Positions 1 through 64,000 of a DNA stretch of 64,000 nucleotides are shown here, one piece after another (positions within the stretch are counted from its first letter, which is position 1; every line of letters starts with the position of its first letter). The DNA lies in NCBI RefSeq assembly GCF_026015625.1, contig NZ_JAPDVG010000001.1, positions 1,922,001 to 1,986,000 of the forward strand, given 5' to 3'. Under the pieces are notes generated by a model that worked only from the letters and a program-made list of their open reading frames with translations, ran no database searches and had not been told where the DNA came from. The translations under genes and the position numbers were made by a program. The stretch is from Segatella copri. Its GTDB lineage: Bacteria > Bacteroidota > Bacteroidia > Bacteroidales > Bacteroidaceae.

Positions 1-249
1 TAAAGTTCATCTCTTCGAGAAAGATTCTTCACTACTTTGGGATGCAGTGATAAACGTAGATCCATAGAAATTCAGAATCATGCTACAGGTATGCCAAGGA
101 CAATTACGATGAAGGCATCAAGACTGGCAGCAAGCGAGAATTTGGGTATGAGTGGAATGCCGATGACATGCAAAAGCATCAAGAAAAAATGCTAATTTTC
201 ATTATGAAGCCAACACTATAGAAGTCACAAAAGCAACAACAATTCTGCA
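1..249. other. Gene-poor left edge
   Basis: No intact gene is visible. One plus-strand frame is open from 60 to 221 and reads as acidic and basic soluble residues, but it begins just after a stop, has no promoter and I do not recognise it. It may be the tail of a decayed gene entering from the left. Confidence 0.4.
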
Positions 250-317
250 AAAAGTGCCGATACTGGTGCCAAAAGTGCTTAAAAAAATCGACTTTTGGCA
301 CCAGTATCGGCACTTTT
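250..317. repeat. Perfect 27-bp inverted repeat, 14-nt loop
   Basis: Arms at 250-276 and 291-317 are exact reverse complements. Each arm contains GTGCCGATACTGG. The structure lies about 36 bp upstream of a TATCTTTG -7 box that precedes an AAA-ATPase remnant. No T-run follows the right arm on the plus strand (it is followed by CTATCTTTTTCTG), so an operator or other protein-binding site is as likely as a terminator. Confidence 0.85.
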
Positions 318-352
318 CTATCTTTTTCTGCTCAGTTTTCGATATTTTATAG

Positions 353-360
353 TATCTTTG
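353..360 (+). promoter_or_regulatory. Bacteroidetes -7 box (TATCTTTG)
   Basis: The sequence matches TAnnTTTG exactly and lies 25 bp before the ATG at 386 of the ATPase remnant. It suggests the remnant once had its own promoter just downstream of the inverted repeat. Confidence 0.6.
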
Positions 361-385
361 CCCCATCATCAAAACGACAAAAGAT

Positions 386-668
386 ATGCAGCAAAATATA
401 ATAGGAAGAAAGCGAGAAATCAACTTGTTGGAGATTAGCCAAGAAGAAAATTGGAATGAGCCGTGAGGACATCATGAAATCCTAAAAACTCACTTCTGGT
501 GGAAAGTTGACCGAAGCCTTCAATGATTTGATAAGTTGTGACTTCATCAGAAAATACAATGCTTTCGGCAACAAGAACAATGGTGCCATGTTCCAGCTCA
601 CAGATTTGTACACCTTATTTTATTTACATTACACTAACAGAGCCCCCTTTTTTAAGAGAGCTCAGTAA
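386..668 (+). pseudogene. AAA-family ATPase remnant (ATPase_2 type)
   Basis: The ATG at 386 opens a start typical of Bacteroidetes ATP-binding proteins (MQQNIIGRKREINLL). The P-loop and central part are missing. From 435 a different frame carries a fragment that reads GMSREDIMKS, then a stop, then GGKLTEAFNDL, ISCDFIRKYNAFGNK and GAMFQLTDLYTLFYLHY. This resembles the winged-helix region near the C-terminus of the same family. The frame closes at 666-668. The gene therefore looks collapsed by an internal deletion, a frameshift and a nonsense codon. Similarity is judged by eye; an intact relative of the broader family sits at 37567-38862. Confidence 0.6.
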
Positions 669-711
669 TTCTAACATATCTGCTTATGTTAATATTTCTC
701 CCCAAAAATAA

Positions 712-760
712 AATAGACATTATGCAAAGAGTGATAATCATTCTTTGCATAATGTCTATT
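712..760. repeat. Near-perfect 23-bp hairpin over a start codon
   Basis: Arms 712-734 and 738-760 pair at 22 of 23 positions with a 3-nt loop. The likely ATG at 722 lies inside the left arm. In mRNA the start codon would be buried in a long stem, so the hairpin could restrict translation. It is also part of the coding sequence for the signal-peptide-like N-terminus. Confidence 0.75.
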
Positions 761-1330
761 CCTTTTTTCCAATCGTTTTCTAAAAGGTATTCAAAGACAA
801 AGTTAAAGATAGATATTCCTTCTGAGAATATTCATTTTAGAATGCAAGTATATAAAGGCAAAAACTATTTCATTTTACCGAAAGTAGCTTTAAACTCTTT
901 AAATAAATATATGGATAATGAAAGAATTTGGCAATGGCAGAAAACATATATTATTGGCAAATCAAATGTAATATTAGACAGTTTAAAAGTTGGAGACATC
1001 GTTGGAGATATATGTACTGGTTTTTATAAAATTCGTAAGAAAACTTCTTTTAGATTATTATATTTTATTCCGCCACAAAAAATAGGAAGTGTCATATTAC
1101 CTTATATGTATAATGAAAAAGCAAATAGACTTTATGTTAAAAATATTAGTGATTATATAACTACACCGGATACAAAATACCTCTATTCTATAGATGATAA
1201 TCACCTTATATGGATAGAAAATACACCATCTTATGAAAAAATACCGAATGAAGTATGTCGTTTGCAGATATATAATCATCCACCTCTAAGCGTAGAGAGA
1301 GAATTAAAGGAAGAATATTTTAAGAAATAA
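722..1330 (+). CDS. Hypothetical exported protein, AT-rich
   Basis: The protein is 202 residues from the ATG at 722; an in-frame ATG at 686 would add 12. I chose 722 because it gives a short, compact hydrophobic leader (RVIIILCIMSIPFF) suggesting a signal peptide or membrane anchor. The rest is rich in K, I, Y and N, with no motif I recognise. The gene is clearly more AT-rich than the housekeeping genes to its right and lies between two gene remnants, which suggests acquisition by transfer. It is followed by a strong terminator at 1409-1453. Function unknown. Confidence 0.6.
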   Translation: MQRVIIILCIMSIPFFQSFSKRYSKTKLKIDIPSENIHFRMQVYKGKNYFILPKVALNSLNKYMDNERIWQWQKTYIIGKSNVILDSLKVGDIVGDICTGFYKIRKKTSFRLLYFIPPQKIGSVILPYMYNEKANRLYVKNISDYITTPDTKYLYSIDDNHLIWIENTPSYEKIPNEVCRLQIYNHPPLSVERELKEEYFKK

Positions 1331-1408
1331 GAGTTCTAATGGCTTAAAACACAACTAAATAACTTTGCTTGAAAGGGAAAAATAAAATAAAATTCGAGAG
1401 TGTAAACT

Positions 1409-1453
1409 AAACTGTGTCAAACTACAATAAATGTAGTTTGACACAGTTTTTTA
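1409..1453 (+). terminator. Rho-independent terminator
   Basis: A perfect 18-bp stem (1409-1426 with 1432-1449), a 5-nt loop and a T-run follow the orphan gene. The left arm begins with AAA, so the structure could also work weakly on the minus strand. Confidence 0.8.
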
Positions 1454-1471
1454 ATTATGGACAACTTATAA

Positions 1472-1792
1472 ATCGTTTACTTTAATAAAGAGTTTAAATG
1501 GAACAGCCGTGGAAACAAGGAGAACATGCAGCTCAGTTCTTCCTCTAGCCTCAATGCCAAGCTTTACAAGGCTTTCTGCAAGAATCGTTTCTCGGTTACG
1601 CTTGAAGCTAACGACATCTTCAACAAAAGCAATCGTGACATACGATTCTACAATAAGGATGTTACGTTTTGGCAAAGCAGCACTAGCGATATCCGTTCCT
1701 TGCTCTTGACATTCCAGTATAACTTCAATACGTCAAGAAGTCGATACAAGGGTCAAGGTGCTGGTAATGAGGAATTGAATCGCTTCAAATAA
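1472..1792 (+). pseudogene. C-terminal remnant of an outer-membrane barrel receptor
   Basis: A frame open from 1472 ends at a TAA at 1790-1792. It encodes the last strands of a TonB-receptor-like beta-barrel: FKWNSRGNKEN, a long strand through LEANDIFNKSN, then LLLTFQYNFNTSRSRYKG and a glycine-rich tail ending NRFK. This tail is typical of the Bacteroidetes outer-membrane beta-barrel family also seen at 22316-24364. Signal peptide, plug and most of the barrel are absent and no promoter precedes it, so I call it a remnant left by a deletion or insertion. Confidence 0.65.
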
Positions 1793-1803
1793 TTCTAAAG
1801 AGC

Positions 1804-2685
1804 CTAATCTTTCTCCTCCAACCATTCTTCCAGCACCTGGCAATACTCATCGTTTTGCTCGGCGAAAGGCATATGTCTTGCCCCTACGAAGAGATGCCAC
1901 TTGGAATCTTGGATACCATCATAGAGGGTCTTTGCCACCAATGGAGTACAGAGGTCATTGGTGCCACTCATCACCAAGCAAGGCACTTGAATCTCGCCAA
2001 GGCGGTCGGTGTAATCATAATCACGGAGCGTACCTGTAGGAGTGTATTCGTTTGGTCCCCAACCATGGAGATAAGCCTCAGCACCAGCACGCTTCTTCCG
2101 GCGAAGACACTCTGGACTATCCTCCGTCACCTCACTGGCACAATGCAAGAGCATGAAGTGCTCATTCGCCTTGGCATACGCCTCGCTCGAAAAGTCATCC
2201 TTCGCCTCAGCCTCGGCAATGGCACGCTGGTCTTCCTCCGACATAAACTTAATCATACGATGTTGCTCACTTGCCCACAGTTTGCTGCTCGAAAGGGTGC
2301 TGCTGAGGATGGCTGACTTCACGCCCTTTGCTTGCTTCTCTATCAGATAGATGATGGCGAGCATGCCACCCCACGACTGTCCTAAGAGATGAAAATGGTC
2401 GATGTGGAGATAGTCGATGAGTGAACAAAGTTCGTTGAGCCAAGTCTCAGGAGTCCAGAGTTCGGGATGTCCCTCCACAAATGAGTTGCCACAGCCCAAC
2501 TGGTCGTACATGATGACAGCTCTTCCTGATTCCGCTACTCTATCCAATAGTTCGAAATAGTTGTGGGTACTGCCTGGTCCACCATGCAAGAGGATGATAG
2601 GGCTCTTGCCCTCCTCTGTTTTACCTACGATACGATAATATGTTTGATAGCCCATGAAGGGCATATATCCTTCCTTGATTTCCAT
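1804..2685 (-). CDS. pip: Prolyl aminopeptidase-type alpha/beta hydrolase
   Basis: The 293-residue protein is a cytoplasmic serine peptidase of the proline iminopeptidase/tricorn-interacting factor F1 group (peptidase S33), which removes N-terminal proline from peptides. Visible motifs are the oxyanion loop HGGPGSTHNYF, the nucleophile elbow GQSWGG, an acid near GTNDLCTP and the histidine in GARHMPF. Length fits the family. A start at 2718 is open but adds 11 unusual residues, so I prefer 2685 (MEIKEGYMPF). A -7 box (TATTTTTG) lies at 2716-2723 on this strand. The gene is divergent from ribE and monocistronic. Confidence 0.85.
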   Translation of the reverse strand: MEIKEGYMPFMGYQTYYRIVGKTEEGKSPIILLHGGPGSTHNYFELLDRVAESGRAVIMYDQLGCGNSFVEGHPELWTPETWLNELCSLIDYLHIDHFHLLGQSWGGMLAIIYLIEKQAKGVKSAILSSTLSSSKLWASEQHRMIKFMSEEDQRAIAEAEAKDDFSSEAYAKANEHFMLLHCASEVTEDSPECLRRKKRAGAEAYLHGWGPNEYTPTGTLRDYDYTDRLGEIQVPCLVMSGTNDLCTPLVAKTLYDGIQDSKWHLFVGARHMPFAEQNDEYCQVLEEWLEEKD

Positions 2686-2783
2686 TGTCTTCAAATGTTT
2701 ATATATTATAATGTGCAAAAATATAAAAAATATGGCAATTAAACAAATATATCTCGATTATTTTATCAAAAGAACTTAAATAA

Positions 2784-2815
2784 TTTGGTTGCTTCAAGCT
2801 AATGCAATATCTTTG
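2784..2815 (+). promoter_or_regulatory. Promoter of riboflavin synthase
   Basis: TTTG at 2784-2787 and TATCTTTG at 2808-2815 are separated by 20 bp, the standard Bacteroidetes -33/-7 arrangement. The start codon follows 39 bp downstream. No FMN riboswitch is visible. Confidence 0.75.
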
Positions 2816-2854
2816 CAGTTTAAATAATAATGAAACCAAATAAAAATAGAGTAT

Positions 2855-3457
2855 ATGTTTAGTGGAATCGTAGAAGAAATGGCCACTGTTGTGGCGATTA
2901 AGCAGGATAAGGAGAACATCGACTTTACCCTGAAATGTTCGTTCGTAGATGAACTCGGCATCGACCAGAGCGTGGCGCACAACGGCGTCTGCCTCACCGT
3001 AGTGGAAATAAAAGACGGTACCTATACTGTTACCGCCATGAAGGAAACCCTGGACCGCAGCAATCTGGGACTGCTCAAGGTAGGCGACAAGGTGAACGTA
3101 GAGCGTTCTATGGTGATGAACGGCCGTCTGGATGGTCATATCGTACAGGGACACGTGGACGAGACTGCCAAATGTATCGCAATGAAAGACGCTGATGGCT
3201 CTACTTATTTTACTTTCGAATATGAGCTCAACAAGGAAATGGCAAGAAAAGGCTATTTCACGGTGGACAAAGGCAGCGTTACCGTTAACGGCGTTTCGCT
3301 CACCGTCTGTGATCCTACAGACAACACATTTACCGTTGCTATCATTCCTTATACCAGAGAGAATACCAACTTCTGCGACATCGAAGTGGGAACGGTAGTG
3401 AATATCGAATTCGACATTCTGGGCAAATATATCGCTCGACTCAAGAGCTTTGAATAA
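2855..3457 (+). CDS. ribE: Riboflavin synthase, alpha chain
   Basis: The 200-residue protein catalyses dismutation of two 6,7-dimethyl-8-ribityllumazine molecules to riboflavin, the last step of vitamin B2 synthesis. It has the family start MFSGIVEE and two tandem lumazine-binding barrels, each with the conserved patch: NGVCLTV in the first half and VNGVSLTV in the second, plus VQGHVD between them. Length is normal. It has its own promoter and does not sit with other rib genes here, so it is probably regulated separately from the rest of the pathway. Confidence 0.95.
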   Translation: MFSGIVEEMATVVAIKQDKENIDFTLKCSFVDELGIDQSVAHNGVCLTVVEIKDGTYTVTAMKETLDRSNLGLLKVGDKVNVERSMVMNGRLDGHIVQGHVDETAKCIAMKDADGSTYFTFEYELNKEMARKGYFTVDKGSVTVNGVSLTVCDPTDNTFTVAIIPYTRENTNFCDIEVGTVVNIEFDILGKYIARLKSFE

Positions 3458-3553
3458 GCCAGCAAAGTTAAGTACGGACGTTCTAAAAAACTTGCACATT
3501 TCTTGCGTTTTGCGCACAAAGCAAGACTAAATGGGCATTTTTTTTATAAAATA

Positions 3554-3585
3554 TTTGCGTAAGCCATAAAAAAGTGTTACTTTTG
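3554..3585 (+). promoter_or_regulatory. Promoter of the etfBA-acd operon
   Basis: TTTG at 3554-3557 and TACTTTTG at 3578-3585 with 20-bp spacing. The first start codon is at 3729, leaving an unusually long leader of about 140 nt with no open frame or riboswitch that I recognise. Confidence 0.7.
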
Positions 3586-3728
3586 CCCCCGTGTTTTGTC
3601 CCAAATTGAACATTGGACAGTAACTTATTAGACGATAGCAAGTCTAACAATCGCACTAGACGACGTACAACTTGAGTACTGAGCACTAACAAACTTAGGA
3701 AATTATAACAATAACCATTTTTAAAAAT

Positions 3729-4598
3729 ATGAGTTTAAAAATCGTAGTACTTGCCAAGCAAGTACCTGACACAAGAAATGTGGGTAAGGATGCGATGACC
3801 GCCGAAGGCACAGTAAATCGCGCTGCCCTTCCTGCAATCTTCAATCCTGAAGATTTGAACGCATTGGAGCAGGCTCTCCGATTGAAAGAGCAGAATCCAG
3901 GTTCTACAGTTGGTATTTTGACCATGGGTCCTCCACGTGCTGGAGAAATCATCCGCCAGGGTCTTTATCGTGGTGCTGATACGGGTTGGTTGCTTACCGA
4001 CCGTCTCTTTGCCGGTGCTGATACATTGGCTACTTCCTATGCCCTTGCTACTGGTATCCAGAAGATTGGTGACGTTGACATCGTGATCGGTGGTCGTCAG
4101 GCTATCGATGGTGATACAGCCCAGGTAGGTCCGCAGGTGGCTCAGAAGTTGGGATTGAACCAGGTAACCTACGCAGAGGAAATCCTCAAGGTAGAGGATG
4201 GCAAGGCTACTATACGCCGCCTCATTGATGGTGGTGTGGAGACTGTTGAGGCTCCATTGCCATTGGTTATCACTGTAAACGGAAGTGCTGCTCCATGTCG
4301 CCCATGCAACGTGAAGCTCGTAATGAAATATAAATACGCTACCTGCCCTATGGAGCGCAAGGGTGATGAGCCTTGGGCCAACCTCTATGAAGAGCGCCCT
4401 TACCTCACTCTGAACCAGTGGAGCGTTGCCGATGTAGATGGCGACCCTGCACAGTGCGGTCTGAGCGGTTCACCTACCAAGGTGAAGGCCGTGAAGAACA
4501 TCGTGTTCCAGGCTAAGGAAAGCAAGACCTTGACCAGCAGCGATGAAGACATCGACGGACTGATGAAGGAATTGTTGAACGAAAGTATTATCGGATAA
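3729..4598 (+). CDS. etfB: Electron transfer flavoprotein, beta subunit
   Basis: The 289-residue subunit holds AMP or a second flavin and contacts the partner dehydrogenase. It has the family N-terminus (KIVVLAKQVPD), the NPEDLNALEQALRLKE helix and the signature region VIGGRQAIDGDTAQVGPQVAQKLG. It is longer than classical EtfB (about 255), mainly in the C-terminal part, as in anaerobe ETFs linked to acyl-CoA dehydrogenases. It is first in a three-gene operon, 13 bp before etfA. Whether it bifurcates electrons cannot be decided here. Confidence 0.93.
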   Translation: MSLKIVVLAKQVPDTRNVGKDAMTAEGTVNRAALPAIFNPEDLNALEQALRLKEQNPGSTVGILTMGPPRAGEIIRQGLYRGADTGWLLTDRLFAGADTLATSYALATGIQKIGDVDIVIGGRQAIDGDTAQVGPQVAQKLGLNQVTYAEEILKVEDGKATIRRLIDGGVETVEAPLPLVITVNGSAAPCRPCNVKLVMKYKYATCPMERKGDEPWANLYEERPYLTLNQWSVADVDGDPAQCGLSGSPTKVKAVKNIVFQAKESKTLTSSDEDIDGLMKELLNESIIG

Positions 4599-4611
4599 TT
4601 TTGAAAAGACA

Positions 4612-5634
4612 ATGAACAACGTATTTGTATATTGCGAGGTAGAAGGCACAACCGTTGCCGAAGTATCTCAGGAATTGCTCACCAAGGGTCGTAAGCTCGC
4701 TAACCAGCAGGGCGTGGAGCTCCATGCCATCGTAGCAGGTACCGGCATCAAGGGTCAGGTAGAGGATCAGATTCTCCCTTATGGTGTAGATAAATTATTT
4801 GTTTTCGATGCTGAGGGATTGTTCCCATATACTTCAGCTCCTCATACAGACATTCTCGTCAACCTCTTCAAGGAGGAGAAGCCTCAGATTGCATTGATGG
4901 GTGCTACCGTTATCGGTCGCGACCTCGGTCCTCGTGTTTCTTCTTCATTGACCAGCGGTCTTACCGCCGACTGTACAGAGCTTGAAATCGGTGATTACGA
5001 CGATAAGAAGAGCGGCAAGCACTACGAGGGTCTGCTCTATCAGATTCGTCCTGCCTTCGGTGGTAACATCGTGGCTACTATCGTAAATCCAGACCACCGT
5101 CCACAGATGGCTACAGTCCGCTCTGGCGTGATGCAGAAGAGCATCTACGAGGGTGAGTGCAAGAAGGAAGTAGTTTACCCTGAGGTAAGCAAGTATGTTC
5201 CTGCTGAGGACTTCGTAGTAAAGGTACTCGACCACCACGTAGAGGCTGCCAAGCACAACCTGAAGGGGTCTGCCATCGTCGTAGCCGGCGGTTATGGCGT
5301 AGGAAGCAAGGAAGGCTTCGACCAGCTCTTCGAGTTGGCTCATCTCCTCCATGGTGAGGTAGGTGCTTCCCGTGCTGCCGTAGATGCAGGCTGGGTAGAT
5401 CACGACCGTCAGATTGGTCAGACTGGTGTTACCGTTCATCCTAAGGTTTATATCGCCTGCGGAATCTCTGGTCAGATTCAGCACATCGCCGGTATGCAGG
5501 ATTCAGGCATCATCATCTCTGTAAACAACGATCCTGATGCTCCAATCAACAAGATTGCCGACTACGTTATCAACGGCAATGTTGAGGATGTGGTTCCTAA
5601 GCTCATCAAGTACTACAAGCAGAATTCTAAGTAA
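4612..5634 (+). CDS. etfA: Electron transfer flavoprotein, alpha subunit
   Basis: The 340-residue FAD-binding subunit pairs with EtfB to carry electrons from the neighbouring acyl-CoA dehydrogenase. The C-terminal FAD domain has the expected elements: VVAGGYGVGSKEGF, LGEVGASRAAVD-like HGEVGASRAAVDAGW, GQTGVTVHPKVYIACGISGQIQH and NNDPDAPINKIADY. Length is normal. The gene lies between etfB and the dehydrogenase with short gaps (13 and 35 bp), which supports one transcript and one complex. Confidence 0.94.
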   Translation: MNNVFVYCEVEGTTVAEVSQELLTKGRKLANQQGVELHAIVAGTGIKGQVEDQILPYGVDKLFVFDAEGLFPYTSAPHTDILVNLFKEEKPQIALMGATVIGRDLGPRVSSSLTSGLTADCTELEIGDYDDKKSGKHYEGLLYQIRPAFGGNIVATIVNPDHRPQMATVRSGVMQKSIYEGECKKEVVYPEVSKYVPAEDFVVKVLDHHVEAAKHNLKGSAIVVAGGYGVGSKEGFDQLFELAHLLHGEVGASRAAVDAGWVDHDRQIGQTGVTVHPKVYIACGISGQIQHIAGMQDSGIIISVNNDPDAPINKIADYVINGNVEDVVPKLIKYYKQNSK

Positions 5635-5669
5635 TCTGCATTACACATTATTTAAATAAGAAAAGCAAA

Positions 5670-7373
5670 ATGGCTAATTATTATACAGACCATCCTGAAA
5701 TAGAGTTCCACTTGAATCATCCGCTCATGAAGCGTGTTGTGGACTTGAAGGAAAGAAATTATGTAGAAAAAGACCAGTTTGAAGATGCTCCAGTAAACTA
5801 CGAGGATGCCATCGAGAACTACAAGCGATTGCTGGATATTACCGGCGATGTAGCTGCTAACATCATCGAACCAAACTCTGAGGATGTTGACCTCGAAGGT
5901 CCACACCTGGAGAACGGTCGCATGATCTATGCCAGCAAGACATTCGAGAACCTCGATGCTACCCGCAAGGCTGGCCTCTGGGGCTTGTCAATGCCTCGTC
6001 GTTACGGCGGTTTGAACTTGCCTAACGCCATCTTCTCTATGGCTTCAGAGATTATCGCTGCTGCCGATGCCGGTTTCCAGAACATCTGGTCGCTCCAGAG
6101 CTGTATCGATACACTCTATGAGTTCGGTTCTGAGGAGCAGCGCCAGAAGTACATCCCTCGCATCTGCGCAGGCGAGACCATGAGTATGGACTTGACTGAG
6201 CCTGATGCAGGTTCTGACTTGCAGCGCGTAATGCTGAAGGCTACACAGGATGAGGACGGCACATGGCGTCTGAACGGTGTGAAGCGTTTTATCACCAATG
6301 GTGACTCAGACATCCACTTGGTTCTGGCTCGTTCTGAAGAAGGCACCAAGGATGGTCGTGGTCTTTCTATGTTCATCTACGACAAGCGTGATGGTGGCGT
6401 AACCGTTCGTCACATCGAGCACAAGTTGGGTATTCACGGTTCTCCTACCTGCGAGTTGGTTTACAAGAATGCCAAGGCAGAGCTTTGCGGTAACACCCGT
6501 CTCGGTTTGATTAAGTACGTGATGGCTCTCATGAATGGTGCCCGTCTGGGTATTGCAGCTCAGAGTGTAGGTGTTGAGCAGGAGGCTTACAATGAGGGTT
6601 TGGCCTATGCCAAGGAGCGTGCTCAGTTTGGTGAGAAGATCATCAACTTCCCAGCTGTATACGACATGCTTTCAAGAATGAAGGCTAAGTTGGATGCAGG
6701 CCGTTCACTCCTCTACTGCTGCGCTCGCTACGTAGATATCTACAAGGCTTTGGAAGACATCGCCCGCGACACTAAGCTCACTCCAGAGGAGCGTCAGGAG
6801 ATGAAGAAATACACCCGCTTGGCTGATGCATTTACTCCATTGGCTAAGGGTATGAACTCAGAGTATGCCAACCAGAATGCATACGATGCCATCAGCATTC
6901 ACGGTGGTTCTGGTTTCATCATGGAGTACAAGTGCCAGCGCCTGTTCCGTGATGCCCGCATCTTCTCTATCTACGAGGGTACCACCCAGCTTCAGGTAGT
7001 AGCAGCTATCCGCTACATCACCAACGGCACTTATCTCAGCATAATCAAGGAGATGTTGGAGAACGAGGTTTCAGATGATTTGAAGGCATTGAAGGAGCGT
7101 GTTGCTAAGCTCGTAGAACTTTACGAGGCAGCCATGAACAAGGTGAAGGAGGCAAACGATCAGGCAGTTCACGACTTCCTGGCTCGCCGTCTCTACAACA
7201 TGACTGGCGACATCGTAATGTCTCTCCTCATCCTCGACGATGCTACCAAGGCTCCAGAGATGTTTGCCAAGAGTGCCAACGTATATGTTCGCATGGCAGA
7301 GGAGGAAGTTCTCGGTCATTCAGCATACATCCAGAACTTCAAGGCAGAAGACTTGGAGAGCTTCAAGGCATAA
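5670..7373 (+). CDS. Acyl-CoA dehydrogenase family protein
   Basis: The 567-residue flavoenzyme oxidises an acyl-CoA to the enoyl-CoA (or runs in reverse) and exchanges electrons with the ETF encoded just upstream. The N-terminal and middle domains include MDLTEPDAGSDLQ and GVKRFITNGDSD. The C-terminal domain has IHGGSGFIMEY, then IFSIYEGTTQLQ, where the glutamate near residue 436 is at the usual position of the catalytic base. It is about 190 residues longer than short-chain enzymes, with an extra C-terminal helical region, as in the 560-600-residue anaerobic and proteobacterial class. Substrate unknown; no other beta-oxidation gene is in the window. Confidence 0.88.
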   Translation: MANYYTDHPEIEFHLNHPLMKRVVDLKERNYVEKDQFEDAPVNYEDAIENYKRLLDITGDVAANIIEPNSEDVDLEGPHLENGRMIYASKTFENLDATRKAGLWGLSMPRRYGGLNLPNAIFSMASEIIAAADAGFQNIWSLQSCIDTLYEFGSEEQRQKYIPRICAGETMSMDLTEPDAGSDLQRVMLKATQDEDGTWRLNGVKRFITNGDSDIHLVLARSEEGTKDGRGLSMFIYDKRDGGVTVRHIEHKLGIHGSPTCELVYKNAKAELCGNTRLGLIKYVMALMNGARLGIAAQSVGVEQEAYNEGLAYAKERAQFGEKIINFPAVYDMLSRMKAKLDAGRSLLYCCARYVDIYKALEDIARDTKLTPEERQEMKKYTRLADAFTPLAKGMNSEYANQNAYDAISIHGGSGFIMEYKCQRLFRDARIFSIYEGTTQLQVVAAIRYITNGTYLSIIKEMLENEVSDDLKALKERVAKLVELYEAAMNKVKEANDQAVHDFLARRLYNMTGDIVMSLLILDDATKAPEMFAKSANVYVRMAEEEVLGHSAYIQNFKAEDLESFKA

Positions 7374-7396
7374 GATTATCATTACAAATATTATAT

Positions 7397-7440
7397 AAAA
7401 AGTCCGTGGGCAGGAAATTTTTCTTGTCCACGGATTTTTC
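7397..7440 (+). terminator. Terminator after the etf operon
   Basis: GTCCGTGGGCAGGAA pairs with TTCTTGTCCACGGA (one bulge or mismatch), followed by a T-rich run. Confidence 0.8.
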
Positions 7441-7564
7441 TTTTCTATACAAAGATAGGGATTTTCCCTTCTACTTTAGGGAATTCTTCTCTTTTTATTT
7501 CAAAAGAAAGCTGTACTTTTGCAACCATAAAACAATATAATAACTTATAAAAACAGTATCGCTT

Positions 7565-8227
7565 ATGAAAAGAAATGAAGTGATGGCGCTTATCGCCACA
7601 ACCATATTGATGTTTGCCGTATGCCTCTCGGCTTCGGCTAAAGGAAAAAGAAACGTGGAGCGGGGAATGACCAAGCAGGAAGTAATAGCCATTCTTGGAA
7701 AACCTAAGCTCACCAGTTTCGACATGTATGGGGACAAATGGGAATATGACAAATATAATTATCTGTCTGGAGATTCCAAGTACATCACGGTCTTCTTCGA
7801 CAGAAACGGAAAGGTTGTGCAGTACGATACAAAAATCATAGAACTAAACAGCCAAACATCGAATGTACAGCAGCCACACCCAACTCCACCCCTCTACGAT
7901 GGAAGATGTGATCCTGATGGCAGAATGGATTACGGCTATTGTCTCGATGATGCGTCCTTCTTCAAACTATATAATAAGGTGAAGAAGGCAAGCTTTGATG
8001 ACAACAAGTTCGACCTGATAGAAGTGGCTAGCCTCGGATGCTATTATTCTTGTGCCCAAGCCGTCAGCATGATGAATATATTCACTTTTGGTGACAGCAA
8101 GATGAAAGCCCTCAAACTGATGGCACCGCATATCGTGGACCCACAGAATGTCATTGTCATCTATCAGCTATTCAGCTTCGACAGCGAGAAGCAAAAGGTA
8201 GGAGAAATATTAAGAAGCAGCAGATAA
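7565..8227 (+). CDS. Secreted protein: BamE/SmpA-like plus DUF4476-like domains
   Basis: The 220-residue protein has a signal peptide (hydrophobic to about residue 25, ending ASA). Residues about 30-85 (MTKQEVIAILGKP, then DKWEYDKYN and FFDRNGKVV) resemble the small BamE/SmpA fold, in which a helix follows a GMTKxEV motif. Residues about 120-215 resemble the DUF4476 helical domain of Bacteroidetes, with FDDNKFDLIEVAS, a helix ending NIFTFGDSKMKALKLMAPHIVDPQN, and FSFDSEKQKVGEIL. The combination suggests a periplasmic or surface protein. It has its own promoter (TACTTTTG near 7512-7519). Function unknown; domain calls are by eye. Confidence 0.65.
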   Translation: MKRNEVMALIATTILMFAVCLSASAKGKRNVERGMTKQEVIAILGKPKLTSFDMYGDKWEYDKYNYLSGDSKYITVFFDRNGKVVQYDTKIIELNSQTSNVQQPHPTPPLYDGRCDPDGRMDYGYCLDDASFFKLYNKVKKASFDDNKFDLIEVASLGCYYSCAQAVSMMNIFTFGDSKMKALKLMAPHIVDPQNVIVIYQLFSFDSEKQKVGEILRSSR

Positions 8228-8321
8228 TTATCTAGTATCTTAAAAAATGATATCAGCTATGATATAAGAGACTTTCATGTTAAATTATGCATATTGTTTA
8301 GTCGGTTTAACAAAATAGTTG

Positions 8322-8329
8322 TATTTTTG
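8322..8329 (+). promoter_or_regulatory. -7 box for small ORF and methyltransferase
   Basis: TATTTTTG matches TAnnTTTG and lies 27 bp before the 16-codon ORF at 8356. Confidence 0.6.
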
Positions 8330-8355
8330 TAAAATCAATTAAACAATATTGAGTT

Positions 8356-8406
8356 ATGATTCAAAAAGAAGTAATACCTGTATGGAAATGGTTACTCGAT
8401 ACATAA
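8356..8406 (+). CDS. Possible 16-residue leader peptide
   Basis: The frame reads MIQKEVIPVWKWLLDT and stops at 8404-8406, 12 bp before the methyltransferase start. It is the first ATG after the -7 box. It could couple translation to the downstream gene or act as a leader. There is no independent evidence that it is translated. Confidence 0.3.
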   Translation: MIQKEVIPVWKWLLDT

Positions 8407-8418
8407 ATTGCAAAACAA

Positions 8419-9144
8419 ATGAATACAAAGATATTATCAAAAGACAAAGACCCGATGGGCGCTGCTATCCTTGATTATCAGAAATCGGGAAGAACAGGAA
8501 GATTACGTGTGCTCTCTTCTATGTTCGAAGAGGACGAAATGCCGGTGAAACATCTCTTCAGAAAAGTTGAGGAGATGCCGATGCTGGAGCAGAAGGCCTT
8601 GCAACTCACAAAAGGGCGTGTACTGGATATCGGAGCCGGCAGCGGCTGCCATACGCTCGCCCTGCAGGAGAAGGGCTTGGAGGTAAAAGCGATTGATATT
8701 TCTCCTCTGAGCTGCGAAGCGATGGAACTGAGAGGAGTGATGGATGCGGAATGCATCAATCTTTTCGATGAACATCTGGAAACAGGGTTCGATACCATCC
8801 TCCTTCTGATGAACGGAACGGGTATCGCCGGAAAGATAGAACATCTCCCTACCCTCTTCAACCGTCTCAAGGCTTTGCTCAACAAGGGCGGACAGATTCT
8901 CATCGATTCCTCTGACCTCAAATATATCTACGAGAATGAAGACGGAAGTTTCGACATCAATCTGAATGGTGCCTACTATGGTGAAGTGGATTATCAGATG
9001 ATCTACAAGGATGTAAAGGGCGACCGCTTCAACTGGCTCTACGTGGATTTCCCATTACTCAAGTCCATTGCCGAAACCTGCGGGTTGCATGGTGAACTCG
9101 TGGCAGAAGGCGAGCACTACGACTATCTGGCGAGAATTTTCTAA
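8419..9144 (+). CDS. Class I SAM-dependent methyltransferase
   Basis: The 241-residue protein has SAM motif I, RVLDIGAGSGCHTLAL (around residues 69-84), followed by motif II acid in VKAIDISPLSCEAM and a motif IV-like segment FDTILLLMNGTGIAGK. The substrate cannot be inferred; the N-terminal 55 residues are family-specific. It is a single gene with a shared bidirectional terminator downstream. Confidence 0.8.
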   Translation: MNTKILSKDKDPMGAAILDYQKSGRTGRLRVLSSMFEEDEMPVKHLFRKVEEMPMLEQKALQLTKGRVLDIGAGSGCHTLALQEKGLEVKAIDISPLSCEAMELRGVMDAECINLFDEHLETGFDTILLLMNGTGIAGKIEHLPTLFNRLKALLNKGGQILIDSSDLKYIYENEDGSFDINLNGAYYGEVDYQMIYKDVKGDRFNWLYVDFPLLKSIAETCGLHGELVAEGEHYDYLARIF

Positions 9145-9197
9145 TTATTTCAAAAGATTTTTGAAATTTCATAAAAGGATTTTCTAAAAAACATCAT

Positions 9198-9246
9198 AAA
9201 AAAGTGAAGGAGCTAAGATAAATGTTCTTGGCTCCTTCACTTTTTT
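9198..9246. terminator. Bidirectional terminator between methyltransferase and mgtC
   Basis: AAAAAAGTGAAGGAGC pairs with GCTCCTTCACTTTTTT around a loop of about 15 nt. A-run and T-run flank both sides, serving the two convergent genes. Confidence 0.85.
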
Positions 9247-9260
9247 CCTCCTAACCTATT

Positions 9261-9914
9261 TTATTTTATCGTTGAAATCGTGACATCTGAGAACTCGTTC
9301 ATGTAATCAAGAATCTCCATGGTGTGGAAATCGCGCTTCGCCTTGATTTCTATGTTCGCTTCCAGGAATTCCTCCTTCGAGTAGCGACGCTCTTTCAGCT
9401 CATAGGAATGAACTTCCAGACCTTTCTGCCTGATTTGCCTGATAAATTCCTTCACGCTTTCACGAGATGGCGCAGTGAAGGTCAAGTCGATGGTAGTTGT
9501 TCCCAACTGCGGAATCCAGTAGTTCAATACTTCCAGTCCCAGCAGCACCATCGCCGTGGTAATAGCTGCAGCTACATACATTCCCGTACCGCACGCCAGA
9601 CCGATGGCTGCCGTCACCCACAAGCCAGCAGCAGTAGTCAATCCTCTCACCACGTTCTTCTGGAAGATAATCGTTCCGGCGCCCAGAAATCCAATGCCCG
9701 AAACCACCTGCGCAGCCACACGGGAAGAATCCTTTAAGTCAAATCCGAATCCATACTGCGAAACCACACAGAAAAGCGCACTTCCCAATGCCACGAGAAA
9801 GTGAGTACGGAAACCTGCCTCCTTGGCACGATATTCTCGCTCAATGCCTATCGCACCTCCTAAAAGCAGGGCGAGAGACAGACGAACAGTCAGGTCTATA
9901 TAGGTTGCATCCAT
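9261..9914 (-). CDS. mgtC: MgtC/SapB family membrane protein
   Basis: The 217-residue inner-membrane protein has the family core: five hydrophobic segments in the first 140 residues, LLLGGAIGIEREYRAKEAGFRTHFLVALGSALF with the conserved acidic and arginine residues, GIGFLGAGTI, and GLTTAAGLWVTAAIGLACG. The C-terminal soluble part resembles an ACT-like domain. In other bacteria MgtC proteins inhibit F-type ATP synthase and support growth at low magnesium; that role here is by analogy. A -7 box (TATATTTG) lies at 9981-9988 on this strand. No magnesium sensor was seen in the leader. Confidence 0.88.
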   Translation of the reverse strand: MDATYIDLTVRLSLALLLGGAIGIEREYRAKEAGFRTHFLVALGSALFCVVSQYGFGFDLKDSSRVAAQVVSGIGFLGAGTIIFQKNVVRGLTTAAGLWVTAAIGLACGTGMYVAAAITTAMVLLGLEVLNYWIPQLGTTTIDLTFTAPSRESVKEFIRQIRQKGLEVHSYELKERRYSKEEFLEANIEIKAKRDFHTMEILDYMNEFSDVTISTIK

Positions 9915-10032
9915 AAATATCCTTTCTTTTTAAAAGATGAAAGAAGCATCACAAAATGCCTCTATTTGATGTTATCAATGCAAATATACAACTTTTCTTT
10001 GAAAGAAAGGCGAGAATTTCAAAAAAATAATG

Positions 10033-10040
10033 TATCTTTG
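10033..10040 (+). promoter_or_regulatory. -7 box of ettA (TATCTTTG)
   Basis: An exact TAnnTTTG match, 56 bp before the start codon at 10097, divergent from the mgtC promoter. Confidence 0.65.
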
Positions 10041-10096
10041 CAACTGTTAGTGCCTATTTCGGCAATTTATTCACAAATACACATTTATTTATATCC

Positions 10097-11794
10097 ATGG
10101 CAACAGTTGACGACAAGAAGATTATCTTCTCAATGGTGGGCGTATCTAAGATTATCCCACAAAACCAGAAACAGATACTGAAGAACATCTACCTATCGTT
10201 CTTCTACGGAGCAAAAATCGGTATCATCGGTTTGAACGGTGCCGGTAAATCTACGTTGATGAAAATCATCGCAGGACTTGAGCAACCTACCCAGGGTGAG
10301 GTGGTTTGGAGCCCAGGCTACTCTGTGGGCTACTTGCCTCAGGATCCTCCGCTCGACGAGAACAAGACCGTGAAGGAAAACGTGATGGAGGGTGTGCAGA
10401 AAATCTATGATGCACTCGCAGAATACGAGGACATCAACAATAAGTTCGGTCTCGAAGAATATTACGGAGACCCTGATAAGATGGACAAGCTGATGCAGCG
10501 TCAGGCTGAGGTGCAGGATATCATTGATGCTACCGATGCCTGGAATATCGACTCCAAGCTGGAGCGTGCGATGGCTGCCCTGCATTGTCCTCCTGGCGAT
10601 TGGCCTGTTACCAATCTCTCGGGTGGTGAGCGCCGTCGCGTGGCTCTCTGCCGCCTGCTCCTGCAGAAGCCGGACGTGCTCCTGCTCGATGAGCCTACCA
10701 ACCACCTGGATGCTGAGAGCATCGACTGGCTGGAGCAGCACCTGCAGCAGTATGAGGGTACCGTCATCGCCGTAACCCACGACCGCTACTTTCTCGATGA
10801 CGTGAGCGAGTGGATTCTGGAGTTGGACCGTGGCGAGGGTATTCCATGGAAGGGCAACTACTCTTCATGGCTCGACCAGAAGACCAAGCGAATGATTCAG
10901 GAGGAGAAGACTGCCTCTAAGCGCCGCAAGACATTGGAACGTGAGTTGGAATGGGTTCGCATGGCACCTAAGGCCCGTCAGGCTAAGGGTAAGGCTCGTC
11001 TGAACTCTTACGAGCAGATGCTCAACCAGGAGCAGAAGGAGCGCGAGGAGAAGCTGGAAATCTTCATCCCTAACGGTCCTCGTCTGGGTAACAAGGTGAT
11101 TGAGGCTCAGCATGTAAAGAAGGCGTTCGGCGAAAAGGTTCTCTTCAACGACCTCAACTTCATGCTTCCTCCTAACGGCATCGTAGGTGTGATTGGTCCT
11201 AACGGAGCCGGCAAGACTACCCTCTTCCGCCTCATCATGGGCTTGGAGCAGGCTGATGGCGGTACATTCGAGGTGGGTGAGACCGTGAAGCTGGCTTATG
11301 TTGACCAGCAGCACAAGGACATCGACCCTCAGAAGACTGTTTACGAGGTGATTTCTCAGGGCAACGAAACCTTGCGTCTGGGTGGAAGAGATGTGAATGC
11401 ACGTGCTTATATCAGCCGCTTCAACTTCTCGGGCACCGACCAAAGCAAGCTCTGCAGTGTTCTCTCGGGTGGTGAGCGCAACCGCCTGCAGTTGGCTTTG
11501 GCATTGAAGCAGGAGGGTAATGTATTGCTCCTCGATGAGCCTACCAACGATATCGACGTGAACACCCTCCGTGCCTTGGAGGAAGGTTTGGAGGCATTTG
11601 CCGGTTGTGCTGTGGTAATCAGCCACGACCGCTGGTTCCTCGACCGAATCTGTACCCACATTCTTGCCTTCGAGGGCAATGGTGAGGTCTTCTTCTTTGA
11701 GGGCAGCTATTCTGAGTATGAAATCAACAAGGCGCGCCGCCTTGGCGATACAGAGATCAAGAAGGGTCGCTACCGCAAGTTGATGGAGGAATAA
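10097..11794 (+). CDS. ettA: ABC-F translation factor EttA
   Basis: The 565-residue soluble protein has two ABC ATPase domains and no membrane segment. It binds the ribosomal E site and gates entry into elongation according to energy state (known for E. coli EttA). Walker A motifs are GLNGAGKST (residues about 45-53) and GPNGAGKTT. Signatures are LSGGERRR and LSGGERNR; Walker B regions are LLLDEPTNHLD and LLLDEPTNDID. The long charged linker between the domains (EEKTASKRRKTLERELEWVR) fits the P-site tRNA interaction motif. The length and linker match EttA rather than Uup or antibiotic-resistance ABC-F proteins. Confidence 0.92.
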   Translation: MATVDDKKIIFSMVGVSKIIPQNQKQILKNIYLSFFYGAKIGIIGLNGAGKSTLMKIIAGLEQPTQGEVVWSPGYSVGYLPQDPPLDENKTVKENVMEGVQKIYDALAEYEDINNKFGLEEYYGDPDKMDKLMQRQAEVQDIIDATDAWNIDSKLERAMAALHCPPGDWPVTNLSGGERRRVALCRLLLQKPDVLLLDEPTNHLDAESIDWLEQHLQQYEGTVIAVTHDRYFLDDVSEWILELDRGEGIPWKGNYSSWLDQKTKRMIQEEKTASKRRKTLERELEWVRMAPKARQAKGKARLNSYEQMLNQEQKEREEKLEIFIPNGPRLGNKVIEAQHVKKAFGEKVLFNDLNFMLPPNGIVGVIGPNGAGKTTLFRLIMGLEQADGGTFEVGETVKLAYVDQQHKDIDPQKTVYEVISQGNETLRLGGRDVNARAYISRFNFSGTDQSKLCSVLSGGERNRLQLALALKQEGNVLLLDEPTNDIDVNTLRALEEGLEAFAGCAVVISHDRWFLDRICTHILAFEGNGEVFFFEGSYSEYEINKARRLGDTEIKKGRYRKLMEE

Positions 11795-11847
11795 AGATTC
11801 GAAAAAGATAAAGAAGAACTCGGTTCTGAAACAATAAAAAACAAAAG

Positions 11848-11886
11848 AAAAGGTGTGTCTTTGCCTTAAGACACACCTTTTTTGTT
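11848..11886 (+). terminator. Terminator after ettA
   Basis: AAAGGTGTGTCTT pairs with AAGACACACCTTT, loop of 5 nt, followed by T-run. Confidence 0.85.
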
Positions 11887-12300
11887 TCTATGCAGCCGTT
11901 TTCAAAAGCTTTACCAGATGCAACCAGGACGTTCAGGAAACTGCGTCGCGACGTATCTGGCTGTACGTCGCGACATAATGATTATTACGTCGGGACGTAT
12001 CAGATGCTACGTCGGGACGTAATTTCTTCTATGTCGTCAGTTAAATTGCAAAAAAACAAATGAAAAAGCCAAGCATTGAACCGAAAAAAAGGATTTTTGC
12101 TCAATGCTCTCTTAGTTTTCACCCCAAAATCCCTCTAAAACACCTATATTTCGCTGTTTTTATGGCAATATATGGCAGATAGAACCGAAGAACAGAGAAT
12201 TGCCATACACATAACACATTCGTAATCAAAGAGATAACCTATCAGTATGGCAATATGACAATTCTTTGGCGCAATATATATAAAACAGCATGCCCGACAC
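11887..12300. other. Gene-free stretch holding the 22-bp array
   Basis: No coding frame is credible here. The first half contains the palindrome array described separately. The second half has two copies of TATGGCAATAT (near 12164 and 12246) and is otherwise without recognisable features. Confidence 0.5.
11921..12042. repeat. 22-bp-period array of ACGTCGSGACGT palindromes
   Basis: Units begin at 11921 (half-conserved), 11943, 11965, 11987, 12009 and 12031 (half-conserved), exactly 22 bp apart. Each core is a 12-bp palindrome-like ACGTCGCGACGT or ACGTCGGGACGT, followed by about 10 bp of variable AT-rich sequence. The four central cores are conserved almost fully. The regular two-helical-turn spacing suggests cooperative protein binding on one DNA face. 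The array lies between ettA and the 3' end of btuG. Confidence 0.85.
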
Positions 12301-12333
12301 AAAAAAAAGGGAAGCGCCGAAACGACACTTCCC
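12301..12333 (-). terminator. Terminator of the btuB-btuG operon
   Basis: On the minus strand GGGAAG...CTTCCC forms a short stem (12309-12314 with 12328-12333), followed by a run of eight T (plus-strand A-run 12301-12308). Confidence 0.7.
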
Positions 12334-12375
12334 CATGGATTGGATGAATTATATAATCATCTGTCTCGCGACATT

Positions 12376-13545
12376 TTATTCTGTGTATGCAGTCTTGTAG
12401 GCAGAGTCAAAGAACATAGCGCAAGAACCTACACCAGTCGCATACTCATGCTGCTTCTGACCAGCGCTGTCATACTCCACTACATAGCCGTTACCATTAT
12501 AGTCGGCATAGCCATTATCGCCCATTTTATAAGAGAGCACAAAGATATGACCATTCAATGGGTCGGCGAAGATGCCGCATGGGCTCACAGGCATCTCTGA
12601 GAGCGTCATCGCCTGTGCTTGCGTACTTCCTGCTACGAGCACACTCACGCTAGGAGTTCCGCCATAAGGTGTATTGAGCACGAAGAAATGAGGACGAACC
12701 ACCTCCACACTCGTACGTGCTGTTGTTGCAGCACCAGTGGTTACGCATACAGCATAGTTGCCATCTGCCACCTTCTGTGACTTGCCCTCGGCGAAACTCA
12801 CGGTGCGCAGGGAATTCTCGCCAGTGGCCGCATAGTCAGGAGCAGGTCCATATACAGGGTTGTCAAGAACATACAAAAGGCCAGCAGCATAATAAATGCT
12901 GGTAGGATTGTTCACGCCCTCGATATTCTTTGTCTCTACATTGTCGTTGGAAAGGTTGATGCAAGAGATGTTGCCACCACCAGCACCATAGTTGCTGTTA
13001 GCCACATAGAGATTGCCTTTACCGATGACCAAGCCCTCAGGATAGCTGCCCACCTGCCACTTCTTTTGAAGAGCAAAGCTTGTGGTGTCCACGGCAGCCA
13101 CATATCCACCGTATGTGGTAAAATAAACCTTGCCACCGTCAGCGATAATATGGCGAGGCTCGGCGCCCTCGGCATTGCCCAGCAACTCTGTGGTCTTGAT
13201 TTGCTTGATGCTCTTCTTGGTATTCTTGTCGATTACCTCGATGGTGTTGCTCTGGTCTACGGCGAGATAAATCTTATTGCCATATACGATGCCATCATTG
13301 GCGGTATTACCGAGCGAACGACCGTTAGCAGCCTTGAATACGTTCTGTGTGGCTGTGCTTGAAGCATAGTCGATAGCTGTGAGAGAGCTCTCGATATTGC
13401 TACCCATGTTACCAGCATTCACAACGTAAGCGCCCGTACTATACACCTGGAGATAAGTCTCAGGATAGTCTTCGGCAGGATCGCATGATGTCATCACTGC
13501 AGTGCCCATCAAGAGCACCGCCAAACCTAATAAATACTTTTTCAT
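12376..13545 (-). CDS. btuG: BtuG-type surface lipoprotein (DUF5074 beta-propeller)
   Basis: The 389-residue protein has a lipoprotein signal (hydrophobic stretch ending TAVMTSC, cysteine near residue 20) and YncE/DUF5074-like propeller repeats such as NDGIVYGNKIYLAVDQSNTIEVIDKNTK and PEGLVIGKGNLYVANSNYG. In Bacteroides thetaiotaomicron, BtuG binds cobalamin on the cell surface with femtomolar affinity and passes it to BtuB. Here the gene follows a BtuB-type receptor by 40 bp, and both sit behind a cobalamin riboswitch, which strongly supports that role. Confidence 0.85.
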   Translation of the reverse strand: MKKYLLGLAVLLMGTAVMTSCDPAEDYPETYLQVYSTGAYVVNAGNMGSNIESSLTAIDYASSTATQNVFKAANGRSLGNTANDGIVYGNKIYLAVDQSNTIEVIDKNTKKSIKQIKTTELLGNAEGAEPRHIIADGGKVYFTTYGGYVAAVDTTSFALQKKWQVGSYPEGLVIGKGNLYVANSNYGAGGGNISCINLSNDNVETKNIEGVNNPTSIYYAAGLLYVLDNPVYGPAPDYAATGENSLRTVSFAEGKSQKVADGNYAVCVTTGAATTARTSVEVVRPHFFVLNTPYGGTPSVSVLVAGSTQAQAMTLSEMPVSPCGIFADPLNGHIFVLSYKMGDNGYADYNGNGYVVEYDSAGQKQHEYATGVGSCAMFFDSAYKTAYTE

Positions 13546-13585
13546 TTTCTTTTTCTGTTTATATTTGAATCTAATTTGTTACTAT

Positions 13586-15691
13586 CTAGAAGTTATATCC
13601 GATGCTTAACATCCAGCTGCGGCGAGGCATCGGATAATGTCCCACGAGTTCATACTGCTTTGCCAGCAGGTTCTTCACATCCATCCTGACCTTCACGCCT
13701 CTCAGGGATTTTCCCCAGAGACTCAGTCCGTCCAGTTGACGATAGAGCGTCAACCCCATATCCCAGTAGCCATCCACTTCGGTGCCGTCATAGTGCTCAT
13801 TGTTGGCCCATCGCTTGCTCATTCCCTGTCCATGGAGCGAGACATTCATCCAGGGATTCTCCCACCCCAAGGCAATACTGCCCGAGTGCAAAGGGATATA
13901 GGCTACTTGATTGCCATAATATCTGGACGAGCGGTCGGTATGGTTCACCACATGCTGGTAGCTATACGACCCTTGCAGCGAGAGTTGCTGCCCCGGAGCC
14001 ATCTGCCAAGTGCCACGCAAAGAAGCATCCACGCCAACGACATCAACCCGTGACAGGTTTACGGTACGCCAAACGAACATATTGTAAGGAACGCCCACAA
14101 TCTTGTCGGTCACCCGATTGCAGTAGCCGTCCAGCGTTGCTTGAACATTCCATCCCTTGTAACGTAGGGATTCGCCGTTTCCCCCATCTCCAGAAGAAGT
14201 TTTTTTCCACGTAAGCCCGACATTCAACTGTCGGGTTTTCTCAGGCTTCAGATCTGAACTTCCATAATGGAAGAAATAGTTCTCGTTGAAAGTAGGAACC
14301 CGGAAGATGTCCTTGTACGAAGCCCTGAGATAAAGCTCATCGCTGGCAGTACCATTCCCCAGGAGCCGATAAGAAAGCGAAAGCGATGGCGAAAGCCGGC
14401 GTGCATCCTTGGCAGCCTGTCCTGCTTTGGTAGGATTGGCGCTGCCTTGCTGAGTCTCTATCTTGCGCCCCACGCTGTTGAGGTAAACCGAAACCAGCAT
14501 CCTGGCAAGAGCTACCCATCTTCCCTTCGCATATCGGGCAGAGAGCGACTGCAGGATGCCATGTCGATGAGGTCGCAGATCGGTGGCGAGGGTGCTGTTG
14601 AGCGAGTTCATCATCCAGTCGGCAGAGTAATCTAGCGCCCAGCTATCATCCGGCATCCACATCAGTGCTGCCGAAGTATAATATTCCCTCTGCCAGTAGG
14701 TAGCATCATTGCGCCGATTTGCCACGAGCGTGTCCTGATAGGCAGAGCTCGCCCAGTTCATCTTGGCTTGCACCTTCAGCATCCAATGGTCATCAAGACT
14801 TCTGGCTTGCCACCTCGCCTGAGCAAAGGCGTTGCGGTCGTGCAACTGTTCGGCTGTTACATTGGTATAATATCTCACGATGCCAGGCAACTGTCGGTCG
14901 TTGTCATAATAGTAGAGCTTTGCCCACAATTGGCTCCGGCTCATGCCATCGGCTCGTCTGCCCATCATCCAGTGCATATTTAGTTCGCCATGCCCAGAGT
15001 TCATACGACTGTTGGTTCTTCGCTCATGGGTAGTATATTTACCATTGTGCAAGATGAAAGGATAGTTGTTTTCGGCATAGGTATACTCACCCATCGCCTG
15101 GAGGGTGAACCTATCTGACAACCTCTGCACATAGCGCAGATAAGGCGAGATATATCCGAAGGACCCCACCTGCAACTGAGTAGAGAGGTGAGGCTGCTTG
15201 TCGATGGGAATCTCGCTCATGGTCTCGATGGCAAGCAAAGCTGCCACCGAGGCTTGCCGGGCCGAGATGAAGATGTCGTCGTTGTCACCAATGGTGAGTC
15301 GCAATGTCTGCACTTGGTCGAGCGAATAACGGGACACATCAATTTCGCCGCCCTGACATTCGCTGAGCAGCACACCATCGTAACTCACTCCCGTATGTCC
15401 CGCTCCGAATCCACGCACAGCTACCGTCTTCATTCCTCCTGCCCCACCATAGTCGCGCAGATTGATACCTGGCATGCGGTGCAAAGCGTCGGCCATATCC
15501 GTAACTCCGAGCCTCAACATATCCCCCTTGTCCAAAAGTTGGAGAGGCGATGTGCTCGTAAGTATCCGGTGCTGCCGAGCATTCACTTTTACTTCCTGCA
15601 AGTACTCGGTACGAATGGTATCTTGCCCCATACCCACTTGTGCATACAATAGTAGCAAGCCACCGAGACAAAATATCCCCAATGCCTTCAT
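13586..15691 (-). CDS. btuB: BtuB-type TonB-dependent cobalamin receptor
   Basis: The 701-residue outer-membrane receptor has a signal peptide ending near AQVGMGQ, then a plug domain (LQLLDKGDMLRLGVTDMADALHRMPGINLRD, VAVRGFGAGHTGVSYDGV), then a 22-strand type barrel ending in the terminal aromatic SIGYNF. There is no N-terminal carboxypeptidase-like domain, as expected for BtuB rather than SusC. It would import vitamin B12 with TonB energy. It is the first gene behind the cobalamin riboswitch and precedes btuG, so transcription should fall when B12 is plentiful. Confidence 0.87.
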   Translation of the reverse strand: MKALGIFCLGGLLLLYAQVGMGQDTIRTEYLQEVKVNARQHRILTSTSPLQLLDKGDMLRLGVTDMADALHRMPGINLRDYGGAGGMKTVAVRGFGAGHTGVSYDGVLLSECQGGEIDVSRYSLDQVQTLRLTIGDNDDIFISARQASVAALLAIETMSEIPIDKQPHLSTQLQVGSFGYISPYLRYVQRLSDRFTLQAMGEYTYAENNYPFILHNGKYTTHERRTNSRMNSGHGELNMHWMMGRRADGMSRSQLWAKLYYYDNDRQLPGIVRYYTNVTAEQLHDRNAFAQARWQARSLDDHWMLKVQAKMNWASSAYQDTLVANRRNDATYWQREYYTSAALMWMPDDSWALDYSADWMMNSLNSTLATDLRPHRHGILQSLSARYAKGRWVALARMLVSVYLNSVGRKIETQQGSANPTKAGQAAKDARRLSPSLSLSYRLLGNGTASDELYLRASYKDIFRVPTFNENYFFHYGSSDLKPEKTRQLNVGLTWKKTSSGDGGNGESLRYKGWNVQATLDGYCNRVTDKIVGVPYNMFVWRTVNLSRVDVVGVDASLRGTWQMAPGQQLSLQGSYSYQHVVNHTDRSSRYYGNQVAYIPLHSGSIALGWENPWMNVSLHGQGMSKRWANNEHYDGTEVDGYWDMGLTLYRQLDGLSLWGKSLRGVKVRMDVKNLLAKQYELVGHYPMPRRSWMLSIGYNF

Positions 15692-15808
15692 TCATTCTAT
15701 TTTTTATATTATTATCTGTGTCTCCATCACGAACCCATCCCACGGGGTTGGATAGAATCATCGGAATCTCTTATCCTAAAGACACTCTTTCATCATATTG
15801 TTTCCGAT

Positions 15809-16010
15809 GGCAACGGCAGGTCTTCTGACTTGCGTCCTCCCCGCATCTCACTCTATGTAAACATAAAAAGATGCAAAACTCATGGCAAGCGGTCTTCCCG
15901 AAAAAATGTCAGTGACCATGGTGCTTGCCGCAATAAGACGCTTACAGCAGCGGGACTGTCCGGGCTTCTCACCCGATTCCCTTTTAATCACTACGCACTC
16001 ATCTTGCCTG
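15809..16010 (-). promoter_or_regulatory. Cobalamin (AdoCbl) riboswitch
   Basis: On the minus strand the 5' part reads AAAAGGGAATCGGGTG, then GCCCGGACAGTCCCGCTGCTG, the conserved core of the class. The 3' B12 box is AGTCAGAAGACCTGCC at about 15815-15830. A P1 pairing GGCAA (near 16009) with TTGCC (near 15809) closes the element. It lies in the leader of the btuB-btuG operon, about 120 nt upstream of the btuB start, and should repress expression when cobalamin is bound. Confidence 0.93.
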
Positions 16011-16046
16011 AGGCGGCAGGAAGTGGCAGCGAACCAATTGCGGGTG

Positions 16047-16054
16047 CAAAGGTA
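16047..16054 (-). promoter_or_regulatory. -7 box upstream of the cobalamin riboswitch
   Basis: TACCTTTG on the minus strand matches TAnnTTTG. The transcript would begin a few bases downstream, just before the riboswitch, giving a leader of about 350 nt. Confidence 0.75.
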
Positions 16055-16138
16055 CTATAAAAAAATGAATAAAAAGATAACTTTATCCGCTTTTTTATTC
16101 CAGCAAGGATAAAAATATCTTTTTATTCAGAGTTCAGT

Positions 16139-16777
16139 TTATTCTTTTACGATTTCCAGGAGTTCTGCGAAATCATCGATGATCCATTCGGCAGAGGCGA
16201 GCTGTTGGCGGGTTCCGTTGCCATAAGTCACGGCACAGGCCTTGCAGCCGGCATGATGCGCCATATCTACATCGAAGGTCATATCGCCCACTACAAGGGT
16301 TTCATCTGCCGTTCCCTTCATCTCCTTCAATGCCTTGAAGACCATATCGGGTGCTGGCTTCGCATGCTCCACATCATCGCCTGCAACAATGGAAGAGAAA
16401 ATATCTTCCAGCTGCATCTGATGCACGTATCCATCCAGCGAGCAATGGTTTCGACTGCTGGCCATACCCAATACAAACCCACAGCGATGCAACTCTCTCA
16501 GGGTTTCTATTACATGAGGGAAGGGCTGCACGATCATCGTTTTCTTGTTCTCCAGGAAAATCTCGCGATAGGTTGCTGCGCATTCCATTCCCTCCTCAGC
16601 ACTCATTCCAAAGAGCGAAACGAAGGCCTCATCCAATCGAAGACCGATGGTCTTGGCACAAGCCTCATCCGATTTCACTTCCAGTTTTCTTGCACGCATC
16701 GTATCCTGCAGGGTCTTCACTATGAGACTCTGCGAATCGCCGATGGTTCCATCAAAATCAAAAATTATATACTTCAT
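16139..16777 (-). CDS. HAD-family phosphatase (phosphoglycolate phosphatase-like)
   Basis: The 212-residue protein has HAD motif I DFDGTIGDSQ near the N-terminus, a helical cap, motif II with GMASSRNH, a lysine in AKPAPDMVFKAL (motif III) and motif IV VVGDMTFDVDMAHHAG. This is the Gph/PpaX subgroup, which dephosphorylates small phosphorylated metabolites; the exact substrate is not shown by the sequence. It has its own -7 box (TACCTTTG at 16805-16812, minus). Neighbouring glycerate kinase makes a link to two- and three-carbon acid metabolism conceivable. Confidence 0.85.
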   Translation of the reverse strand: MKYIIFDFDGTIGDSQSLIVKTLQDTMRARKLEVKSDEACAKTIGLRLDEAFVSLFGMSAEEGMECAATYREIFLENKKTMIVQPFPHVIETLRELHRCGFVLGMASSRNHCSLDGYVHQMQLEDIFSSIVAGDDVEHAKPAPDMVFKALKEMKGTADETLVVGDMTFDVDMAHHAGCKACAVTYGNGTRQQLASAEWIIDDFAELLEIVKE

Positions 16778-16828
16778 TATTCTTACCTTATTTGAAAACG
16801 GTCACAAAGGTACAGATTATAACTGAAA

Positions 16829-17917
16829 CTACAAAGCAAATTGCTCACGAATTGCCTTTATTATGTTATTACGAGCCACTTCTGGCTTCATCGCCTCATC
16901 CAATGGCATTTCTTCAGGAGTAACCTGAACAACTCTATCAAATCCTGCATCCAGCATAGCCTTTCTATCGCTAACTCCGCCCGATACTAGCCATATTTTC
17001 TGATTGGTAACATGCTCAAGAATTCTTTGCGGCAACTTCCCCATCAAGGTCTGACGGTCGCTATGACCTTCGCCCGTAATCACGAGATCAGCATCCTGAA
17101 TGAGCACATCAACCTCTATTTTCTCTAAAAGCAACTCAGCCCCAGGTCGTGCTTCTGCATTGAAATATTGCAGGAAAGCATAGCCCAGTCCGCCGGCTGC
17201 ACCAGCCCCAGGAGCCTCACTTCTATCATATCCGAAATGCTTGGTACTTACCTCGGCAAACTTCCTCGCCCTATCATCCAACATCTGCACCATCTTAGCA
17301 TCAGTTCCCTTCTGAGGGGCAAAAACATGAGCCGCCCCATTTTCGCCACAGAGCGGATTGGTAACATCTGAAGCCAGCACAAAGCTGCATTCCCCGCGAA
17401 TCTTCTTCCAGTCATCGCCCATCGCCTTGAGCATTCCAATGCCGCAATCGGATGTGGCACTTCCGCCCAATCCCACGATGAAATGGCGCACACCTCGGCG
17501 ATAAGCATTCATAATCATCTCGCCCACGCCCCAGGAAGTAGCCTTCATCGGGTTGCGCTGTTCAGGCTCTATCAGAGCCAGTCCTGCGGTCTGCGCAATC
17601 TCGATAATCGCCGTATCATCCACGATTCCGTATTCCGCCTCAATCCATCTCATCAGCGCATCATGGGCATGAATCTTCACTCGCTCTCCCTTCATCGCCG
17701 AGAGGAAAGCATCGAGCATACCCTCTCCCCCATCACTCATTTCCAGGGTAATAATTTCGGGAGAAGCATCATCCGCATTCCATTCCTTTATTCCCGAAGC
17801 AATCGCCTCATTCACCTCTCTGCTCGAAAGGCAACCCTTATAAGAGTCGCAAGCAATTATTATCTTCTTATATCCAGCCCCATCCATCAGTCTGAGACCA
17901 TCATTTTTCCTATCCAT
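16829..17917 (-). CDS. Glycerate kinase (type II, GarK/GlxK family)
   Basis: The 362-residue enzyme phosphorylates D-glycerate, normally to 2-phosphoglycerate in this family. Motifs include KIIIACDSYKGCLSS at the N-terminus, MSDGGEGMLDAF, the glycine-rich GLGGSATSDCGIGML, the GAGAAGGLGYAF segment and TGEGHSDRQTLMGK. Start choice is uncertain: the first 17 residues (MDRKNDGLRLMDGAGYK) precede the conserved beta-strand, so the internal methionine at residue 11 is an alternative. A -7 box (TAATTTTG, 17981-17988 minus) fits either start. Confidence 0.9.
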   Translation of the reverse strand: MDRKNDGLRLMDGAGYKKIIIACDSYKGCLSSREVNEAIASGIKEWNADDASPEIITLEMSDGGEGMLDAFLSAMKGERVKIHAHDALMRWIEAEYGIVDDTAIIEIAQTAGLALIEPEQRNPMKATSWGVGEMIMNAYRRGVRHFIVGLGGSATSDCGIGMLKAMGDDWKKIRGECSFVLASDVTNPLCGENGAAHVFAPQKGTDAKMVQMLDDRARKFAEVSTKHFGYDRSEAPGAGAAGGLGYAFLQYFNAEARPGAELLLEKIEVDVLIQDADLVITGEGHSDRQTLMGKLPQRILEHVTNQKIWLVSGGVSDRKAMLDAGFDRVVQVTPEEMPLDEAMKPEVARNNIIKAIREQFAL

Positions 17918-18080
17918 ATTCTATTTATATTATATCATTCCAAGAATCATCGCCTATCAAGTGATTCCCCTTTCAGCCCGCAAAATTAGCCATTATTCCT
18001 GAAACCACAAACCTTTTTGGGAAAAACTTTCAAAAACAGATGTTTCAGATAAGAGCTGATAGAAAAAAGAGGTTAAAACA

Positions 18081-18112
18081 TTTGGCTATTAAAAAGATTC
18101 CTCGTATTTTTG
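18081..18112 (+). promoter_or_regulatory. Promoter of the zeta-like toxin operon
   Basis: TTTG at 18081-18084 and TATTTTTG at 18105-18112, 20 bp apart, a textbook Bacteroidetes promoter 39 bp before the 91-residue gene. Confidence 0.8.
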
Positions 18113-18151
18113 CAGTAGATTTTTCAAAGGTTTTCTAAAGGTTAAAGGCTT

Positions 18152-18427
18152 ATGTGCAAATATGAAGAAATAGAAGGTTGGCGACTCTCGAATGGCAAGA
18201 CGATTCGGGAAATCAACAATGCCGTACACGATGAGGTGGAACGGATCTACCTGGAAGCGTGGGCGAAAGGCATTTCCGTGCCGTATTTTGAAAACGGAAA
18301 AACCTATCTTGCTAATCCTGATGGAAGCGATGTAGAAGCAACTCTTGATTTTGCGACACGCGAATATACTATCATAAAACAAGTTGCAGCTCCAGGAAAG
18401 GGGAAAATGAGTTACTTACTCCATTAA
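18152..18427 (+). CDS. Small protein upstream of zeta-like toxin (possible antitoxin)
   Basis: The 91-residue protein is soluble and mixed-charge (YEEIEGWRLSNGKTIREINNAVHDEVERIYLEAWAKG...). I do not recognise the family and see no DNA-binding motif. It is first in a two-gene operon, 33 bp before a P-loop kinase of the zeta-toxin group, the usual position of an antitoxin. Antitoxin function is inferred from context only. Confidence 0.6.
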   Translation: MCKYEEIEGWRLSNGKTIREINNAVHDEVERIYLEAWAKGISVPYFENGKTYLANPDGSDVEATLDFATREYTIIKQVAAPGKGKMSYLLH

Positions 18428-18460
18428 TTACTTCGTAACACCTATTTTTCTATTAAGATT

Positions 18461-19072
18461 ATGAAAAGAAGACCTGAATTTACAATTATAGCCGGTCCAA
18501 ATGGAGCTAGCAAAAGTAGGCTTGGAATATTTTATTCTACAGTAAAAGCTTTTGACGGAGACCTTCTAGCAATGTCTCTTCGAAACGAACATCCTGATTG
18601 GATAGAGCGATGGATAGATGGAACTGTTATCTCTTCATTGATGAAAGAAAAAGAAGAAGCCATTTCACAAAACAAGAATTTTGCTTTCGAAACGAACTTC
18701 TCTACAGATTTGCCAGTCAATCTTGTTCAGGATTTTAAAGATGCAGGTTATAAAATCAGCCTCATCTTTTTCGGCTTATCCTCGAAAGAAGATTCTCTAT
18801 CTCGTGTTATCCAAAGATACACAATGGGCGGTCATAATGTAAACCAAGACGTGATAGAATATAACTTCACGGAAGGCATCAAACGAGTAAAAGCCTCTCT
18901 ACCACTTTTTGAAAACATTCTTTTCATTGATGGCACTTCCGATTTTGGCGACATTGTTGCCATTCACATCGAGAAATCAGGCAAGCATCAGATAACAGAT
19001 CACCCAGCCGAGTGGTTCGACAAATACTTCAAAGAAGCATTCGATGCGCTTGTTGATGGCGAGGAAGAATAG
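18461..19072 (+). CDS. Zeta-toxin-like P-loop kinase
   Basis: The 203-residue protein starts with a beta-strand and P-loop: FTIIAGPNGASKS (residues 7-19), followed by an acidic pair in KAFDGDLLAM, and FAFETNFST, the usual zeta-toxin substrate segment, then GYKISLIFFGLSSKEDSLSRVIQR, a lid with arginines, and GGHNVNQDVI. Zeta toxins phosphorylate UDP-N-acetylglucosamine and block peptidoglycan synthesis; many chromosomal relatives have other or unknown substrates. The P-loop reads GASKS where relatives usually have GSGKS/T. It is in an operon with the 91-residue gene upstream. Confidence 0.75.
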   Translation: MKRRPEFTIIAGPNGASKSRLGIFYSTVKAFDGDLLAMSLRNEHPDWIERWIDGTVISSLMKEKEEAISQNKNFAFETNFSTDLPVNLVQDFKDAGYKISLIFFGLSSKEDSLSRVIQRYTMGGHNVNQDVIEYNFTEGIKRVKASLPLFENILFIDGTSDFGDIVAIHIEKSGKHQITDHPAEWFDKYFKEAFDALVDGEEE

Positions 19073-19087
19073 TTCTTTTACAAGATT

Positions 19088-19819
19088 CTAGCAAATCATT
19101 TTATACCCAATCCCCCTCACATTGATGATTCTGATATTTTCATCGGCAGATAACTTGTGGCGGAGCTTGGTGATGAAAACATGGAGACTGCGGGAATTGA
19201 AGAAGCTGTCATCGCCCCAGAGTTGCAGGAGAATATCCTTGCTCTCTACCACATTGTTCTTGCTCTCCACAAGCATGCGAAGGATTTCGGATTCACGATG
19301 TGACAGTTCTGTATCTTTACCATCCAACTGCAGAATCTGACTGGTAACATTCAGGCGATAACGACCGATGGAGAGCCATTGATCAGCAGCATCCGGATTA
19401 TCAGGAGAAACATTCCCCCCTTCCTGTTCTTCAGAAGAAATATTTCCTGCAGAAGCCCGATGACAAAGCGACTTAATACGGACGATGAGCTCCTGGATGG
19501 CAAACGGCTTCTTCAGATAATCATTGCCACCCAATTCAAATCCCTCTACCACATCATTCACCGCCGAACGAGCCGTGAGGAAAAGCACAGGAGTACGGGA
19601 ATCTGTCTTGCGGATACGGCGCACCATCTCGAAACCATCCATTTTGGGCATCATCACATCCGCAACCAGCACATCAGGCTTCTGTTCATCGAACATACGA
19701 AGCCCCTCTTCGCCATCATGCGCCGTGCGCATCTCGAAGCCCTGCGCCTCCAAGGTGTCGCTCAGAATCATCGCCAAGGATGTTTCGTCTTCTACCAGTA
19801 ATACTTTTATCTTATTCAT
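19088..19819 (-). CDS. rprY: OmpR-family response regulator
   Basis: The 243-residue cytoplasmic regulator has a receiver domain (residues 1-120; VLLVEDETSLA, phospho-acceptor aspartate in VLVADVMMPKMDGF, conserved lysine in NDYLKKPF) and a winged-helix DNA-binding domain at the C-terminus (LSHRESEILRMLVE, FITKLRHKLSAD, IINVRGIGYKMIC). It follows its sensor kinase by 17 bp. The pair resembles RprX/RprY of Bacteroides; the gene name is by resemblance only. A linker of about 30 residues rich in S, E and G separates the domains. Confidence 0.88.
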   Translation of the reverse strand: MNKIKVLLVEDETSLAMILSDTLEAQGFEMRTAHDGEEGLRMFDEQKPDVLVADVMMPKMDGFEMVRRIRKTDSRTPVLFLTARSAVNDVVEGFELGGNDYLKKPFAIQELIVRIKSLCHRASAGNISSEEQEGGNVSPDNPDAADQWLSIGRYRLNVTSQILQLDGKDTELSHRESEILRMLVESKNNVVESKDILLQLWGDDSFFNSRSLHVFITKLRHKLSADENIRIINVRGIGYKMIC

Positions 19820-19836
19820 AGTTTCTTTTTTACTTT

Positions 19837-21357
19837 TTACTTTTTTACCTTTTTACCTTTAAGAAAATGCAGGGTAAAGCAGCTTCCTTTTCCCGGATCG
19901 CTTTCTACGGAAACAGAACCGCCCATTTTCTCCATCAGGCTCTTGACATAGAAAAGGCCGAGACCATAGCCCTTGACCGTATATTTATTGCCATCCGTCA
20001 CCCGATAGAACTTGTCGAAAATATAAGGCAATTTATCGTGGGCAATACCTATTCCATTATCTGATACGGAAACCAGCACTTCATCCTCGGCTTTTTGGAA
20101 AGCCTTGATTTCTATATTCACGCTATCTTCAGAATACTTGATGGCATTGTCTATGAGATTGCTCACGATGTTTGAGAAATGCATCCGGTCGGCATGAACC
20201 ATCAGATTTTCCGGTTCTACGGACAACGAAATATTCACCTTTTTATCCGTTTTTTCTCCTGATTTCACTTTCAGCTGATGCTGGGAGATTAACGGTTCAA
20301 TCACCTCCTTCATTGGAACTTCCACGATATTGAGAAGCATCGATTTCCGTCGTTCCATACTCATCGACAGAATCTGTTCCACCAATCCGCTGAGCGTCTG
20401 CAACTGCTCCTGGGCGATGGTGAGATACTTGCGCGCCTTATCAGGATGCTGGAGCATTCCGTAGTTCAGCAGGGAGTCGGTGGCAGCATAGGCTACGGCT
20501 ATCGGAGTCTTCAATTCGTGCGTGATATTATTGGTGAAATCACTCTTCATCTCATCAAGCGTCTTCTGCTTGAGCATCGCATGAATCAGGAACCAGAAGA
20601 CGAAAGCCAGGATGAGCATGATGAAGAGCGATGTGGCAAGGATGCCTGCCATCTGGCTGAGCACAGTCATCGTAAGCGGTTCTAGGGTGAGGACATATTT
20701 CTCCTCATTCGCCTCCCCCTCATTACAAACCACATATTGGTATTGCTTGGCATTGGCGGAAGGCACATACCCCTTCGTCGTCACTTTCGCCAAAACCTTC
20801 TTTCCTGCAAAAAGCTTAATCTGATGCGGAAGCGGATGAATATCATCGCCCACCAACAAACTGTCTGAAAGCATCTTGGCAACCCATGCACTGTCATAGT
20901 CATTGATGTCAGGTTTGGCGATTTCATTCAATTTGCCAAACAGCGCTTGTTGCACCATAGTTGCCAGCTTGCCCGACATCATCATCATCAATTCCTGGTC
21001 CTTGTCATCTTCACGACGCTTCTCGTGCTTGGTAAAAGTTGTTTGAACAGACTGAACGATCTTTCCTCCACGAACCTTTTTAACCTTTACCTTTTGATCA
21101 ATATCATCGTCTTCATCCATAGAAAAAGCAACAGAACCCGTCAGTTGTCTATGAGGCCCTTTATCATCATTGCGCAATCGTTCGATTCGCTTCTTCATCT
21201 CCATGAAGTGAGCGTACTCCATTCCACCCTTGATTTTTGCCTCAACCTCCTTTTCCTGAGACTGATAAAGCCCCACGAGCCAATAGGTCTGATATGCGAA
21301 GATGCAGACCAGAGCCGTGATGACGAGCGTAACTATGTATTTAAGATGTAACTTCAT
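19837..21357 (-). CDS. rprX: Membrane sensor histidine kinase
   Basis: The 506-residue kinase has a first membrane segment at about residues 6-28, a periplasmic sensor of about 195 residues rich in K, D and E, a second membrane segment at about 228-250, then a HisKA domain with NITHELKTPIAVAYA (phospho-histidine near 280) and a HATPase domain with SNLIDNAIKYSE, VSDNGIGIAHDKLPYIFDKFYRV and GYGLGLFYVKSL. The stop codon region is a low-complexity lysine tail (KGKKVKK) whose DNA is a run of TTTTTAC units. It signals to the downstream regulator. Signal unknown. Confidence 0.9.
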   Translation of the reverse strand: MKLHLKYIVTLVITALVCIFAYQTYWLVGLYQSQEKEVEAKIKGGMEYAHFMEMKKRIERLRNDDKGPHRQLTGSVAFSMDEDDDIDQKVKVKKVRGGKIVQSVQTTFTKHEKRREDDKDQELMMMMSGKLATMVQQALFGKLNEIAKPDINDYDSAWVAKMLSDSLLVGDDIHPLPHQIKLFAGKKVLAKVTTKGYVPSANAKQYQYVVCNEGEANEEKYVLTLEPLTMTVLSQMAGILATSLFIMLILAFVFWFLIHAMLKQKTLDEMKSDFTNNITHELKTPIAVAYAATDSLLNYGMLQHPDKARKYLTIAQEQLQTLSGLVEQILSMSMERRKSMLLNIVEVPMKEVIEPLISQHQLKVKSGEKTDKKVNISLSVEPENLMVHADRMHFSNIVSNLIDNAIKYSEDSVNIEIKAFQKAEDEVLVSVSDNGIGIAHDKLPYIFDKFYRVTDGNKYTVKGYGLGLFYVKSLMEKMGGSVSVESDPGKGSCFTLHFLKGKKVKK

Positions 21358-21397
21358 TCTTTCCTTTATTAAAGATTTTTCCAGATGAATTCAATAC

Positions 21398-22123
21398 TCA
21401 TTTTCTGAAAATCGGATAAACCTCCGTGGTATTCTTCCATCCCCATTTACCATTCTTTTGTGGCGCAAACTCTCGTCCCATCTTGGCTCCTATCCCCCAA
21501 TGTTGATTGAACATCACTTCCATGAAGCCACCATAGCTGCTCTTGGGATTGAAAGGAGACATGATGACGCTTCGAGGGTCAGAAGTTTTCGTTGGAACAT
21601 ATTGTCCATAGAATCCCACTGTGAGCCAGTCGTTTACTTGATAAGCCATTCGTCCACCAAAAGAAGCTTTGGTGAGATTGCCAAATCCATATACTCCCGT
21701 GTTTATCTTTTCTATCCCGACATAAGGAGAAAAAACAAAACGCCCGAAATTTTGTTGATAAACAACCCCTGCAGTCTGCCTATTCATCAGTCCTGGGACT
21801 TCAATACCCGAAGAATATACCGCCATCGTACCCAAATTCGGGGAAAGAAGAGAAATATGAGGTATTGCATTCGGCGCAATCTCCAAAGGTTTTCCTTCTT
21901 CCGACATCCAAGGTGCATTCGATTCAGAGTAATAAGATTTGCCTTGAAGTACAGGAAATCCACCGAGCGAAGGACGAGAATGTTCCAACGACATACCTTC
22001 CTTAGGTAAAGATGCCTTCGGAATGGAATCCAAAGAAACACTCCTCACTTCCTGTGCTTGCATTACCAATGTACAAAAGCAAGCCATAACTGTCAATATG
22101 AATATTCTTCGTTTCTCTTTCAT
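21398..22123 (-). CDS. Outer-membrane beta-barrel-like protein
   Basis: The 241-residue protein has a signal peptide (MKEKRRIFILTVMACFCTLVMQAQ) and a C-terminal half of alternating aromatic strands (AGVVYQQNFGRFVFSPYVGIEKINTGVYGFG, MAYQVNDWLTVGFYGQYVP, GGFMEVMFNQHWGIGAKMGREF), which suggests a small outer-membrane barrel. It is first in the operon with the sensor kinase (40 bp gap) and regulator, so it may be part of that signalling system or its target. A -7 box lies only 5 bp before the ATG, so the mRNA may have no leader. Family not recognised. Confidence 0.65.
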   Translation of the reverse strand: MKEKRRIFILTVMACFCTLVMQAQEVRSVSLDSIPKASLPKEGMSLEHSRPSLGGFPVLQGKSYYSESNAPWMSEEGKPLEIAPNAIPHISLLSPNLGTMAVYSSGIEVPGLMNRQTAGVVYQQNFGRFVFSPYVGIEKINTGVYGFGNLTKASFGGRMAYQVNDWLTVGFYGQYVPTKTSDPRSVIMSPFNPKSSYGGFMEVMFNQHWGIGAKMGREFAPQKNGKWGWKNTTEVYPIFRK

Positions 22124-22128
22124 GCTTG

Positions 22129-22136
22129 CAAAAGTA
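22129..22136 (-). promoter_or_regulatory. -7 box directly before a start codon
   Basis: TACTTTTG on the minus strand is followed after 5 nt by the ATG of the gene at 21398-22123. With the usual start point a few bases after the box, transcription would begin at or next to the A of ATG. Confidence 0.6.
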
Positions 22137-22315
22137 ATAAAAAAGAAGATAAGTAAGATACTTTTCAGGGAATTATTTCTGATTTGATAAGACTAAATAA
22201 CACTTCTGACAAGACTTGATAATCAAAATTCCTTGCTGACACGAGATTTTTACAGTACTTTTGCAACCGAAATCGGGAGTTTTTTCCGAAAGAACGATAA
22301 AAAGATAAGAAGAAT

Positions 22316-24364
22316 ATGAAAAGATTGGTTATATTAAGCGCTTGCCTGGCCATCAGTCTTGCCGGCTGGGCACAAGGAAACAGAAATGATTCCCTGAAAA
22401 TGGACAGCATTATCCATTCCCTCCCTGATGTGATGGTAAAAGGCAACCGACCTATCGTAAAGGTGAAAGGAGCAGCATTGACCTATGACCTGCCTCAACT
22501 CATCAAAAACCATCCGGTGGATAATGCCTATGAAGCCATCAAGCAACTGCCTGGCGTGAGCGAACAAGATGAAGCCTTGACTCTCAACGCCCAATCCGTA
22601 ACCGTGATGATAGACGGCAAGGCTACCACCATGACGAGCGAGCAGCTCTATTCGCTTCTGAAAACGATTCCTACCAGCCGCATCGCCAACGCCGAAGTCA
22701 TCTATTCAGCCCCAGCCCGCTATCAGGTAAAGGGACAGGTCATCAACCTCCTGCTGAAGCACAACACAGGCTTTCACTCCCTGCAAGGCGAGTTCTTCAG
22801 CGGCTACACCCACCAGAACCGCAACAGTTACACAGAGCGCGCCTCCTTGCTCTTCACCAACAAGAAATGGGAAATAGACATGCTCTATTCCTTCGGTCAT
22901 GGCAAGAGATATTATTACTATGAAAATGAGTTTGCCCACACCTTGACTGATGGCACTTCCTATGCCTTCTCTACACATAGCGACAATATCAAACGTCATC
23001 TCAACCACAACATCCGACTGGGAATCAACTATCATCTGGCAAAGGATCATCAACTCAGCTTTGCCTACACCTCACAACTCAATAACACGAGAGGAACTTC
23101 AGAGGATGATGGCGATTTCACATCCCTTCTCAGAATCCATGCCAAGAGTCAGTTTCACAACTTCCGCCTGGATTACTCCACACCATTCGGTTTCTCGGCA
23201 GGAGCAGAATACACCTATTATAATTCACCGGATGAACAATGGCTAAAAAGCAGTCTCTACGATGAGATTTACGACATCACAAGCCAGCAGCGAATCGACA
23301 AATGGCACGCTTACCTCAAGCAGGAGCACGACTTAGGAAAAGACTGGGGCTTGAACTACGGCATCAATTACACCACATCAAGAGACAAGAGTTCGCAGGA
23401 AAACAACAACAAGTCTTCTGATGGCAACACCATTCAAAACGAAGACCAAATGAGTTTCTACGTCGGAGCCAGCAAGTCATTCGGACAAAAACTCACGATG
23501 GAAGCATCGCTCATGGAAGAATATTACCACACCCCAATCTGGAATGAGTGGAACATCTTCCCTACACTCTCCATCACCTATCTTCCTAAGGCAGGACACG
23601 TCATCCAATTCAACTTGGATTGCGACAGAGACTACCCTACTTATTGGTCGGTGAAGAACTTCACCACCTATAATGTGGGCGGATATGGAAAGATTGTTGG
23701 AAACCCGACGTTGAAGCCATCACGAGACCTCAGCCTCTCGCTTACCTACATTCTGCACAGCAGATACGTGGCAAGTCTCTTCTTCAACAACTCGAAAGAT
23801 GAATTTCGTCAGCTTCCTTACCAGAGCGACAAGAAGAAGGAGATGGAATACAAGCATGTCAACTTCGACCATGTAAACCAGGTAGGCTTGATGCTCACAG
23901 CCCCAATCAACATAGGCAACTGGTGGCAGAATCGCCTTACCTTCACTGGCGTATATCAGAACGACAAGAATTCCCACTTCTATGATCTTCCATTCGACCG
24001 CAGCAAATGGTTCTGTCAAGCCCAGTGGAACGGCACTTTTCTCTTTGGCAAGCATGTGCTTCTCAACCTCGATGCTTCCGTTCATACCGACGCCATCCAA
24101 GGAATCATCGACATCCCAGCCTCTGGCTATCTCAACGCAGCCCTCACCTGGAAGCCTCTCAAGGATGACAAGTTCCAGCTGAAAGCCTACTGCAACGATA
24201 TCTTCGAGACAGGCGACAACCATCTGCACGACACCTATCGAGGTCAGCACGTCATCAACAAAATGTACTTTGGCAGAATCATCGGCCTCTCCCTCATCTA
24301 TCGTTTCGGCGGCTACAAGGCCAAGCAGCATGAAGAAGTAGATACTTCCAGATTCGGGAAATAA
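22316..24364 (+). CDS. Outer-membrane beta-barrel receptor-like protein
   Basis: The 682-residue protein has a signal peptide (to about AGWAQ), a TonB-plug-like domain without a carboxypeptidase-like domain (LPDVMVKGNRPIVKVKGAALTYDLPQL, AYEAIKQLPGVSEQDEALTLNAQSVTVMIDGKATTMTSEQL, IPTSRIANAEVIYSAPARY) and a long barrel. This is the Bacteroidetes outer-membrane beta-barrel family whose last strands resemble the remnant at 1472-1792, but this copy ends differently (LIYRFGGYKAKQHEEVDTSRFGK). Transported ligand unknown. It is transcribed divergently from the sensor-kinase operon (-7 box TACTTTTG at 22256-22263), which makes it a possible target of that regulator. Confidence 0.8.
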   Translation: MKRLVILSACLAISLAGWAQGNRNDSLKMDSIIHSLPDVMVKGNRPIVKVKGAALTYDLPQLIKNHPVDNAYEAIKQLPGVSEQDEALTLNAQSVTVMIDGKATTMTSEQLYSLLKTIPTSRIANAEVIYSAPARYQVKGQVINLLLKHNTGFHSLQGEFFSGYTHQNRNSYTERASLLFTNKKWEIDMLYSFGHGKRYYYYENEFAHTLTDGTSYAFSTHSDNIKRHLNHNIRLGINYHLAKDHQLSFAYTSQLNNTRGTSEDDGDFTSLLRIHAKSQFHNFRLDYSTPFGFSAGAEYTYYNSPDEQWLKSSLYDEIYDITSQQRIDKWHAYLKQEHDLGKDWGLNYGINYTTSRDKSSQENNNKSSDGNTIQNEDQMSFYVGASKSFGQKLTMEASLMEEYYHTPIWNEWNIFPTLSITYLPKAGHVIQFNLDCDRDYPTYWSVKNFTTYNVGGYGKIVGNPTLKPSRDLSLSLTYILHSRYVASLFFNNSKDEFRQLPYQSDKKKEMEYKHVNFDHVNQVGLMLTAPINIGNWWQNRLTFTGVYQNDKNSHFYDLPFDRSKWFCQAQWNGTFLFGKHVLLNLDASVHTDAIQGIIDIPASGYLNAALTWKPLKDDKFQLKAYCNDIFETGDNHLHDTYRGQHVINKMYFGRIIGLSLIYRFGGYKAKQHEEVDTSRFGK

Positions 24365-24416
24365 AACGAGAAATGCTCACCAAGACCCTCAAAGTCCTGG
24401 CGAGCTTTTCTCGTTT
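24364..24416. terminator. Bidirectional terminator
   Basis: AAACGAGAAA pairs with TTTCTCGTTT, with an inner stem GCTC/GAGC and CCA/TGG. It separates the convergent barrel gene and susD gene. It closely resembles the structure at 28956-29000. Confidence 0.75.
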
Positions 24417-24438
24417 CATATACTCTATTCAAGTTTCT

Positions 24439-26121
24439 TTACTTCAAAATATTGACATATCCCTTATTCTGTACCAATTCAGAATTTAAATCGATGCATT
24501 TCTGAGGAATCGGGAAGACAGTGGTGTAGCCGGAGGATTCACCCTGAAGAGGCGTACGGAGATCGTAGGCACCGGTGAATTTGCCGAAACGGATGAGATC
24601 CTGACGACGCCATCCTTCCCATACCAACTCCAGCAACCGCTCTTCCAGAATGTTATTGAGCGTAGCCTTACGGTAAGGCATTCCCACACGGGCACGAATC
24701 CTATTCAACTCCTCATCACCATTCTCTCCGTTTCGGACCTTTGCCTCTGCCTTCATCAATAAAGCATCTGCATATCGGAAAAGAACTATGTCGTTACTCT
24801 GCAACTTGCCGTCCATATAAGAGGTTCTATCCACCTCATACTTCGCCATCCTCGCTCCAGCCGTCTTGACAAACTTACTGTTGGTCAGGTTTTGAGCCAC
24901 TTCAAAAGGCTGATATTCCAACGGCTTTCCATTATCCATCAGCAGTTCATGACCATCTACCTTTACCACTCCCGCCACAAAGTTCATCTTGCAACGGGCA
25001 TCTTCATCAACCTCGCCATAATGATTGGCTTTCATCGTAGAAATCGTGGCACAGGTACCATTCTCACTTCCCCATCCCAAGACACCGCCATGCGTATAAT
25101 GGTAAGAGCGGAAGAGATAATGGAACTGGTTGGTATAGATATTCTTATCCATCGGAATCGTGAAGATATTCTCCTTCGATGTCTCATTATGCGTAGAGAA
25201 ATTGAATGAATCATCCGACTCCAGGTCATAGCCTTCTTCTGCCAGTTTATCACAATAATAAATGCAGGTTTCCCAGGCATTCAACTTCCTGCAGTTCACC
25301 TTATCGCCATTGCGCAAAGAGGCATCAGAAGCTGGCACAGAGAAATGAATAGCACTTCCCTTCGGACGGCTCGCATAACCCTGGGTCCAGTCATCATACA
25401 TATAGATTTCTGCATTCAAAGCCAACTTCGCCAACAGAAAGTTGACTACCGGCTGGGTGATGCGACCATAATAATTGCCTTCCTTATTGCTGTGCTGGTC
25501 GGGAAGTGAAGGCAATACCTGCTGCAACTCCTGAAAGACAAACTGGAAGATAGAACTGCGATCTGTCTGACCTTGGAACAGGCTGGAATGGAGCTGTTCT
25601 GCACTGGAAAGGACCAATGGAACCCGACCGAACATGTCCATAGCATAGTAATAGAACATAGCCCGGATGGCTCTTATCTCAGCCCGATATTCCTCCTGCT
25701 GTGCGGCAGAAAGCAGGGCCGACTTGTTGCTGATAATATCCAAAGACTTATTAGCCAGCACGATAACCTTATAAAGGTACTTCCACGTATCATAAAGAGA
25801 CTGGTCATCGGCACTCCACCGATGCTGGTACATGGCATTCCAGAGGCCACCATCATACCAGTCGCCGCCTCGAATCGGAATCATCGCCTCATCGGTGGTC
25901 AGCGTATTATAATCATAAATGCCACGGCAGGTGCCCTGGATGCCCTCACTCTCGTTAGCTCCACCTATATAATTATAGAGCGAAGCCACTGCATTGATAT
26001 AAATATCAGATGCAGAGCCATAGATGGCATCCTCGTCCAACTGATCCTTAGGATGTTCGTCCAGACAGGATGTCATAGACAATGCCGCCAGCAGCAGAAA
26101 TAAAAATCTATATCGTTTCAT
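24439..26121 (-). CDS. susD: SusD/RagB-family glycan-binding lipoprotein
   Basis: The 560-residue lipoprotein has a signal ending SMTSC (cysteine near residue 19), TPR-like helices in the N-terminal half (YKVIVLANKSLDIISNK, EYRAEIRAIRAMFYYYAMDMFGRVPLV, the family hallmark) and a C-terminal RagB/SusD region ending with ILEERLLELVWEGWRRQDLIRFGKF and FPIPQKCIDLN. It forms the lid of the SusC transporter on the cell surface and captures glycan. It follows susC by 12 bp. Confidence 0.93.
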   Translation of the reverse strand: MKRYRFLFLLLAALSMTSCLDEHPKDQLDEDAIYGSASDIYINAVASLYNYIGGANESEGIQGTCRGIYDYNTLTTDEAMIPIRGGDWYDGGLWNAMYQHRWSADDQSLYDTWKYLYKVIVLANKSLDIISNKSALLSAAQQEEYRAEIRAIRAMFYYYAMDMFGRVPLVLSSAEQLHSSLFQGQTDRSSIFQFVFQELQQVLPSLPDQHSNKEGNYYGRITQPVVNFLLAKLALNAEIYMYDDWTQGYASRPKGSAIHFSVPASDASLRNGDKVNCRKLNAWETCIYYCDKLAEEGYDLESDDSFNFSTHNETSKENIFTIPMDKNIYTNQFHYLFRSYHYTHGGVLGWGSENGTCATISTMKANHYGEVDEDARCKMNFVAGVVKVDGHELLMDNGKPLEYQPFEVAQNLTNSKFVKTAGARMAKYEVDRTSYMDGKLQSNDIVLFRYADALLMKAEAKVRNGENGDEELNRIRARVGMPYRKATLNNILEERLLELVWEGWRRQDLIRFGKFTGAYDLRTPLQGESSGYTTVFPIPQKCIDLNSELVQNKGYVNILK

Positions 26122-26133
26122 AACTTTCTGATT

Positions 26134-28830
26134 TTAGAATTGAACACTTAAACCCAATGAGAAGGTTCTGTAAACAGGATAAGTCCGCTTATCATCAATA
26201 CCCATCGTACTATTCACCACGTAGCTGTTAATCATCGGAGTCAAGCCGCTGTAACTGCTGATGGTGGCAAGATTGTTGACACTCGCCGAAACTCTGAGCG
26301 ACTGCACCACGCCCTTTCGGATAGGGATATCATAGCCCAGCGTGAGATTCTCTAAGTTGAGATAATCGCCCTTCTCCAGCCAATAATCAGAAACATTCTG
26401 GTCAACGATATTCTTCTCAGGAGCTCCCTTCAGCACATTATAATCCGGGAAACTCGACATATTGGTGTAGGCTAAGCCCGTACCATTGAATATCTTATGT
26501 CCGAAGGCTCCGTTCATCTGCAATGAAAGATACCAGTCGCGATAACGGAAACTGATATTGGAACCCAACGTTACCTTAGGAGTAGCCTGACCGGCAATAT
26601 ATCTGTCACCGCCATCACTCAAATCTACGGTTCCGTTCTTGTCCAAATCTTCGATATCATAGCGACAATGCCCATTTCCATCTTCTATAATTCCCTTGCA
26701 ATGAGGAAGATAGAATACACCCAAAGGCTGACCAACTATCTGATAGACCACATTGTTGTAACCACCATGCTGACCGGCACCCGACAAGGCACCCATCGCA
26801 GTAATATCGGCTGCCGACATCTGCATTCCGTCATATTCACCACTCAGCGAGAGGAGTTTGTTCTTCTGCCAGGAGAGATTCATATTGATATTCAGTTCCA
26901 TGTCCTTCTTCTGGATAGGAGTGAAGGAAACGCCGACCTCCAAACCCTGGTTGCTCATAGAACCCAGGTTTGCCAACAGTTTATCATAGGCAAAAGGCGG
27001 AACCGGCACATCATAGGCATAGAGCATGTCGGTGGTCTTGGAATAGTAATATTCTGCCGTCAGAACCAGCCGGTTGTTCCACAATCCCAAATCAGCTCCA
27101 ATATTCCAGGTAGCGCGGGTTTCCCACTTCAGATCAGGATTGTTATTGCTAATCATTCCCATCGTAACCGTAGGAGAACTGTTCACCGAAACAATACCAT
27201 TCTGCCGCACCGTATTCAAAGTGGTATAAGAAGATATTCCGCCAAGATTACCTGAGCGTCCATAGCCCGTACGCAGTTTCAGCATGGTAATTTTCTGGAG
27301 AGAACGGAGCCATTTCTCCTGCTTCATATCCCAGGAAAGAGAGACGGATGGGAAGAAACCCCAGGTATGGTCATTGCCCACCATCGAAGAACCATCGCCA
27401 CGCATGGAAACCGAAAGATTATACTTATTATATAAGGTGTAGTCGACATTGCCCATCACAGAAGCCAGGGTCGGATCTTCGTAATTACTGTCTGTCCCAC
27501 CGAAAGGCCGTGATGCAGCAGCACCTATGTTATGGTAATACATGTCGTTGTTGGTGATTCCCTTCGCAGAAGTCCAGAATCCCGTTCGGATATCCTTCTG
27601 ATATTCAGCACCCACCATTGCCTTCAGATTGTGGATTTCCCACGAATGCTGATAGTTAAACGATACATTGGCAAGCCAGTCCTCGCTCTTGAACTCCCCA
27701 CGATAGAGATTGCCCTGCGCCCAAACCCAGGTAGGACAGAACTGATTGTTCTCGTTGGAAGCATAACTGTATGCTCCGAAGGCAGAAACACTCAGAGAAT
27801 TTGTCATATCATAGTTCAACTTCAGATGAGCATTGAAGTTCATGTTCTTCGTATCATTACGCTCCTTGAGCAAGGCACCGGGAGGATTCACCTGAGATGC
27901 AGCCCCATTCTTCACCCAACTGCCGTTCAGCTTATCATAAGGATAAGTAGGATTCATGGCATCGGCAGAATAGAAAAGCATCTGACTGTCGAAGATATCA
28001 TTGTTCTTGAAAGACGAACCGAACACGCCGAAATCTCCCGTCAGTTTATCGCCAAATGCCTTCTGGGTGACATCAATCTTAGCCACCAGATTACGATAGC
28101 CCTTGCTCCGAATAATCGTGTTATGGTCGATATAGCCAAAAGAAGCGCGGTAGTTGCTCTGCGGAGTGCCACCGCTGAAGGCCAGATAATGGTTCTGAAT
28201 GTTTCCGGTTCGGGTAATCGCCTTGCGGAAATTGGTATCATATCCCTTATTGTTATACTCCAGCCCATACTTCTGTGCAGCAGCTATGTATTCGGCGGCA
28301 TTGAGCATCTCCATACTTTTGTACATCGCCTCTATACCATAGTTTCCCTCGTAAGAAATCTGAAATCCCTTACCCGTACCCTTCTTGGTCTTTACCTGGA
28401 TAACGCCCGAAGCACCACGGGAACCATAGAGTGCCGTTTCGCTGGCATTCTTCAGTACTGTAAAGCTCTCGATATCGGCGGGATAGATTGTAGCAAGCGT
28501 CGCCACATCAGAAGTAACACCATCAATAATCACCAGAGGATCATTGCCGCCCATGATAGAAGTTGTACCGCGAACCCGGACGGAGTTCAACATAGCAATA
28601 CGGTCAAGACCATTGGTAGTGACGTTAACACCTGCCGTCTGTCCGCTCAAGGCATCCAGGGCATTATTGAGCACACCCTTCTTCAGAAGTTCAGGCTCCA
28701 CTACACCCACCGAACCTGATAAGCGCAAGGAGTCTAGGCCCTCGATGTTCACAGACTGAGCACAGAGGGTTTGGGGTGCAAGAATCATCGCACCCATCGC
28801 ATAAAATATGTTTTTTAAGTTCTGTTCCAT
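26134..28830 (-). CDS. susC: SusC/RagA-family TonB-linked outer-membrane transporter
   Basis: The 898-residue transporter has a signal peptide, a plug with the family box VRVRGTTSIMGGNDPLVIIDGV and LKNASETALYGSRGASGVIQVKTKKG, and a full barrel ending LGLSVQF. It lacks the carboxypeptidase-D regulatory-like domain found at the N-terminus of most SusC proteins: only about 30 residues lie between the signal peptide and the plug. It pairs with SusD and probably imports oligosaccharides released outside the cell, which the GH3 enzyme upstream would then cleave. A -7 box (TATATTTG) lies at 28875-28882 on this strand. Confidence 0.93.
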   Translation of the reverse strand: MEQNLKNIFYAMGAMILAPQTLCAQSVNIEGLDSLRLSGSVGVVEPELLKKGVLNNALDALSGQTAGVNVTTNGLDRIAMLNSVRVRGTTSIMGGNDPLVIIDGVTSDVATLATIYPADIESFTVLKNASETALYGSRGASGVIQVKTKKGTGKGFQISYEGNYGIEAMYKSMEMLNAAEYIAAAQKYGLEYNNKGYDTNFRKAITRTGNIQNHYLAFSGGTPQSNYRASFGYIDHNTIIRSKGYRNLVAKIDVTQKAFGDKLTGDFGVFGSSFKNNDIFDSQMLFYSADAMNPTYPYDKLNGSWVKNGAASQVNPPGALLKERNDTKNMNFNAHLKLNYDMTNSLSVSAFGAYSYASNENNQFCPTWVWAQGNLYRGEFKSEDWLANVSFNYQHSWEIHNLKAMVGAEYQKDIRTGFWTSAKGITNNDMYYHNIGAAASRPFGGTDSNYEDPTLASVMGNVDYTLYNKYNLSVSMRGDGSSMVGNDHTWGFFPSVSLSWDMKQEKWLRSLQKITMLKLRTGYGRSGNLGGISSYTTLNTVRQNGIVSVNSSPTVTMGMISNNNPDLKWETRATWNIGADLGLWNNRLVLTAEYYYSKTTDMLYAYDVPVPPFAYDKLLANLGSMSNQGLEVGVSFTPIQKKDMELNINMNLSWQKNKLLSLSGEYDGMQMSAADITAMGALSGAGQHGGYNNVVYQIVGQPLGVFYLPHCKGIIEDGNGHCRYDIEDLDKNGTVDLSDGGDRYIAGQATPKVTLGSNISFRYRDWYLSLQMNGAFGHKIFNGTGLAYTNMSSFPDYNVLKGAPEKNIVDQNVSDYWLEKGDYLNLENLTLGYDIPIRKGVVQSLRVSASVNNLATISSYSGLTPMINSYVVNSTMGIDDKRTYPVYRTFSLGLSVQF

Positions 28831-28874
28831 AACTATTTCATCATTTAGTCAAGGTTCAAATCGATTTTCGATTG

Positions 28875-28882
28875 CAAATATA
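28875..28882 (-). promoter_or_regulatory. -7 box of susC (TATATTTG)
   Basis: Exact TAnnTTTG match, 45 bp before the susC start, downstream of the GH3 terminator. Confidence 0.65.
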
Positions 28883-28955
28883 ATAAAAAAGAGTGATTTA
28901 AAGTCCATTTCCTTGAAAAAACTTCAAAAAAACGCAGGCTTAAGAGTTAAGACAG

Positions 28956-29000
28956 AAGAAAAGCTCGCCAAGACGTTCAAAATCTTAACGAGCTTTCTCT
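28956..29000 (-). terminator. Terminator of the GH3 gene
   Basis: AGAAAGCTCG and CGAGCTTTTCT pair on the minus strand, followed by a T-rich stretch, immediately after the GH3 stop codon. Loop and stem sequences (GCTCGCCAAGAC-TTCAAA) match those of the terminator at 24364-24416. Confidence 0.7.
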
Positions 29001-29013
29001 TTATATTAGCATT

Positions 29014-31680
29014 TTATTTCACTTTCACTTCTATCACATTCTTCGCAGCCTCAGCACTCGAACCACCTACGAAGATCTGATATTTGCCGGGAACCACACG
29101 CATGGTATTGGTCTGGGAATCCCAACCCTCGAAACTCTGGCGAAGCAGACTGATGGTTACCTGCTGCTTTTCGCCCGCTTTCAAAGTAATGCGCTTGAAG
29201 GCTTTCAGGGTCTTGATAGGTCCCTCAGCATCATCCATTCTACGGATGTAAACCTGCGCTACTTCCGTTCCTTCCCTATTACCTTTATTAGATAAAGAGA
29301 AGTTCAAGGAATAAGCCGAAGAATTCTTCACTTTTCGTTCTTCATTCTTCACTTTCTTCAATGCCGGCTTTCCATATTCATAAGATGTATAGCTCAATCC
29401 ATGACCGAATGGGAAGAGAGCTTCGCCCTTGAAATAACGGTAGGTACGATTCTTCATCGTATAATCAAGGAAATCAGGAAGATCGGAAGTACTCTTATAG
29501 AAGGTTACCGGAAGCTTGCCCGATGGATTCACCTCACCGAAGAGAACCTTTGCCACGGCTTCTCCACCCCGTTCGCCCGGATACCAAGCCTGAAGGATAG
29601 ACTCCGCATTCTCTGTTTCAGGAACCATGGCGATGGCACTGCCCGAACAGTTGACGAACACCACTCGCTTGCCAGCCCGATGCAGCATCTCCATCACCTT
29701 GCGTTGAGCCTGAGGCAACTCGATGTCGGTTCTGTCGCCACCCTTGAAACCCGGCTCAGAAACCTTCATCTCCTCACCCTCAAGACTAGGAGAGATTCCA
29801 CCTACGAATACCACCACGTCAGCATCGCCAACCTCAGCCAGAAGCTGAGACTCGGTTGGCGTATAGTTCTTCACAATGTCAAACTGCATCACCGCCATAT
29901 CGGTCTTCTGGAAATAATCCACCTGAATTTTCACCGGCTTTCCAGCCTTTACAGAGATTGGCTTGTTGAGCATCTGTACACGGGCACGTCCCTTCCATAC
30001 ATCCGCCACCGTATCGCCATCAATGATGAGCCGGTAACCATCATCGCACCCCATTTTGATATTCAAGGTTTCATCCTTTTCCGGAGTAAATACGCCCTCG
30101 TATCGGGCAGAGAAATTGGTAAGGTTCACGCCTGGTGCAAAGACGGTATTTCCGCCATTGCTCTGGTTGATAGGCGAAGTCATCATGGCTGTAGCCACCG
30201 GCTCGCCCTTCATCTCAGAATTGTTCCAATAAGTAGCCTTCATACCCTTGCTGCCATCAGTAGAAGTCAGGAGATTGAATTTGCTTTCCGTCACCTCATT
30301 TCCGGTCAACGTGCAGGCAGGAATATACTTGGCATCCTTTACATATTTTCTGATGCCCTGCAGGATGGTTGTGGTAGAAGTAGGATAACCCGAATAGTTG
30401 CCCCACTGCATGATGGAATCGTTGGCATTCGGCCCCATCACGACTATCTTCATTCCTGCTGATTTCATCGGCAGGAGATTGTTCCGGTTCTGAAGAAGCA
30501 CGATTCCCTCTTCTGCCATCTTCTCTGCCAAATCCTTATGCGCCTTGCTGGCGATGACGGAAGATGGAATCTGAGTCCAAGGCACGTTCTCGTCCTGATC
30601 GAAATCACCCAGGCGGAAACGGGCTATCAGCAGGCGCTTCAAGCTCTCGTTCACCTTTTCCTCGCTGATCATTCCCGTCTTCACCGCCTCAGGAAGCGAA
30701 CGGTAAACGCTTCCGCATTCCACGTCGGTTCCGGCACCAATTGCCTGCGCCGTAGCCTCAGCCGGAGTCTTCGCCGTACCATGTCGGCCAGGCACATAAA
30801 AGTCGTTGATGGCTCCGCAATCGGAAGTAATCAATCCCTTGAATCCCCATTCATCACGAAGAATCTGACGTTCATATCGGGCATTGCTGCAGCATGGCGC
30901 TCCGTCAATCCGCTGATAGGCGCACATCACCTCTGCCACATTTCCATCCTGCACCAGCGATTTGAAGGCAGGCAGATAAGTCTCCCACAAATCCCGCTCA
31001 GGCAAATCCTCTACATTGAAACTGTGCCTGTTCCACTCCGGACCGCTATGTACGGCAAAATGCTTGGCACAGGCTAGGAGCTTGACGTATTGGGGAGCCT
31101 GTGAGGAAGGCGTAGCCAGAACTCCCGGAGCCGACATCGGTTTGCCTTCGAAGGTCTGTCCCTGCAATCCATTCACCACGGCAAGTCCCATTCTTGTGGT
31201 CAGATAAGGATCTTCTCCATAAGTTTCCTGTCCACGCCCCCATCGTGGGTCGCGGAAGATATTGATGTTCGGAGTCCAGAAGCTCAGACTCTGGTAGCGC
31301 TTGATGTTGCCGCTCTTCTTCGCCTCCTGCGCCTTGGCTCTTGCCTCATCGCTCACGGCAGTAAACACCTTATATAATAAGGTATCGTCCCACGAAGCCG
31401 CCATGTGCATCGTGATAGGAAAAACGGTAACAAATCCGTTTCTTCCCACTCCATGCAGCGCCTCGTTCCACCATTGAAACTGCGGAATGCCCAATCGGGC
31501 GATAGCCGGAGAAGTATCCATCATCAACTTCGTCTTCTCTTCCAGGGTAAGACGGGAAAGCAAATCGTTGGCTCTAGCCTCAGCAGAAAGGTTGGCATTC
31601 TGATAAGGAAGAAGCTGCTGTGCGCTGGCAGAAAGCGATATCGCCATCAGCATCGCCATAGAAAATAGTTGTTTCTTCAT
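29014..31680 (-). CDS. GH3 beta-xylosidase/beta-glucosidase with PA14 insert
   Basis: The 888-residue enzyme has a signal peptide (ends SASAQ), a GH3 N-terminal barrel with the nucleophile aspartate in GLITSDCGAINDF (near residue 285), a GH3 C-terminal domain starting KMAEEGIVLLQNRNNLLPM, interrupted by a PA14 domain (KATYWNNSEMKG to MAVMQFDIV), and a terminal fibronectin-III-like domain (GTEVAQVYIRRMDD). The SDCGAI form and layout are typical of xylan 1,4-beta-xylosidases that trim oligosaccharides in the periplasm. It sits upstream of susC-susD in the same direction, forming a small polysaccharide utilisation locus. No sensor-regulator of the SusR or HTCS type is adjacent. -7 box TAACTTTG at 31730-31737. 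Confidence 0.9.
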   Translation of the reverse strand: MKKQLFSMAMLMAISLSASAQQLLPYQNANLSAEARANDLLSRLTLEEKTKLMMDTSPAIARLGIPQFQWWNEALHGVGRNGFVTVFPITMHMAASWDDTLLYKVFTAVSDEARAKAQEAKKSGNIKRYQSLSFWTPNINIFRDPRWGRGQETYGEDPYLTTRMGLAVVNGLQGQTFEGKPMSAPGVLATPSSQAPQYVKLLACAKHFAVHSGPEWNRHSFNVEDLPERDLWETYLPAFKSLVQDGNVAEVMCAYQRIDGAPCCSNARYERQILRDEWGFKGLITSDCGAINDFYVPGRHGTAKTPAEATAQAIGAGTDVECGSVYRSLPEAVKTGMISEEKVNESLKRLLIARFRLGDFDQDENVPWTQIPSSVIASKAHKDLAEKMAEEGIVLLQNRNNLLPMKSAGMKIVVMGPNANDSIMQWGNYSGYPTSTTTILQGIRKYVKDAKYIPACTLTGNEVTESKFNLLTSTDGSKGMKATYWNNSEMKGEPVATAMMTSPINQSNGGNTVFAPGVNLTNFSARYEGVFTPEKDETLNIKMGCDDGYRLIIDGDTVADVWKGRARVQMLNKPISVKAGKPVKIQVDYFQKTDMAVMQFDIVKNYTPTESQLLAEVGDADVVVFVGGISPSLEGEEMKVSEPGFKGGDRTDIELPQAQRKVMEMLHRAGKRVVFVNCSGSAIAMVPETENAESILQAWYPGERGGEAVAKVLFGEVNPSGKLPVTFYKSTSDLPDFLDYTMKNRTYRYFKGEALFPFGHGLSYTSYEYGKPALKKVKNEERKVKNSSAYSLNFSLSNKGNREGTEVAQVYIRRMDDAEGPIKTLKAFKRITLKAGEKQQVTISLLRQSFEGWDSQTNTMRVVPGKYQIFVGGSSAEAAKNVIEVKVK

Positions 31681-32004
31681 TGATCTTATATTATTTATTC
31701 GATTTATGCTTTGATTTTCAAGTTGGTGACAAAGTTACACTTTTTTGTTGAGATAACCGCATCATCTGGCAGAAAAGTTTAAAATATTTATCCTTTCGTG
31801 CCAACATTACCACTTTCAGTCCGCTGGCACATAAGTTGCAAAAACAGAGAGTGAAAGCTGAAGCCAAAAGATAAAGGGGTTCGGAAGAACAACGGAGTTT
31901 CGAGGCGAAAGCAAAAAAATAACAAGAATATTAACAAGCAGAAATCCCGACGGAGCCGTAAGGAACCGAGAGGACGAGTAAAATAAAATTTGGAGGTTTT
32001 AATT
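31681..32004. other. Intergenic region and long leader of hsp20
   Basis: The left end carries the GH3 promoter. From about 31800 to 32004 no frame is credible; the sequence is rich in AAG/GAA and contains several short G/C segments (GAAGCC, GGTTCGG, CGGAGTTTCGAGGCG, CGACGGAGCCG, CCGAGAGG) before a strong GGAGG. This would be a long untranslated leader, possibly structured. Confidence 0.4.
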
Positions 32005-32442
32005 ATGTTGTTAGCACGTAGAAATAATGATTCAGATTGGTTGAGTAACTTCTTTGATGATACTTTATTCAATACCGAAGTAATGTCACGTATGAATGCT
32101 ACTGCTCCTGCCATTAACATCAAGGAGACAGATAAGAATTACATCATGGAGGTTGCAGCTCCTGGTTTGAAGAAAGAGTGGGTTCGTGTAAACATCGATA
32201 ACGATGGTAATCTGAACATCGCCATCGAGAACAAGATGGAACACAAGGATGAAGACAAGCACGAGCACTATCTGCGCCGCGAATTCTCTTACAGCAACTA
32301 CCAGCAGTGTTATACGCTGCCTGAGGATGCTGATCGTGAAAAGATTTCAGCAAAGGTAGCTGATGGTATACTCGAGGTCAAGATTCCAAAGCTTACTCCT
32401 AAGGAGGAGGCTAAGACAACAAAGAACATCGAAGTCAAATAA
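32005..32442 (+). CDS. hsp20: Small heat-shock protein Hsp20
   Basis: The 145-residue chaperone has an alpha-crystallin domain (PAINIKETDKNYIMEVAAPGLKKEWVRVNID, then EFSYSNYQQCYTLPEDADREKISAKVADGILEVKIPK) with the A-x-x-x-n-G-v-L motif. It binds unfolding proteins without ATP. I start it at the ATG at 32005 because a perfect GGAGG lies 10 bp upstream; an upstream TTG in frame would include that site in the coding region. A long leader precedes it. Confidence 0.93.
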   Translation: MLLARRNNDSDWLSNFFDDTLFNTEVMSRMNATAPAINIKETDKNYIMEVAAPGLKKEWVRVNIDNDGNLNIAIENKMEHKDEDKHEHYLRREFSYSNYQQCYTLPEDADREKISAKVADGILEVKIPKLTPKEEAKTTKNIEVK

Positions 32443-32463
32443 TCATCTCCCATAAATGATGGA

Positions 32464-32500
32464 GGCAGATTCCAAAGCAATTTGGAACCTGCCTTTTTTT
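32464..32500 (+). terminator. Terminator after hsp20
   Basis: GGCAGATTCCAAA pairs with TTTGGAACCTGCC (one mismatch), 4-nt loop, then seven T. Confidence 0.85.
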
Positions 32501-32680
32501 GTGCCCTTACCTGAAACATCGCATTTTTCATCTACCTTATTATCATGATTTTCATGGAGCAGCCGAAAGTTTTTTACCATAAATCTTTTTTCTTCCATAA
32601 TTAATATGTAATTTTGCAGGCAGAAAAGCAGATATGAAAGCTTCTGCTTATAGAATTCAGAACATTTATATAAGAAACAG

Positions 32681-34666
32681 ATGAAGAAAACAATTCCAGT
32701 AATAGGCATGGCTTGCAGCGTATGCTCTGCCAATGTAGAAAAGAAGCTGCAGTCGCTAGAAGGCATCAACTCCGCCTCGGTTTCCCTGGCGAGCCGAACT
32801 GCCCTGGTAGACTATAACCCCGACATCATTTCTCTGGAAGATATGAAACGGGAAATCAGCAACGCCGGATACGACCTCGTTATCGAAAACGACAGAAGCG
32901 TGGAGGAAATCAACCGCCGTGAGTTCACCCTCCTGCGCCGCCGAACCCTGGCTTCCTGGCTCTTCGCCATCCTGACCATGTGTTTCTCCATGGGCTGGAT
33001 TTCCATGGGTATGGAACAGAATATGATTTCAGATGGCGTTGCCTCGGCTCATCATACCAGTTCCTTCGCCAACCAGATCTGTCTGCTTCTGGCACTCGCC
33101 AACCTGCTCTACTGCGGCAAACAGTTTTATGTTTCCGCCTGGAAGCAGCTCCTGCATCATACGGCAAACATGGATTCGCTCGTAGCACTCAGCACCCTCA
33201 TCGCCTTCCTCTTCAGCACCTTCAACACCTTCTTCGGAGAAATGGTATGGGGAGCGAGAGGCATAGAATGGCACACTTATTTTGATGCTTCCGTGATGAT
33301 TATCACCTTCGTGCTGACCGGCAGATGCCTGGAAGAAAAGGCAAAGGACAGTACGGCGAGCAGCATCCGACAACTGATGGGAATGCAGCCGAAAACCGCC
33401 CGACTGGTGACTTACGAGAAGATAGAAGGCACAAACGACTACAAGATGGAGGAAGTTCCGATTTCCACCATTCAGATAGGCGACATGATAGAGGTAAGAG
33501 CCGGCGAAAAGATTCCGGTAGATGGCGTGGTTACCCAGGCAGAGAGTTTCATGACTCCCGATGCTGCCTATGTAGATGAAGCGATGATTAGCGGCGAACC
33601 GACTCCGGCGATGAAAAAGGCAGGCGACAACGTGCTGGCTGGCACCATTCCGAGTCAGGGAAAGCTCCGCATGAGAGCCAAGCAGATTGGCGAGAACACC
33701 GCCCTGGCACACATCATCCGCATGGTTCAGGAGGCACAGGGCAGTAAGGCACCCGTGCAGCGCATCGTGGATAAGGCGGCTCTGATTTTCGTTCCAGCCG
33801 TGGCAGCCATCGCCCTTATCACCTTTATAATATGGTGGCTGATAGGCGGCAACGCTGCTCTTCCGCAGGCCATTCTTTCAGCCGTAGCCGTATTGGTCAT
33901 CGCCTGTCCTTGCGCCATGGGCTTAGCTACTCCTACCGCCCTGATGGTGGGCATCGGCAAGGCGGCGCAGACGCAGATTCTCATCAAGGACGCGTCGGCA
34001 CTGGAGAATCTCCACAAGATCAACGCCCTCGTCATCGACAAGACCGGCACCCTCACCATTCCTAACCAGAATATCGATTTCACCAAGCAGGAGGATTTGG
34101 ATCTGGAGACGAGAGAGACCCTCAAGCCTCATGCCCAGGAAGCAATGAAGCAGTTGCAGGAAAGGGGAATAGAGGTCTATATGATGAGTGGCGACAAGGA
34201 GGAAGCGGCTCACTACTGGGCAGAGAAAGCCGGCATCAAGCATTACCAGAGCAAGGTGCTGCCTGGCGACAAGCAGGCATTGGTAAAGAAACTTCAGGAC
34301 GAAGGCAAGCAGGTAGCGATGGTGGGCGACGGAATCAACGACACCCAGGCTTTGGCCCTTGCCAACGTGAGCATGGCGATAGGAAAGGGAACGGATGTGG
34401 CGATGGATGTGGCGCAGATTACACTGATGAGCGACGACCTTTTGGCACTTCCGGAAGCCGTAAAACTGAGCAAGAAGACGGTTCACATGATTTGGCAGAA
34501 TCTCTTCTGGGCGTTCATCTACAATATCATCTGCATCCCGTTGGCAGCCGGCGCCCTTCATATCTTCGGCATTGATTTCCAGATAACCCCAATGTGGGCA
34601 AGTGCCCTGATGGCCTTCTCCAGCGTAAGCGTAGTGCTTAATTCGCTGAGACTGAGATTGGCGTAA
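32681..34666 (+). CDS. copA: Copper-type P1B ATPase without a recognisable N-domain
   Basis: The 661-residue protein has one N-terminal metal-binding domain with GMACSVCSANV (cysteines 12 and 15), membrane helices, the A-domain loop DEAMISGEP, the transmembrane metal motif CPC (residues 409-411), the phosphorylation motif DKTGTLT (Asp 453) and the hinge GDGIND (about 549-554). Only about 96 residues separate the phosphorylated aspartate from GDG, against roughly 190-200 in typical CopA, and no HP-motif (SEHP) or GxGxxG nucleotide site is visible. The reading frame is intact. Function would be Cu(I) export if ATP binding is possible. -7 box TAATTTTG at 32609-32616. Confidence 0.85.
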   Translation: MKKTIPVIGMACSVCSANVEKKLQSLEGINSASVSLASRTALVDYNPDIISLEDMKREISNAGYDLVIENDRSVEEINRREFTLLRRRTLASWLFAILTMCFSMGWISMGMEQNMISDGVASAHHTSSFANQICLLLALANLLYCGKQFYVSAWKQLLHHTANMDSLVALSTLIAFLFSTFNTFFGEMVWGARGIEWHTYFDASVMIITFVLTGRCLEEKAKDSTASSIRQLMGMQPKTARLVTYEKIEGTNDYKMEEVPISTIQIGDMIEVRAGEKIPVDGVVTQAESFMTPDAAYVDEAMISGEPTPAMKKAGDNVLAGTIPSQGKLRMRAKQIGENTALAHIIRMVQEAQGSKAPVQRIVDKAALIFVPAVAAIALITFIIWWLIGGNAALPQAILSAVAVLVIACPCAMGLATPTALMVGIGKAAQTQILIKDASALENLHKINALVIDKTGTLTIPNQNIDFTKQEDLDLETRETLKPHAQEAMKQLQERGIEVYMMSGDKEEAAHYWAEKAGIKHYQSKVLPGDKQALVKKLQDEGKQVAMVGDGINDTQALALANVSMAIGKGTDVAMDVAQITLMSDDLLALPEAVKLSKKTVHMIWQNLFWAFIYNIICIPLAAGALHIFGIDFQITPMWASALMAFSSVSVVLNSLRLRLA

Positions 34667-34679
34667 AATGAAAGAAAAT

Positions 34680-34713
34680 GGCAGGTTCCTGATGCGTTAA
34701 TTTGGAACCTGCC
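34680..34713 (+). terminator. Hairpin after copA, probable terminator
   Basis: GGCAGGTTCC pairs with GGAACCTGCC. The following tract is AT-rich but lacks a pure T-run. Stem sequence is nearly the same as the hsp20 terminator. Confidence 0.6.
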
Positions 34714-35078
34714 ATTATTATATTTTCCTCCCTTTCAAGCATACCAAAATACACCTTTTTTACAGAGAAAGAAGGAGAAAAATGCTCTTAGGAGCAAGAA
34801 AAAGTGGTTCCGATGGCACTTTCCACCCCTTCAGAAAGCTAAAATAAGAGGGGTAAAAGGTAGGATGAAAGGGGAAAAACGAGGAATTTCTTGATATATT
34901 TTTGTCAAGATTCTAGTAAAAAAGCAAGAAAACTGGGGTAGAGAGAAGATGAATATGTGCTGTTCCTACAATACAAAACATGGTACAAGCCGAAACTATA
35001 ATATAAGCTAATTTGCTGATTACCATAATATTACAATCATCCATCTCTTCTTCTCGAATAACTATCAGAAGCCTAATC
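34714..35078. other. Non-coding stretch left of the large palindrome
   Basis: No credible gene. A 62-codon minus-strand frame (34913-35101) runs into the palindrome and starts with MTVTENDR, encoded by the repeat itself; it has no other support. Confidence 0.4.
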
Positions 35079-35236
35079 CGGTCATTTTCGGTCACGGTCA
35101 TTTTCGGTCATTTTCGTTTTCGGGGGCGCAAATCTCCCCCTATAGTATTATATAAATATATTTATATATACTATAGACCCAAATGACCGAATCATTTTTG
35201 AAAATGACCGAAAATGACCGTGACCGAAAATGACCG
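35079..35236. repeat. 36-bp perfect inverted repeat of TGACCG iterons with inner palindrome
   Basis: Arms 35079-35114 and 35201-35236 are exact reverse complements, each containing three TGACCG/CGGTCA units spaced by AAAA. One more TGACCG lies inside, near 35184. The 86-bp centre has an AT-only near-palindrome at 35140-35176 (CTATAGTAT...ATACTATAG, one-base asymmetry). The compound symmetrical structure with iterons around an AT-rich core looks like a protein-binding control region or a replication/recombination site. Confidence 0.9.
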
Positions 35237-35629
35237 CTTTCCCAACATCAAAAAACGATTTCAAAGGCAGCTTTTGCAATCAGATGCACAAATCAAAAAC
35301 ACTTATACCTCTACACATCAGCTACTTACGCACTATTTTCCAACATTCTACCGGAAAAAGCTTGCTTTCTGCTTAGAATTTTTGTATCTTTGCACCGGCA
35401 ATCGAAAGAACAGTCTTCTTGTGCCCAAAATCGGTCATCTATGACGACCGAGGCTGGTCTTAATAGATGGCAGGCGCCGGTCATCAATGAAGACCACAAA
35501 AATGGGCAGGAAACGGCTTTCTGGGGAATTGTGATTCAAGGAACTCTTAAACGCAGACTGAGCATGATCAACTTTAAGAACTTTCAAAACTTCAAGAAAG
35601 ACTCCAGCATTACAAACAAGTGGGGAGAG
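35237..35629. other. Non-coding stretch with a lone promoter
   Basis: A TATCTTTG -7 box at 35385-35392 points right, but no gene follows on the plus strand before the convergent thioesterase. Downstream there are two related segments, CGGTCATCTATGACGACCG and CCGGTCATCAATGAAGACC (near 35424 and 35478). A small RNA or a decayed gene is possible. A 76-codon frame at 35214-35444 starts in the palindrome arm and is not convincing. Confidence 0.4.
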
Positions 35630-36103
35630 TTATTCCTCCCCCTCTACCTTGCAGCTGTCGAATCCCATCTCCTTGGCTTTATCAGGACCAAAGGTAAAGT
35701 AGATGGCTTCGCCCTCATCACAAACCTCGCCTTTAGAGTTCTCCAGAGTCAGGTGGATGGTGACGATATTACGGCGCTGACTGGCGATGTGACCACGCAC
35801 CGTAATCTGCGAATCGGTGGTCATCACAGGCTTCTTGTATTTCACGTTGAGCTGCATCGTCACACCCGTTGTCTGCAGTTTGCGGTTGATAACCCAGCCT
35901 GCCACTTCATCCATCAGCATACTGATGATTCCGCCATGCAGGGTATTGATCCAGCCCTGGTAATTCTCGCCGGGATTCCAGATGGTAAGCACATCCTCAC
36001 CCTCTTCCCAAAACTCAAGATGCAATCCTACAGGATTGTTTGGGGCACAGCAAACGCAGTTGTAACCCTCCTTGTTCAAATATGGATTTAATATCTTCTT
36101 CAT
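35630..36103 (-). CDS. PaaI-family hotdog thioesterase
   Basis: The 157-residue protein has the hotdog core QGWINTLHGGIISMLMDEVAGWVI, with the HGG motif and acidic residue of the PaaI/4HBT group, followed by strands VTMQLNVKYKKPV and IVTIHLTLENSKGEVCDEGEAIYF. It probably hydrolyses an acyl- or aryl-CoA thioester in the cytoplasm. The N-terminus (NPYLNKEGYNCVCCAPNNPVGL) has three cysteines near each other, common in this Bacteroidetes subgroup. Substrate unknown. Confidence 0.85.
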   Translation of the reverse strand: MKKILNPYLNKEGYNCVCCAPNNPVGLHLEFWEEGEDVLTIWNPGENYQGWINTLHGGIISMLMDEVAGWVINRKLQTTGVTMQLNVKYKKPVMTTDSQITVRGHIASQRRNIVTIHLTLENSKGEVCDEGEAIYFTFGPDKAKEMGFDSCKVEGEE

Positions 36104-36418
36104 TTTCTAACTTTTTTTAAAACGATGCAAAGGTACGAATATATATCTGATAAGACAAAGTTTTTAAAAAATATTATTGTTGGTAGCCATTTAATACCTA
36201 AAAATAAGGACTGAACAGAACCTTCCATCCATATAAGAGAACCACAATACCTAGAAATGAGGATGACAAAGAGTACTTATCTATTTAGACTAAATAAAAA
36301 TACTAATTATTAAGTATTGCAGGATTTTAAAATATCAAGTATCTTTGCAGCGTGAATTAGAAAGATGCTCGCAGGCGGCGGGCAAGTGAACAAGAAATTA
36401 TACAAAAACATAAAGAAA
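36104..36418. other. Intergenic region with promoters
   Basis: No gene. TATCTTTG at 36340-36347 is the likely -7 box for the porin gene, 71 bp before its start. On the minus strand a TACCTTTG-like box near 36127-36134 could serve the thioesterase. Confidence 0.5.
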
Positions 36419-37459
36419 ATGAAGAGAATTATTTTTATTATTTTAGGCTGCATCAATATTTGCCTTGCTTATGCTCAGAGCTTTAACGGACAATATATTT
36501 CTGAATGGCAATGGGACATGAACAAAAATACGAATCTGATCAATCAGCTGAGATTGGAACTGAGTGTTCCTATAGGAAAAGGAAAGGATTCGTTCGAGGC
36601 GGCTACGCTGCATGTGGCAAAGACCAACGATGGCATTATTGATGACTGGCAGGGATTTTCGAACATAAATGCGGATAATAATTTCGCTATGCTTGCCGTG
36701 CTGGGCTACATGCACGAGTGGAATTCGGGCCATCTGTTTGTGGGTGTGAGGAATGTGAACGAGGATTTCTTTACCTCTGATGTTACGGATCTTTTCCTGA
36801 ACAGTTCTGAAGGAATTTTTCCTACCGTTGCTTCCAGCTATCCGATAGCCAACTATCCGTATTCGGGCTTGACCCTTTACTTTGATGTAACCAAGGGAAA
36901 ATGGACATTCAGAAACAGTCTGTATAATGGTGCAGGATATAATGGTTGGAAAGCTCACGACAATCCCTTTCTGGTCCGCCCGAAGAAGGATGGAATCTTC
37001 AATATGTCGCAGTTGGAATACAACGATAAAGGTGGGAAATATTTTGCAGGTGCTGCCGTTCATACCCGTCAATATCCGATAAACGAGGATGGCGAAATGG
37101 TTTCTGCCGATGAATCCAAGGGCAAGATCACCTGTGCCTGGTGGGTTTACGGAGAGCAGAGTGTTTGGAAGTCAGGAGACAAGAACATTTCGTGCATGGT
37201 GCAATATTCCGAGAACACCAGTCATCAGAATGCCTGCTACCGATACGCCGAACTTGGCGGTGCCTATCAGGACGATAAGAACGAGTGCGGATTGTCAGGC
37301 CAGTACGCCCGCTTCCTGCAGGGTTCGGAATATTCTATGGAAGTAACGTGGAAAAGACAGCTGACGGAATCCATCTCCCTTCAGCCATCGTTCCAATACA
37401 TCAAAAACGACAATGGAGATTTCACGGCGCTCAGTGCCCGACTCTATGTAAATTTCTAA
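36419..37459 (+). CDS. Outer-membrane porin-like protein
   Basis: The 346-residue protein starts at the ATG at 36419 with a clear signal peptide (MKRIIFIILGCINICLAYAQ); a frame open from 36365 would place 18 extra residues before it. The rest consists of amphipathic aromatic strands ending LSARLYVNF, a terminal phenylalanine typical of outer-membrane barrels. Segments such as YPYSGLTLYFDVTKGKWTFRNSLYNGAGYNGW resemble carbohydrate-selective porins (OprB-like). Substrate unknown. Followed by a strong terminator. Confidence 0.7.
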   Translation: MKRIIFIILGCINICLAYAQSFNGQYISEWQWDMNKNTNLINQLRLELSVPIGKGKDSFEAATLHVAKTNDGIIDDWQGFSNINADNNFAMLAVLGYMHEWNSGHLFVGVRNVNEDFFTSDVTDLFLNSSEGIFPTVASSYPIANYPYSGLTLYFDVTKGKWTFRNSLYNGAGYNGWKAHDNPFLVRPKKDGIFNMSQLEYNDKGGKYFAGAAVHTRQYPINEDGEMVSADESKGKITCAWWVYGEQSVWKSGDKNISCMVQYSENTSHQNACYRYAELGGAYQDDKNECGLSGQYARFLQGSEYSMEVTWKRQLTESISLQPSFQYIKNDNGDFTALSARLYVNF

Positions 37460-37476
37460 AGGAAGAGAAATTTAGC

Positions 37477-37527
37477 AAAAAGTGTACATCGTTTGACTTC
37501 AAAAAACAAACGATGTACACCTTTTTT
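37477..37527 (+). terminator. Terminator after the porin gene
   Basis: GTGTACATCGTTT pairs perfectly with AAACGATGTACAC, followed by a T-run. Confidence 0.85.
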
Positions 37528-37566
37528 ATATGGTAAAATAACAGCTACCCACTATTCGGAATGAAA

Positions 37567-38862
37567 CTATAGCATCTGAGACAATTCCCATGCCCTTACA
37601 TGCGTAATACCCTTGCGAGAAGGCAACTGGAGATCATCAAGCGACACTACAACTTTTTCATAGTTATCTGCTATACATTCCAGCGGAGCATATTCACGCT
37701 CTATGGTCTGCTCATCTATAAGCATATAAGTGGCTTGTACATATATGGTACGATCGTTTTTGATGGCAACGAAATCAACCTCTTTATCCTTAATGCTACC
37801 CACATATACATCATATCCATGACGCAACAACTCTAGATAAACAAGATTCTCCATCAGATACCCAGCTCCATATCCGAATCCGGCATAGAGATAATTTTTA
37901 AACGACAAATCGTTCATATAGTATTTACAACTGCCAGAAAGGATCTCCTTCCCTTTGATATTGTAGCGCAAAGCACGATGTGCAAGAAAAACTTCTTCTA
38001 TATATCCCAAATATAGAGATACTGTATCATACGAAGTCTTGCGTCCTTTGCTTTTTATAAAGTTGGTAATATTGGTAACAGAAAGAAGATTGGAAGAATT
38101 ATTAACCAGATAGGCAAACAAATCTTCGAGCAGTCTTACATCGCGAATCGTATATCTGCGTATGATGTCTTTCAGTAATACCGTATCCTTCAATCCCGAA
38201 ATATAGTTACGCTTTACATCGGAAGACTGGAAATGCACGAGTTCAGGATAACCTCCATCAGCCATATACGTCAAATAACTCTCTCTGCCGACAGGGAGCT
38301 GATGAATGCTAGCATATTCCCCGTAAGACAACGGGAATATGTGAAATTCCACATATCTACCAGATAGAAGAGTGGATAATTCTCCTGAGAACATCTTTGA
38401 ATTAGAACCTGTGATAAATATCTCGTAATCTTCAGTATAATCCTGAGACAGCGAGTTGACTACACGTTCCCAACCATCAATATCCTGCACTTCATCTATA
38501 AAGATGTAGATTCGTCCTTCAGGCTTTAATTCCTCCCGGTACAGACGGATAAAATTGTCCAAATCCTTATAGTTCTCTATAAAATCGAACGCCGTCAGTT
38601 CTCGGTTGATAAAGACAATATTATTGCTGCTGATCCCCTGTTGCACAAGATGCATGGCAGTTTGACGCAATATATAACTTTTTCCCACACGTCGTTGACC
38701 CGTAAGTACCTTCACCACCTTACTGCCAAGATATGAAGCGACACTTTCGGTATAAAGCGGACGAGGAAAACCACAATCGATGGTGTTACCGAACCAAAGA
38801 TTATACTTCTTTACTGATTCTATATTTTCGTTCATACTCGAATTTTTGTGCAAAGATAGCAT
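37567..38862 (-). CDS. AAA ATPase with DUF4143 domain
   Basis: The 431-residue protein (or 422 from MNENIESVKK at 38835) has a Walker A GQRRVGKS, Walker B IYIFIDEVQDIDGWE, sensor ITGSNSKMFSGELSTLLSGRYVEFHIFPLSYGEY, a winged-helix-like middle part and a C-terminal DUF4143 domain: GYLMENLVYLELLRHGYDVYVG, then KEVDFVAIKNDRTIYVQATY. The last segment resembles a PD-(D/E)XK nuclease fold with E, D and Q in place of E, D and K. Families of this type occur in many copies in Bacteroidetes genomes and have no settled function. Three 20-bp palindromes lie directly upstream. Confidence 0.88.
   Translation of the reverse strand: MLSLHKNSSMNENIESVKKYNLWFGNTIDCGFPRPLYTESVASYLGSKVVKVLTGQRRVGKSYILRQTAMHLVQQGISSNNIVFINRELTAFDFIENYKDLDNFIRLYREELKPEGRIYIFIDEVQDIDGWERVVNSLSQDYTEDYEIFITGSNSKMFSGELSTLLSGRYVEFHIFPLSYGEYASIHQLPVGRESYLTYMADGGYPELVHFQSSDVKRNYISGLKDTVLLKDIIRRYTIRDVRLLEDLFAYLVNNSSNLLSVTNITNFIKSKGRKTSYDTVSLYLGYIEEVFLAHRALRYNIKGKEILSGSCKYYMNDLSFKNYLYAGFGYGAGYLMENLVYLELLRHGYDVYVGSIKDKEVDFVAIKNDRTIYVQATYMLIDEQTIEREYAPLECIADNYEKVVVSLDDLQLPSRKGITHVRAWELSQML
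38851..38858 (-). promoter_or_regulatory. -7 box of the DUF4143 ATPase gene (TATCTTTG)
   Basis: An exact TAnnTTTG match on the minus strand. The first palindrome (38865-38884) covers the region where the -33 element should be, so a bound protein would block RNA polymerase. With this box, translation more probably begins at 38835. Confidence 0.7.
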
Positions 38863-38864
38863 TT

Positions 38865-38964
38865 TTTTCGTGTATAGACGAAAATATCTCTGTTTTTAAC
38901 AAGATTTTCGTCTGTAGACGAAAATCTCCTTATTTCCATCATTGTTTTCGTCTATGGACGAAAA
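38865..38964. repeat. Three 20-bp palindromes at exact 40-bp spacing
   Basis: Palindromes at 38865-38884, 38905-38924 and 38945-38964 follow the pattern TTTTCGTCTRTRGACGAAAA (the first has TGT instead of TCT). Start-to-start distance is exactly 40 bp twice. Spacers between them are AT-rich and not conserved. They lie between the ATPase promoter and the stop codon of the flippase-like gene. Best read as an operator array. Confidence 0.9.
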
Positions 38965-38991
38965 TTTTGAAGTATCGAGATTTTTTCAATC

Positions 38992-40017
38992 TTATTTCCT
39001 TGCTATCCATTTCGGCAAGACCAGGGTGCCCATCACCAGGAAAGGGTAATAGAAGATGGCGCGCCAGAGCATGGCGGCAAGGATGGCTACTGAGGCATCG
39101 GGCAGGAAATCGGCATAATAAAGGCGGAACATCAACTCTGCCACGCCACTTCCGCCAGGCGTAGGACTCAGAATGGAAATCATCCACATCACCCATTGGC
39201 GGCACCAAGCCACCAGCATGTTGCCCTGACAATGGAAGGCAATGAGAATAGCTACCACGATGGCGAATCTCGACAGCCACGCCAAGGAAGTATAACCCAT
39301 CAGCTGCAGCCAGAATCTTCCGCCCTCCAGCTTTGCCTCCTCCGAAGCCATCGTCATCTCCTCGGAAAACTTCTCTACCTTGGGCAGGAATCTGCGAAGG
39401 AAAGGAATCTTGCAGCATCCCTTCAATACCCAGCCCAGAATCTGAGGACGATGCAACAACAAGAGGTAGAGGATGACCGTCCAGACAGCAACGATAAGGG
39501 TGCTGACGATGAAAATAACCTGCACTCCGCCCTTAATCCATTCGTTCGTAGCATCCGCAGAAATCCCCACTCCATCAGCCAAGCTGAACAAGAGATGCGA
39601 TGGAACACAGAAATAGAGCAACACGCAACTGATGGCAAGAAAAGCCTCATCAGCCAGCAGGGCTGCAAACATGGTGAAGATACTTCTACCCATAGAAACT
39701 CCCTCGCGATTGAGATAGACAAAAGCCAATCCACTTCCCCCCACCGCCGAAGGAGTGACGGCAGAAGTAAACTCACAGAGCACATTGATGCGGAACGCCT
39801 CGGCTACAGATAACTTACGCTGGCAGAGATGACGGAAACGGAGGGTGAGCATCAGATTCTGGACCGCAAAGAGCAACACGCCCATTACTACTCCCAGAAA
39901 GAACCTGGGAGACAAATCTATCCTGCTCAGAACTTCCACATCAAACTCCCGAATCATCATTCCAACGATGACCACCAGTCCGATGGAAGCCGCCAACCAT
40001 AAATGCCATTTTTTCAT
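38992..40017 (-). CDS. Flippase-like integral membrane protein (UPF0104/LPG synthase TM family)
   Basis: The 341-residue inner-membrane protein has about eight hydrophobic segments and family patches LLFAVQNLMLTLRFRHLCQ, VNVLCEFTSAVTPSAVGGSGLAFVYLNREGVSMGRS and ISILSPTPGGSGVAELMF. This is the lysylphosphatidylglycerol-synthase transmembrane region family (formerly UPF0104), whose stand-alone members are thought to move or modify lipids or glycans. No synthetase domain is fused. Gene remnants lie upstream. Confidence 0.82.
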   Translation of the reverse strand: MKKWHLWLAASIGLVVIVGMMIREFDVEVLSRIDLSPRFFLGVVMGVLLFAVQNLMLTLRFRHLCQRKLSVAEAFRINVLCEFTSAVTPSAVGGSGLAFVYLNREGVSMGRSIFTMFAALLADEAFLAISCVLLYFCVPSHLLFSLADGVGISADATNEWIKGGVQVIFIVSTLIVAVWTVILYLLLLHRPQILGWVLKGCCKIPFLRRFLPKVEKFSEEMTMASEEAKLEGGRFWLQLMGYTSLAWLSRFAIVVAILIAFHCQGNMLVAWCRQWVMWMISILSPTPGGSGVAELMFRLYYADFLPDASVAILAAMLWRAIFYYPFLVMGTLVLPKWIARK

Positions 40018-40450
40018 ATTACTCTCAAAATAAAACTATACCTTATTATATATAGTAATATAACGATTAAATGGCTAATCTATTTTGTTGTCTGTCAATT
40101 AAATGCTGATATCTGTCCAAAACTTCTACAGCAATGTCCTCCCAAGAGCGCACCAGAGTCTCCGCGGCTGCCGTATAGTTCATCTGCACCCAACTGCTCG
40201 CCGTCTATCGCCGCCTTTACCAAATCAATCGTCAGCGAATTGCCGAAAGGAGTTTTGCGGATAATACTGTAATGCTTTATACCGCTGCAAAGGTATTTAA
40301 AGGATGTTACTTTCGTGTTACAAAGAAATGAAAGAAGAGTGAAAGCATTGCCTTTTTACAAAAAGATTTAAAAAATGGGACTGAATAAAACAAGGTAACG
40401 ATATTTTGATTATATTTGCAGTATTATTGCAAAACTAACAGATTTACGAT
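40018..40450. other. Intergenic region with gene remnants and two promoters
   Basis: The minus strand carries the decayed coding segment described next, with a TACCTTTG box at 40288-40295. The right end holds TATATTTG at 40411-40418, the likely -7 box of the carboxylesterase gene. Confidence 0.5.
40067..40286 (-). pseudogene. Fused remnants: phosphatase-like and glycosyltransferase-like
   Basis: On the minus strand one frame reads IKHYSIIRKTPFGNSLTIDLVKAAIDGEQLGADE, which resembles the middle of PafA-type alkaline phosphatases. A second frame then reads NYTAAAETLVRSWEDIAVEVLDRYQHLIDRQQ and stops at 40067, which resembles the end of a family-4 glycosyltransferase. A deletion joining two neighbouring genes would explain this. 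Both similarities are by eye and short. Confidence 0.35.
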
Positions 40451-42106
40451 ATGAAAAAACTACTCTTATCAATCGCCTTCCTGCTCCCTGCTATGGGAAT
40501 GATGGCGCAGACTCAGGTAACGACTGCCGAAGGTATCCTCGAAGGAAAAGACCTCTCAGGCATCACAGTATTCAAGGGTATTCCGTTCGCTGCCCCTCCG
40601 GTAGGAAATCTCCGCTGGAAGGCTCCGCAGCCTGTACAGAAATGGCAGGGCGTTCGCGAGGCCAAGGAGTTCGGACCGAACCCGATGCAGGAACCTCTCT
40701 TCGGCGATATGAACTTCGGAACGAAGACCAACAGCGAGGATTGCCTCTACCTTAATATATGGACACCGGCAAAGACCATGAAGGAGCATCTGCCGGTACT
40801 CATTTATTTCAACGGCGGAGGATTGATGGCAGGTAGCGGAAGCGAACCTCGATATGCGGGCGATGCGATGGCACGCAAGGGCATCATCTCCATCACAGCC
40901 AACTATCGTGAGGGCATCTTCGGATTCTTCGCCCACCCACAGCTCTCTAAGGAAACATCCTACAAGGGTTCCGGCAACTATGGATTCATGGACCAGGTGG
41001 CTGCCATCCAGTGGGTAAAGGATAACATCGAGGCTTTCGGCGGCGACCCTAACCGCATCACCATCGTAGGCGAATCGGCAGGTTCCATGTCGGTCAGCGC
41101 TCTGATGGCTTCCCCTCTCTGTCAGGGACTCTTTGCGCAGGCAATGGGTTCCAGTGGTTCAGTGATGGGATTCAAGAAGGTGGCTACACAGAAGGAAGCC
41201 GAGGAGAAAGGAGTGCAGCTTGCCCAGAAAATAGCCGAGAAGATGGGTAAGAAAAACGGCAAGAAGGTGGGAAAGAAGGTTGGAATGAAGAACCTCAACG
41301 AACTTCGTGCCCTTCCTGCCGAGGAATTGATGAAGCTGGCGGAAGTAAGAGCGGTTCCTGTCTATAATATCGACGGATATTTTATGAAAGAACAGCCTGT
41401 AGAGGTATTTGCCAAGGGCGAGCAGACCAAGGTACCTCTGCTCATTGGCGGTAACAACCAGGAGATGACTCCTGCAGCCGTATTGATGGGCAAACAACCT
41501 ACCGTCGAGAATCTGAAGGCGGGTGCCAAGGCTACATTTGGAGAAGAGAACATCGAAGAACTCTTCCGCCTCTACGGTATCAACAGTGATAAGGATGTAT
41601 TGGAGCAGCCGGGCGTGAACCTAGCTTCGGATATCTTCCTCGATTATTCTACATGGAAGTGGGGCAACATGCACAAGCTGACAGGCGGACAGCCTGTTTA
41701 CCGCTACCGCTATTGCCATCCTCGTCCTGCTATGGCCATCAAGGGCAAGGTGGCAGCATTGGCTGGCGGCGTGGTAGATGCCAAGGAAGATGCGGCTCCT
41801 GCGCCACAAGACAAGGGAGCCGTTCATTCTGCCGACATCGAGTATGCAATGGGTACATTGCCAACCAACCGCGTGTTCAACTGGCAGCCGGAGGATTATA
41901 TGATCAGCGACATCTTCAACCAGTATTACGTCAATTTCGTAAAGACCGGCAATCCGAATGGTCTGGGTCTGCCTGAGTGGCCATCCACCAACGGCAAGGC
42001 AGTAGCCCCTGTGCTTCAGATAGACGTGAATACCGTCGTAAAAACTGATGCCCAGATGGAGAAGCGCTATGATTTCATAGACAAACTGTTTTGGAAGAAG
42101 AAATAA
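40451..42106 (+). CDS. Type-B carboxylesterase
   Basis: The 551-residue secreted hydrolase has a signal peptide (ends GMMAQ) and the carboxylesterase family layout: GIPFAAPPVGNLRWKAPQP, SEDCLYLNIWTP, the oxyanion motif YFNGGGLMAGSG, the nucleophile in GESAGSMSVSALMASP (serine near residue 210) and the histidine region GAVHSADIEYAMGT. It would cleave carboxylic esters, such as acyl groups on plant glycans or drugs, in the periplasm. A lysine-rich internal repeat (KMGKKNGKKVGKKVGMKN) lies at about residues 270-286 and is probably a surface loop expansion. Confidence 0.9.
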   Translation: MKKLLLSIAFLLPAMGMMAQTQVTTAEGILEGKDLSGITVFKGIPFAAPPVGNLRWKAPQPVQKWQGVREAKEFGPNPMQEPLFGDMNFGTKTNSEDCLYLNIWTPAKTMKEHLPVLIYFNGGGLMAGSGSEPRYAGDAMARKGIISITANYREGIFGFFAHPQLSKETSYKGSGNYGFMDQVAAIQWVKDNIEAFGGDPNRITIVGESAGSMSVSALMASPLCQGLFAQAMGSSGSVMGFKKVATQKEAEEKGVQLAQKIAEKMGKKNGKKVGKKVGMKNLNELRALPAEELMKLAEVRAVPVYNIDGYFMKEQPVEVFAKGEQTKVPLLIGGNNQEMTPAAVLMGKQPTVENLKAGAKATFGEENIEELFRLYGINSDKDVLEQPGVNLASDIFLDYSTWKWGNMHKLTGGQPVYRYRYCHPRPAMAIKGKVAALAGGVVDAKEDAAPAPQDKGAVHSADIEYAMGTLPTNRVFNWQPEDYMISDIFNQYYVNFVKTGNPNGLGLPEWPSTNGKAVAPVLQIDVNTVVKTDAQMEKRYDFIDKLFWKKK

Positions 42107-42166
42107 TTCTCTCATTACATTGAATCAATCGGAATACAGATTTCATTGAATAAACCAGAAATAGAG

Positions 42167-42460
42167 ATGTTTCAGAAATTCATTATCAACAGAGACGGAG
42201 TACTGAAGTTCGGGCGTGTCTATCTTCACCGTGACATGCTGTCACCCGGCGAGCAATGCACCTACGGGGGCGGTTTGTGGAAGATAGATGAAGGCAGAGG
42301 CGCCATCGTGCTCTACGGCAGAAGTTTCGACTTCGGTCCTCCCGATTTCGACTTTGTGAAACAGATAGACTGGACGGGCTTGGGCGGCACCCCTCGCCCG
42401 CTCTTCTATCTGCCTCATTGGCCTAGCGAAGAAGAGATTGTGCCAGTCATCATCAATTAA
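42167..42460 (+). CDS. Hypothetical small protein
   Basis: The 97-residue protein begins MFQKFIINRDGVLKFGRVYLHRDML and continues with GGGLWKIDEGRGAIVLYGRSFDFGPPDFDFV. I start it at the ATG at 42167 rather than the TTG at 42146. It is a soluble, compact beta-rich sequence without a recognised motif. It follows the esterase by 60 bp and may be in the same transcript. Confidence 0.65.
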   Translation: MFQKFIINRDGVLKFGRVYLHRDMLSPGEQCTYGGGLWKIDEGRGAIVLYGRSFDFGPPDFDFVKQIDWTGLGGTPRPLFYLPHWPSEEEIVPVIIN

Positions 42461-42609
42461 GAAAATAGTATAATATTCTATAATTTTCTGTGTAAAACTT
42501 GCGGATATCAGAATAAAACACTATTTTTGCGAAGAGAAATCCTTCTCGGGGAAGTGCTCTCTAAGAGAAGAGATTCCGTAAATAAGTAACAATTAAAAAG
42601 CAGTATAGT

Positions 42610-43074
42610 ATGAAAAAGAAATTAGTTTTGACAGCAGCCGTCATCGCTGCATTGTCAGTTGTCTCCTGCAATGGCAAGAAGACAAATAGCCAGGGGGCTG
42701 ACCAGGATAGCCTCAGTTATGCTGAAAATGATTCGCTCAATTCCAACGATGTCATTCTCGATTCCATCGCCGGCACCTACGAGGGAACTCTCCCTGCTGC
42801 CGACTGTCCGGGCATCAAGACCGTTTTGACGCTCAACGCCGACAGCACCTACCAGTACTCAGCCGACTATCTGGAGCGCAAGGATGGTCACGACGAAGCG
42901 AGCGGTATCTTCAAGGTATTGGCTAACAACGTGGTAGAAATCACCCGTCCATCGAGTGGCGAGACATCTTACTACAAGGTAAAGGATGCCAACAGCCTCA
43001 TCATGACCGATTCGCTGGGCAATGAGCCTGAAGGCGCCATGGCTAAGCACTATGTGCTGACTAAGAAAAGGTAA
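42610..43074 (+). CDS. NlpE-like lipoprotein
   Basis: The 154-residue protein is a lipoprotein (signal ending LSVVSC, cysteine at residue 20) with an NlpE N-terminal domain: GTYEGTLPAADCPGIKTVLTLNADSTYQYSADYLE. NlpE senses surface contact and envelope stress and can bind copper in E. coli. In the usual motif LPCADC two cysteines are present; here the first is alanine, so only one remains. It has its own -7 box (TATTTTTG at 42522-42529) and a terminator. Confidence 0.83.
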   Translation: MKKKLVLTAAVIAALSVVSCNGKKTNSQGADQDSLSYAENDSLNSNDVILDSIAGTYEGTLPAADCPGIKTVLTLNADSTYQYSADYLERKDGHDEASGIFKVLANNVVEITRPSSGETSYYKVKDANSLIMTDSLGNEPEGAMAKHYVLTKKR

Positions 43075-43095
43075 AAGAGCCTTTAAAAGATAAAA

Positions 43096-43145
43096 GGGTA
43101 AAAAGAGCACCCTAGCGTAACATTCCGCTAGGCTCTTTTTACCTT
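43096..43145. terminator. Terminator after the NlpE-like gene
   Basis: GGTAAAAAGAGC...CCTAGCG pairs with CGCTAGG..CTCTTTTTACC around a short loop, followed by T-rich sequence. Downstream the TTTTTACC unit is repeated several times up to about 43170, as at the end of the sensor-kinase gene. Confidence 0.8.
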
Positions 43146-43372
43146 TTTACTTTTTTACCCTTTTACCTTTAAAACGCCTTTTTTGCCGGTTCTCACAGCG
43201 CCATTATTACAAACCTGTTACATTCCTGCCTTTCAAGTTAAAATCAATTAAGTTTTGCACCGGAACCTTCGCTATTCCAGATATTTTTCCTAATTTTGCG
43301 CCCACGTTTCTAACAGATGAAATGATTTTAAGATTCAATGGTATATACTAAATAGATTAAGGATAAAGAAAA

Positions 43373-44377
43373 ATGGAACATGTTTTTACTGAATCGATGT
43401 TTTTGGTGGGATTCGTGATTTTCATCGCCGCCATACTCGTATTAGACATGCTGGTCATCGACCGAAAGGCACATGTGGTGTCTATCAAGGAAGCCGGTTC
43501 ATGGACGGCTGTATGGATTATTCTAGCGCTCGCCTTCGCCGTATTCATCTATTTTCATGGCGACATGGTACACGGCATAGAGAACTTCGACGACCTGAAG
43601 CTGATAGCCTCGCGCTATGCTTCGCATCTCAAACTGGACCCGAACGACTATGAGGGGAGTCTGCAGCAATACCGGCACTATATGACCATCTCCTACATCT
43701 CGGGTTATCTGATAGAGAAAACGCTCTCGGTAGATAATCTCTTCGTGATGATGATGATTTTCACCTCGTTCGGAGTAGACAAGAAAGATTACCAGCACGT
43801 ACTGAACTGGGGTATTCTGGGAGCCATCGTGCTGCGCTTCATCTTCATCTTCGCGGGTGCTGCGCTCATCAGCCGGTTCGCCTGGATTTTACTCGTATTC
43901 GGAGGATTCCTGGTTTACAGCGGTGCCAAGATGTTCCTCAACAGGAACAAGAAGGAGGAAATCAATGCTCTGGAGCATCCGGTAGTGAAGTTCATGCAGA
44001 AGCGCCTGCATCTGGGTCCGCTGGTGATGACGGTGGTATTCATCGAGTTCTGCGACCTGATTTTCGCCTTCGACAGCATCCCAGCCGTTTTCTCGGTATC
44101 GCTCGACCCATTCGTGGTGTTCTTCTCGAATATCTTCGCCATCCTGGGCTTGCGTGCCCTCTTCTTCCTGCTGGCAGCGATAGCAGACAAGTTCCGCTAT
44201 CTGAAGGTGGGTGTGAGTGTGCTGCTGGTGTTCATCGGTGTGAAGATGCTCATCCACGATTTCTTCGAGATTGATGCAGTCAGTTCGCTGGTATTCATCA
44301 TCCTCGTACTGCTCGTCAGCATCGGGGCTTCGGTGGTGATTCCGCAGAAACAGGAAGCGTTGGAAAATACGAAATAA
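43373..44377 (+). CDS. TerC-family membrane protein
   Basis: The 334-residue protein has eight or nine membrane segments and the TerC hallmarks: KTLSVDNLFVMMMIFTSFGV, with conserved aspartate and asparagine, and FIEFCDLIFAFDSIPAVFSVSLDPFVVFFSNIFAILGLRALFF. Relatives (Alx, MeeF/YceF, YkoY) export manganese or metallate secreted proteins. No yybP-ykoY manganese riboswitch was seen in the 298-bp region upstream, which contains only a promoter (TAATTTTG at 43291-43298). Confidence 0.9.
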   Translation: MEHVFTESMFLVGFVIFIAAILVLDMLVIDRKAHVVSIKEAGSWTAVWIILALAFAVFIYFHGDMVHGIENFDDLKLIASRYASHLKLDPNDYEGSLQQYRHYMTISYISGYLIEKTLSVDNLFVMMMIFTSFGVDKKDYQHVLNWGILGAIVLRFIFIFAGAALISRFAWILLVFGGFLVYSGAKMFLNRNKKEEINALEHPVVKFMQKRLHLGPLVMTVVFIEFCDLIFAFDSIPAVFSVSLDPFVVFFSNIFAILGLRALFFLLAAIADKFRYLKVGVSVLLVFIGVKMLIHDFFEIDAVSSLVFIILVLLVSIGASVVIPQKQEALENTK

Positions 44378-44432
44378 GCAAACCATTCTTGGAAGGAGAT
44401 TATCATCAGGTAATCTCCTTCCAGGAAAACAT

Positions 44433-44481
44433 AAAAAGGGCGATTGCTATTCCCCACGCAAGGGATAAGCAATCGCCCTTA
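44433..44481. terminator. Bidirectional terminator
   Basis: AAGGGCGATTGCT pairs perfectly with AGCAATCGCCCTT, with an inner ATTCCC/GGGAT-type pairing. It separates the convergent terC and isomerase genes. Confidence 0.85.
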
Positions 44482-44576
44482 TCTTTTATGAACTCAGTTT
44501 AGAAAGAAGAGCAAATGAATTGGCTTTCCCTTCGGCCGCCGAACTTTGTTTCTTCACTCTTCTCTCTTCACTCAAT

Positions 44577-46055
44577 TTACTTCCAAGGATTCTCTGTTGG
44601 GTAAGGCAGACTAGCTGGCTGGTTGTAAGCGATATCCTTGATGCCGAGATACTTGAATACCTCGAACAAGGTCTTACCTACGTGAGAGAATGCTACGGCT
44701 CCGTGGTGTGGATAACCCTTCTGAATCAATACGTGACGATAGAAGCGGCCCATCTCGTTGATGGCGAAGATACCGATACCACCGAATGAACGGGTAGGAA
44801 CATCGAGAACCTCACCCTCTGCGATGTAGCTGCGGAGGTTGCCCTCTGAATCGCACTGCAGACGGTAGAATGTGATGTCAGAAGCTGCGATATCACCCTC
44901 CAAGGTACCACGGGTGAAGTCTGGTTTACCACCATTCTCCAACAAACGGTTCTGGATGAGCTGATACTTAATCTTACGGCTAGAGCACATCTTGCACTGT
45001 GGAGTGTTACCGCAGTGGAAGCCCATGAAGGTATCAGTCAACTTATAATCGTACTTGCCCTTGATGTCCTCATCATAGATATACTGAGGAACTGAGTTGT
45101 TGATATCGAGCAATGTAACGGTATCGTCAGAAGCACACATACCGATGTACTCTGAGAGCGCACCATAGACATCAACCTCGCAAGCTACAGGAATGCCGCG
45201 GCTAACGAGACGGCTGTTTACATAGCAAGGCTCGAAACCGAACTGGCTTGGGAATGCAGGCCAGCACTTGTCAGCGAATGCTACATACTGGCGAGAACCC
45301 TTGTGAGCCTCTGCCCAGTCGAGCAATGTCAACTCAAACTGTGCCATTCTGCGGCTGAGATCAGGATAGTAGCATCCCTCGCCCATCTCCTTGGCCATAT
45401 CAGCGCAAACCTCATCGATACGTGGGTCGTTCTCATGCTCCTTGTAAGCTACGAGAAGGTCGAGCTCTGAATTCTCCTCAATCTCAACACCGAGTTCGTA
45501 CAAGCCCTTGATAGGAGCGTTGCAAGCGAAGAAGTCCTGTGGACGTGGACCGAAGGTGATAATCTTCAAACCCTTCAAACCGAGGATAACGCGAGCTACT
45601 GGTACGAAGTCCAGAATCATCTTAGCTACTTCCTCTGCTGTACCTACAGGATACTCAGGGATGTAACCCTTCAGGTGGCGCATGCCAAGGTTGTAAGAGC
45701 AGTTGAGCATACCGCAGTAAGCGTCGCCACGACCATTGATCATGTCGCCGTCACCCTCTGCAGCTGCAACAAACATGCAAGGACCATCGAAGTTCTTTGC
45801 AATCAAAGTCTCAGGAGTCTCAGGACCGAAGTTACCGAGGAATACAACCAAAGCGTTGCAGCCCTGCTCTTTCACTTCGCCCAAAGCCTTGAGCATATCT
45901 TTCTCGTTCTCAACTGTAGTCTGGCAGTTGAAGATTTCACCCTTGTACTCTTTTACGATGTTCTCACGGCGCTGAGTAGAAAGCGCGATTGGAAAACAGT
46001 CACGGCTAACGGCAATAATACCGAGCTTTACTTGTGGAATGTTGTTGCTTACCAT
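44577..46055 (-). CDS. L-fucose/L-arabinose isomerase family protein
   Basis: The 492-residue cytoplasmic protein belongs to the fucose/arabinose isomerase fold family: FLGNFGPETPETLIAK, AAAEGDGDMINGRGDAYCGMLNC in the N-terminal half, a central CYVNSRLVSRGIPVACEVDVYGALSEYIGM with likely metal-binding glutamate and aspartate, and TFMGFHCGNTPQCKMC near the C-terminus with histidine and clustered cysteines. It is about 100 residues shorter than FucI and close to AraA in size, but does not match either closely, so the sugar is uncertain. -7 box TACCTTTG at 46163-46170 on this strand. Confidence 0.8.
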   Translation of the reverse strand: MVSNNIPQVKLGIIAVSRDCFPIALSTQRRENIVKEYKGEIFNCQTTVENEKDMLKALGEVKEQGCNALVVFLGNFGPETPETLIAKNFDGPCMFVAAAEGDGDMINGRGDAYCGMLNCSYNLGMRHLKGYIPEYPVGTAEEVAKMILDFVPVARVILGLKGLKIITFGPRPQDFFACNAPIKGLYELGVEIEENSELDLLVAYKEHENDPRIDEVCADMAKEMGEGCYYPDLSRRMAQFELTLLDWAEAHKGSRQYVAFADKCWPAFPSQFGFEPCYVNSRLVSRGIPVACEVDVYGALSEYIGMCASDDTVTLLDINNSVPQYIYDEDIKGKYDYKLTDTFMGFHCGNTPQCKMCSSRKIKYQLIQNRLLENGGKPDFTRGTLEGDIAASDITFYRLQCDSEGNLRSYIAEGEVLDVPTRSFGGIGIFAINEMGRFYRHVLIQKGYPHHGAVAFSHVGKTLFEVFKYLGIKDIAYNQPASLPYPTENPWK

Positions 46056-46162
46056 AATTTTAGTTTATTACTTAAGTTTTTGTATAAATTGCTTATATTT
46101 ATTGATTCTTATTGATTCATTTTTGAGTTTGTTCGGTTGACAATTATTCATTGTTCCGAGCA

Positions 46163-46170
46163 CAAAGGTA
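46163..46170 (-). promoter_or_regulatory. -7 box of the isomerase gene
   Basis: TACCTTTG on the minus strand, 108 bp before the start. The leader is AT-rich with repeats of TATTGATTC. Confidence 0.55.
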
Positions 46171-46214
46171 CAAATATATTTTGTATCACCAAGCGTTTTA
46201 AGGAATTTTTAATT

Positions 46215-46248
46215 CAAAAAAATGGCGCAAAACCGAAATTCTGCGCCA
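46215..46248 (-). terminator. Terminator of the ravA-viaA operon
   Basis: TGGCGCA pairs with TGCGCCA on the minus strand, followed by a T-run (plus-strand A-run 46215-46222). Confidence 0.7.
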
Positions 46249-46333
46249 AATGTAACATATGATAAAGTTCTTGATACATTTCATACATGTCTCTATTATC
46301 ATCTGATACCCTTTTTCTGCCTTAACATCTTCT

Positions 46334-47983
46334 TTAATATCTTCGCAGCGGGCGGTACCGGATGGTATAAATCTGATTGAAGTACTCCTTCCAGCTGTTC
46401 GGCTCCTTGTCATCATCACGCACGATGCGGATGCCATAGAATCGGGTACCCGTCTCCTTGTATTCCCGGAATCTCGACAACAGCTGCTGTGGCGGATCTG
46501 GAATCAGGAAGTCGGTAATCCAAAGCACATCGGCATTCACGTAATGAAGACCATCGTTGTCGAGAAGGTCGAACATCTGGGTCATCATCTTCTTTGCCGA
46601 TGTTCCGCCTCCGATAAATGGAAGGTGGGTTGTGGTAGGCTGCCGCCGGATGCCTCGCCCGGTATGCGCCTGTCCATCTCCGTCGGAAGGAGCTGCATCT
46701 GCTTCGGCTGATTCCATCATAGTGATTCCGATTCTCTTCAGGCGCTCTGCCTTCCGCTTCGCCATCAGGTCGATGGCACGGGTACTGACGGAGAAATCTA
46801 TCAGGAAGCAGTCTCGCTCCAGATCTTCTGCCGTCTCTTCCAGCAGAGAGATGAGTGTTGAGGATATCCTTTCAGGCGTGCCATACATGCTGGCTGAGGT
46901 GTCCAGGCAGACAATCATCGGACCCTTGCGGGAGGCATGGGTAAAGCCCAGTTTGCGGGATGGTTTCGACATTTCGCTCTTATAACGGAAGGTCTGGAGT
47001 CTTCGCGTGCGATACTTATATATAAAGAGGCCCTCCATATCTTCATCGCTGTACTGTGCCAGTTCAAGCGGGAGAAGGGAGTTGAGATCATCGCCCACGG
47101 TAATGCCCTCAATATCGCTACCCGCTGAATGCTCCATCTTCATCTCTACGCCCGATGCGATGGTGAGCCGGTCTATGCCGTTAGCATCGGCTACTCGTCC
47201 CATCTTCGCCACAATCTCCTTGATTTCGGGGTATTTATCCTGAATCTTCACCTGGTTCAGACGGCGTTCAAACTCCGTTTCAGTCCATCCGTTCGTCATC
47301 AGTTCCCAGGCTTGTACGGCGCGCTGTTCCGAAACGCCCTTCGTCTTCATGTTGCGGGTTATCTGGTCCATCATGCGCACCAGTCCTGTTTCGAAGTTGT
47401 TCTGGCGCAGGGAGATGAAGTCCTTCAGCTTGTTCAATACCTGATGGTCGATGCAGACCTTCCAGTCTCTTACCAGCCTTTCCCAGTTTTCGGGTTTCGA
47501 AGCCCCGTCTCCAGTCATCAGCTTGAGGAAGAAAGGCTTATCGAACCCATCTTCAGCATGTTCCTGTTCCAGCTGGTCGAGCAAGGGGAGCCACACCTGC
47601 TCATCCATCCGCTTGAAGGGAGCCCAATCGAGCACATCATCAGCCCGATGACTCTCGGTCCAGGCACGCTGGCGCTGGAACCGCATGTGATGGACGCATT
47701 CCACGATGAATTTTCCCACACAATCATAGAATACCTTGCTCTTGATTTTGCTGTTCACCACCTGGCGCACGAATTTCTGCACCTCTTCGCCAGTTTCCGG
47801 AATCGTTACTTTCAGAGTAAAGAGATGAATAAGATAATCCTTCAGCGGGTCTTCCTTCAAATTCCAAGGCATGGCGGTGCCTGTCGGATCAGGAATCTTC
47901 ACCTGTCCCGACTTGCAGAAGTCATCCAGCATCTTCAAGTAATACTGTGCCTCCGCCAAATCCTTGTTATTCTGGTATTTCAT
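46334..47983 (-). CDS. viaA: ViaA-like von Willebrand factor A protein
   Basis: The 549-residue cytoplasmic protein has an N-terminal helical region and a C-terminal VWA domain with the metal-ion-dependent adhesion motif IVCLDTSASMYGTPE (near residue 353), then ISLLEETAEDLERDCFLIDFS and a PFIGGGTSAKKMM segment. In E. coli ViaA works with the MoxR ATPase RavA on respiratory complexes and aminoglycoside sensitisation. Here the gene is in one operon with a RavA-like ATPase, separated by a redox-type protein. Length is close to E. coli ViaA (483) plus loops, including a SAEADAAPSDGDGQAHTGRG insertion. Confidence 0.82.
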   Translation of the reverse strand: MKYQNNKDLAEAQYYLKMLDDFCKSGQVKIPDPTGTAMPWNLKEDPLKDYLIHLFTLKVTIPETGEEVQKFVRQVVNSKIKSKVFYDCVGKFIVECVHHMRFQRQRAWTESHRADDVLDWAPFKRMDEQVWLPLLDQLEQEHAEDGFDKPFFLKLMTGDGASKPENWERLVRDWKVCIDHQVLNKLKDFISLRQNNFETGLVRMMDQITRNMKTKGVSEQRAVQAWELMTNGWTETEFERRLNQVKIQDKYPEIKEIVAKMGRVADANGIDRLTIASGVEMKMEHSAGSDIEGITVGDDLNSLLPLELAQYSDEDMEGLFIYKYRTRRLQTFRYKSEMSKPSRKLGFTHASRKGPMIVCLDTSASMYGTPERISSTLISLLEETAEDLERDCFLIDFSVSTRAIDLMAKRKAERLKRIGITMMESAEADAAPSDGDGQAHTGRGIRRQPTTTHLPFIGGGTSAKKMMTQMFDLLDNDGLHYVNADVLWITDFLIPDPPQQLLSRFREYKETGTRFYGIRIVRDDDKEPNSWKEYFNQIYTIRYRPLRRY

Positions 47984-47995
47984 AGGAGTAAATCC

Positions 47996-48490
47996 TTATT
48001 TTTTCTCCATCAGATATTCTGCGAAGATTCTTGCAGCACTCTCTACTTTGGCTGCGCAAGGGCGAGACTTGTAATATTCTGCCGTTCTTGCCGAAGCCAC
48101 ATAGCTGGACTGCGCTTTCTCGTGGCCCTTCAAGCCGAGGATTTCGGCACAGATGATACTACCATTCTGCTCCTTCGATTTGGCGAGCAAATCCTGCACC
48201 ACCTTATAGCAGGCCGACTTGCCCTCACGGTCATCCCCCTCGGTCTGTCCGCAATCCAAGCCAACGAGCACCACGATGCCCGAAACAGCACCACACATCA
48301 TTCTCATTCTGCCTACTCCACCACCGAAGCCGGCACCTATGCGCTTCGCCATCTCATCATCAAGACCATATAAATCGGCAAAGGCAGCCACTACCGACTG
48401 GCAGCAGCCATAGCCTTGCATAAAGTTATCCACAGCCCGGTGAACACGCGCCTCCAACTCTGGAGTCAATATTTTCTGTTCATTCATCAT
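47996..48490 (-). CDS. C_GCAxxG_C_C family protein
   Basis: The 164-residue protein has the family cysteine pattern: GYGCCQSVVAAFADLYGLDDEMAKRIGAGFGGGVGRMRMMCGAVSG, then a cysteine in LDCGQTEG, CYKVVQDLL, IICAEILG and RPCAAKVE. Members are thought to be redox or metal-cluster proteins, often near transporters or oxidoreductases; activity is unproven. It sits between the RavA-like and ViaA-like genes (40 and 12 bp gaps), which suggests it acts in that system. Confidence 0.85.
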   Translation of the reverse strand: MMNEQKILTPELEARVHRAVDNFMQGYGCCQSVVAAFADLYGLDDEMAKRIGAGFGGGVGRMRMMCGAVSGIVVLVGLDCGQTEGDDREGKSACYKVVQDLLAKSKEQNGSIICAEILGLKGHEKAQSSYVASARTAEYYKSRPCAAKVESAARIFAEYLMEKK

Positions 48491-48530
48491 GTTTAGAGTC
48501 TTCTATATATAATAATGTAATAGGAGGCGA

Positions 48531-49769
48531 TTAAACCTCATAAAGTTTCATCGTATCCTGACGGGTAAACGCCAGCTCCTTATAGAAATCACGGAGATAA
48601 GCCGATATTTCCGCCTTATCATCAGCAGATGCGAAGAGATTCTCGCCCAACTGCCTTTCCAGCGAGCTCAAGCCATCCGAAAGAGTTTCTATCTCCCCTT
48701 CGTAATCCCTGCCATCCTCCGGATTCCTGCGTACACGATGATATTTGATGTCCTCAGCAAGCGCATTCTTCATCTCCACGAGTTTATCTGCAAAAGGAGA
48801 AAAGAGGGCACGGATCACGATGTTTCGGATAGCATCCCGCTCTTCCGGCTCCTGCCACAGACAATGGTAGATAGGAAGCAAATCGCAGATATCCACCTCT
48901 TCCCTATCCTGCATAAAGGCAGAAGTGCGAAGCAGGCGGACGATATTCTTCCATCTTCGGTCACTCACATAGATATTTCTGCGCTCGGCAGCCTCATCCA
49001 CATTCACGGCTCTCAGAGATTTACGGATGGCGGAAATTGCATCAAGCACCTCCTCCTTCACGCCAATCTTACAGATTTTCTCCGCCCATTCAGCATACTC
49101 CTCAGCAGTAATCTTCAAATCAGAAAAATCTGCGGAATCAGATTTCCCCATAGAACCAGAAGAATCTGTGGAATCTGTGAAATCTGTGGGACCTAAGAAA
49201 TCCGTGGGAGCCTCCAGCAGCATCGCCCGGAAATTCTTCTCCAGCTTAATCGGTCGGCTTTCTATTCTGATAACGAATCGGTCCCAGAGCGCCTCCAGTC
49301 CTTCTCCCTTAGCCGGCAACTCATTGCTTGCAGCCACGAGAAGCTTCAGAGGAAGATGCATTTCTCGATTGCCGTTTCTGAAGATTTTCTCGTTAATCAC
49401 CGTAAGGAGCGTGTTCTGGATAGCAGGTCCCGCCTTCCAGATTTCATCCAGGAAAACCACATCGGCTGTAGGCAGATAACCCTCCACCGCACGCTCGTAA
49501 GTATCCGAAGTCTTCAGTTTCTGAATGCTCACCGGACCGAAGATTTCATCGGGTGTAGAGAATCGCGACATCAGATACTCAAAGCTCTGAGCATCCCTGA
49601 ATGCCGTTTTCAACTGTCTGGCTACCATACTCTTAGCCACACCCGGAGGTCCCAGCAGGATGATACTCTCACCTGCCAGAGCTGCCAGGAGCGAGAGCGA
49701 TATCTCCGTCTCCTTCTCATAAATGCCCCGGTTCATCTCACCGAGTAATTGTTTGAATCTTTCAAGCAT
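48531..49769 (-). CDS. ravA: RavA-like MoxR AAA+ ATPase
   Basis: The 412-residue ATPase has Walker A GPPGVAKS (near residue 37), FEYLMSRFSTPDEIFGPVSIQKLK, Walker B VVFLDEIWKAGPAIQNTLLTVINEKIFRNG, sensor 1 LLVAASNELPAKGEGLEALWDRF and the arginine-rich lid RRNIYVSDRRWKNIVRLLRTSAF. These match RavA closely. After the ATPase core, residues about 190-217 are a low-complexity insert (LGPTDFTDSTDSSGSMGKSDSADFSDLK). The C-terminus is shorter than in E. coli RavA (498). It forms an operon with the C_GCAxxG_C_C gene and the ViaA-like gene. Confidence 0.87.
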   Translation of the reverse strand: MLERFKQLLGEMNRGIYEKETEISLSLLAALAGESIILLGPPGVAKSMVARQLKTAFRDAQSFEYLMSRFSTPDEIFGPVSIQKLKTSDTYERAVEGYLPTADVVFLDEIWKAGPAIQNTLLTVINEKIFRNGNREMHLPLKLLVAASNELPAKGEGLEALWDRFVIRIESRPIKLEKNFRAMLLEAPTDFLGPTDFTDSTDSSGSMGKSDSADFSDLKITAEEYAEWAEKICKIGVKEEVLDAISAIRKSLRAVNVDEAAERRNIYVSDRRWKNIVRLLRTSAFMQDREEVDICDLLPIYHCLWQEPEERDAIRNIVIRALFSPFADKLVEMKNALAEDIKYHRVRRNPEDGRDYEGEIETLSDGLSSLERQLGENLFASADDKAEISAYLRDFYKELAFTRQDTMKLYEV

Positions 49770-49875
49770 ATTCTTACTTTTCTATTCAGAATCATATAAA
49801 GACAAAAAGAAGTTAAGAGATAAAATTCATTATCCCTTAACTTCCTCATATTCTTTTATATAAATAAGGTATGGC

Positions 49876-50889
49876 TTACTTTACGTTGCCCACCTTAATC
49901 AAGTACTCAGCAATCTGAACAGCGTTCAGGGCAGCACCCTTACGAATCTGGTCGCCAGTCAACCACAATGTGTTACCATTGTCATCAGCCAAATCCTTGC
50001 GGATACGACCTACATATACATCGTCCTTACCGGCACTCTCCAATGGCATTGGATAAACGTAGTTCTGGGCATCATCCTTTACAGTTACGCCTGGAGCAGC
50101 CTCCAAAGCCTTGCGGATGTCCTCTACTGCCAATGGCTTCTCAGTCTCAAACCAAACACTCTCTGAGTGAGAACGGAGTGAAGAAACGCGAACGCAGGTA
50201 GCACTGGTGCGAACATCAGAGTGCATAATCTTGCGGGTCTCGTTATACATCTTCATCTCCTCCTTGGTGTAATCGTTAGGAGTCATCTTGTCAATCTGTG
50301 GGATGACATTGTATGCCAACTGATGAGGGAACTTATTGATATGCTCAGTTTTACCGGTCTCGATGATATCCTTATACTGCTGCTCAAGTTCAGCCATGGC
50401 AGCAGCACCGGCACCTGAAGCACTCTGGTAAGAAGAGATATGAATCTTCTTGATATGGCTTAAGTCATCGATAGGCTTCAACACTACTACCATCATGATG
50501 GTGGTACAGTTAGGGTTGGCGATGATGTTGCGAGGGCGGTTCAGGGCATCCTCAGCATTTACCTCAGGCACAACCAGAGGCACGTCGTCGCACATACGGA
50601 ATGCGCTAGAGTTATCAATCATCACGGCACCATACTTGGTGATAGTCTCGGCAAACTCTTCTGAAGTGCCGCCACCAGCAGATGTGAAAGCAATATCGAC
50701 ATCTTTAAAGTCATCGTTATGCTGCAAAAGTTTGACCTCATAGTCCTTTCCCTTGAAGTTGTATTTTCGTCCGGCAGAACGCTCAGAACCAAACAACACC
50801 AAATCATCCATAGGGAAATTTCTCTCAGCAAGGATACGCAGGAATTCCTGTCCTACTGCGCCACTTGCACCAACAATTGCTACTTTCAT
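49876..50889 (-). CDS. asd: Aspartate-semialdehyde dehydrogenase
   Basis: The 337-residue enzyme reduces aspartyl phosphate to aspartate semialdehyde with NADPH, the branch point to lysine/diaminopimelate, methionine and threonine. It has the nucleotide motif [10 protein letters not shown], the catalytic cysteine in IANPNCTTI (Cys 128), [15 protein letters not shown] and the histidine region [12 protein letters not shown]. Length is normal. It has its own promoter (TAACTTTG, 51044-51051 minus) and an unusual leader with a 26-bp tandem repeat. Confidence 0.95.
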
Positions 50890-51277
50890 AATCGAATCTT
50901 TTAATTTATAAAGTTGTTATAAGTGTAAACTGTGGAAGAGAAAGCCAGCCTCCTTATCATCTTCATGATTCCTCATTTTCTGATAGCTTCATGATTTCTC
51001 ATTTTCTGATAGCCGGAAACTGCTTATTTTCTCAAATCCGCTGCAAAGTTAAGACTTTTTCTACAATATCAAGCATAAATTCCCAAAAATTATTACTTTT
51101 TGCTGCAAATTTATCATTTTTGCTTACTTTTCTGCAAGAATATGCAGAAAAATGGAGAAAAATAGTCGCTATTACGTTTGGCAGTTCAAAAGAAGAATGC
51201 AAGCATCCTCATAAAAAATATCAGGAAATCGTGCCTTGGATTATATTCAAGGCACGATAGAGTGCAGGAAAATTGAA
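50890..51277. other. asd leader and intergenic region
   Basis: Contains the 26-bp tandem repeat (50962-51013) and the asd promoter (51044-51051 minus). The remaining 200 bp, up to the archaemetzincin stop, is AT-rich without a credible gene; it is the 3' end of the envelope operon transcript. Confidence 0.5.
50962..51013. repeat. 26-bp tandem duplication in the asd leader
   Basis: TTCATGATTCCTCATTTTCTGATAGC at 50962-50987 is followed directly by the same 26 bp with one mismatch at 50988-51013. It lies between the asd -7 box and its start codon, in the untranslated leader. Confidence 0.85.
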
Positions 51278-51964
51278 TTATCTCTCTTGATGAGTCATAA
51301 TCATCCTCAAAGATTTCTTGCAATCCTCGCACAACCCATGTTTCATGTAAAAGGTATTCTTGCCATGGGCATCCTGCATCAGGCACTTAGGGGCATTCGT
51401 CTTACAATGCGGCAAACCGCGAGAATGCAGGAACTCATGGATTGTTACTTTCCATAAGTCATCCTTTCGTTTCAATCGGAAGGTTGAAACCACACAGGCG
51501 TCACCAGGCCGGAAACTCAATCCCATGATTCCATAGTTGTATTGTCCATGAATAGAAGTAGAGATGTCTCGATGCGTCAAACCTATCGTTACGATTTCAT
51601 CATTACCTCCATGCTCTTCATGCAACATTTTCAGGATTTTCCCAGCCCAATACCTGTTTCTTGGTTTGTAGAGACATGAGGCAGGTATTTCTTTCTTGTC
51701 TCCAACAAATACAGATGCCTCCACCCAAGCCTTTGGTTTCGTATTGAAAATGATACCCAACTGCTTCACGAGTTCTTCTCTCAACTGTTCTGCCTCCTGA
51801 TGTGAGAAATTTCCCAAAGGTTTTAACTCAATTACATAACCCAATGGAGGATCTGCAGGGAGACTATCTCCCATTCCCTCATTGCCATGACTCTGATTTC
51901 CATTGTAACAACCTGCTAAAAACAGGATTGAGATTCCAGCAATAAACAGCAATAACTTCTTCAT
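51278..51964 (-). CDS. Archaemetzincin-like zinc metalloprotease lipoprotein
   Basis: The 228-residue protein has a lipoprotein signal (LFLAGC, cysteine 19). The metzincin core is HEFLHSRGLPHC: His176, Glu177, His180, His186 and Cys187. It is followed by Cys194 with CxM and by Cys212 and Cys215 (CEDC). Spacing C-x6-C-x-M-x15-C-x2-C is close to the archaemetzincin pattern (C-x4-C-x-M-x17-C-x2-C). An amine-peptidase type activity is likely. Export as a lipoprotein and location in an operon with cell-wall enzymes point to an envelope or surface role, unlike the cytoplasmic archaeal members. It follows the transpeptidase-like gene by 12 bp. Confidence 0.82.
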   Translation of the reverse strand: MKKLLLFIAGISILFLAGCYNGNQSHGNEGMGDSLPADPPLGYVIELKPLGNFSHQEAEQLREELVKQLGIIFNTKPKAWVEASVFVGDKKEIPASCLYKPRNRYWAGKILKMLHEEHGGNDEIVTIGLTHRDISTSIHGQYNYGIMGLSFRPGDACVVSTFRLKRKDDLWKVTIHEFLHSRGLPHCKTNAPKCLMQDAHGKNTFYMKHGLCEDCKKSLRMIMTHQER

Positions 51965-51976
51965 AGAATATTCTTT

Positions 51977-52627
51977 TTATTTGTATTTTGCATAAATCAA
52001 TATAGGTCTTCTCTTGGAAGATTCCTTGTATATCTGCATCACTTTCTCCACGCAGCTCCTTGATACAGTAAAGCAGCCACGGCTCTCTGTTCCTAGCGGA
52101 ATATACTCCTTTCCACCGGAGAACCTTGTCACCTTGCCAGCAGAATGAATCAGGATACCACGGGCTTCTGCCAGATAATTGCTCTTGTCGAGCCCTCGAA
52201 GGCGAACGCAGTTTTTGAACTTCATTCCACCTTTTCTTATCATGACATATCTTCCAAGACTCGTGCATCCACTTCCAGGGTTATTACTGAACTTTGGTTG
52301 GGCTGCTGTATTTCCCTTACCACTTCCATGCATGCAATAGCTGCTCATTACTCTTTTGCCACGCTGCAAGTCATAGATAAAGAACCTCTTCTTGCCAGAT
52401 GGTTTGGAGAAATCCACGAGGATATAGTAATCCTTACTGTATCCTCGTCTGTCGCAATAATCTCTTACTTGCGTCAGATTCTCACAATCCACCTGATGAT
52501 ACCACTCTTTAGCATCCACCGTATTCTTAAAAAACGGTTTTGTGAACCTATTATAAATAGGTGGAACGAAAAGAACACCGATGACAAGCAGAACCAGTAT
52601 TCCCAATATAATCAATAACTTCTTCAT
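51977..52627 (-). CDS. Murein L,D-transpeptidase catalytic-domain-like protein
   Basis: The 216-residue protein begins at MKKLLIILGILVLL (start 52627; a start at 52657 would add 10 residues before the membrane anchor). One N-terminal membrane segment is followed by a YkuD_2-type domain: YYILVDFSKPSGKKRFFIYDL, GKGNTAAQPKFSNNPGSGCTSLGRYVM, then ARGILIHSAGKV and GTESRGCFTVS, with the histidine and the SRGC cysteine expected in the active site. It would act on peptidoglycan peptides in the periplasm. It is the second gene of the envelope operon. Confidence 0.83.
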   Translation of the reverse strand: MKKLLIILGILVLLVIGVLFVPPIYNRFTKPFFKNTVDAKEWYHQVDCENLTQVRDYCDRRGYSKDYYILVDFSKPSGKKRFFIYDLQRGKRVMSSYCMHGSGKGNTAAQPKFSNNPGSGCTSLGRYVMIRKGGMKFKNCVRLRGLDKSNYLAEARGILIHSAGKVTRFSGGKEYIPLGTESRGCFTVSRSCVEKVMQIYKESSKRRPILIYAKYK

Positions 52628-52722
52628 AATAATGCAAAAGTAGAAAAAAATAAGCAAGTAATGATGCTATCCATACGTGGATTGTATCAAATACTCGCTT
52701 ATGTGTATGAAATCATCATTGT

Positions 52723-53505
52723 CTACAACATCAAATCCTTGATGGTTGTACCATTCATGAATCTGCTTAAATCTACCCTTTCTCCAATACCATGCAAATG
52801 TCCGGTTTCTGAATACTGCCAGATATTGCACTTTCCTCTGCCGTCGATAGAGGGTTGTCGGGAGTTATAATTGGCGATGAAGAGATAATAACGATTGAAC
52901 TTCGCCCCCATCTCCTTATTATAGAAGCTCTCGTTGCTATAGATGATAGGATACTTGCCATAGTGTTTCTTCACCAAGTCAGCAAACACCTGTATGCTAT
53001 CCTGCAGCTGTCGTCCCTTCCATCTTCCCTGGATGCCTTTCTCCTCCACATCCAATACAGGAATCAAGTCCTGTTCACTCTTCTTCACCATCTTTTGGAA
53101 ATCCAGGAACTGAGCAGTTACTGAAGAGCCGGCAGACATCAGATGATAAGATTCCACCTTCAACCCATATTTACGAGCCAGTCTGATATTTCGGCGATAA
53201 TGTCGATCCACATATCCCTTACCATGTGTAGCTCTGATATAAACGAACTTGATTCGCTTGTTCTTCGCTATTTCCTTCCACTTGATAACTCCATTGTGTT
53301 TCGATACATCAATGCCGTCATATCCGCCATGCGTATAAGGTTGCCCTTTCAATCTATCAACGAACACATCAGAATAAGATGAAGCGATGCCTAACCATCG
53401 CTTCACCTTATATGGCGACACCACATACATGATTCCCAGCCCCATACCAGCCAAAACAACCAGGCTGCCTAAGGAAACCAAAGTATATTTTAATCCTTTC
53501 TTCAT
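52723..53505 (-). CDS. GH25 lysozyme
   Basis: The 260-residue muramidase has an N-terminal membrane anchor (about residues 8-30), then the GH25 domain: GYDGIDVSKHNGVIKWKEIA with the catalytic aspartate, FVYIRATHGKGYVDRHYRRN, GLKVESYHLMSAG, and LIPVLDVEEKG with the catalytic acid pair, ending IWQYSETGHL. It cleaves the glycan strand of peptidoglycan. It leads the operon with the transpeptidase-like and metalloprotease genes and has a -7 box (TATCTTTG) at 53537-53544 on this strand. Confidence 0.9.
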   Translation of the reverse strand: MKKGLKYTLVSLGSLVVLAGMGLGIMYVVSPYKVKRWLGIASSYSDVFVDRLKGQPYTHGGYDGIDVSKHNGVIKWKEIAKNKRIKFVYIRATHGKGYVDRHYRRNIRLARKYGLKVESYHLMSAGSSVTAQFLDFQKMVKKSEQDLIPVLDVEEKGIQGRWKGRQLQDSIQVFADLVKKHYGKYPIIYSNESFYNKEMGAKFNRYYLFIANYNSRQPSIDGRGKCNIWQYSETGHLHGIGERVDLSRFMNGTTIKDLML

Positions 53506-53536
53506 TATATTTTATCTTTTAGTTGTTTTCAGGGGA

Positions 53537-53544
53537 CAAAGATA
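53537..53544 (-). promoter_or_regulatory. -7 box of the envelope operon (TATCTTTG)
   Basis: Exact match on the minus strand, 32 bp before the GH25 start. The flanking 75 bp are similar to the sequence around the -7 box at 55743-55750. Confidence 0.7.
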
Positions 53545-53656
53545 GTGAATTTATCCGAAACAGCATAGAAAGTTGGGGGATAATTGTATGAAATGGGGGA
53601 CTGAAAGTACGAAACTCAAATTCTTTAGGATTATTCATAAGAAAAGCAAAAAAAAC

Positions 53657-53688
53657 TTTGGTACTTTCAAATATTAATCGTAATTTTG
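53657..53688 (+). promoter_or_regulatory. Promoter of the toxin-antitoxin operon
   Basis: TTTG at 53657-53660 and TAATTTTG at 53681-53688, 20 bp apart, 40 bp before the antitoxin start. Confidence 0.8.
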
Positions 53689-53727
53689 CAACAAATAAGA
53701 GTAACCAAAATTAAGGAGGATTACAAT

Positions 53728-54006
53728 ATGACTAAAATAATGTCAAACTCAAAAGAACGACTAAACGATAAAGCCCAACGCTTTTTCGAGGATAGCTGTA
53801 CTGTTCAAGAACCTACAGTTGCCTATCGTCACGAATATGCAACAGAGGCTCATAACGAATCCGAAGAATATCCTTTTATGACACCATGCAATAATGACGA
53901 GTTGGTGAATCATGTCTTAGCTCGTGAAGAAGAATATGCAAGAACAGGCAACGCTGTTGACTTTCTAGAAATGATGGCCGATTTCAAAAACGAATTCGAA
54001 TGGTAA
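53728..54006 (+). CDS. Antitoxin of a ParE/RelE-type pair
   Basis: The 92-residue acidic protein starts at the ATG at 53728, preceded by AAGGAGGA at 53713-53720. It contains KERLNDKAQRFFED and a C-terminal acidic half (NDELVNHVLAREEEYARTGNAVDFLEMMADFKNEFEW), typical of toxin-wrapping segments. No helix-turn-helix is obvious. It overlaps the toxin gene by 7 bp, the common arrangement for coupled translation. Confidence 0.75.
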   Translation: MTKIMSNSKERLNDKAQRFFEDSCTVQEPTVAYRHEYATEAHNESEEYPFMTPCNNDELVNHVLAREEEYARTGNAVDFLEMMADFKNEFEW

Positions 54007-54329
54007 AGATACGAGTATTACCACCAACCCAAGAAGACATACGCTATTGTATCGAATATGCTAGGGATGAGTTTGGAAGGAAATGCGTTTTGAGATGGAA
54101 AAAGGAACTTGAGGCCATATACACTCGTCTCATTATGTTCCCTTTGTCATATTCTCCAGAGCCTATTCTGAAAGATTTTCATCGAGATTATCGTAGCGCA
54201 CTGCTTATGGACAACTTCAAGCTCATTTATCGCTACGACAAAGATCGTGACGAAATCGTTATTGCTGACATTTGGTACACCAAACGTTCTCAACAAGCAT
54301 TATTGAGACAATTCAAAAGGAAACTATAA
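54000..54329 (+). CDS. ParE/RelE-superfamily toxin
   Basis: The 109-residue protein has the fold's sequence: TQEDIRYCIEYARDEFGRKCVLRWKKELEAIYTRLIMFPLSYSPEP, YRSALLMDNFKLIYRYDKDRDEIVIADIWYTKRS. The ending (VIADIWYTKRSQQ) and the proline-based loop resemble ParE more than RelE, suggesting gyrase inhibition, but RNase activity cannot be excluded. It is coupled to the upstream antitoxin and followed by a strong terminator. Confidence 0.82.
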   Translation: MVKIRVLPPTQEDIRYCIEYARDEFGRKCVLRWKKELEAIYTRLIMFPLSYSPEPILKDFHRDYRSALLMDNFKLIYRYDKDRDEIVIADIWYTKRSQQALLRQFKRKL

Positions 54330-54334
54330 AAACT

Positions 54335-54380
54335 TAGCGAGCAAAGGAGGGATTCCCCCCTTTTGCTCGCTATATTTTTA
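54335..54380 (+). terminator. Terminator of the toxin-antitoxin operon
   Basis: TAGCGAGCAAAGGAGGG pairs with CCCCCCTTTTGCTCGCTA (one mismatch or bulge), followed by TATATTTTTA. Confidence 0.85.
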
Positions 54381-54488
54381 TCTTCTACCATTTCACCACC
54401 ACCATAATCCTTATCGTCGATGGGGAAAATATAGTTGCGTATATTACTTTACATTATTGTTCCCTGATAAAGACTTTTCTGAACGTTT

Positions 54489-55031
54489 TTAAAAGAAAGC
54501 ATCCAATACTTCCTCAAACACATCATTAGGACTCACTTTATTGAAGAGACACATAGAAGTTTTGAGCTTCAGCACGTCTATTCCGCTTCCCATGATATAT
54601 TTGATGTCCTTACCCTTGTGGAGCAAGAGCACCTTGCAGCATTGACGGAGTCTGTCACCCAGAATCTCATGTTCAACATAGGCTCTGGCTTCACCCTCGC
54701 CATCCAAGCCATAGTATTTTGAATTGTAACTATGTCCGAGCCCCTTCTGCTGTGGGAAGATATACCATATCCAATGGCTTTGTTTTCTACCTCCTTTCAG
54801 TTCACTTAAAGCCTGGGTATAGGCAAACTCCTGTGCATCCAGAAAACGCAAGAGATCATAGTGTGGCTGCTGAGCCTTTAGATATCCGATAATGTCCGAA
54901 GATGTAGAATCGGACGCCAAGCTTTCACCAGCGACAATTTTCTCATGATCAATTCGTTTGGGGCATTTACCGGGAACGAATAAAGCACTCAAAGACTTCA
55001 CAAAAGTGACACTTAATTTCAAAAAATTCAT
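54489..55031 (-). CDS. DUF1810 protein with N-terminal extension
   Basis: The 180-residue protein has a DUF1810 domain from about residue 55: DLLRFLDAQEFAYTQALSELKGGRKQSHWIWYIFPQQKGLGHS, YYGLDGEGEARAYVEHEILGDRL and SGIDVLKLKTSMCLFNKVSPNDVFEEVLDAFF. The domain's function is not established. The 54-residue extension (MNFLKLSVTFVKSLSALFVPGK...) has no alternative start inside, so it appears real; its first part is hydrophobic and may be a membrane anchor or weak signal. Confidence 0.85.
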   Translation of the reverse strand: MNFLKLSVTFVKSLSALFVPGKCPKRIDHEKIVAGESLASDSTSSDIIGYLKAQQPHYDLLRFLDAQEFAYTQALSELKGGRKQSHWIWYIFPQQKGLGHSYNSKYYGLDGEGEARAYVEHEILGDRLRQCCKVLLLHKGKDIKYIMGSGIDVLKLKTSMCLFNKVSPNDVFEEVLDAFF

Positions 55032-55103
55032 CCTTGTTTTAACGTTTTATTAAATTCTACAGCAGTTCCGTTCGCAGATGGATAGGGAGCAATAACCTTC
55101 ACC

Positions 55104-55679
55104 TTATTTAGAAGTAGAAGATACGGGAACATACACCCCATAATTCTCACAAACTTCTTTACTGGAAATATACCAAGAATAATCTTTCTCCTTATCCGAA
55201 GGGCAGATAGTCATATTTACGAAATTGCTAATTCTCAACTGTAGATACTTGAAATCATGTGCCGACAATATATCGTTAGCACATTCGGTAAAATACGATT
55301 CATCTTGCTTTAACTCTTTGGCTCCATTCCAATGAATCTTGACAAGATACTCCTCGCCCGGCATCAATTGAGCTTTACTTCCAAATACAAGTTTCTGTGT
55401 TTGCATATCTAGCAAATGTACATAATCCCATACTTCTGCATAAGGAATAACATTTCCCATTTCGAGATAATATTGACCGAACTCATTTCTCTTACGCACT
55501 TTCTTATAATCAAATCGAAAATATACACGATCCTCTATCTCTACAAGGTGCCCAGAGATATTTTTTACGCCAATATGATATGTAACGCCAAAGTCGTTTA
55601 TCATAGAACCATCCAATCTAAATTGCAAGCCATTGGCTACAAAACCATTAAACCATTCTTTTTCCATAATTTTATTCAT
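55104..55679 (-). CDS. Hypothetical protein
   Basis: The 191-residue soluble protein (or 187 from MEKEWF) has beta-rich segments (NGLQFRLDGSMINDFGVTYHIGVKNISGHLVEIEDRVYFRFDY, QYYLEMGNVIPYAEVWDYVHLLD, EEYLVKIHWNG, LQLRISNFVNMTICPSDK). I do not recognise it. Its promoter region resembles that of the GH25 operon. It is AT-richer than its left neighbours. Confidence 0.6.
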   Translation of the reverse strand: MNKIMEKEWFNGFVANGLQFRLDGSMINDFGVTYHIGVKNISGHLVEIEDRVYFRFDYKKVRKRNEFGQYYLEMGNVIPYAEVWDYVHLLDMQTQKLVFGSKAQLMPGEEYLVKIHWNGAKELKQDESYFTECANDILSAHDFKYLQLRISNFVNMTICPSDKEKDYSWYISSKEVCENYGVYVPVSSTSK

Positions 55680-56065
55680 TATTGATTACTATTTCATTTG
55701 TACCTACACAGCCATTAAACCTCAGAAGTTGTTTTCTAGGGGCAAAGATAAAGAATTTATCCGAAACTACAAAGAAAAATAAGGGATAAATGTATAAAAG
55801 ATGTGCTGGAAATATAAAATGGCAAAACTGATGCTTGACATTGCCTATCAAGCATCAATTTTGCAAAATTAGACAATAATCGGTAGTCAACTAGCCTATT
55901 GATTATTTTAATTCACCCTTATCTCAACACTGCGTTAAATTAACATTTAATTATCTGTAAATCAATAACTTATATTAAGAAACGCTTATAAAAATTCAAC
56001 TATAAAAAGTTGATCAAGTCGCTGATTTTCAGTAACTTTGTAGATCACGACAAATACAATATTAC
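55680..56065. other. Intergenic region before the insertion sequence
   Basis: The left half carries the promoter of the hypothetical gene (TATCTTTG, 55743-55750 minus). The right half holds TAACTTTG at 56033-56040, the likely transposase promoter. The left end of the insertion sequence must lie here, but I could not identify its inverted repeat. Confidence 0.5.
55743..55750 (-). promoter_or_regulatory. -7 box of the hypothetical gene (TATCTTTG)
   Basis: Exact match on the minus strand. The surrounding 55731-55806 is about three-quarters identical to 53524-53600. Confidence 0.65.
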
Positions 56066-56734
56066 ATGAATACAGGACTTGACCAATATATGGATATCTT
56101 TAAAGATGCAGTTGAAGATTCAGCTGCAAAGATAACAAAAAGTTTCGAGAAAATACTCATCGAGGTGATAATTTTGTTCATGGTAATACCAAGAAAGATA
56201 AATTTCACCCAAATGGGGAGGTATGGCTCGCATGTTGAACAAACCTATCGCAACGCATTCGGCTTGAAAAAGTCGAAGTGCATTGATTGGCTCAAACTTA
56301 ATGTCTCACTTGCCAAGCGCTTCTTTGGTAAACAGGGAAGATGGGCTATTGCCATTGATCCCAGCTACATCAGCAAAGCTGGCAAGAAAACTCCACATAT
56401 CGGTCGTTTTTGGTCGGGATGTGCACAGTCTGTTAAACATGGTCTCGAAATCATGGGTATTGGACTCATTGATATTGATACCAAAGACTGCATGATGTTA
56501 AGAGCCCACCAGTCGCTAAATAATAAAGAACTGAGTCTTAGAAACAAGACTATGGTAGATTTCTATATCAGCGTCATTAAGCGTTATCCCAAGGCACTCA
56601 AGTGTAAAGTTAGACTTGTCATCTGGTAGATGCCGAATGGCAAGAAGAAACTATTCTTCTCTACAGACACCTCACTTTCAGGTGAAGAGGTACTTCTTTA
56701 TTATAGGACCAGGTTCCAGATCGAATTTTGCTTT
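56066..56734 (+). pseudogene. IS4-type transposase, 5' part (decayed, interrupted)
   Basis: The first 187 codons include the DDE first aspartate region WAIAIDPSYISKAGKK. The frame then stops at a TAG (56627-56629), continues in the same frame as MPNGKKKLFFSTDTSLSGEEVLLYYRTRFQIEFCF, and breaks at 56734 where the RIT element begins. The second catalytic aspartate region (VADAxFS type) is missing between IKRYPKALK and CKVRLVIW, which suggests an internal deletion. The rest continues at 60269. The stop probably replaced a glutamine codon. Confidence 0.85.
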
Positions 56735-56755
56735 TATGACAAGAATATCATTATG
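56732..56755 (+). repeat. Left inverted repeat of the RIT element
   Basis: TTTTATGACAAGAATATCATTATG matches the reverse complement of 60214-60237 at 23 of 24 positions. Confidence 0.9.
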
Positions 56756-56888
56756 TCAAGTTAGACAGATTTGACCTGTGAAAAATTGTTGATTATATGA
56801 ATTTTACAGCAAAAACTTATCATAAATACTTCTCATAACGTTATATTACAGTATAGGGCATAAGCCCCAAAACTAAATATTATATATT

Positions 56889-58124
56889 ATGCAAGAAGTA
56901 AAGATTCAAGTCCTAATGGATCGATGCATCAAGTACTTTGAAGACCATTGTTACACAGAGAATAGAATATCTGTGTATAAATGTCTATGGCGTAAAGGCA
57001 TCGTCCACTACATGTCGGCTCACGACATTGAGAATTATTCCCCTTCTATTGGTGAAGAGTTCCTGTCAACCTGTCATCATTATGGTGAGATTCGTCACCA
57101 GGAGCGTGAAATGATTCGCAGTATTCAAGTCCTTGACGATATGCTTTCGTTAGGGCTTATACGTAAGCGTTGTTTCACTCCTGTTTTCCATACCCTCGAT
57201 GGGAAGATTGGCATGGAGATGGAAAAACTCATCATCCATCTTACTTCTCTTCGTAGAAGTCTGGTGACTATAAATGACTATCGTTTGTATCTAAGCGAGT
57301 TCTTAACTCATCTCAATCTCAGTGGTGTCAACAGTGTGTCCGAGATTGCGGATAAACACATCTTGTCGTTTGTCTCGTCCCATCCGACCAACAAGGTAAA
57401 CATAGTTTCTGCCCTGCGTGTCCTCTTTCGTTTCTGGAAAGCGGAGCATATTGTAGATGGAAGGTTTGATGGTCTGTTTGACACATATAAGCTGCGCAAG
57501 AAAGAGCGTATTCCTTCGTTTTACACAGCAGCAGAGGTAAATATAGTAGAGAACTCCGTGAATAGAAGCAGCGGCGTTGGCAAGAGAAACTATGCAATGT
57601 TATTACTTGCATCACGTTTGGGGTTGCGAGCTTCGGACATAGCCAACCTACAGTTCTCTAATATAGACTGGGACAACAATGTACTAACCCTTGTGATGCA
57701 TAAGACCGGAAAGGTCATAGAGTTGCCATTGCTTGCGGATGTTGGTAATGCCATCATAGATTACTTGCAGCATGGAAGACCTCAGACAGTTTCACAGAAT
57801 GTATTTCTTTCTTGCAAGGCACCTTATGTGCCAGCAACCAAAAGTATGGTATGCTCTGCAATAAACAACATCATCTGTAAATCCGGAATAGATGTATCGG
57901 CCAAGCATCATGGTCCACATTCTCTACGTCATTCTCTTGCAAGCGTCATGCTTGAGAAAGGCACGACGTTACCTGTCATATCCGAATCGCTAGGGCATCG
58001 CAGTACGGAAACAACTCTCACTTATCTTAAGATTGACATAAAGTCTTTGATAGAGTGTGCCATTCCTGTACCGCCAGTTCCAGATGCCTTTTACAAACAG
58101 AGAGGAGGTGCGTTCTATGGCTGA
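56889..58124 (+). CDS. ritA: Tyrosine recombinase RitA
   Basis: The 411-residue integrase has an N-terminal SAM-like DNA-binding region and a catalytic domain with the R-K-H-R-H-Y set: arginine in LGLRASDIANL, lysine in HKTGK, HSLRHSLAS, GHRSTET and the nucleophile tyrosine in LTYLKID. It is the longest of the three, as usual for RitA. It overlaps ritB by 8 bp (ATGGCTGA), indicating translational coupling. Confidence 0.92.
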   Translation: MQEVKIQVLMDRCIKYFEDHCYTENRISVYKCLWRKGIVHYMSAHDIENYSPSIGEEFLSTCHHYGEIRHQEREMIRSIQVLDDMLSLGLIRKRCFTPVFHTLDGKIGMEMEKLIIHLTSLRRSLVTINDYRLYLSEFLTHLNLSGVNSVSEIADKHILSFVSSHPTNKVNIVSALRVLFRFWKAEHIVDGRFDGLFDTYKLRKKERIPSFYTAAEVNIVENSVNRSSGVGKRNYAMLLLASRLGLRASDIANLQFSNIDWDNNVLTLVMHKTGKVIELPLLADVGNAIIDYLQHGRPQTVSQNVFLSCKAPYVPATKSMVCSAINNIICKSGIDVSAKHHGPHSLRHSLASVMLEKGTTLPVISESLGHRSTETTLTYLKIDIKSLIECAIPVPPVPDAFYKQRGGAFYG

Positions 58125-59121
58125 GCAATTTAAATATTCCAGCGTGTTAGCCTCATATATGAATCATCTTCTTGACATTAAAATATCTGCAGGAATCAGT
58201 GCGTTGCGTACCAGATGGATATTGAAAGAGATTGACGACTTTGCCAATGCAGAGTGCCTAAAGGATCCTCATATCAAAGAGGTGTTCTTCAAAAAGTGGA
58301 GAGCTACACGTGTGGCGGACTGTGACAGAACTTTATATTCCAAATGTTCCGTATGGTGTCAATTGACAAGACTGATGTGCAGGTGTGGCTGTGTATGCTT
58401 CATTCCACGAATGCCCAAGCAACCGAAGTCTGATTTTACTCCGTATATATTCACAAAGGAGCAGATTGGCGCAATCTTTTCTGCAGCGGACGAATATAGA
58501 CTATATGACATACGCATGGGTACAGCTCTCATAGCCATGCCAGCTCTTCTTCGTTTACTATATAGTACAGGAATGCGTATATCTGAGGCTCTTTCCATCC
58601 GCAACAAACATGTTCATCTGGATGAAGGTTACATTCGCTTAGATAAAACCAAGAACGGAAGTGAAAGGATCGTACCTTTATGTGAGTCGATGAAGACGGT
58701 ACTTACATCTTATATGGAGTATAGAAACAATATGCCCATCAAAGACATAGCTGCAGGAAATGGTTTTTTGTTTGTAAAATCGGACGGGACTAGCATCAAG
58801 GCTAATAGTGTATATCAGCATCTGCGCAAATTGCTGGACACATGCGGAATTCCCCATAAGGGGAATCATCATGGACCACGCGTTCACGACCTGCGACATA
58901 CGAATGCAGTACATGCTCTTGTACAGATGGGGCACAAAGGAATGGACTTGTATGCCAGTTTGCCAATTCTCTCAACATGCCTGGGACATCACTCGCTGAA
59001 AGCGACAGAGCAGTATGTTCGCCTCACATGCAACATGTATCCAGAATTGGAAGAGCAATGTTCTGAAATCAACGCTTTTGTCTATCCAAAGATATGTAAA
59101 GCCTATGACTACGACGACTGA
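58117..59121 (+). CDS. ritB: Tyrosine recombinase RitB
   Basis: The 334-residue integrase starts at ATG 58117, with AGGAGG at about 58103, inside the end of ritA; an earlier in-frame start is unlikely. Catalytic elements are GMRISEALSIR, the lysine in DKTKNGSE, HDLRHTNAVHAL, GHHSLKATEQY with the tyrosine. A helix MGHKGMDLYASLP interrupts the usual spacing between LRH and GHH. It overlaps ritC by 17 bp. Confidence 0.92.
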   Translation: MAEQFKYSSVLASYMNHLLDIKISAGISALRTRWILKEIDDFANAECLKDPHIKEVFFKKWRATRVADCDRTLYSKCSVWCQLTRLMCRCGCVCFIPRMPKQPKSDFTPYIFTKEQIGAIFSAADEYRLYDIRMGTALIAMPALLRLLYSTGMRISEALSIRNKHVHLDEGYIRLDKTKNGSERIVPLCESMKTVLTSYMEYRNNMPIKDIAAGNGFLFVKSDGTSIKANSVYQHLRKLLDTCGIPHKGNHHGPRVHDLRHTNAVHALVQMGHKGMDLYASLPILSTCLGHHSLKATEQYVRLTCNMYPELEEQCSEINAFVYPKICKAYDYDD

Positions 59122-60136
59122 CTTTGCCAAACATTTAAGCCGCTTTCTGGTAGAATACCTGCCTCATGAGCGTAATGTAAGCCCTAACACCATATCCTCC
59201 TATAGAGATGCATTTGTACAATTTATTGACTTCATGAAAGATATTAAAGGAATCACAGTTGAAAAATTGCAATTGAAACATCTCACGAGAGTAAGTGTAA
59301 CCGAGTATCTCGAATGGCTACTTAACAAGCGAAAATGCTCTGCAGCGACACGTAACTATCGGCTTGCTGCCATTCATTCTTTTTGTCATTACTTGCAATA
59401 TAGCGTCATAGAAATGATAGAAGAATGGCAAAAGATCCTAACTATTAAAGCCATAAAAACATCAGGGACAACACTTAACTACCTGACAATAGAAGGTATC
59501 AAGTTGTTGCTGGCTCAGCCTGATACATCAACTTGGAGAGGCCGAAGAAATCTCGCTTTACTCTCACTAATGTATGATACGGGAGCAAGAGTCTCTGAAA
59601 TAGCAGATCTTACTGTGGATAGTGTGCGCATAACCCATGAGCCATATACCATACGTCTGTTCGGAAAAGGACGCAAAGCACGAATAGTACCGCTTGTAAA
59701 GGAACAGGTGTCAATTCTATGTGAATATATGGAAGAGAATCATCTTAACGATTGCAACAAAGCTGCGTCTCCACTTTTCTATAATGGCAGAAATGAAAAG
59801 CTAACGCGTGAGGGTATCACATACATTCTTTGTACTTATGCAAACATGGCAAGGAAGGTGTCTCCAGAACTTATTCCGCAAAGGATTAGTTGTCACTCTA
59901 TACGTCATAGTCGAGCTATGCATCTTCTACAGGCTGGAGTCAACCTTATTTATATTAGAGATTTGCTAGGACATGTCTCTATTCAAACAACGGACATTTA
60001 TGCTCGTGCAGACTCTAAAGCAAAACGTGAGGCGTTCGAAAAGGCGTATACAGATCTCACACCTAACCGAGAGGCTGATAAATCTTGGGAAAACAATAAA
60101 AATCTCAGAGATTGGCTCAGAGGTCTGAAGAAATAG
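59105..60136 (+). CDS. ritC: Tyrosine recombinase RitC
   Basis: The 343-residue integrase starts at ATG 59105 (MTTTTDFAKHLSRFLVEYLPHERNVSPNTISSYRDAF, a typical phage_int_SAM domain). Catalytic elements are TGARVSEIADL, the lysine in FGKGRKARIVPL, CHSIRHSRAMHL and GHVSIQTTDIYARA with the tyrosine. It is closest in style to XerC/D. The three recombinases probably act together at the element's ends. Confidence 0.92.
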   Translation: MTTTTDFAKHLSRFLVEYLPHERNVSPNTISSYRDAFVQFIDFMKDIKGITVEKLQLKHLTRVSVTEYLEWLLNKRKCSAATRNYRLAAIHSFCHYLQYSVIEMIEEWQKILTIKAIKTSGTTLNYLTIEGIKLLLAQPDTSTWRGRRNLALLSLMYDTGARVSEIADLTVDSVRITHEPYTIRLFGKGRKARIVPLVKEQVSILCEYMEENHLNDCNKAASPLFYNGRNEKLTREGITYILCTYANMARKVSPELIPQRISCHSIRHSRAMHLLQAGVNLIYIRDLLGHVSIQTTDIYARADSKAKREAFEKAYTDLTPNREADKSWENNKNLRDWLRGLKK

Positions 60137-60213
60137 TTATCATTATGAGAAGTCGAACGGAGAAGCATTCTCCTAAAGTTCTGATCTTCAATAATACTTT
60201 TCCATTCACTTCT

Positions 60214-60237
60214 CATAATGTTATTCTTGTCATAAAA
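60214..60237 (-). repeat. Right inverted repeat of the RIT element
   Basis: Reverse complement of the left repeat with one mismatch. It is followed by a hairpin-forming 34 bp, 60235-60268, in which AAAGTAATTATG pairs with CATAATTACTTT at the very border. Confidence 0.88.
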
Positions 60238-60268
60238 GTAATTATGTAAAGCTTCTCATAATTACTTT

Positions 60269-60544
60269 CGTGACGCCAAAGGCTATACTGGTCTTATGGA
60301 CTGCCAGGCTCGTGATAAGTGGAAACTCGATTTTGCTTTCAATGCTTCGTTCACATCACTAAATGTTGCCAGGGTAACTATGAAGGAGATGGGAATGGAA
60401 TATTCTATGTCTTCATTTAAGTCACTGGTGACCAACATTTATCTGGTGAAACGAATTTTTAAAGCAAGCGGGTACACCCCGAACCGAACTTTAATTAGCA
60501 AAATTTTCAAAGATCTCTCGTGCTTACAGCGTATAGCTGCTTAG
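60269..60544 (+). pseudogene. IS4-type transposase, 3' part
   Basis: The frame resumes directly at the element border with RDAKGYTGLMDCQARDKWKLDFAFNASFTSLNVARV and ends at a stop at 60542-60544. Joined to the 5' part, YRTRFQIEFCF|RDAKG restores the IS4-family YREK motif (Y-x2-R-x3-E-x6-K) exactly; the insertion lies between E and K. Confidence 0.88.
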
Positions 60545-60881
60545 CACATTATTGAATTATTAACGAACTATTGATACAATAAACACAATTTTAAATCGGC
60601 AGGTCATCAGATAATCTGATGGCATTTTTGTTGCTGTGCAGATAGGAAATCCAGAAAATTTGTACTTTTGTAGTCGATATTTAAGAAAAAAGAGTCAACG
60701 TATCAATATTTTTTGTACCTTTACCGACAAAACGGATATGATTGTCCGCTAACTTCATGATGATTGGCTTACGAACAGATTATTCGCAATGGTCAGTTAA
60801 TGGCAGGTTGCCAAACAGAAAATCTGATTATTCTTATGGTTGGAGAAGTTTATAGTCAAGAGAAAAAATAGATTTACTTTT
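60545..60881. other. Intergenic region right of the insertion sequence
   Basis: No gene is credible. It contains a -7-like TACTTTTG at about 60664-60671 and a TACCTTTA at about 60714. CAGATAATCTG near 60615 is palindromic and could be part of the right end of the insertion sequence, which I could not define. Confidence 0.4.
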
Positions 60882-62846
60882 ATGGAGAAGTTTGAAATAT
60901 TTAAATTAAGGCTCTGTAAAGGCTTATTTAATGGCATTATATCTGATTACATATTAGCTGTAGTTAAGAGTACAGAGCATATTTTAGAAGGACCAATATT
61001 AGCTGAAATTTTAGATGATTCTTATGTCACGAAGTTTAAAGACTACATTCATGGCAATAACCTAAAATTTCAAATAGATAATTGTGTGCTGTTACCTGAG
61101 GAATTACGTTTTATCTATGGTAACGTATCTAAATTTATTCTTAATGGAAAATACGTGAGAAAATTCAATAATTTCTACAGCGGTATCAGAACTGTAAAAT
61201 ATAATGCTGTAGAATATGAAGACTTTTATACTGGACAAATTCCTGATGGAATGACGTTAAATGGTCCTATTTCTCTTAATGATTTACTCCCCATAGTCTA
61301 TACTGAAATATCTGTATTTTGCGCTCGTGATGATAGAAGATGTTTAGCAGATATTGCCGATAGAATACGTAAACGCTATTATTTACCGTTTTCTGCAACA
61401 TCATTTCCTTGTGTTTCTCGCTCGGAATTTGATAAAAGTATGTCTGATAAGAGTAATAAAAATAAGAAGTTACAAAGTGAAAGTGTATATAAACTATATA
61501 ATGTTCGAGTTCAACCAGACAGAAAACATTTTCGTGTAAACCTTTATAATGAGCATTGTGTATATGAACCTGACACTATAGATTATGAACTATGTGACTC
61601 TGTTTGGGCTTCAGAGTTACTACCATACCAAGGTCGTTCTGTAAATATTCCCGAGTATAATAGTGAAGGCTTACCACTGGGCATTTTATGGGGACATAAT
61701 ATTTTTTGTAATCTTTCTTTTCAACCTAGTTATCAAATAATAGGTGAGAATCGTCAGATTAGGACAGATAAATATGGTTATCATTATAAAGATTCTCAAG
61801 TGTGGGCTTTTTGTTTAGTATCGAAAGTTGACGAATATGGTAATTGGGTTTATATTAAAGGATATGATCCAATATATCAAAGAATGCAGATAGAAGAGAA
61901 GAAATATAAACCAACACCAGAGGCTATAGAATCAGAAATAAATGACATATATGTTGAGGATATAGATTTAGAAGAATATCGCCATAGATTCAGAAATAGT
62001 GATTTTTCAAAATCAGTTTCTGAGTCAACCTCATCTATTGAATATGTTGATTTTAATGTTAGGTATGATAAGTACTCTTCCTACAGTATGTATCCTTTTA
62101 TATGCTTACCTATTATGGAAACACCAATCATGCCCTATAGAATACAAAAAAGAGTTTACAATCGTGGAATTCAAGAAGATTCATTTGAAAAAATGCTTTC
62201 TCGATTCATAAAAGATCCTTATGAGGTCAGATCTGATATTGGTTTGGTAAATGACAGAGACTTATGTTATGAACCCGATATTGCTATTGTTCATCAGGGA
62301 CATCCTCATGTTCATATTGATATAGAGATTGACGAACCTTATTCTGTTAATAACGAACCAATTCATTATATCGAATGTGATAATGACCAAAAGAGGAATA
62401 AATATTTTGTTGACCATGGGTGGATTGTTATTCGTTTTTCAGAGAGACAGATTACACTTTATCCTAAAGGTTGTTTAAAAGTAGTCGAAGATGTTTTGTC
62501 ATCAATTGATTCTACGTATTTGCCTGAAAAAAAACCTTTAAATGAACAAATTGTCTCCGAAAGACATTGGTCACTTGAAGAGGCCCGTCAAATGATAGCA
62601 GCAAATGAGAGGTCGAAATATTTAGGTTTAGACATTGTGCAAAAGTCTGTCCCAAATAGTGGTGAAACATTCCCAAAACAACTGACAGAATCAGAAAAAC
62701 GTGTTAGAGCGGAAATAAAATCTCAGAATGAGTCAGACTTGCAAAGGGAAGAAGTACAAGAATTATCATTTTCTGCCCAAACAGGCAAAAAAGTATCTTG
62801 GTGGCGAAGAATCTTGCGTTATTTTATAATGCTAAAAAATAGATAG
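60882..62846 (+). CDS. Large protein with a PD-(D/E)XK-like nuclease domain
   Basis: The protein is 654 residues from the ATG at 60882; a TTG at 60840 would add 14. Residues 1-430 are charged, Y- and N-rich, and not recognised. Around residues 460-540 a restriction-endonuclease-like core is visible: YEPDIAIVHQGHPHVHIDIEIDEPY, then a gap, HYIECDNDQKRNKYFVDHGWIVIRFSERQI, with the D, ExD and late E/Q pattern seen in DUF559/Vsr-like nucleases. The C-terminal 90 residues are hydrophilic. The gene is strongly AT-rich compared with the housekeeping genes and adjoins the IS/RIT region, which suggests horizontal transfer and perhaps a defence role. Confidence 0.65.
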   Translation: MEKFEIFKLRLCKGLFNGIISDYILAVVKSTEHILEGPILAEILDDSYVTKFKDYIHGNNLKFQIDNCVLLPEELRFIYGNVSKFILNGKYVRKFNNFYSGIRTVKYNAVEYEDFYTGQIPDGMTLNGPISLNDLLPIVYTEISVFCARDDRRCLADIADRIRKRYYLPFSATSFPCVSRSEFDKSMSDKSNKNKKLQSESVYKLYNVRVQPDRKHFRVNLYNEHCVYEPDTIDYELCDSVWASELLPYQGRSVNIPEYNSEGLPLGILWGHNIFCNLSFQPSYQIIGENRQIRTDKYGYHYKDSQVWAFCLVSKVDEYGNWVYIKGYDPIYQRMQIEEKKYKPTPEAIESEINDIYVEDIDLEEYRHRFRNSDFSKSVSESTSSIEYVDFNVRYDKYSSYSMYPFICLPIMETPIMPYRIQKRVYNRGIQEDSFEKMLSRFIKDPYEVRSDIGLVNDRDLCYEPDIAIVHQGHPHVHIDIEIDEPYSVNNEPIHYIECDNDQKRNKYFVDHGWIVIRFSERQITLYPKGCLKVVEDVLSSIDSTYLPEKKPLNEQIVSERHWSLEEARQMIAANERSKYLGLDIVQKSVPNSGETFPKQLTESEKRVRAEIKSQNESDLQREEVQELSFSAQTGKKVSWWRRILRYFIMLKNR

Positions 62847-62912
62847 AAATAAAATGTGATTTTAGGACCCCATCTTTAACATATAAACCAAGACGCAGGC
62901 AGTACGAATTCA

Positions 62913-62960
62913 AATAAAGAGTTTGACGCACATTTTCAGTGCATCAAACTCTTTATTTTT
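62913..62960. terminator. Bidirectional terminator
   Basis: AATAAAGAGTTTGACGCAC pairs with GTGCATCAAACTCTTTATT (one mismatch), flanked by A- and T-runs. It serves the convergent nuclease-like gene and BspA-like gene. Confidence 0.85.
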
Positions 62961-62973
62961 TATCTACAATAGT

Positions 62974-64000
62974 TTATTTTACTGCAACCTTGATTGTATT
63001 ATCACCAAATTTTGCAATAACCATGGTTTCTGATACAGCGCAGGATGCGGTACCGTCAACGGCAGAAGATGAGCCGATAAGCTTGCCATCAGCTGCATAA
63101 AACTTAACCACCTCGCCATTATCAAGACCCGAAATGCAGACGATGCCATCATGAGCGGAAGCCACAACGCCACGGGTTCTAGCCTGATAGATGTTGGTTG
63201 TATTTCCAGGTTGGCATTGACCCAATATAGTGTTGCCTTAGCCTTTTCGGATGCAGAATAGCCATCAGCTGTTGCATATACAGATATGTCATAAGCTGCT
63301 GAAAGAGATACATTACCGTCTTCGCAAAGTGCATCTGTAGCCATATCCTTATCACTGATAGTATAGTGATACTTTGCTCCTGCTGTTTCGCTAGAGAACT
63401 TTAATTTTCCTGCACCATAAAAGATTGATGGAGTGGCACATGGGGTAACAGGTTTATCGTCATCACCAGATTCGTTTGGATTCCAGGCAGATATATTAAT
63501 AAAATCAGAGCCGAAAGTTTTCTTAGAATCCTGAAGATATTCCGCTGGGACTTTTATTCCTATATAGTTTGACAACCCCATGCTAGAGTAATCACATGTT
63601 GGTGGTACACCTTTAAAAAAAATTGTATTAAGTTTTACACTGTTTATGAAGGTACTATATTCTCCTATCCATTTTACTGATGCGGGAATAGTAATGGAAG
63701 TCAAACTAGTGCAATACGCAAAACATAAAGAACCAATAGATGTTACGGATGCAGGAATGGTTATTGAAGTCAAACTACTGCACCCATAGAAACAAGCTTT
63801 ACTCAACGATGTTACAGATGGCGGAATGGTTATTGAAGTTAAGCTTTTGCAATCCCAAAAACAACTCCAATCCAAAGAAGTTACTGATGAGGGAATAATT
63901 ATTGAAACTAAACTACTGCAACCATAGAAACAAGCTTTACTCAACGATGTTACAGATGGCGGAATGGTTATTGAAGTTAAGCTTTTGCAATCCCAAAAAC
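62974..64000 (-). pseudogene. BspA-type leucine-rich-repeat protein, partial, frameshifted
   Basis: The gene enters from the right edge, so its start is not seen. It has at least five LRR_5 repeats of 23 residues (CFYGCSSLTSITIPASVTSI type), then a region rich in FKGVPPTCDYSS and a chitobiase-like segment (TPSIFYGAGKLKFSSETAGAKYHYTISD). At 63203-63205 the frame shifts: upstream ends KATLYWVNANLE, while the matching continuation TTNIYQARTRGVVASAHDGIVCISGLDNGE and the secretion-type C-terminus to 62974 are in another frame. Loss of one A in a short A-run would explain it. It may be a real pseudogene, a phase-variable tract or a sequencing error. Confidence 0.8.

What the first reader, a model, noticed from the sequence alone, without database searches (positions are those of the whole stretch)
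56731..60268. RIT element inserted exactly in the YREK catalytic motif of an IS4-type transposase
Seen directly: three overlapping tyrosine recombinase genes with complete catalytic residues, 24-bp inverted repeats, and a host reading frame that stops at codon TTT (56732-56734) and resumes at CGT (60269). Joined, the host reads YRTRFQIEFCF|RDAKG, restoring Y-x2-R-x3-E-x6-K. Few RIT elements have borders this well defined. The host also lost its second aspartate region and has a nonsense codon, so decay of the IS may have preceded the insertion.
Basis: partly seen in the sequence, partly recalled or inferred. Interest (0 to 1): 0.72.

Follow-up and report, generated by a model that had tools for sequence, protein, structure and literature searches.

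The report
Jumping gene targeting catalytic-motif codons
A small mobile DNA element with three recombinase genes sits exactly in the part of a transposase gene that encodes its active site, and many of its relatives in other bacteria sit in strongly conserved parts of quite different genes, so these poorly understood elements appear to favour such places.

Summary
A RIT element (three intact, overlapping tyrosine recombinases; 3,502 bp, 56734-60235) splits an IS701/IS4-type transposase inside its YREK motif.

It is not a one-off. Ten junctions in IS701/IS4- and IS1634-type transposases fall at the same codon. RITs from three phyla split other genes at conserved motifs, among them ArdC HExxH (6), group II intron RT (2) and AbiEii (3). 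Of 19 junctions scored, 17 rank above the 70th percentile of within-gene conservation; two lysozyme junctions do not (about the 26th).

Layout is L-s-RIT-s'-P-s-R. At four shared targets P keeps to one side of the target (16 of 16), not to one RIT end. I infer a RIT+P circle with two equivalent attachment cores. Mobility is unshown. A 2023 paper's table lists RIT target specificity as not tested; the main RIT paper (Ricker 2013) could not be read.

The parts
56066..56733 (+). Upstream half of the interrupted IS701/IS4-type transposase gene (with in-frame 279-bp deletion near 56585-56598 and stop TAG 56627-56629)
56728..56733 (+). Left 6-bp spacer TTGCTT (identical to the empty site)
56734..60235 (+). 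RIT element proper, 3,502 bp, from outer half-site to outer half-site
56734..56760 (+). Left end: tandem half-sites TTATGACAAG (56734-56743) and TTATGTCAAG (56751-56760)
56889..58124 (+). ritA, tyrosine recombinase, 411 aa
58117..59121 (+). ritB, tyrosine recombinase, 334 aa; overlaps ritA by 8 bp
59105..60136 (+). ritC, tyrosine recombinase, 343 aa; overlaps ritB by 17 bp
60209..60235 (-). Right end: tandem half-sites, inner 60209-60218, outer 60226-60235
60236..60241 (+). Inner spacer AAGTAA, reverse complement of TTACTT
60242..60261 (.). Palindrome P, TTATGTAAAGCTTCTCATAA: two RIT half-sites head to head
60262..60267 (+). Right (outer) 6-bp spacer TTACTT
60268..60544 (+). Downstream half of the interrupted transposase gene (reads RDAKG... 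at the junction)

Best explanation
It is a RIT (recombinase in trio) element integrated by tyrosine-recombinase site-specific recombination into a degenerate DNA target that overlaps the codons of a conserved active-site motif. Shown by sequence: the integrated layout is L-s-RIT-s'-P-s-R, where s is a 6-bp spacer, s' its reverse complement (with some mismatches), and P a 20-bp palindrome made of two RIT half-sites; the empty target is L-s-R; at targets hit more than once P lies on the same side while the RIT may point either way; most scored junctions fall in highly conserved stretches of the host genes. Inferred: the moving form is a circle RIT-s'-P-s with two equivalent core sites (P half-site, 6-bp spacer, RIT end). 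Either core can cross over with L-s-R by 6-bp exchange, which puts the RIT end next to L and P next to R and lets the RIT insert in either orientation. A second crossover with another target copy, or exchange between two RIT copies, gives RITs flanked by inverted homologous gene halves and P-only junctions. Also inferred: recognition is of DNA, and conserved motifs are used because they are sequences that recur across many gene copies.
For: Empty sites: 4 of 4 close IS copies for the window, and three more in other genes, with flanks 100%, 98% and 93% identical: L156 against L330, L152 against L331 (a clean 6-bp repeat), L147 against L332.
Same codon: 10 of 10 P-side junctions printed for IS701/IS4/IS1634-type transposases read (F/Y)-(R/K/H)-x-x-K in one phase; six border a RIT, four a P without RIT (G080, G043, two sides in G142).
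Other targets: complementary Pfam coordinates on the two sides, e.g. AbiEii 33|34, ArdA 46|47, IstB 112|112, PcfJ 88|87, ArdC zincin 53|53, RT 126|122.
Conservation: 19 junctions scored in 10 families, mean percentile 0.85, 17 of 19 above 0.70; the mean of the 10 family means is 0.89, reached by 0 of 1,000,000 uniform draws.
Spacers: inner spacer against the reverse complement of the outer P spacer 4.8 of 6 (24 ends; shuffled 1.8); against the other RIT end 4.8 of 6 (17 ends; shuffled 1.8); 0 of 20,000 shuffles reach either.
P side fixed per target in 16 of 16: transposase motif 6, ArdC 6, AbiEii 2, RT 2; P is next to the RIT right end in 9 and the left end in 7.
Inverted homologous flanks in 6 of 9 elements with no or two P, and 0 of 18 with one P (p = 0.0003). 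Two P-only junctions between inverted downstream halves, L144 and L321, found after the model predicted them (note).
Against: No excised circle, transposition or recombinase binding is shown. Two lysozyme junctions (L080b, L081, one shared site about six codons before FEG) lie in a poorly conserved stretch (percentiles 0.25 and 0.27); others are only moderate (IstB L108 0.72, PcfJ L087 0.75, lysozyme L135 0.78). The families scored were picked after I had seen the junctions, so that choice was not blind; one search tried 25 further junctions and could score only 5 (mean 0.69). Some targets are not catalytic as far as I know (PcfK, PcfJ, RhuM, HU, NikA-like), and 6 of 37 elements with a placed end plus L155 have no assigned gene. 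Spacers do not match in a few elements (L123 1 of 6, L081 2 of 6). In L123 the transposase-like DNA motif lies on the antisense strand of an HsdR-type gene with P next to its upstream half, so protein meaning is not what is read. In PcfJ, P is next to the upstream half in L087 and the downstream half in L118, at sites three codons apart. L117, L085 and L134 have no P found and no inverted flanks. P-only junctions L140 and L019 have one flank that does not fit the simple prediction.
Confidence: 0.75

Rival explanations
1. Ordinary RIT insertion: the YREK position is a coincidence of one insertion, and RITs insert more or less anywhere in non-essential mobile DNA.
For: Many hosts are mobile-element or accessory genes, where insertions are tolerated. 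RITs in transposase genes and radC were already noted (PMC3414803 and PMC2864759, passages read). Two lysozyme junctions lie in poorly conserved sequence.
Against: Ten junctions at one codon in several IS families; six at ArdC HExxH; three at one AbiEii position; 17 of 19 scored junctions above the 70th percentile of within-gene conservation. Tolerance of insertion does not explain position within the gene.
Confidence: 0.08
2. The palindrome P is not part of the RIT but a separate small repeat (MITE- or REP-like, or the stub of a second deleted RIT) that happens to sit beside it.
For: P also occurs alone (L019, L140, L144, L321). It consists of two RIT half-sites and nothing else, as a fully deleted RIT would.
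Against: One P next to the RIT in 18 of 27 elements with both flanks readable (17 by the script's threshold plus L118 set by hand), including Cupriavidus pHG1 and Acidithiobacillus, and beside the seven alphaproteobacterial and Rhodococcus RITs with an assigned gene. P half-sites mostly follow the RIT's own TTATG or TTATC class. The spacers on the two sides of P tend to be reverse complements of each other.
Confidence: 0.15
3. A copy-out mechanism like that proposed for SE elements (one strand transferred, then replicated) rather than cut-out and paste-in of a RIT+P circle.
For: SEs also use a 6-bp spacer and place the attB 6 bp on one side and the element's 6 bp on the other (PMC10214605, passages read); the window shows the same split, TTGCTT left and TTACTT right.
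Against: No fourth gene (Tfp/Srap or GinD) between the RIT ends: apart from antisense and overlapping frames, the open frames of 60 aa or more there are the three recombinases. Sequence alone cannot separate the two routes.
Confidence: 0.25

Closest known systems
RIT elements (Van Houdt 2009/2012; Ricker 2013)
   Same: Three overlapping tyrosine recombinases in the order A, B, C, about 3.5 kb, terminal inverted repeats; RitB related to that of Cupriavidus pHG1 (30% identity); a palindrome overlapping the inverted repeat was noted in 2012.
   Different: In the passages I could read, no target rule, no 6-bp spacer rule and no rule for the side of the palindrome is given; PMC10214605 lists RIT target specificity, empty site and movement as not tested. 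Ricker 2013 and Van Houdt 2009 were not held.
Strand-biased circularizing elements (SE) and GInts
   Same: Several tyrosine recombinases or related proteins, inverted terminal motifs (SE), 6-bp spacer with the target and element copies on opposite sides (SE); one SE inserted in the IS3 transposase gene insJ.
   Different: They carry a fourth conserved gene; no palindromic P is described in the passages read; RIT has three recombinases only.
Tn916-like and CTnDOT-like coupling sequences
   Same: Short spacer exchanged with the target, mismatches allowed (recalled, not from a call).
   Different: One integrase plus Xis and arm sites; no P unit; different targets (recalled).
Homing introns and inteins
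   Same: They also settle in active-site codons of conserved genes (recalled).
   Different: They splice out and keep the gene working; the RIT breaks it. Mechanism and enzymes are unrelated (recalled).

Membership tests
RIT element | Three adjacent, overlapping tyrosine recombinase genes in the order ritA-ritB-ritC on one strand | tested here: met
   overlaps of 8 and 17 bp
RIT element | Each recombinase carries the catalytic R, HxxR, H and Y residues | tested here: met
   alignments to XerD (RitC) and a XerC-like enzyme (RitA, RitB)
RIT element | Relationship to named RITs | tested here: met
   RitB finds Cupriavidus necator pHG1, where three integrase genes are annotated in a row and type as A, B, C (whose queries included the pHG1 proteins themselves)
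RIT element | Terminal inverted repeats of about 28-34 bp and total length about 3.5 kb | tested here: met
   34-nt arms; 3,502 bp; published values
RIT element | Mobility | not testable with these tools
   empty sites and scattered copies imply it; no transposition event or circle seen
SE / GInt | Fourth conserved gene (Tfp/Srap or GinD) | tested here: not met
   no fourth co-directional gene of 60 aa or more between the ends, other than a frame overlapping ritB
IS701/IS4-type transposase (host gene) | DDE fold with YREK motif | tested here: met
   uninterrupted copy matches PF13546 and PF01609 above cut-off and IS701/IS4 models below cut-off; Y-x2-R-x3-E-x6-K read directly in those copies

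The most novel reading that the evidence does not exclude
RIT elements as a whole are catalytic-motif-homing hyperparasites. Each RIT clade has a three-recombinase machine whose DNA target coincides with strongly conserved codons of genes that are common on other mobile elements (transposases, IS21 helper, group II intron RT, conjugation and anti-restriction genes, toxin-antitoxin and restriction genes). They move as a RIT+P circle with two equivalent attachment cores, so orientation is free while the palindrome marks one side of the target, and in doing so they knock out the competing element.
Probability: 0.5. Interest if true: 0.85.

Novelty: new member of a known kind. Interest (0 to 1): 0.73.

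Why it matters
RIT elements have been described since 2009, yet a 2023 table still lists their target specificity, empty site and movement as not tested. This window gives an exact filled and empty site, and the comparison gives a testable target rule, a 6-bp spacer rule, a defined extra site (P) and predicted side products that were then found. If right, it would help explain why RITs have been seen in transposase genes and radC, give a simple way to delimit them, and add a family of elements that lands in active-site codons of its competitors.

Tried and rejected
A close-relative scan of genome contigs with RitC found one partial locus, L058, whose end could not be read. Plasmid DNA search of the whole region gave three weak partial hits. 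The 120 listed protein homologues of the uninterrupted transposase (of 2,881) were 84% identical or more and so too alike to rank conservation; divergent copies were used. P halves resemble inner and outer half-sites about equally (10 against 6, 8 ties), so no claim is made about which recombinase binds P.

Dropped before counting: of 51 trios, two were duplicates (L105, L106) and 12 had truncated or unreadable ends (L093, L094, L115, L120, L121, L125-L128, L131, L137, L139); 37 remain. Of 14 plasmid loci, six gave no inverted repeat (L137, L139, L145, L148, L150, L154) and L155 no assigned gene. In one search, 27 of 37 could be scored for both flanks; L118's P (0.6 palindromic) was set by hand. 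Pfam was run on three of the five ArdC flanks resolved and on L138; L152 and L156 were read by motif. L107 (IS66, 24 residues) and L081 (lysozyme) were assigned by eye, and L085 (AbiEii) scores just under Pfam's cut-off. Catalytic roles of the motifs (YREK, HExxH, Walker A, Toprim DxD, RT QGG, IS66 and IS21 acidic residues, lysozyme FEG) are recalled.

Papers: passages of PMC3414803, PMC2864759, PMC10214605 and PMC8138268 were seen (in PMC8138268 only a reference-list entry); Ricker 2013, Van Houdt 2009 and PMC5737581 were not held. That I found no earlier target rule rests on searches and those passages.
Full report
What is there. Between 56734 and 60235 lies a complete RIT element with three overlapping tyrosine recombinase genes. 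RitC aligns with XerD, RitA and RitB with a XerC-like enzyme, with the catalytic residues in place. The ends are inverted repeats built from two tandem half-sites, TTATGnnAAG, 17 bp apart start to start. Outside the right end come AAGTAA, a 20-bp palindrome P (TTATGTAAAGCTTCTCATAA) and TTACTT, then the host gene. Outside the left end is TTGCTT and the host gene.

Empty site. The window's own assembly is not held. Among 199 relatives of the nearest held genome, three genomes carry four close uninterrupted copies of the host IS. All four read GAATTTTGCTTTCGTGA over the site. The insertion therefore left TTGCTT on the left and has TTACTT on the right, a 6-bp repeat with one mismatch. The host copy is also damaged by an in-frame 279-bp deletion and a TAG; the order of events is open.

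Host family. The uninterrupted transposase matches DDE_5 and DDE_Tnp_1 in Pfam and scores best against an IS701 model, then IS4, both below cut-off. The element splits Y-x2-R-x3-E-x6-K between E and K.

The same codon elsewhere. Nine other P-bordered junctions at this motif were read from eight other genomes: G049 and one side in G142 in IS1634-type genes, and G081, G101, G072, G080, G043, G140 and the other side in G142 in IS4-type genes. With the window that makes ten, all in one phase, F or Y then R, K or H, and K three residues later (the G140 copy has a stop codon in the motif). Family names for L011 and both L144 halves come from NCBIfam matches below cut-off; the rest are by motif. Six of the ten border a RIT end; G080, G043 and the two sides in G142 border a P without recombinase genes in the stretch fetched. 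The RIT pieces are not recent copies of the window's: 71-73% DNA identity for the ends in G072, G049 and G081 and 55% for RitA in G140; the G101 match is only 54 bp long (87%).

Other targets. RitB was found in 14 of 199 relatives (E up to 1e-20), 17 of 393 order genomes and 28 of 398 genus genomes (both E up to 1e-30), with overlap between the sets. With five plasmid records added, 51 trios were listed, 49 without duplicates, and 37 had at least one end I could place. Thirty-one of the 37 could be given a host gene, by Pfam, NCBIfam or, for L107 and L081, by eye: AbiEii (3, all at profile position 33/34; L085 just under cut-off), IS66 (3), IS21 IstB (2) and IstA-like (1), PcfK (3), PcfJ (2), phage-type lysozyme (4), RhuM (2, position 47), the window's IS701/IS4 type and a second IS4 type (L117), and one each of ArdA, ArdC, topoisomerase III, HU, an amidase, an HsdR-type gene, a helicase, a NikA-like gene and a protein with a BNR-associated domain far from the junction (L082). 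From plasmids of Alphaproteobacteria and Rhodococcus, five more split ArdC-type genes at HExxH and two split a group II intron reverse transcriptase at QGG. Three empty sites were found for these, with flanks 100%, 98% and 93% identical.

Conservation. For 14 junctions in nine families, uninterrupted homologues were aligned with the two halves kept apart, and the eight residues round the junction were ranked within the gene. Percentiles run from 0.72 to 0.997, mean 0.90, and 0.87-0.91 for windows of 6 to 16 residues. I had seen the junctions when I chose these families, so the choice was not blind. Those two (L080b, L081) share one site about six codons before the conserved FEG and go against the rule. 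Over all 19 the mean is 0.85; the mean of ten family means is 0.89, reached by 0 of 1,000,000 uniform draws.

The palindrome and spacers. In 24 P-bearing ends, the spacer between RIT and P matches the reverse complement of the spacer on P's far side at 4.8 of 6 positions, and in 17 ends the spacer at the other RIT end at 4.8 of 6, against 1.8 for shuffles in both. So both RIT and P tend to be flanked by reverse-complementary spacers, and the pair together restores the direct repeat. Where several RITs share a target, P is on the same side in 16 of 16 (transposase motif 6, ArdC 6, AbiEii 2, RT 2), while it is next to the RIT right end nine times and the left end seven times. P thus goes with the target side, not with a RIT end. 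Two PcfJ insertions with P on opposite sides are three codons apart and were not counted as one target (L087, L118). In L123 the transposase-like DNA motif is antisense in an HsdR-type gene and P follows the DNA motif.

Side products. Six of nine elements with no P or two P have inverted homologous flanks, against none of 18 with one P (p = 0.0003). For example, L112 has IS66 downstream halves and a P on both sides, and L090 has RhuM upstream halves and no P. The circle model also predicts a P alone between two downstream halves (noted): L144 (IS1634-type and IS4-type halves) and L321 (two IS66 halves) are such junctions. Two other lone P sites fit only on one side (L140 and L019).

Mechanism. 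The simplest reading is a circle RIT-s'-P-s with two equivalent cores. Strand exchange over the 6-bp spacer with L-s-R gives L-s-RIT-s'-P-s-R in either RIT orientation. This step is inferred. A copy-out route as proposed for SE elements is not excluded.

Known or new. The element is a RIT. What I did not find in the passages seen is the target rule, the spacer rule or the rule for P's side. One 2012 paper mentions a palindrome overlapping the inverted repeat, and a 2023 table lists target specificity, empty site and movement of RITs as not tested. The main RIT paper (Ricker 2013) was not readable here, so priority is not claimed.

Noticed in passing
L334 (NZ_CP039696.1) about 5003-8931: A RIT end lies in the ArdC-type zincin gene, but three hypothetical genes lie between that end and ritA (6776), so this RIT may carry about 1.6 kb of passenger genes.
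   Followed up: partly
L103 (G127:C42) 4985-7448: RitC and partial RitB in inverted orientation to a second partial RitB and RitC: two decayed RITs joined within ritB.
   Followed up: no
L080 (G027:C20): Two different RITs (RitB 48% and 40% identical to the window's) within 15 kb on one contig; one borders a lysozyme gene.
   Followed up: partly
window 56585-56598: In-frame 279-bp deletion in the host transposase with a 14-bp overlap of the two alignment pieces, suggesting deletion between short repeats.
   Followed up: partly
L119 (G370) and L120/L121: More distant trios; L119 has another half-site sequence (P made of AAATCCGAAA); ends of L120 and L121 not resolved.
   Followed up: no
window 55815-55871: A 24-nt inverted repeat with a 9-nt loop near the outer end of the IS, hairpin-like.
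   Followed up: no
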